IMG/VR virus record: IMGVR_UViG_3300027861_000238
Coordinates: 1 to 20,612 of that record
Direction: 5' to 3' (one strand)
Source of the DNA: a virus
DNA: 20,612 bases
The translations under genes and the position numbers were made by a program. The notes below the pieces were generated by a model, which was not told the origin of the DNA, ran no database searches, and worked only from the letters and a program-made list of their open reading frames with translations. Below, piece by piece: positions 1 through 20,612 of this stretch; position 1 is the stretch's first letter; every line of letters starts with the position of its first letter.

Positions 1-1345
1 CATCTTCTGTTAAACTTAGCTCTTCTACAAGATTACGAAGTTTTAAATGTGTCCAAAATCCTCTCTTCAGAGCAGCACCAAATTTTCGTTGTTGGCGAAT
101 AATCATTCTAGCAAACTTCAATTCTTCTTGTAGAATCTCAGAACCATCTCTATACGATGCGTCTGGATCTAGTTTAGATGTTGGAGTCTTTAAGCTTCTG
201 TAAAGTTTCTTTAGGAAGAATGTGAGATCGTCCATAGATCCATAATTTTGATTGCCTCCAATTTCAGTAACTGATGTTGGATCTTGTCCTTGTCTCTGAG
301 CAAACCAATATGAGTCTGTCATTGACTGAGGATTATAACGCTTAACAACATCATTCTGATCAACATCAAATGTTTTACTGCTCCAATATTGTTGACGTAG
401 TTTACGGATATATGCTTCTGACTGGGGAGCGTTCATGCGACCAGTAGATACATTGAAAATGAAACGTAGAGGCGCGTGTACCATTCTATGGATGACAATG
501 GAGTCTTCTATGAGAGTCAGTTGGCGATAAGCTCTACGACAATTCTCAAGGAAAGGAGAAATGAATTCTTTGTTTGCTGAATATGTGCCATTATTGAAAT
601 ATGCGATTTGTGATTCTTGGAACGGAATAAATTCCCAATCTTCAACTTTCTTCGGATCATCAATGGCGAAGATAGGCTTTCTGTATAAGAATCCTTTAAT
701 AAGCATGTTTTGAATATTATTATAAACTGGGTCCATCAAATCTGCTGGGAGATTGACAACACCCAACACACCCCGATCCTTAGCAGAGTCATGAATAATA
801 TGTTCAAAGAAACACTCTCCTTCAGTGAAGAAGCGTCTAAAATATTCAAAACCGTGATCTTCCAAATTATAATGACCCACGTATTTACGAAACTCTTTAA
901 TCAACTTACCTTGCATCTTTGGGTCAAGATCAGTATCTCGGAATGTTAGTTTAACAACATCCCCTTCTCCATCAATAGTGATACATTCGTCACATATTTC
1001 GTCAAGAATATCAGAGACTTCAGAGTTTGCTGCAATTGTTCTATAGTCACGAAGTCGAGCAGGTTTATCCTGTAGTGCTGGTGCATACATTACCTCTCCA
1101 AATGTCTTGTCTTGGTCGATAGCAGCATTCGCAATGTTATTATATTCATTGCTTAGTGCTATGGAATTCTTCGACAGAACTTCGGGTTTCCTCATTCCCA
1201 CCTTTTGGAAATCTTTATATTTTGGATTTTTATCGTCAGTAGTATTAACCTCTGCATATACTGTAGAAGGTCCAGATGCTAACTTTGATTTTAATCCACC
1301 CCCATACGTTGAGCTATTGGAGGTTGATGAGTCGTTACTTGCCAT
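1..1345 (-). CDS. 20: Portal vertex protein, T4 gp20-like (3' end beyond window)
   Basis: This is the N-terminal 448 residues of a T4 gp20-type portal protein; T4 gp20 is about 524 residues, so the missing C-terminus is modest. The portal is the dodecameric ring at the unique capsid vertex that initiates head assembly and passes DNA during packaging. The reading frame is open from the ATG at 1345 to the left edge. Recognisable portal landmarks are a stretch beginning RMVHAPLRFIFNVSTGRM, equivalent to the T4-type 'R.APERRVFYIDVGN' segment, then a region with SYWFAQRQG, TEIGGNQNYG and FLKKLYRSLKTPTSKLDPD, all characteristic of the family. The start follows a TAAATA element by six bases with no Shine-Dalgarno sequence. 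gp15 lies 26 bases upstream on the same strand, so the two virion genes may be co-expressed. Identity is from motif recognition, not a search. Confidence 0.95.
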   Translation of the reverse strand, partial: MASNDSSTSNSSTYGGGLKSKLASGPSTVYAEVNTTDDKNPKYKDFQKVGMRKPEVLSKNSIALSNEYNNIANAAIDQDKTFGEVMYAPALQDKPARLRDYRTIAANSEVSDILDEICDECITIDGEGDVVKLTFRDTDLDPKMQGKLIKEFRKYVGHYNLEDHGFEYFRRFFTEGECFFEHIIHDSAKDRGVLGVVNLPADLMDPVYNNIQNMLIKGFLYRKPIFAIDDPKKVEDWEFIPFQESQIAYFNNGTYSANKEFISPFLENCRRAYRQLTLIEDSIVIHRMVHAPLRFIFNVSTGRMNAPQSEAYIRKLRQQYWSSKTFDVDQNDVVKRYNPQSMTDSYWFAQRQGQDPTSVTEIGGNQNYGSMDDLTFFLKKLYRSLKTPTSKLDPDASYRDGSEILQEELKFARMIIRQQRKFGAALKRGFWTHLKLRNLVEELSLTED

Positions 1346-1351
1346 AATAAC

Positions 1352-1357
1352 TATTTA
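1352..1357 (-). promoter_or_regulatory. Late-type promoter element TAAATA before gp20
   Basis: On the minus strand TAAATA is followed by six bases and then the gp20 ATG at 1345. If it is used like the T4 late element TATAAATA (positions -13 to -6), transcription would start one base before the ATG. The two preceding bases are GG rather than the T4 TA. Confidence 0.55.
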
Positions 1358-1371
1358 CCCATTTTTATCGT

Positions 1372-2481
1372 TTAATCAACTGTAAAAGTATAATCAAATG
1401 CTGCCCAACCCACATCGTTTCGGGTAATGATCTTGAATGTACCACTGCTAACCACATCAGATAATATATCTAATATAGCAATATTGTCATTGACTACCTC
1501 TACAGTGTCTAATTTATATCCACTTAACACTCCGCTCTGGATAGTATCCACTGAGGTTAGGGGGAGGGAAGTGGTGATATCTCCACTCAAGAACCATGTA
1601 TTGGTATAATCAAATCTCTTACCAACCATATTAATATAAACATCCTCATTAAAATTCAAGGATATATCGTCCACCACTGCGGTAGATCTGTTGTTATTTA
1701 GGGCATAAAATGCGTTGGTCATGCTTGGAGCAGCAGATACTTCAACAAACTCTGTCTCTCCTGATAGGCTTAGTGCTTCATTATAACCACCTTCTACATC
1801 CATCTCATCAAAATCGGTAATCAAATCTACATTTGTGAAATCTGTATGTACTTTATATATCGGAGCAGACACTTCTTCATGTGCTGGGAATATCCATCCT
1901 TCGATTTTAAATGTGGTGGTTGCTGTTATTCTAAATTTATCAGTCGCAGGTAGATCTGTTGGGTTATCAAATGATACTGAACCATCCCAATGAACTTTTG
2001 AATTAATTTCGTCACGAAAAACTGTACCAAATTCTTTGGGTGTATTCCACGATACCATGAAATATGGATTGGCATATGGTAAAAAGTTAGAAACAATTTG
2101 GTCAATATCAGACTTATATTTCGCAATCATAGTCACTGATATATCCATTGTCACTGGTATGGGGGTCGGTATTTTTGCATGACTAACTATTTCATCAGCT
2201 ACATAATTAGCTCTATAAAAGAATTGGTCTTTATTAAACACCCTCGTAGCATCCCTAGAAACATTGGTCTGCTCTATGGATACTACTGGGAGTGTGATGT
2301 GTTTTTCAGCATTGATGATGTCGTGCATCACCCTTTGCTTCGGTCCAAATATATATTTGACCGCAATTTTAGATTTCCTATTTTTATGTTCATCATGTCT
2401 AAATACGAAGGTATCATCGAACGCTGAAACAAATAGTCTAAGTAGATCAGAAATCTCAAAATTATGGGTGTAGTTATTCAC
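1372..2481 (-). CDS. 15: Tail sheath stabiliser/completion protein, T4 gp15-like, with C-terminal extension
   Basis: The first 200 residues align by eye with T4 gp15, which caps the finished contractile tail and forms the neck connection to the head. Matching landmarks are the early ITLPVVSIEQTN segment (T4 IPVTYASKEHF region), then PIPVTMDISVTMIAKYKSDIDQI with NFLPYANPYF (T4 YELSIFTRYEDDMFQI...ILPYFQPHF) and the closing FKIEGWIFP (T4 FEVNGWMYP). At 369 residues it is about 100 longer than T4 gp15. Residues about 265-369 look like an extra beta-rich, immunoglobulin/TIG-like domain. The start is GTG at 2481, the first possible start after an in-frame stop, and it sits six bases after a TAAATA element with no Shine-Dalgarno sequence. 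Confidence 0.85.
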   Translation of the reverse strand: MNNYTHNFEISDLLRLFVSAFDDTFVFRHDEHKNRKSKIAVKYIFGPKQRVMHDIINAEKHITLPVVSIEQTNVSRDATRVFNKDQFFYRANYVADEIVSHAKIPTPIPVTMDISVTMIAKYKSDIDQIVSNFLPYANPYFMVSWNTPKEFGTVFRDEINSKVHWDGSVSFDNPTDLPATDKFRITATTTFKIEGWIFPAHEEVSAPIYKVHTDFTNVDLITDFDEMDVEGGYNEALSLSGETEFVEVSAAPSMTNAFYALNNNRSTAVVDDISLNFNEDVYINMVGKRFDYTNTWFLSGDITTSLPLTSVDTIQSGVLSGYKLDTVEVVNDNIAILDILSDVVSSGTFKIITRNDVGWAAFDYTFTVD

Positions 2482-2487
2482 TACACC

Positions 2488-2493
2488 TATTTA
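2488..2493 (-). promoter_or_regulatory. Late-type promoter element TAAATA before gp15
   Basis: TAAATA on the minus strand is separated by six bases from the GTG start of gp15, the same spacing as before gp20. It lies just past the stop codon of the upstream helicase gene (2495-2497), so the 13-base gene junction consists almost entirely of this element. Confidence 0.55.
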
Positions 2494-2494
2494 A

Positions 2495-4117
2495 TTAAAT
2501 GATCCTATTTAAAAATGATGGGGGGAGTTTTTTCTTAAATTGATGTAGTGCGGTGACTACACCACCATCTAATATATATGTGATACATTCATCCGTTTTG
2601 CATCGAATGCATCGACCACAAGCCTGAATAAGTGTACATAACATCTTTTCAGCATACCATGTTTTACTCAATTTCATCATCTCAGCAGTGCGAGGATCTT
2701 TGGTTGGTAGCCAAGGAGTCTTCATAACAATTTGAAACTCACCAAGATCACCTTTAAGGTCAACACCATAAGTCATACTAGGAGATACTAGAATTGTAGG
2801 TTCAGAGCTATTCATATGCATCTCTAAAATATCTTCGTTAGTCACTCCTGTTTCGCGAACAAGTAGTCTATCTGAATTAATATTCTCTTTCAAATATTTG
2901 GCAAACCCAAGTGTGTTTGTGTGGATAATACCCTTTTGATTAGGGTGTTCATCATTAATAATAGCCTCAATTTGTTTTGCGAGAATCGGAAGCATCTTCT
3001 GCTGATTCCCATAATTAATCCTCTGATCGGCTTTAACAAGGATTGGGGCTTTATTCGCATCAAACTCAGAATCCACATCAATAAACTTGAATTCCTCGAT
3101 ACCTAGTGTCTTAGCATATGAAGTTGGGTTGATGATTGTAGCACTGAGGATAATGATATGATCTGCGTAATTGAAGATCAGTGAACTAAGCTTGCTGACA
3201 TACAGAGGAATGAACTTGATGATAGTAGAGTCCTTATCAATGATATATTTCGCTTGGAAATAGGTCATATGTAGGGTATTTACTGAACGTGTGAAGTTCA
3301 ACAGTTTTGAATATTCCCCCTGCTTTTTCTTATATTCTGGCTTAGTTTTTAGTTTTGCATTATTTTTAAAGTAGTCAATATAGTTCTTCAATTTCTCAAC
3401 TAATTCGGTTTTAACCTCTTTAACCCAGTTTGATACCGCAATATCATTACTGGAATCTGATGGGAACATATTGAAATCTACATCATATTTTTGTAGATCT
3501 TTAAGATCTATTTCACATGTGAAGTGGGATACTAATTGTTCCTCTAATTCAGAACCCTCGTCAAGAATCAACACCTTTCGATGCTTGGCTTGATCTGGCA
3601 GGGCGAAGAACATACTGTAGTTGAGTGTTGAGAAGTCTTGTTTGAGTACATTATTTCTCGCATTGTAATAAGTACATTTGTTACAAGCCCAACACTGTTT
3701 TTTGACACCTGAAGAGTAATTACATGCAGCAGTATCTACTGTAGAGATGCCATCCAATTCGCAAATGTAGTTGTTTTGACCCTTTAGAATGCCAGTGTCT
3801 TCAAATGTTTCGACGTATTGATCTTGTAGAGATTTTGTGATAGTTAGGGCGAAAACACCTCGTCTATCATCAATATCTGGTTCGAAATCTGGTGTATATA
3901 CCTCGTATGTATCGACCTTTTCGCAGAATTCTGCGTCAGGTTCATCGAAATGATTTGCAATTGTTTTACCGATGAAGGATTTACCTGCACCAGTTGGCGC
4001 ACTACAGATTATATACTTACAATCTGCTTTGATAGCCTTTTCAATCTCTGTAAGGATTGTGACCTGACTCTTGTTTGGTGTGAAGCCTTCTGGGAAACTC
4101 ATTAATAGTTTTGACAT
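2495..4117 (-). CDS. DinG/XPD-type superfamily 2 helicase with predicted Fe-S cluster
   Basis: A 540-residue ATP-dependent helicase of the Rad3/XPD/DinG group, which unwinds DNA 5' to 3' and can resolve R-loops and forks. Walker A is APTGAGKS at about residues 40-47. Five cysteines lie between motifs I and II (about 119, 132, 142, 145, 148), the place where family members bind a 4Fe-4S cluster. Motif II reads ILDEGSELE at about 184-192 instead of the usual DEAH. Motif VI is QACGRCIR at about 498-505. The C-terminal helicase domain has IIHTNTLG and SPSMTYGVDLKGD. The gene has its own predicted sigma-70-type promoter whose -10 box ends six bases before the ATG. Its exact subfamily is uncertain, and I know of no equivalent in T4 itself. 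Confidence 0.85.
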   Translation of the reverse strand: MSKLLMSFPEGFTPNKSQVTILTEIEKAIKADCKYIICSAPTGAGKSFIGKTIANHFDEPDAEFCEKVDTYEVYTPDFEPDIDDRRGVFALTITKSLQDQYVETFEDTGILKGQNNYICELDGISTVDTAACNYSSGVKKQCWACNKCTYYNARNNVLKQDFSTLNYSMFFALPDQAKHRKVLILDEGSELEEQLVSHFTCEIDLKDLQKYDVDFNMFPSDSSNDIAVSNWVKEVKTELVEKLKNYIDYFKNNAKLKTKPEYKKKQGEYSKLLNFTRSVNTLHMTYFQAKYIIDKDSTIIKFIPLYVSKLSSLIFNYADHIIILSATIINPTSYAKTLGIEEFKFIDVDSEFDANKAPILVKADQRINYGNQQKMLPILAKQIEAIINDEHPNQKGIIHTNTLGFAKYLKENINSDRLLVRETGVTNEDILEMHMNSSEPTILVSPSMTYGVDLKGDLGEFQIVMKTPWLPTKDPRTAEMMKLSKTWYAEKMLCTLIQACGRCIRCKTDECITYILDGGVVTALHQFKKKLPPSFLNRII

Positions 4118-4151
4118 GACCGAAGTGTAGCACCAACTCGATGCTTGTCAA
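4118..4151 (-). promoter_or_regulatory. Sigma-70-type promoter for the DinG-like helicase
   Basis: On the minus strand there is TTGACA (4151-4146), a 16-base spacer, TACACT (4129-4124), then six bases (TCGGTC) and the ATG at 4117. Transcription would start at or next to the A of the ATG. The -35 box begins only one base after the stop codon of the upstream gene. Confidence 0.7.
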
Positions 4152-4152
4152 T

Positions 4153-4506
4153 CTATTTCGATACAATTGGGCGTTTTATCGAGAATTTTAGGTGTTTTTC
4201 GTGAAATCGAGTCGTTGGTTTGGTCGCGCACATCTTCATTCTAAAGTAGTCCACATCACCAACTGGACAAATTGCCGATAGACAGTAATCAAAGAACATA
4301 TCATCCCCTTCTTCTGTTAAATTGTATGGATATGGAATATCAATTTTTCTAACTTTATCATCCTTCTCTAGGGTGAGTTTGACAAAGTATTGCTTACCTT
4401 GAAAAAATGTCAGTTTGCCTTGGTAGATGATTTTGTCCTCAATAGATATCTCAACTGGATGATATATGAACTGCTTAAATTTGTCTGTAACATTTTCTAA
4501 AAACAT
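4153..4506 (-). CDS. Hypothetical protein, 117 residues
   Basis: I do not recognise this protein. It is mixed-charge with alternating hydrophobic residues in its first 60 positions (for example ISIEDKIIYQGKLTFF), suggesting a small beta-rich fold, and has no signal peptide or membrane segment. It lies 18 bases downstream of the DUF2693-like gene on the same strand and probably shares its transcript. No Shine-Dalgarno sequence or clear promoter precedes the ATG; the leader is simply A/T-rich. Its stop codon abuts the -35 box of the helicase promoter. Confidence 0.75.
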   Translation of the reverse strand: MFLENVTDKFKQFIYHPVEISIEDKIIYQGKLTFFQGKQYFVKLTLEKDDKVRKIDIPYPYNLTEEGDDMFFDYCLSAICPVGDVDYFRMKMCATKPTTRFHEKHLKFSIKRPIVSK

Positions 4507-4524
4507 AATATTTGAACATAGACG

Positions 4525-5001
4525 TTATCTATCCATGTAATTAGATTTATCGTCTCTAGACATTGGATACAAGATATTATTGTAAAATTCCCAAAATTTA
4601 TTCGCAGGAATGGTATTTATAACCACACAATTCTCTAAAGGGACGTTTCTATAGTCTTGCATTATGACATCCCACACCACAACCATATTATGTTTAGCTT
4701 CATTTATCTTCACCCCTCTAGCCTCTCTAAAGTTTAGAGATATCTTACCATCTCTACTTCTAAGTATTTTCGCACTATTAGTACATATCATATAACGCAC
4801 TGAAGGTCTGTGGGGTGCTCTCTTAGGTCTTCTACGAACAAACTGGATCTCACATACGTTACTATTCAATAATGTCGTGAGCGTAGCCCTGTTCACAGAA
4901 CCTCTATATGTTGGAGCAACAAATATATCTTTAATTTTATTAAAAGCTTGTGCTCCTTTAGCTTTAATACCGTCAATAAATTTTTGTAAGGGTGATGCCA
5001 T
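4525..5001 (-). CDS. DUF2693-like small SH3-like phage protein
   Basis: A 158-residue protein with a basic N-terminal part and a C-terminal region resembling the DUF2693 (SH3-like) proteins scattered through T4-like phages. The recognisable pattern is LLNSNVCEIQFVRRRP, then RYMICTN, and later VVVWDVIMQDYRNVPLENC, corresponding to the family's 'LxSNVCEVxFtK', 'R.M.CT' and 'vtVWDlekk.wRsFrvd' segments. The family has no firm function that I know of. The arginine-rich stretch (about residues 55-68) could contact nucleic acid, which is inference. A TAAATA element stands six bases before the ATG, and a perfect TATAAATA lies further upstream inside the preceding terminator, so late expression is likely. 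Confidence 0.75.
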   Translation of the reverse strand: MASPLQKFIDGIKAKGAQAFNKIKDIFVAPTYRGSVNRATLTTLLNSNVCEIQFVRRRPKRAPHRPSVRYMICTNSAKILRSRDGKISLNFREARGVKINEAKHNMVVVWDVIMQDYRNVPLENCVVINTIPANKFWEFYNNILYPMSRDDKSNYMDR

Positions 5002-5007
5002 TTTATA

Positions 5008-5013
5008 TATTTA
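5008..5013 (-). promoter_or_regulatory. Late-type promoter element TAAATA before the DUF2693-like gene
   Basis: TAAATA on the minus strand is followed by six bases and the ATG at 5001, matching the spacing seen at gp15 and gp20. It begins two bases beyond the U-tract of the upstream terminator. The surrounding sequence is very A/T-rich, so chance occurrence is possible. Confidence 0.45.
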
Positions 5014-5014
5014 C

Positions 5015-5053
5015 AAAAAAATAGGCTATAGGAACATCAACCTATAGCCTATT
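5015..5053 (-). terminator. Rho-independent terminator after the co-chaperonin-like gene
   Basis: A perfect 13-base inverted repeat pairs 5020-5032 with 5041-5053 around an 8-base loop. On the minus strand the stem is followed by a run of seven T (complement of 5021-5015). This is a textbook intrinsic terminator for leftward transcripts arriving from the co-chaperonin-like gene, which ends at 5089. On the plus strand the T-run is interrupted, so termination there would be weaker. Confidence 0.9.
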
Positions 5054-5057
5054 TATA
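5050..5057 (-). promoter_or_regulatory. Perfect T4-type late promoter TATAAATA overlapping the terminator stem
   Basis: The exact T4 late consensus TATAAATA occurs on the minus strand, its last four bases lying in the 5' arm of the terminator hairpin. With T4 geometry the transcript would begin near 5044, keeping only about four bases of the 5' arm and so being unable to form the full hairpin. It points toward the DUF2693-like gene. Confidence 0.6.
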
Positions 5058-5088
5058 TGACACGACAGAAACTCTGCCTTTATGACAA

Positions 5089-5508
5089 CTATTCGTTGTC
5101 TAGCTTTTCAGCTACACCGAAAATTCTATTCTCGTTTAAGAAAATCCCATCTTTAAGTTTTCCTTCAACTCCATCCACATCCAGATTAGATACCTTGATA
5201 CCCATCGACTGTGGAAAAAGAATCACATCACCAACATTACATTGAGTGACTCCAACGCCCTTCAATCTAACTACAGCCTTACGCCATGCTTGATGTGTTT
5301 GAGACATTGGTACGAGGATACCATTACGTTCAATACAATCGCCACCCTCTCCAGAAACAACATCAATAAATTCTGCTAGAATGATATCATCCAACACTGT
5401 ACAAAGTTTATAACCTTCCAGACCAAAATCATCATTCATATCCTTCCTAGAAAAATCTAGGTGGGATTTCTGAGTAGCTAAATCATCAATACTTCTTCTC
5501 TCTTGCAT
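5089..5508 (-). CDS. GroES-like co-chaperonin (possible gp31 analogue)
   Basis: A 139-residue protein whose residues about 35-135 follow the GroES pattern. DDIILAEFID is the first strand. A glycine-rich mobile-loop-like stretch SGEGGDCIERNGILVP (about 52-67) resembles the GroES loop followed by GGIVLP. AVVRLKGVGV with VGDVILFPQSMGI (about 78-104) matches the 'GevlavG...vGDiVif..y' core, and GIFLNENRIFGVAE is the closing strand. GroES caps the GroEL chamber. T4 replaces it with gp31 so that the major capsid protein gp23 can fold. An N-terminal extension of about 30 charged residues and a long loop distinguish it. It is third in a unit after an AAA+ ATPase. A GGAG lies about 11 bases before the ATG. 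Assignment is by motif only; a phage-specific beta-barrel protein is the alternative. Confidence 0.65.
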   Translation of the reverse strand: MQERRSIDDLATQKSHLDFSRKDMNDDFGLEGYKLCTVLDDIILAEFIDVVSGEGGDCIERNGILVPMSQTHQAWRKAVVRLKGVGVTQCNVGDVILFPQSMGIKVSNLDVDGVEGKLKDGIFLNENRIFGVAEKLDNE

Positions 5509-5516
5509 ACCTAAAT

Positions 5517-5867
5517 TTACTCCATCCTCTCCTGTAGATCAAGTATTAAATCTAAGTTTTTGGTATATTGTTCTCTTGAGATAAATTCAGGTATATATAA
5601 ATCCTTATCTATAACTGGTCTATAATCTTTTATGTAATTAATCTTCTTACGTGATAGCTTTGGAATCATCGTCTTCATGTATTTATACTGCTTCTCTTTA
5701 CCTTCATTAATGAAGATTCCGTTCATCAGCTCATTACTATACTCCACAAACATATCATCATAAAATGATAGGAATGATATACTCATGAAGTAATTGAAAT
5801 CGTGTAATAGGTCCTTAGTGATCACATCACTCTCTTTATATAAAATATCGTGTAATGCGTCAAACAT
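5517..5867 (-). CDS. Hypothetical protein, 116 residues
   Basis: I do not recognise this protein. It is predicted to be mostly helical, rich in Tyr, Phe, Lys and Asp, with no membrane segment or motif. It sits between the AAA+ ATPase (stop four bases upstream of its ATG) and the GroES-like gene (ATG eight bases after its stop), so it is almost certainly co-transcribed and may work with one of them. No Shine-Dalgarno sequence precedes the start. A TAAATAG lies eight bases upstream but inside the last codons of the ATPase gene. Confidence 0.75.
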   Translation of the reverse strand: MFDALHDILYKESDVITKDLLHDFNYFMSISFLSFYDDMFVEYSNELMNGIFINEGKEKQYKYMKTMIPKLSRKKINYIKDYRPVIDKDLYIPEFISREQYTKNLDLILDLQERME

Positions 5868-5871
5868 AATA

Positions 5872-7092
5872 CTATCTATTTATCATACCAGCAAATCCCA
5901 TCTTCTGTTTCTTAGAAACTTCTTCCCCATTATCCTTAGAGATGTTGAATAGCTCTGCGAGGGTAATTGGTTCAGTAGGTTCATGATCAATATCATAGAA
6001 CTTACATACATTCGTTGCTTCCTCTACATCTAGTTGATCGAAATGGTGGGAATAATATAGGCGACCTTTACGCTTCAATGCTTCATCCACCTTAGATTCT
6101 TCAACGTTGAATGTACACACCACTCGGATGTTTAATGAATCTTTTAGTAGTCCATCAGTCATTTCAAGAATGTTTTGTGTTCCTTGATTACGATCACCCA
6201 AGATCTCTTCAGCATCTTCAATAACGAAGATTGCATCTTTTTGATCCATTAGGAATGAGATGAATGCTGGGGATGTTAATACTGATGCCATCGAAGAAGG
6301 AATGTAAATTACAGTCTTATCTGTTTCAGCAATCATATTCTTAATGAAGTTTGTCTTGCCACTTCCTGCATCTCCATGAAGGAGCATCAATCCACCTTCA
6401 CGATCCAATTCATCATCTACAAAAAAGCTTTTGATAGTCTCTAATGGAAAGTCTTCTCCATATAGAATATCATAACGGTCATCCTTAATTGGTTTTGGGG
6501 CGAGTCTCATTGTTTCGGTATATATACTGTGAGATCCCTGACAAATGATTTTAAAATTGTTCTTTGAGTCCTTTGGTTTCTCTGGCATACTATCAAAGAT
6601 ATCAAAGATGTAATCTTTATTTTCTTCCAAGGGGGCGAATGTAAGTTCTACTGTTAAGTAAGCATCTTCATCTCCTGATTTTGTATACATGATCGACAAT
6701 ACAATCATTTTATCTAGATCTACAAACATATATGATGGTTCGCTATATGCACACGAACTATTCATTAATTGGAAATCTGTACCATCAATCTTACTTAAGA
6801 CGGTATCCAAGGAATCCATTGGAGTGCGTTTTGTGAGACATACATTTGGGCTATTTGTCCAAATATTACCAAAACTTGATGAGTACTCCAATACCACTGG
6901 AGCATCTTTCCTTTCCTGTTTAGATACTTTCTTGTGGTGATCGTATTCTTCTTGATTCAACCAAAGTATATTCTTCAAATTATTGGAATGTTCCTCTCTC
7001 AACTGCTCCTTCTCCCCACTTGGTGATAATTCTAGAGATGTTATGGTGCTATCTCTTGATACTCTGAATATTGATCGTCTTGTTCGTGTCAT
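5872..7092 (-). CDS. AAA+ ATPase
   Basis: A 406-residue protein with a C-terminal AAA+ module and an N-terminal half of unknown fold. Walker A is GDAGSGKT at about 240-247, Walker B is IFVIEDAE at about 288-295, a sensor-1-like TFN lies at about 327-329, and a RKGR at about 341-344 is a candidate arginine finger. The module resembles Bcs1/FtsH-type ATPases and similar single-domain AAA+ proteins of T4-like phages. No protease motif (HExxH) is visible. It is the first gene of a unit with the 116-residue protein and the GroES-like protein, suggesting a protein-remodelling role, which is inference. A strong sigma-70-type promoter ends six bases before its ATG. Confidence 0.85.
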   Translation of the reverse strand: MTRTRRSIFRVSRDSTITSLELSPSGEKEQLREEHSNNLKNILWLNQEEYDHHKKVSKQERKDAPVVLEYSSSFGNIWTNSPNVCLTKRTPMDSLDTVLSKIDGTDFQLMNSSCAYSEPSYMFVDLDKMIVLSIMYTKSGDEDAYLTVELTFAPLEENKDYIFDIFDSMPEKPKDSKNNFKIICQGSHSIYTETMRLAPKPIKDDRYDILYGEDFPLETIKSFFVDDELDREGGLMLLHGDAGSGKTNFIKNMIAETDKTVIYIPSSMASVLTSPAFISFLMDQKDAIFVIEDAEEILGDRNQGTQNILEMTDGLLKDSLNIRVVCTFNVEESKVDEALKRKGRLYYSHHFDQLDVEEATNVCKFYDIDHEPTEPITLAELFNISKDNGEEVSKKQKMGFAGMINR

Positions 7093-7098
7093 GGATTC

Positions 7099-7126
7099 AA
7101 TTTATCTGATATTTTAATTTTGTCAA
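7099..7126 (-). promoter_or_regulatory. Sigma-70-type promoter for the AAA+ ATPase unit
   Basis: Minus strand: TTGACA (7126-7121), 16-base spacer, TAAATT (7104-7099), then six bases (GAATCC) and the ATG at 7092. No room is left for an untranslated leader. The -35 box directly follows the U-tract of the uvsX terminator. Confidence 0.7.
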
Positions 7127-7155
7127 CAAAAAAGGAGAGGTTTTACCCTCTCCTT
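7127..7155 (-). terminator. Rho-independent terminator after uvsX
   Basis: A nine-base inverted repeat (7132-7140 with 7147-7155, loop of six) is followed on the minus strand by a run of six T. It lies 10 bases after the uvsX stop codon and ends exactly where the next promoter's -35 box begins, insulating the two units. Confidence 0.9.
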
Positions 7156-7165
7156 GTCATTTTAG

Positions 7166-8353
7166 TTATTCTTCTAGCATATTCTCGACCATTTGATTGA
7201 GATTGTCCAAGTCGCCAATGTCATCATCTAGCGTCTCTGGAGTATCTTCATCAGGAATATCTTCTTCGCCTTCGCCACTCCCATATCCCCATTTATCATG
7301 AATACGTCTTACTAATTCAGGAAGAAGTTTGTTGTCAATAAGATCATAATCCTTTCGGAAGTTGCGATAATATCCAATCTTCTCTCCTTCAAAATCCACA
7401 TATGTCTGACCTGCTGACTTAATAACCCCAAAGTCCTTCATCCATGTGAGTACACCGTAGTATTTATCAAGTCCTGTAGCGAACGATAAATACATCTCAC
7501 CCTCAAGATATGGTTGCATGAAGCGGTTTTTAACAGTCAACGCTCTAATGATAGATCCACTGAAACTCTTTTGTGCAGCTACTTTAGTATCATCAATTGT
7601 CTTACCTTCATCATCCTTGGCTAATTTCTTAGCAAGTTGAATTGTAACACTTGGTAGATATACAGCAGCTTTACCACCAGCCATATGCTTTTCTAATGAT
7701 GGATACATTGCAGAAGGATCGTCATAAACGTGATTAGTAATGATGATAGGTGTTTGGGAGGTTGTCGCCATATTTGTAAGTGTCTTCAAAAGAGACTTAA
7801 TAGATTTAGCAAATGTACCCATATCAGCACTAGTCTTATCCTTTTCCATTCGAGACACTTCCATTTCACTCTGTAGATTGGCAATAGAGTCAATCGCAAT
7901 GATGAATTTTCCATGTAGTTCTGGATTAGCAGATACGTTTTTAAGGAATTTATAGATTGTATTTCTAGTGGATTCAATCCCCATTGCAGGGATATATTTC
8001 ACTTTAGAAGTATCAAGACCTAGACGTTCAGCCCCTTCCGCATCAATAGCATTTTCAGTATCAAAGATTACTGGAGTGTATCCTTTCTTCTGAGCATTAC
8101 CAAGAATTCGCTGAACGAAATATGATTTTGCTGTAGCTGATGGTCCTGCAATTTGTGTCACTCGACCTTTTGGAATTCCTCCATCAACCCGACCTGATAT
8201 AATCATGTTGAGAACAATGGAACCAGTATCAATCCAATCACTTACATTAGATAGGGATGATTTATCAAGATATGTAGCTAAAGGATTGATCTTATCAATC
8301 TCTCCCAAAGCTGAATCTATACCCTTCTGTAATTCTGTTTTCTTTGCTGCCAT
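7166..8353 (-). CDS. uvsX: RecA-like recombinase UvsX
   Basis: A 395-residue RecA/RAD51-class strand-exchange protein close in length to T4 UvsX (about 390). Walker A is GPSATAKS at residues 70-77; T4 UvsX also lacks the second glycine here (GPSKSFKS). Walker B is IIAID at about 151-155. The DNA-binding L2-like region TNHVYDDPSAMYPSLEKH is near 206-223, and the acidic C-terminal tail (from about 365) resembles the tail that T4-type recombinases use to contact partner proteins. It would form filaments on single-stranded DNA for recombination-dependent replication and repair with UvsY, UvsW and gp46/47, all in this window. The ATG follows the upstream stop codon by two bases, with no Shine-Dalgarno sequence, so translation is probably coupled. 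Confidence 0.95.
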   Translation of the reverse strand: MAAKKTELQKGIDSALGEIDKINPLATYLDKSSLSNVSDWIDTGSIVLNMIISGRVDGGIPKGRVTQIAGPSATAKSYFVQRILGNAQKKGYTPVIFDTENAIDAEGAERLGLDTSKVKYIPAMGIESTRNTIYKFLKNVSANPELHGKFIIAIDSIANLQSEMEVSRMEKDKTSADMGTFAKSIKSLLKTLTNMATTSQTPIIITNHVYDDPSAMYPSLEKHMAGGKAAVYLPSVTIQLAKKLAKDDEGKTIDDTKVAAQKSFSGSIIRALTVKNRFMQPYLEGEMYLSFATGLDKYYGVLTWMKDFGVIKSAGQTYVDFEGEKIGYYRNFRKDYDLIDNKLLPELVRRIHDKWGYGSGEGEEDIPDEDTPETLDDDIGDLDNLNQMVENMLEE

Positions 8354-8355
8354 AT

Positions 8356-8694
8356 TTAGTCTACATCAGTGATTGAAATAACTTTGTCCCCAGTTTCTAC
8401 CTTTTCTACAGGTTTATTAATGGACTCGCTACGAGCAATGAGGTCAGCAGATACTTTAACGTCACCCATGACGATATTTGATTTATTATAAACCCACTCA
8501 TTGCCATTCTCTGCAATGTTATCAATGAGTTCTGCGAAAAAGATTGGAATGACATGTACTTGTACTGTGCCACCTTGTTGCATCTCCACATGAATAACTT
8601 TTGGGTCATCTACTGTGAGAGTTGTTTCTGTTTCGCCTACCTGATTACCGATGATAATACGACCGATTTGGTCTTGGAATGTTACTGTTTTCAT
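8356..8694 (-). CDS. Hypothetical small beta-rich protein upstream of uvsX
   Basis: A 112-residue protein of a kind I associate with T4-like phages, with the pattern VTFQDQIGRIIIG, then VDDPKVIHVEMQQGG, a PIFFAELI segment and EWVYNKSNIVMGDV. The order of strands suggests an LSm/SH3-like small barrel, but function is unknown. It lies between the 121-residue gene and uvsX in one unit; its stop is two bases before the uvsX ATG. The ATG is preceded only by an A/T-rich tract with no Shine-Dalgarno sequence. Confidence 0.8.
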   Translation of the reverse strand: MKTVTFQDQIGRIIIGNQVGETETTLTVDDPKVIHVEMQQGGTVQVHVIPIFFAELIDNIAENGNEWVYNKSNIVMGDVKVSADLIARSESINKPVEKVETGDKVISITDVD

Positions 8695-8721
8695 ATTAAT
8701 TAATTTTTATTTGATTTTTGA

Positions 8722-9087
8722 TTACTTGTTTTTTCTAGCACCTGTGCCATATACGAACCCTTTTTCCTCTTCATCACCGTCTTCAATAGTGTCAGGTGTG
8801 TTATCGACATCTTCATCAATAAGATAAAGAGGTTCTACATCTAAGATTTCTAGATGTTCATTGACAAGATTTTTAACTTTCTTGGCTTGATTACTGTTCT
8901 TAGATGCAAGTTCAGTGAGATAATCATTCTGAACTGTGACAAATTGGATAATCTTATTAAGGTTCTCGTCACTAAAGACGAAAGACCTATCATGATCTGA
9001 TGATTGAGAAGCAACCGCCTTAATTGTATTGAGGATGTAGGACACTGCATTATCGACTCCTTTGTCGAAGCTTTCTTGGTTAGTCAT
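8722..9087 (-). CDS. Hypothetical acidic protein, 121 residues (start revised)
   Basis: I do not recognise this protein. Residues 1-80 are predicted helical; the C-terminal third is strongly acidic (IDEDVDNTPDTIEDGDEEEKG), ending in a basic patch (GARKNK). An ATG at 9093 would add two residues (MG) but would lie immediately against the -10 box, whereas the ATG at 9087 follows that -10 by exactly six bases, as at two other genes here. I therefore choose 9087. It is the first gene of the unit that ends with uvsX, so a role beside the recombinase is possible but unproven. Confidence 0.75.
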   Translation of the reverse strand: MTNQESFDKGVDNAVSYILNTIKAVASQSSDHDRSFVFSDENLNKIIQFVTVQNDYLTELASKNSNQAKKVKNLVNEHLEILDVEPLYLIDEDVDNTPDTIEDGDEEEKGFVYGTGARKNK

Positions 9088-9093
9088 ACCCAT

Positions 9094-9121
9094 ATATTAA
9101 CATAATATACAGGTATGTCAA
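9094..9121 (-). promoter_or_regulatory. Sigma-70-type promoter for the uvsX unit
   Basis: Minus strand: TTGACA (9121-9116), 16-base spacer, TAATAT (9099-9094), then six bases (ATGGGT) and the ATG at 9087. The -35 box begins just after the stop codon of the polymerase gene (9124-9126). An ATG also falls inside the six-base gap and is the misleading longer start. Confidence 0.75.
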
Positions 9122-9123
9122 GT

Positions 9124-11715
9124 TCATTCAGATAAAAAATCACATAAATCAATCTTTAATGTTCTATTTGGAGGGCGCAATACCCAACCAACAGATTCAT
9201 AAATCCTTTTAATGGGGGCACTGACAATTCTATCAAACATTATGTTATAATCCACCTGAACATTCTCCTCTACTTCAGCGGGTAAGTTATCAGTTCCGAA
9301 TCCAATGACTGTAATACCATATTTGTTTGGAGTCTGCACGTATGCGAATTTAATCTTATCCCCTTCCACCAATTTCTCGTATTCGAATTCCAATCCTTCT
9401 ACTCTACATATTTCATTAAAGAAATATGCAGCTTTGACGTTCTGAGGTGTCTTAGTTGGAGCTTTGAAGCCTGTATATCCCTTAGGAATCCACTTATTAT
9501 ACGTGTTCATAGAACCATTATTACATGCTTGTCCACTAGGTAGTGTTTTGAACATATCATAAGATTTGATATATAGATCAGTAGCTTTCTTCTTATCCAT
9601 ATCCATAATAACCGATTCAATAATTGATTTAATCATTGGTTTAAGAGACTTTGGTGTCTTAGTGGTTACAACTTCAACACCAATATACTTGAATTTATCA
9701 ACATCTACCCCTTCATCATTTCGAATGTGTAGGATATACTTCTTCGGTGCTAGGAAAATACCTCTATCTGCAACAGCTTCTCGCTTGAATACTAATCTTG
9801 GATCAATACTTTGGAGAGATTTCCTTGCCCAGCTTTCCATACTATCATTAATGTATTTCTCCACACCATCACAAACATCATAGAACTCTTTAGATATGTT
9901 ATTTTCCTCGTCAAAGATATGAATGCCATACTTCTCGCGAAGACATGTCAACGTGACATACACTGAGTCAGTATCATTGTATCTGATGGAGTCTTCAATC
10001 TCTTTATCAGTCAGTTCTTGATAGGTTTTAGACATATATTCTTTGAAAGCTGTATTACTTTTCTTGATTGTAGCTTGTCCTGTAAGGGTTACAGCTTCAC
10101 CAATATCTAGATCACCCATAGCAGCGTACTCGTTCGCACAGTACCCATAGGTGGAGTTCAAAACGATCTTATAAGCGTGTTGGTAAGTGTTACATAGTTG
10201 AATTTCATCTTCAAGTAGTCTTTTCTCTATATCATCATGACCCCCTTTAACAAGAATACCTTTCAATTCAAACATGCGAGACTTCATGACCTTTCTGTTT
10301 GTATATAACCAGTCAAGGAACTTAGGCATAGCCCCCATCTTCTCTTGTGAGAAAATAACTCCATTTGCTGCAAGAGATCCTTTAACAGACTTCAAATATT
10401 TAACAAACTTGTCTTTAGGTAGGTTGAAAAATTCACCAGACTCCAACTGTAGTCGCATAGTTCCATTCTTCTGAACCTTAACCATACCCAATTTAGTCTC
10501 TGGAGACATATTGCAGGTGATCATCACAGATGGATACAGACTATTGGCATCAAATGATATAATATCTTCTGCAAGACCTGTAATTGGGTCTGCGACATAT
10601 CCTCCAGCAATTTTTCTACCAGTTCTAGACTTAACAAATGTAGGGATATATTTTCCCTCCATTCTTGCTCGACAAGCAACTGCGCCATTGACTACGCCAA
10701 GAGTTTCCATACCCTTTTCCATAGAGCAGAAGCCAAGTAATGATATAAATCTCAACAGATCCATATACTTCAACTTCTTTTCAAGATTTACTAGAATTTC
10801 AACGTCCCGAATGTTATAATCTACGAATTTATCCCAATCTGTATAGATTAGGTCATTCATTTTACCGCTATATTCAATCTTACCAACACCCAATTCCTCT
10901 TCACCAATAGTATCAAGCTTATAGTTGGGCTGTTTCGTCATATTGAACTTCTTATAAACGTCCAAATAATCAATATTGTTCATACCAATGATATTTTTAG
11001 ATTGATATTCCGTACCATAGAGCTTATTCATTACAGTCTTATCGAAGACCATTCTCTCTGGAGATAATCTACTAACCCACTGTTTGTTGAGAACGCGCTC
11101 AATGCGATTACATAGGTATGGTATATCAAATGCCACACTGTTCCACCCAATGATATTGTCAGGATGGTCTGATTCAATGAATTCTACGATATTTATGAAC
11201 ATATCCTTCTCACTTTTAGAAGGGGTGTATATGATATCTATATTATCTCCGTTGTATGGTCTTGTCCCGAATGTGTGATACTGCTTGGTTAATGAATTGT
11301 AAATTGTGACCAATACAATTTCATGATCAGCTAGATCAACGTTAGGAAATCCTTTACCACCTTCTCCTGAAGTGGTTTCAATATCAAAAAATGCGTTGTA
11401 AAGTGGATTGTCCATCAAATCCGTGTTCTCGCTCACTTCCCAATAATTATCGATTAGATATTGTTGGGTGGCTGGAAGATTTTCAAAAATTCTCTTAGTT
11501 GGCGAATCATTAACAAACCGTCTTTTATGTTTTTCGTCATTGAACTCAATTTTTTTGAGTTTTGTGTCGTATAGGGAGTCATATTCTCCATCCTTGTGCT
11601 CAACCATGATATAAGGCTTATAAGGAATGGTCTGGAGACTTCTATCCCCATCCTCATTCCACCCATAAAGTTTGATTGAACTTGTTTTATTGCTATAGCA
11701 GCAGTGTCTAATCAT
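9124..11715 (-). CDS. 43: Family B DNA polymerase, T4 gp43-like
   Basis: An 863-residue replicative DNA polymerase with proofreading exonuclease (T4 gp43 is 898). Exonuclease motifs: DIET at 111-114, NSVAFD at 192-197 and YNIRD at 300-304. Polymerase motifs: DANSLYPS at 389-396 (motif A), KIVLNSTYG at 516-524 (motif B) and YNDTDS at 579-584 (motif C, the two catalytic aspartates). All catalytic residues are present and there is no intron or intein. The C-terminus LKIDLCDFLSE resembles the clamp-binding tail of gp43. It lies after the glycosyltransferase gene with a terminator between, and the ATG follows the terminator's T-run directly, without any Shine-Dalgarno sequence. Confidence 0.97.
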   Translation of the reverse strand: MIRHCCYSNKTSSIKLYGWNEDGDRSLQTIPYKPYIMVEHKDGEYDSLYDTKLKKIEFNDEKHKRRFVNDSPTKRIFENLPATQQYLIDNYWEVSENTDLMDNPLYNAFFDIETTSGEGGKGFPNVDLADHEIVLVTIYNSLTKQYHTFGTRPYNGDNIDIIYTPSKSEKDMFINIVEFIESDHPDNIIGWNSVAFDIPYLCNRIERVLNKQWVSRLSPERMVFDKTVMNKLYGTEYQSKNIIGMNNIDYLDVYKKFNMTKQPNYKLDTIGEEELGVGKIEYSGKMNDLIYTDWDKFVDYNIRDVEILVNLEKKLKYMDLLRFISLLGFCSMEKGMETLGVVNGAVACRARMEGKYIPTFVKSRTGRKIAGGYVADPITGLAEDIISFDANSLYPSVMITCNMSPETKLGMVKVQKNGTMRLQLESGEFFNLPKDKFVKYLKSVKGSLAANGVIFSQEKMGAMPKFLDWLYTNRKVMKSRMFELKGILVKGGHDDIEKRLLEDEIQLCNTYQHAYKIVLNSTYGYCANEYAAMGDLDIGEAVTLTGQATIKKSNTAFKEYMSKTYQELTDKEIEDSIRYNDTDSVYVTLTCLREKYGIHIFDEENNISKEFYDVCDGVEKYINDSMESWARKSLQSIDPRLVFKREAVADRGIFLAPKKYILHIRNDEGVDVDKFKYIGVEVVTTKTPKSLKPMIKSIIESVIMDMDKKKATDLYIKSYDMFKTLPSGQACNNGSMNTYNKWIPKGYTGFKAPTKTPQNVKAAYFFNEICRVEGLEFEYEKLVEGDKIKFAYVQTPNKYGITVIGFGTDNLPAEVEENVQVDYNIMFDRIVSAPIKRIYESVGWVLRPPNRTLKIDLCDFLSE

Positions 11716-11745
11716 AAAAAAACCCTACCATATCGGTAGGGTTTT
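11716..11745 (-). terminator. Rho-independent terminator between glycosyltransferase and polymerase
   Basis: A seven-base G/C-containing stem (11723-11729 with 11735-11741, loop of five), extendable by A-T pairs, is followed on the minus strand by seven T. The last T touches the ATG of the polymerase gene. It would stop transcripts coming from the glycosyltransferase gene. Confidence 0.9.
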
Positions 11746-11750
11746 GTCAA
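11722..11750 (-). promoter_or_regulatory. Possible sigma-70-type promoter for DNA polymerase, wrapped round the terminator
   Basis: Minus strand: a perfect TTGACA (11750-11745) is followed by 17 bases, TAGGGT (11727-11722) and six T before the ATG at 11715. The -35 box and the distance to the ATG fit the other promoters here, but the -10 is poor. The hairpin lies largely in the spacer. Confidence 0.4.
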
Positions 11751-12917
11751 TTAGTAAGTCAAATACTTTCTGGAAGGGTCGCCATATGGTGTGTCATAGG
11801 CTTCTAGATGTTTCCCGACATTCTCAGGATTTTCTAGGAAGTGTTCTTCTGCGATTGACCTCAGATCCTTTGACAAGGCTAGATATTTCTTCTTATTTTT
11901 AAGAATCACATCCAACTTCTTCTCAAGATCTTCAGAATCTGTAAACCTCATAGCATTTGGAGCAATCTCATATGTAACCATATCTTGACATATACATGGA
12001 ATACCTAATGAAGCACTTTCAAGAAACTTAATGTTAGATTTACATCTATTAAATTCATTATCTTGTAACGGAGCAAAGAATGCTTGTGCTTTTAGGGATG
12101 CTAGGAAGTCTGGAAATTCCTTTAAAGATTTCCAAGGATGGAATTCGATTGTTTTATTCTGAATTAGATGTTTTAATTGGCTTGGATATCCTCCAATGAA
12201 TACAAATTGATATTTTTTGAGGTTATTCTTAACAAAATCTAATACATGTGTGAAATCATCAACACCTCCATTCTGATTTCTTACATCAAAGTGGGATGCT
12301 GCACCTGCATATACAATGCGGGGTCGTTTTTCGTTGGCTTCATATGCTCGCTTAACTGCCACATGATTATAACTTGTGCCAAACCAACTCTTTGGAATGA
12401 AATTCTCAATTACTGAGATTTCCTCTTTCCCAGTCTTACGCTTAAAGTAGTCTCGCATATATGGATTGGTTACAACCATCTCATCACACAGCTCAATACA
12501 ATCTAATGCGCCTTGTCTGATTTGTTCATTGGCAAATGATTCTCTAAATCCGTTATACAGGGGAATATCTTCGTGAAATACTACATCATCAAGCTCATAA
12601 ATAAGTTTGAAACCTTTATCTTTCTGAATACTTTTAAGAAATTGTAGGAATTTAAGTTGGTTTGGTGATACTTGACGCTGTACTTTGATCGCGCTCACAT
12701 CATTATACCATTCAGGATCATACACCATCTTATGGGATGACATTGAAGTACCCAAACCTGCTAGGTTTATTAATTGTTCTGCGAATAATATTCTCCAGTG
12801 ACCGCAACCACCTCGATCTGCAACATAATTTAGATAATTATTGCCTTTTTTCTTAGGTGTCTCTACCTTCTGTTTGATTGGTGGTTTATAAAATGGATTG
12901 GTGTTGAATGCTGCCAT
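11751..12917 (-). CDS. Glycosyltransferase, GT-B fold (GT4-like)
   Basis: A 388-residue enzyme predicted to transfer a sugar from a nucleotide donor. The C-terminal Rossmann domain begins near RPRIVYAGAASH (about 198-209), contains FVFIGGYPSQ (about 238-247) and ends with the donor-binding pattern KSNIKFLESASLGIPCI (about 293-309), in which E300 is the usual ribose-contacting glutamate. The N-terminal domain has LIYELDDVVF (about 105-114), typical of related GT4-like proteins. There is no membrane segment. The substrate is not evident: T4 glucosylates modified DNA with unrelated-looking enzymes, while late expression here (perfect TATAAATA five bases before the ATG) would suit virion-protein glycosylation. 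It sits between gp46 and gp43, an unexpected place for such a gene. Confidence 0.8.
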   Translation of the reverse strand: MAAFNTNPFYKPPIKQKVETPKKKGNNYLNYVADRGGCGHWRILFAEQLINLAGLGTSMSSHKMVYDPEWYNDVSAIKVQRQVSPNQLKFLQFLKSIQKDKGFKLIYELDDVVFHEDIPLYNGFRESFANEQIRQGALDCIELCDEMVVTNPYMRDYFKRKTGKEEISVIENFIPKSWFGTSYNHVAVKRAYEANEKRPRIVYAGAASHFDVRNQNGGVDDFTHVLDFVKNNLKKYQFVFIGGYPSQLKHLIQNKTIEFHPWKSLKEFPDFLASLKAQAFFAPLQDNEFNRCKSNIKFLESASLGIPCICQDMVTYEIAPNAMRFTDSEDLEKKLDVILKNKKKYLALSKDLRSIAEEHFLENPENVGKHLEAYDTPYGDPSRKYLTY

Positions 12918-12922
12918 GTCCG

Positions 12923-12930
12923 TATTTATA
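12923..12930 (-). promoter_or_regulatory. T4-type late promoter TATAAATA before the glycosyltransferase
   Basis: The exact T4 late consensus on the minus strand ends five bases (CGGAC) before the ATG at 12917. By T4 convention (-13 to -6) the A of the ATG would be position +1. A TTTACA 15 bases upstream means a sigma-70-type reading is also possible. Confidence 0.7.
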
Positions 12931-12957
12931 AACCACCTTTAGACTTGTAAAGTGTTA

Positions 12958-14769
12958 TTATATCAAAGTAGTTATATCATTTTCCTTCTGTAACTCCACA
13001 ACCTGCCCATCAATATGTTTGATGGCTTCTTTGCGGTGTGAGATGGCATAAACAGACCAACCATTATCTGTGATCTTCTCCTTCAACATCTCAATAAACA
13101 TATCCAACCCTCTTTCATCAAATGCACTATCAAAAATCTCATCGAAGAACTTAACATTACTGTAAATACCACATGTGCGTTCTCTTAAATCAGAGAATGC
13201 TAGAGAACAGGCAATATCGATTGTCTTTCTTTCAGCACCAGAACAGTTATAGTAGCTAGTTTCGTTACCACCCTTTGATTTGATGGTTTCGTCGAAATAT
13301 TCATCAAACTCACAACGAATATCTAGACCCATTAGTCCAAGATATGCAGTTATGTTAGAATTGAGGATGGTTAGTAGCTTCTTAACAATGATACTTTTAA
13401 CTCCCTCATCGCCTAATGTGAATTTACATATATCGAGTACATCAGTCTCTTCTCTATTATCAGTTAGTTCAACATCTTGTGCCGCGAGACTCTTTTCAGC
13501 CTCGGTAATTAGATCACCAAATGTATCTTCATCATCACCACCTTCATCATCAAAGGATTGTTCAAACTCATACTTCTTACTAACCTCTTCATCGTGTCTC
13601 TTCTGCGCACTATCCTTAACTTGGCTATAATGTTCATACATATCAACAACATCAACTAATTCTCTGTGTTCGATTCGTTTCTTTTTTAGCATCGCTCGAA
13701 GTTTCGAGATAGCTTCAGTATATTTGGTAGAAATTGTCGTAAGGTTATCTACTTCTACTTGCAATTCGACTTTCTGTAGTTCTATCTGATCTGTGTGATC
13801 TGCGCAAATATCTTGAAGACATTTTGTGCAAGAAACACCATCACCAATATTGTTATATTTTCGTATCTCAATTTCTTTACTAGAAATGGTGTGTTTATTA
13901 TCTCTAAGAGAGTCATTAAGTTCGACCATCTTATCATCCATCCTATCGATAACCCCATCAAGCTTGAGAACTGACTCATTAACACCATTAATATCAATTT
14001 TGTCCATATTGCGCTGCATTTCATCAATCTTCGCAGCCTTCTCCTTGATTATCGCATCAAACGCACTCAACATATCCTTAATTTTGGATTGTCTGCGTTC
14101 TTCCCGACTATCAAAATCAGCTTTCTTGCTAACTAGTAGTTCAAGATTACTCACATTAGATGCAATCTTACCATCAATAATGCGTCTCTCAATCATAACT
14201 TCCTTTGATTCAGCTTTAACGTCTTTAGTCATGATATCAAGGATCATAATGTTGAAGATATTGGAGATGAACTTACGTTTCTTCTCAGCAGTTTGTGTCA
14301 TAAACGGAGCATTATCACTGATGGACATAATATCACAACATTTCGAAATATCTGCATTACTACTCACTAAATCGTCAATATATGCGTTAGTATTTTTGAT
14401 ACTATCTCGCGTGATATCCACCCCATCCTTAAATAGGTCAACACTATTGGGTTTCAATTTACGAACAATAGTATATTCATTAGTATCTGTAGTTGTTGTC
14501 ACATCAAATACGATTTTAACAAATCCTTTTTTCTTGGTGATGTAATTTATGATATTCTGGTTCTTAATCTTACCAATAGTCTCTCCATATTGACCCCAAA
14601 AGAACGCATTCATGAGAGTACTCTTACCAACTGCATTTTTTCTCTCTGGATTATCGAGGTTTGTTCCAGTGATCATATTAAGACCTGATTTAAACTTCAT
14701 GACAATTGGATCATTACCAATCGACATGAAGTTCACCACCTCCATACTTTTATATACTATTTTTTTCAT
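12958..14769 (-). CDS. 46: Recombination endonuclease subunit gp46 (SbcC/Rad50-like ATPase)
   Basis: A 603-residue SMC-like ATPase (T4 gp46 is about 560) that with gp47 resects DNA ends for recombination-dependent replication and host DNA breakdown. The N-terminus EVVNFMSIGNDPI matches T4 gp46 closely. Walker A is NAVGKST at 45-51, preceded by a longer loop from G35 than in T4. A zinc hook CTKC lies at 313-316 between long coiled-coil segments. The ABC signature is CSGAERK at about 508-514 and Walker B is VKFFDEIFD at about 538-546. The start overlaps the gp47 stop by 20 bases and is supported by the T4 alignment; a later ATG at 14745 is less likely. Confidence 0.95.
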   Translation of the reverse strand: MKKIVYKSMEVVNFMSIGNDPIVMKFKSGLNMITGTNLDNPERKNAVGKSTLMNAFFWGQYGETIGKIKNQNIINYITKKKGFVKIVFDVTTTTDTNEYTIVRKLKPNSVDLFKDGVDITRDSIKNTNAYIDDLVSSNADISKCCDIMSISDNAPFMTQTAEKKRKFISNIFNIMILDIMTKDVKAESKEVMIERRIIDGKIASNVSNLELLVSKKADFDSREERRQSKIKDMLSAFDAIIKEKAAKIDEMQRNMDKIDINGVNESVLKLDGVIDRMDDKMVELNDSLRDNKHTISSKEIEIRKYNNIGDGVSCTKCLQDICADHTDQIELQKVELQVEVDNLTTISTKYTEAISKLRAMLKKKRIEHRELVDVVDMYEHYSQVKDSAQKRHDEEVSKKYEFEQSFDDEGGDDEDTFGDLITEAEKSLAAQDVELTDNREETDVLDICKFTLGDEGVKSIIVKKLLTILNSNITAYLGLMGLDIRCEFDEYFDETIKSKGGNETSYYNCSGAERKTIDIACSLAFSDLRERTCGIYSNVKFFDEIFDSAFDERGLDMFIEMLKEKITDNGWSVYAISHRKEAIKHIDGQVVELQKENDITTLI

Positions 14770-15799
14770 ATAACTTCTTTAGTTTCTTCTTCGACTTCTC
14801 TTTTATGTCATCTGAAAGATCCATAATATCGACAAACTCTTCCATAACGTCATATAGGTCAAAAGTCAAGTCTATTTCGTCTCCAGTTCCCATATTAACC
14901 ACAACGGTTGAATAGTCGTAATCTATGATAAATGGTTTTAGAGTTGCTGCATTGGTCTTAATAGCTAATACCTCCTTCTCAGATAATCCCGAATCAAAGA
15001 TAAGCTTGATAATGTTGTTTTCAACATCTTCTTCATCAAACTTGAAATCAGCATCATTAATAATGAACTTTTTGAATCTTGGAGAAACATCATTTTCAAT
15101 GAATTCCACTTCAGCAGTATCTAAGTCTAGTATATATACCCCCTTAATATCACCCTCGTCAGAAAAGTCCATTGGAAAGGTGTTTCCAACGTATCGGATA
15201 TCACCCTGTTTATACTTCTTAATAGATTTGGTATGAAAATGTCCACTATATACATTGCTAGAATGGCTCAATAGATGGGTGGGCGCGACTCCGTGTGTAC
15301 ACGTAGTATATCCATTCATAGAGAATGTAGTTACTTCAAAGTGTCCAAATAGGAACTCTGAGTCGTCCTCAACTTCATGACCCCAAGGGACGAAATTACA
15401 TGTATGTCCACAAATGTCATACATTTTGGGTTCGTCTATAAGCTCAATATTGTTCCAATTACGCATCATTCCAAGGGAATGTACATCACTTCGGTTTTTA
15501 TACCAAGCATCATGATTTCCTACGATAACATATATGGTGAAATTCTTGAAAATCTCTAATATCTGTGATCCAGTGTGGATAGTAGATACACTTACATCAG
15601 TTCTGTTGTGGAAAAAGTCACCAAGGAAGAATATAGTGTCTATATTCCGTTCCTCTAATTGCCCCTTTGTCCACTCAGCCCAATTGAGAGCATTTTTAAG
15701 CCACTTCTCACTGTCTGCATATAGACCCAAATGGAGGTCACTAAAAATAGCAACCTCCGAGTTTGTAGTTTCGTTCTTTTGTATTGTAATATTACTCAT
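14750..15799 (-). CDS. 47: Recombination endonuclease subunit gp47 (Mre11/SbcD-like)
   Basis: A 349-residue metallophosphoesterase (T4 gp47 is 339), the nuclease partner of gp46. Metal-binding motifs appear in order: SDLHLG at about 20-25, GDFFHNR at about 59-65, GNHDAW at about 93-98, CTHG in the middle and GHFHTK further on. An in-frame ATG at 15817 would add six residues but lies deep inside gp55. The ATG at 15799 overlaps the gp55 stop by only eight bases and is preceded by a purine-rich GAAGAAGAA, so I prefer it. It belongs to the uvsY-uvsW-55-47-46 unit. Confidence 0.95.
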   Translation of the reverse strand: MSNITIQKNETTNSEVAIFSDLHLGLYADSEKWLKNALNWAEWTKGQLEERNIDTIFFLGDFFHNRTDVSVSTIHTGSQILEIFKNFTIYVIVGNHDAWYKNRSDVHSLGMMRNWNNIELIDEPKMYDICGHTCNFVPWGHEVEDDSEFLFGHFEVTTFSMNGYTTCTHGVAPTHLLSHSSNVYSGHFHTKSIKKYKQGDIRYVGNTFPMDFSDEGDIKGVYILDLDTAEVEFIENDVSPRFKKFIINDADFKFDEEDVENNIIKLIFDSGLSEKEVLAIKTNAATLKPFIIDYDYSTVVVNMGTGDEIDLTFDLYDVMEEFVDIMDLSDDIKEKSKKKLKKLYEKNSI

Positions 15800-16259
15800 T
15801 ATAGAATTCTTCTTCATCTACTCCGTTGACTGGCTTTGCATATGTCTGGTTATTTGGATCTGACATGAATTCATCATGTACTTGTTGCCTATATTCCAGT
15901 AATCCCTTATGTTGCCTATTCTCTTTCTTGATTCTGTTACTAAAAGCGTTCCAAGCAATGGCGTTGAAATATGAGTATGGGTTATATGTTGATTCAATAT
16001 TGAATTGTTTCTTCTTCATGGCAGCATACATCTTGATAATTGCGTCTCCAACCATATCTTCTTTCCAAGATTGGGTATATTTGATGAATCTCCAGTTGAA
16101 ACTTAATCCTTCTGCTATCTTTTGAAGACCTTCTACCAGCTCATTACATGGAGTTTCATCACCACTATCATAAAAATCAACAATTAGTTGTCTAAATTCT
16201 TTAGAATTGATATAATACTTCTTCTTGATGTCTTCTGGTTTTGGTTCTTCGTCGCTCAT
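15792..16259 (-). CDS. 55: Late transcription sigma factor gp55
   Basis: A 155-residue homologue of T4 gp55 (185), the minimal sigma factor that directs host RNA polymerase to TATAAATA late promoters. The clearest match is KIAEGLSFNWRFIKYTQSWKEDM with FNAIAWNAFSNRIKKENRQ (T4 [23 protein letters not shown] and ACFNAFVQRIKKERKE). The short C-terminus ends EEEFYNE, an acidic-aromatic tail where T4 gp55 carries its sliding-clamp contact (SLDFLYE). The ATG overlaps the UvsW stop in an ATGA arrangement, so translation is likely coupled. Its presence supports reading the TAAATA elements in this window as late promoters. Confidence 0.93.
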   Translation of the reverse strand: MSDEEPKPEDIKKKYYINSKEFRQLIVDFYDSGDETPCNELVEGLQKIAEGLSFNWRFIKYTQSWKEDMVGDAIIKMYAAMKKKQFNIESTYNPYSYFNAIAWNAFSNRIKKENRQHKGLLEYRQQVHDEFMSDPNNQTYAKPVNGVDEEEFYNE

Positions 16260-17692
16260 AGTAGTGAAATTGTTTCATGTGTAACAGGATGTTTCTGTTC
16301 TAGGTAGAAAGACTCTCTTTCGACTGAGTGTTTCATTGAATACTTGATATTATCATAGAAATCCCATAGAGTCAAGATATCTTTGCTATCATGTAGACGT
16401 AATCCGCGACCAATACTCTGTACGATGCGAATAAAGCTCTTACCCCCATAAGCAAATAGTACATTGTGTAGGTTTTTAGCGTTAATACCAGTTGAGAAGA
16501 TCTTAGCAATCGCCACAATTACGATATCGTCATGTTCTTCAAGCGAATCAATGATGATTTGTCGTTCAGATACAGGCATTTCCCCACTAATAAAGTGGAT
16601 TGTTTTGCCTCTATTGCTCAATATGTTACAAATATTCTCTCCATGTAGCAACCTGTTGACAATAATAAGACTGTTTCCCTTACATTCTATAGCTTTATTA
16701 GCTATTAATGAGTTTCTAGGAATAGACTCAGATATATAATCAACTTCATCAGTAAAATTCATAACTCCTTTGTCTGGATGTATAATTTTAACCATGTTGA
16801 TATTAGCACCAGTCAAGAAACCTTCTTCAATAAGCTCTGATACAGGCTTCTTATAGATTACATTACCAAATACCGACTTACATTTCCACATAGCAAACTT
16901 GTCTTTAGATAAAGAACCTGTAAGACCAAATTTGTTGGGTGTTTTAATGCTCTCAACTACCTTTGAAATACCAGACCCACCATGAATTACATGACACTCA
17001 TCTTGAATAAGCACATCTACATTTTTAATCCATCCATTTGAACCATGATTGAGATTTAAATACTCTGTATTTACTATTATTACAGATGTGTCTTGTAATA
17101 CATCCTTACTCCCCCACTTGGAATATGTAACATTCAACTCATATTCTTTGAAGTCTAGAAAAAGCTGATTTAACAGTCCAGTCCCAGGAACAATTATTAG
17201 TATTTTTGAATTTGGTTTATGTTTTAGGATGTTTGTAACTAAACTTGCCGTCATTAAACTCTTTCCTGCACCTGTTCCATGTTCAAATATACCATACCCC
17301 ACACGCATAGCTTTAATAATCGAATCCCACTGATAATACCGTAGTTCAAATAACAGATTGTCATCAAGTTTATCCACATTGGCGATGGAAGGCATTACTC
17401 TTTCTTTGAAAATGTCTGTCATTACAACCTTCTCAATACCGATAGACTTCAAAAACTTGAATATGTCGGGAAATATACCAATACCGAAGCGTCCTCCATT
17501 ACTAATAACATACTTTCGGGGTGGTGCAGCATACTTCAACTTCTTTTTATTGAATGACGCTGCGGCATTCTTGACTGAAAAGTGTTCTCTAACCCTTTCC
17601 ATGATAAAATCATTACATTGAATGGTTGCTTTGTTGTATCCTTTAAGGAAATCAAACTTCACAGACATATCTACTCCATATTCTTCGAGCAT
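16256..17692 (-). CDS. uvsW: Recombination/R-loop helicase UvsW
   Basis: A 478-residue superfamily 2 helicase (T4 UvsW about 503). In T4 it unwinds R-loops and branched recombination intermediates, switching replication from origin-dependent to recombination-dependent mode. Landmarks are an aromatic LRYYQWDSI before motif I (about 117-125), Walker A HGTGAGKS at 138-145, motif II DECH at 231-234, LTGSLS for motif III and QSIGRGLR at 425-432 for motif VI. The N-terminal 100 residues form the accessory DNA-binding domain. The ATG at 17692 overlaps the UvsY stop as TAATG; an internal ATG at residue 9 is a possible alternative. A GGAAGAAG lies upstream and may act as a weak ribosome binding site. 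Confidence 0.93.
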   Translation of the reverse strand: MLEEYGVDMSVKFDFLKGYNKATIQCNDFIMERVREHFSVKNAAASFNKKKLKYAAPPRKYVISNGGRFGIGIFPDIFKFLKSIGIEKVVMTDIFKERVMPSIANVDKLDDNLLFELRYYQWDSIIKAMRVGYGIFEHGTGAGKSLMTASLVTNILKHKPNSKILIIVPGTGLLNQLFLDFKEYELNVTYSKWGSKDVLQDTSVIIVNTEYLNLNHGSNGWIKNVDVLIQDECHVIHGGSGISKVVESIKTPNKFGLTGSLSKDKFAMWKCKSVFGNVIYKKPVSELIEEGFLTGANINMVKIIHPDKGVMNFTDEVDYISESIPRNSLIANKAIECKGNSLIIVNRLLHGENICNILSNRGKTIHFISGEMPVSERQIIIDSLEEHDDIVIVAIAKIFSTGINAKNLHNVLFAYGGKSFIRIVQSIGRGLRLHDSKDILTLWDFYDNIKYSMKHSVERESFYLEQKHPVTHETISLL

Positions 17693-18084
17693 TATTCTTC
17701 TTCCATTGTTTTGATTAAGATAATGTTCTTAATGTCATTACCCATGAACTTCAAAATGTCGCAACAATCCTTCAAATATGTCACACAGATCTCCAACTCA
17801 ACCAATTCTTCTTCAAGCTTAATAAATACATCTTGATTTTTGAGATTATCATATACATTCTTATCTAATTTGACTGGGGATTTAACTCTAAGCTGTTCCA
17901 AGCATTCTTTGCGTAGATATTCTTTCTTTTTGATCAGTTTGTTTCGTCTAATCATAGTGTTATGATATCTAGCTACCCAAAAGTGTTTCACGGCAGGTAG
18001 GGTTGTTGCAATTTTTTCTAGGTTGAATGAATCAATCGCCACTGCTAGTTTAAATTCCTCTTGATATTTGTCATATAGTTTCAT
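17692..18084 (-). CDS. uvsY: Recombination mediator UvsY
   Basis: A 130-residue protein aligned by eye with T4 UvsY (137), which loads UvsX onto gp32-coated single-stranded DNA. Similar blocks are the N-terminal YQEEFKLAVAIDSFNLEKIA (T4 LQEELKKDVFIDSTKLQYEA), a basic middle region with RRNKLIKKKEYLRKE, and the helical C-terminus beginning VTYLKDCCDILKFMGNDIK (T4 LQYWGILLDFCSGALDAIK). It heads the uvsY-uvsW-55-47-46 unit, placing mediator, helicase and nuclease on one transcript. A predicted promoter (TTGACA, 17 bases, TACTAT) lies nine bases before the ATG, leaving a leader of only a few bases. Confidence 0.85.
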   Translation of the reverse strand: MKLYDKYQEEFKLAVAIDSFNLEKIATTLPAVKHFWVARYHNTMIRRNKLIKKKEYLRKECLEQLRVKSPVKLDKNVYDNLKNQDVFIKLEEELVELEICVTYLKDCCDILKFMGNDIKNIILIKTMEEE

Positions 18085-18093
18085 TTATGTTAA

Positions 18094-18122
18094 ATAGTAA
18101 CACATCTATACCAAGATGTCAA
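18094..18122 (-). promoter_or_regulatory. Sigma-70-type promoter for the uvsY unit
   Basis: Minus strand: TTGACA (18122-18117), 17-base spacer, TACTAT (18099-18094), nine bases, then the uvsY ATG at 18084. The -35 box overlaps the first codons of the divergent 97-residue gene, and a plus-strand TAAATAG (18091-18097) overlaps the -10. Confidence 0.65.
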
Positions 18123-18409
18123 ACATTATGTCTAATAGAAACACAACAATTAAAGAAAGTAACGATGCAATTAACAAACTAATGGAAGATATGTCTGCTG
18201 GTGGAGCATTGGGTGGTATGGAAGTTGCTGATGGGATCTCAAATGGAGATAATTATGCAACTGGTGATCAAAGAATACCTAAAGCTGGCAAGACTCAATC
18301 AAGATTGGGTTCTGCTAAAAAGAAAAAGAATAAAAAGTGTACATGTAAGTATAAAGATCTTGAACAATGTAATTGTAATGTAAAGATTGTTAAGGGAAAG
18401 CCTTTATAA
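18116..18409 (+). CDS. Hypothetical protein with paired CxC motifs, 97 residues
   Basis: I do not recognise this protein. The middle is glycine-rich and flexible. The C-terminal part has a basic run (KKKKNKK) followed by C-T-C, seven residues and C-N-C, four cysteines that could bind a metal ion such as zinc. A nucleic-acid-binding role is only inference. It is divergent from uvsY with 31 bases between starts and convergent with the small membrane protein, four bases from its stop. A TAAATAG lies 18 bases before the ATG, so it could be a late gene. A second in-frame ATG at 18128 is possible. Confidence 0.7.
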   Translation: MSNIMSNRNTTIKESNDAINKLMEDMSAGGALGGMEVADGISNGDNYATGDQRIPKAGKTQSRLGSAKKKKNKKCTCKYKDLEQCNCNVKIVKGKPL

Positions 18410-18413
18410 TTTA

Positions 18414-18539
18414 TTAATGGGTTATAAAGTAATATACTATCAACCCTATTAGTATTAATAATGATAATATTGAAGAATACCATATCATATTAACAGTTTT
18501 ACCACCCCAACAGTCAAATCCACCATCTTTTTGCTCCAT
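18414..18539 (-). CDS. Small single-pass membrane protein, 41 residues (start revised)
   Basis: A 41-residue protein: a short polar N-terminus with one Cys and glycines (FDCWGG), then one strongly hydrophobic helix of about 20 residues (from about 19 to 38, containing ILSLLILIGLIVYYF). The frame could be opened from an ATG at 18596 for 60 residues, but a good sigma-70-type promoter lies inside that extension and its -10 ends seven bases before the ATG at 18539. I therefore take 18539 as the start. Function unknown; a small inner-membrane effector acting on the host is a reasonable guess from size and topology. No homologue is recognised. Confidence 0.55.
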   Translation of the reverse strand: MEQKDGGFDCWGGKTVNMIWYSSILSLLILIGLIVYYFITH

Positions 18540-18546
18540 AAAGTCG

Positions 18547-18574
18547 ATTCTACCACCAAAAAACGCTCCGTCAA
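18547..18574 (-). promoter_or_regulatory. Sigma-70-type promoter for the small membrane protein
   Basis: Minus strand: TTGACG (18574-18569), 16-base spacer, TAGAAT (18552-18547), seven bases (CGACTTT), then the ATG at 18539. Five of six bases match the consensus in each box, making it one of the best promoter matches in the window. Confidence 0.65.
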
Positions 18575-18661
18575 GCCAAAAAACGCGAAAATTCATTATT
18601 ATAATTCATTTCTAATTAATTGACTTAACTTACCTGTGTGACCTTATCTGGATTAGCTTCC

Positions 18662-18677
18662 AATTATTTAAATAATT
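18662..18677. repeat. Perfect 16-base A/T palindrome
   Basis: AATTATTTAAATAATT is its own reverse complement. It lies in the AT-rich divergent region and could be a protein-binding or unwinding site, or chance in such biased sequence. Confidence 0.6.
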
Positions 18678-18732
18678 ATATTAATAGCCCCGCAGGGAAC
18701 CACAAACTCAATTATTAACAACAACTAATAAT

Positions 18733-18760
18733 ATTTAACACAGCTTTTTTGGGTTGTCAA
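18733..18760 (-). promoter_or_regulatory. Possible leftward promoter without an adjacent gene
   Basis: Minus strand: TTGACA (18760-18755), 16-base spacer, TTAAAT (18738-18733). Unlike the other promoters here, no start codon follows at the expected distance. The transcript would run through about 190 bases of non-coding sequence toward the small membrane protein gene, so it may produce a non-coding RNA or a long leader. Confidence 0.4.
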
Positions 18761-18765
18761 GAACA

Positions 18766-18779
18766 AAATAATATTATTT
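18766..18779. repeat. Perfect 14-base A/T palindrome
   Basis: AAATAATATTATTT is its own reverse complement and lies just upstream of the leftward TTGACA box at 18755-18760. Confidence 0.6.
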
Positions 18780-18828
18780 AAGACGTATTAATACCTTATT
18801 ATATTATTCCCACCCACTCCTCCCTCTA

Positions 18829-18855
18829 CTTATAACAACTAATACAGATTGTCAA
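18829..18855 (-). promoter_or_regulatory. Second possible leftward promoter in the intergenic region
   Basis: Minus strand: TTGACA (18855-18850), a short 15-base spacer, TATAAG (18834-18829). Downstream sequence is purine-rich (GAGGGAGGAG) with no sizeable reading frame. The short spacer makes this weaker than the others. Confidence 0.3.
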
Positions 18856-18893
18856 CAACAAATTAAAATACTGGTAAGGACAACATAACGATC

Positions 18894-18899
18894 TAAATA
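18894..18899 (+). promoter_or_regulatory. Late-type promoter element TAAATA before the GIY-YIG gene
   Basis: TAAATA on the plus strand ends five bases (GATAT) before the ATG at 18905, so the ATG would be position +1 by T4 late-promoter geometry. No Shine-Dalgarno sequence is present. Confidence 0.6.
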
Positions 18900-18904
18900 G
18901 ATAT

Positions 18905-19360
18905 ATGAGTTCAAGATGGATTAATCTACCAGACAATTATTTAGATGATGAGTTACTGTTTGGTATTGTGTATATTATTAAGAATAACCACCCAGACAGT
19001 ATTAAGAAGTATTATATTGGTCAGAAACAAGCTAAGAAAAAGATTAGAAGACCCCCATTGAAAGGTAAGAAGGCTAAACGTATCTGTTATGTTGATAACA
19101 ATCTTGAAGAATATTGGGGATCGTCATCTGAGTTACATGATGACATGGAGAAGTATGGAGAACAATATTTCACTAAAGAAGTTCTGCATTGTTGCTGCTG
19201 TAAATGGGAACTCAATTACATGGAGACTATGGAACAATTTAAATATAACGTTTTGCTTGACGAGACTTGTTATAATGGTATAATCAATGTCAGAATAGGT
19301 AATGTCCCAAAGGCAGTACAAACTAAATATGACAAAGATTACACCAGCATTCGATTTTGA
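18905..19360 (+). CDS. SegE-type GIY-YIG endonuclease
   Basis: A 151-residue protein resembling the SegE group of GIY-YIG nucleases of T4-like phages. The core motif is GIVYII at about 20-25 with YYIG at about 36-39. Then come a basic PPLKGKKAKR (about 50-59), EYWGSSSELHDDMEKYGE (about 69-86), a glutamate-containing ELNYMETMEQF (about 102-112) with the likely catalytic Glu, and YNGIINVRIG near 123-132. Such enzymes cut DNA and can act as free-standing homing nucleases or have been adopted for phage functions. A cysteine run CCCC (96-99) is unusual. It is the first gene of the rightward block and carries a late-type element, whereas homing genes often lack tailored promoters. The next gene overlaps its end by 32 bases. 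Confidence 0.75.
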   Translation: MSSRWINLPDNYLDDELLFGIVYIIKNNHPDSIKKYYIGQKQAKKKIRRPPLKGKKAKRICYVDNNLEEYWGSSSELHDDMEKYGEQYFTKEVLHCCCCKWELNYMETMEQFKYNVLLDETCYNGIINVRIGNVPKAVQTKYDKDYTSIRF

Positions 19361-19928
19361 TACAAAATCCTACGATACCTACCCCCACGGAATCTATACT
19401 CTTGAGGATGGTAGATCTGGGATCATTTTCCAGTATTCTAGGAGAGAGATTGTGGATGTTGGTACATGTCTAGTACAATTTGCCAATCAACATTTCCTCA
19501 ATACATTAGATGATCTTGGTCTAGAGCTTACAATTGATTTAACCAATAGAACTAATGCGCGTTTATATAAGAACTCATTTGCCCAAGTTCTAATTACATT
19601 TTTAAGACAGAGAATGTTTGGTAATGACATATTTTTTTATCTAAATGAGTCTGATGTTGGAGATAACCAACTCAAATTAATAAAATCATGTTTCTCTTTG
19701 ACTGGAGTAGAGATAATTAGAGGAAATAAGTCAATAGATGGATTTTATGAAGATATATCGGACAATGATGCAACCACCATGACCTTAATTGATCTTCATT
19801 GCGAACATAACAAGCTAAACACATCCTCATCTATCAAAACCATGAAGAAAAAGGCTAAGGGTATGGGTTTAAATCACCTATATGACGAAATATTGCAAGA
19901 TAGGGACAATAAAGTAATTTTTAACTAA
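19329..19928 (+). CDS. Hypothetical protein, 199 residues
   Basis: I do not recognise this protein. It has mixed alpha/beta character with an N-terminal segment of alternating hydrophobic residues (GIYTLEDGRSGIIFQYSRRE) and no membrane segment or catalytic signature. The frame could start at 19302, but the ATG at 19329 gives less overlap with the upstream gene (32 bases) and is preferred. No ribosome binding site is seen; the sequence before the ATG is ACTAAAT. It lies inside a rightward block with a late-type element at its head, so it may be a late or virion-assembly protein, which is inference. Confidence 0.7.
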   Translation: MTKITPAFDFDTKSYDTYPHGIYTLEDGRSGIIFQYSRREIVDVGTCLVQFANQHFLNTLDDLGLELTIDLTNRTNARLYKNSFAQVLITFLRQRMFGNDIFFYLNESDVGDNQLKLIKSCFSLTGVEIIRGNKSIDGFYEDISDNDATTMTLIDLHCEHNKLNTSSSIKTMKKKAKGMGLNHLYDEILQDRDNKVIFN

Positions 19929-19931
19929 ATA
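19926..19931 (+). promoter_or_regulatory. Late-type promoter element TAAATA before the 116-residue gene
   Basis: TAAATA overlaps the stop codon region of the upstream gene and ends five bases (GTGAT) before the ATG at 19937, the same arrangement as at 18894-18905. Confidence 0.6.
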
Positions 19932-19936
19932 GTGAT

Positions 19937-20287
19937 ATGTCAAAGTTTAGTAACATGTGTAATAAATTTGATCCAAAGGTTCAAGGCAAAAAGGTGGAAG
20001 TAATTGCATTTTTTGAATCAAAAGGATTTGAAATCGTAGAGGATGAAGATAATGCGAATAAATTTAAAATGAACACTCCCAGTGGGGAAGTAGTTGTTGA
20101 ATTTAATTCCCAAGAAGATGATGCTACTGACGATGTTTCGGGTGAAATAGATCGTCTAGCTAAAGACGAAGATGATGATCTCAATCCAAACGCAGTAAAT
20201 GCGAAGAAGAGACGAGGTAAAGTTAGTAAGAAGGCGATTGACAATTTTGAAGATTCAACGCAGAACATAGAAAAGAATTTAAAGTAA
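19937..20287 (+). CDS. Hypothetical acidic protein with basic tail, 116 residues
   Basis: I do not recognise this protein. An N-terminal globular part (about 1-55, with VEVIAFFESKGFEIVEDED) is followed by a very acidic linker (EDDATDD, DEDDDLNP) and a lysine/arginine-rich C-terminus (AKKRRGKVSKK). Such charge segregation is seen in head-core and scaffold-type proteins as well as in DNA mimics, so no function is assigned. A late-type element gives it its own predicted start, and its stop overlaps the next ATG as TAATG. Confidence 0.75.
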   Translation: MSKFSNMCNKFDPKVQGKKVEVIAFFESKGFEIVEDEDNANKFKMNTPSGEVVVEFNSQEDDATDDVSGEIDRLAKDEDDDLNPNAVNAKKRRGKVSKKAIDNFEDSTQNIEKNLK

Positions 20288-20612
20288 TGGGTAATCGCAC
20301 ATTAAAATTGTTAGAGCAATATGAAGATAATATTGATGCTATGGAGGGAGGCGAAGATGTTAGTGTTACTGATACACCCCAACCAGAAGCTCCTGAAGAA
20401 GGAGATGCTCAATCATTAACATCTGAAGGTGAGTTATTCTATATAGAAAGCTTAGTCGATGCTGCTCTATACTCACCAAATTCAGAAGAACAAGCCACAT
20501 TAATGGATATTCAAGATGCATTATCATCAAAATCCTATGTAAACGCAAGAGCAGAAATTCTACCAACAGTTTTAGCTATGTTCCAAGACACTAGAGAAGA
20601 TAAGGAACTATC
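20287..20612 (+). CDS. Hypothetical protein, N-terminal 108 residues (3' end beyond window)
   Basis: An open frame runs from the ATG at 20287 to the right edge without a stop. It starts MGNRTLKLLEQYEDNIDAM, has an acidic, proline-containing linker (DTPQPEAPEEGD, about 29-40) and then a probable helical region (ELFYIESLVDAALYSP and onward). The overlap of its ATG with the stop of the upstream gene supports coupled expression. I do not recognise it; the frame and codon use resemble its neighbours, so I take it as a real gene. Confidence 0.7.
   Translation, partial: MGNRTLKLLEQYEDNIDAMEGGEDVSVTDTPQPEAPEEGDAQSLTSEGELFYIESLVDAALYSPNSEEQATLMDIQDALSSKSYVNARAEILPTVLAMFQDTREDKEL

Follow-up and report, generated by a model that had tools for sequence, protein, structure and literature searches.

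The intergenic region between the 139-aa and the 158-aa genes of this phage probably (we put the probability at about 0.75) carries an ordinary terminator followed by a separate late promoter that abuts the downstream start codon and would produce a leaderless late mRNA, the perfect TATAAATA nested in the terminator stem being probably a chance occurrence. The observations behind this reading are the anatomy of the region, the placement of the late-promoter core 5-6 nt before start codons, its conservation at the downstream gene, the recurrence of the order terminator, box and start codon, and the nesting of boxes in terminators without enrichment. That transcription terminates at the hairpin, that the promoter is used, that RNA starts where stated below and that translation is leaderless are predictions from sequence. 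The hairpin at 5054-5019, with its U7 tract, would act as an ordinary intrinsic terminator for the minus-strand operon upstream (5089-5508). Late transcription would then restart at a separate gp55-type promoter, TGTAAATA (5015-5008), located just past the U tract, and the RNA would begin at the ATG at 5001 or one base before it, giving an mRNA that is leaderless or nearly so.

The phage and its late transcription system

The window, that is, the whole stretch of 20,612 nt that was analysed, represents 20.6 kb of a T4-like myovirus genome and comes from a collection of uncultured viruses (IMGVR_UViG_3300027861_000238). It encodes a DNA polymerase, UvsX, UvsY, SbcCD-like proteins, a helicase, a tail sheath stabilizer and a gp55-like late sigma factor. 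A search of an annotated phage collection at the DNA level found no near relative of the window, and the best UvsX matches listed in that collection are about 33% identical; among uncultured viral contigs, near-identical copies aside, UvsX identity reaches 68%. Judged by its gp55-like gene, the phage encodes a T4-type late system. An HMM search with the 139-aa protein encoded upstream of the hairpin gave no match, and the sole match in a search for its relatives is a near-identical copy (L002). The features discussed below are listed in Table 1; in uncultured contigs, gene starts are mechanical calls.

Table 1. Positions of the genes, the hairpin and the late-promoter-like elements in the window
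Feature	Position	Strand	Remarks
Portal gene, TAAATA	1352..1357	-	6 nt before start codon; portal identified from L174
Tail sheath stabilizer gene, TAAATA	2488..2493	-	6 nt before GTG start
Downstream gene, 158 aa	4525..5001	-	phrog_1086-like; start ATG 5001
TGTAAATA, predicted late promoter of downstream gene	5008..5015	-	6-nt spacer to ATG 5001; predicted start 5002/5001
U7 tract of predicted terminator	5015..5021	-	last three 3'-arm bases and four more
Predicted intrinsic terminator hairpin	5019..5054	-	stem 14 bp, 5054-5041 / 5032-5019; loop 8 nt
Perfect TATAAATA overlapping stem 5' arm	5050..5057	-	probably incidental
Upstream gene, 139 aa	5089..5508	-	closes upstream operon; resembles gp31 co-chaperonin only in appearance
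Glycosyltransferase-like gene, TATAAATA	12923..12930	-	5 nt before start codon
Late sigma factor (gp55-like) gene	15792..16259	-	phrog_234, 4.5e-23
SegE-like GIY-YIG endonuclease gene, TAAATA	18894..18899	+	5 nt before start codon
116-aa gene, TAAATA	19926..19931	+	5 nt before start codon

Anatomy of the intergenic region

Read 5' to 3' on the minus strand, from the 139-aa gene to the 158-aa gene, the intergenic sequence is TCATATAAATAGGCTATAGG-TTGATGTT-CCTATAGCCTATTTTTTTGTAAATATATAAAATGG. The arms of the hairpin stem (AAATAGGCTATAGG/CCTATAGCCTATTT) form five G-C pairs among others, and the fold has a predicted energy of -20.9 kcal/mol (z = -6.2, with 0 shuffles equally stable). A stable stem containing G+C and running directly into a U tract is what characterizes intrinsic terminators, and this is the arrangement found here; together with U7, the hairpin is most likely a terminator, predicted to end the upstream (5089-5508) operon. 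The stem stops 17 nt short of the ATG, and it contains no Shine-Dalgarno site.

Directly after the U tract comes TGTAAATA, which matches 7 of the 8 bases of TATAAATA. As expected of a T4-type late promoter, it is a TATAAATA-like box that would span -13 to -6 and belongs to a phage encoding a gp55-like factor, and its 6-nt spacer to the start codon is consistent with the position of the other late elements of this phage. Its departure from TATAAATA at one base, next to a nested box that is perfect, counts against the proximal promoter; the first two positions of the box vary freely among the other elements of the window phage.

Other hairpins were seen in this phage and its relatives. A 12-bp hairpin followed by a U run (AAAACCCTACCGATATGGTAGGGTTTTTTT; 11719-11745, minus strand) lies right against the ATG of the DNA polymerase gene. 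In T4, a hairpin upstream of the start of gene 43 serves as a translational operator (PMC3014915), and the hairpin of the window could likewise be an operator, or else an attenuator or a terminator. Between the gene for a clamp-loader-like ATPase and uvsX (7132-7155) there is a terminator-like hairpin of 9 bp that could serve either strand and that, on the minus strand, is followed by TTGACA. At 4063-4105 of L174, TAAATA overlaps the end of the portal gene, and after it comes a terminator with A and T runs on its flanks; a transcript starting from this TAAATA would retain the whole hairpin.

Conservation at the downstream gene

Homologues of the 158-aa gene are preceded by GTAAATA-ATTTAG-ATG in L003-L005 (6-nt spacer) and by CTAAATA-ATTAG-ATG in L006 (5-nt spacer). 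In all four loci the same upstream gene abuts, and there is neither a hairpin nor a TATAAATA. Since the hairpin segment has no counterpart in L003-L005, their sequences cannot be meaningfully aligned with the whole intergenic region of the window, and the comparison was anchored at the start codon instead. At the sequence level, the conserved element of this locus is the start-proximal TAAATA. Its overlap with the upstream stop codon in L003-L006 counts against the promoter reading.

Late-promoter cores immediately before start codons

In the window phage, TAAATA is found 5-6 nt before the start codon at 9/29 scored gene starts where about 0.2 would be expected (P ~ 4e-11); the 29 starts come from the window and its L174 extension, with the portal gene scored in both, so that 8 distinct genes are involved, and the P values treat genes as independent and the background as uniform. 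Genes bearing the motif in the window phage and L174 include those for the portal, the tail sheath stabilizer and a head-tail adaptor. The same placement is found in relatives (15/81 in G002, 28/142 in G003 and 35/165 in G006), although shared ancestry means that counts across relatives are not independent events. It is also found in the cultured Pelagibacter phage HTVC008M (9/50), where all nine positions match annotated gene starts with a spacer of exactly 5 nt. Mosig has four cases and cyanophage P-RSM6 two, and there are none in T4 (0/46), Syn9 (0/23) or Melnitz, in which the core mostly lies 14-36 nt upstream. The commonest hexamer at the 5-6 nt position is TAAATA in the window phage, G002, G003, G006 and HTVC008M; a shifted form of it leads in Mosig. 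Window-wide, the counts of TAAATA and TAAATAG are near chance, and the motif is informative only by its position relative to start codons. Shine-Dalgarno sites are nearly absent at the motif-bearing genes (0/9 in the window phage, 0/28 in G003). We also considered that TAAATA before starts might simply be the stop codon of the preceding gene; this explains only a minority of the cases.

What such a placement would mean follows from the numbering of T4 late promoters, in which the first base of the box is at -13 and the last at -6 (PMC2988020). Since the box spans -13 to -6, a 5-nt spacer would put +1 on the A of the ATG, and with a placement of 5-6 nt the RNA would begin either with the start codon or one base ahead of it. 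Promoter position would thus place +1 at the start codon, as expected for leaderless mRNAs. Among loci related by uvsX (L008-L085), the sigma-70-like TATAAT shows a similar concentration at 6-7 nt from start codons (55 and 68 of 897 genes), which suggests that sigma-70-type early transcripts could be leaderless there too.

In the window, AT-rich DNA that appears not to code for protein extends for some 480 nt (18414-18890) before the SegE-like GIY-YIG endonuclease gene, which has its own start-abutting TAAATA. In HTVC008M (L176), divergent late genes at 18916/18943 are separated by a 26-nt gap holding two opposed TAAATA, each 5 nt from a start codon.

Recurrence of the order terminator, late box and start codon

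All loci analysed yielded 94 distinct terminator-like hairpins. Thirteen of these (13/94), including the one at 6234-6280 of HTVC008M, are followed by TAAATA and, 5-6 nt further, by a start codon; several of the 13 represent the same gene in related contigs, leaving about 7 independent cases, and the exact start codon is uncertain for the family near uvsX. Because two similar control hexamers, ATAAAT and ATAATA, which share bases with TATAAATA, also score 8-9, the recurrence of this order is supportive rather than decisive as evidence for a restart promoter.

The nested box and other readings of the region

The preliminary description of this DNA had proposed a late promoter nested in the terminator, such that transcripts arriving from upstream would stop at the hairpin while those starting at the nested box would lack most of its 5' arm and read through. 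The overlap itself is real, the perfect TATAAATA at 5057-5050 and the 5' arm having AAATA (5054-5050) in common, with a stem that we count at 14 bp rather than 13. T4 numbering (PMC2988020) does put the start from this box at 5044, as had been suggested, and the truncated RNA, which folds at only -4 to -6 kcal/mol compared with -20.9 for the whole hairpin, could not form the stem. There is also a precedent in the late promoters found in the 5' strand of hairpins at T4 gene e, I-TevI and others (PMC3014915, PMC2988022). Against a working nested promoter, however, the box is separated from the ATG at 5001 by a spacer of 48 nt, out of line with the 5-6 nt used by the window phage, and no Shine-Dalgarno site lies behind it in the resulting leader. 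Both the box and the hairpin are absent at the homologous gene in L003-L006, so that a promoter in the 5' strand is not conserved there (the near-identical copy L002 is uninformative on this point). A search for other boxes in terminator 5' arms, as had been advised, found TAAATA in 2/94, namely the hairpin studied here and one in L009, which is no enrichment over other 6-mers of the same composition (scores of 0-10, median 1). TATAAATA itself occurs in the window at chance level (4 vs 3.04 expected), two of the four copies being inside genes. Moreover, the element at 5008-5013, named at the outset as the alternative, is present, and since the hairpin and a separate promoter would by themselves give early-block, late-on behaviour, this canonical promoter downstream makes nesting unnecessary. 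The outcome that had been proposed, early transcription blocked and late transcription on, is thus likely to stand, whereas its nested mechanism gives way to a terminator followed by a separate promoter. We regard a switch operated by the nested box as very unlikely. It is also unlikely that two late promoters work here, the nested box adding a leadered transcript to the leaderless one: both boxes match well and T4 gene e has a tandem pair of late promoters (PMC3014915), but every objection to the nested switch applies again and nothing requires a second promoter. Taken together, a nested or additional promoter is rather unlikely, and the AT-rich sequence at the stem base has probably given rise to the TATAAATA at 5057-5050 by chance.

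Instead of a terminator, the hairpin could be another kind of RNA element, for example one that stabilises a 3' end or marks a processing site; its 8-nt loop exceeds the 4 nt usual in T4 terminators (PMC2988022). We consider this highly improbable given a 14-bp stem with U7 immediately after it and the position of the hairpin between the end of an operon and a promoter; an Rfam search at the locus, moreover, returned no match. The TAAATA found 5-6 nt before starts could be a translation signal, for instance an AU-rich ribosome entry site, in which case 5013-5008 would be no promoter. The fixed position of the hexamer relative to start codons and the rarity of Shine-Dalgarno sites are compatible with such a role, but the hexamer is the core of the T4 late promoter and occurs here in phages that encode gp55; the named genes bearing it are largely virion genes (portal, gp3, head-tail adaptor), along with endonucleases and a glycosyltransferase; in T4, Syn9 and Melnitz this core mostly lies further upstream; and the concentration of TATAAT before starts in the uvsX-related loci is what leaderless transcripts predict. 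A translation signal therefore seems improbable. A terminator followed by a separate start-abutting late promoter remains our preferred reading.

Implications and comparison with known systems

Extending this reading beyond a single locus, it seems fairly likely from the sequence comparisons that leaderless transcription applies to many gp55-dependent late genes in a branch of marine T4-like phages to which the window phage, several uncultured relatives and HTVC008M belong. The late promoter would double as the upstream boundary of the gene that it serves, and terminator, late promoter and start codon would form a compact module separating early from late transcription. If so, translation of late virion genes in abundant ocean phages would do without leaders and Shine-Dalgarno sites, and the sequence of these marine T4-like phages could be used to predict where their transcripts and genes begin. 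The rule that emerges is that in some of them, unlike in T4, the late box lies exactly one promoter-to-start distance before the start codon. We found no description of start-abutting late promoters or leaderless late genes in the open-access literature searched, and they may still have been reported elsewhere.

A close known parallel is provided by the late promoters of T4, which are read by gp55 (TATAAATA; PMC2988020) and have the same TAAATA core as those of the window phage, itself encoding a gp55-like late sigma factor. The T4 late box, however, is mostly 14-28 nt before the start codon, leaving room for a leader with a Shine-Dalgarno site, whereas at 5-6 nt no leader is expected in the window phage. 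T4 gene e and I-TevI have a late promoter in the 5' strand of a hairpin that is formed only by early transcripts (PMC3014915, PMC2988022), and the box at 5057-5050 is located in the same way. The hairpin of these T4 genes hides a ribosome-binding site, which is what defines their switch, whereas that at 5054-5019 has a U7 tract and looks like a terminator, and the window locus differs further by a second, better-placed promoter outside the hairpin. HTVC008M, a distant relative in which the nested box is absent at 6234-6280, resembles the window phage in having TAAATA 5 nt before nine starts and, at that same locus, the succession of terminator, TATAAATA and ATG.
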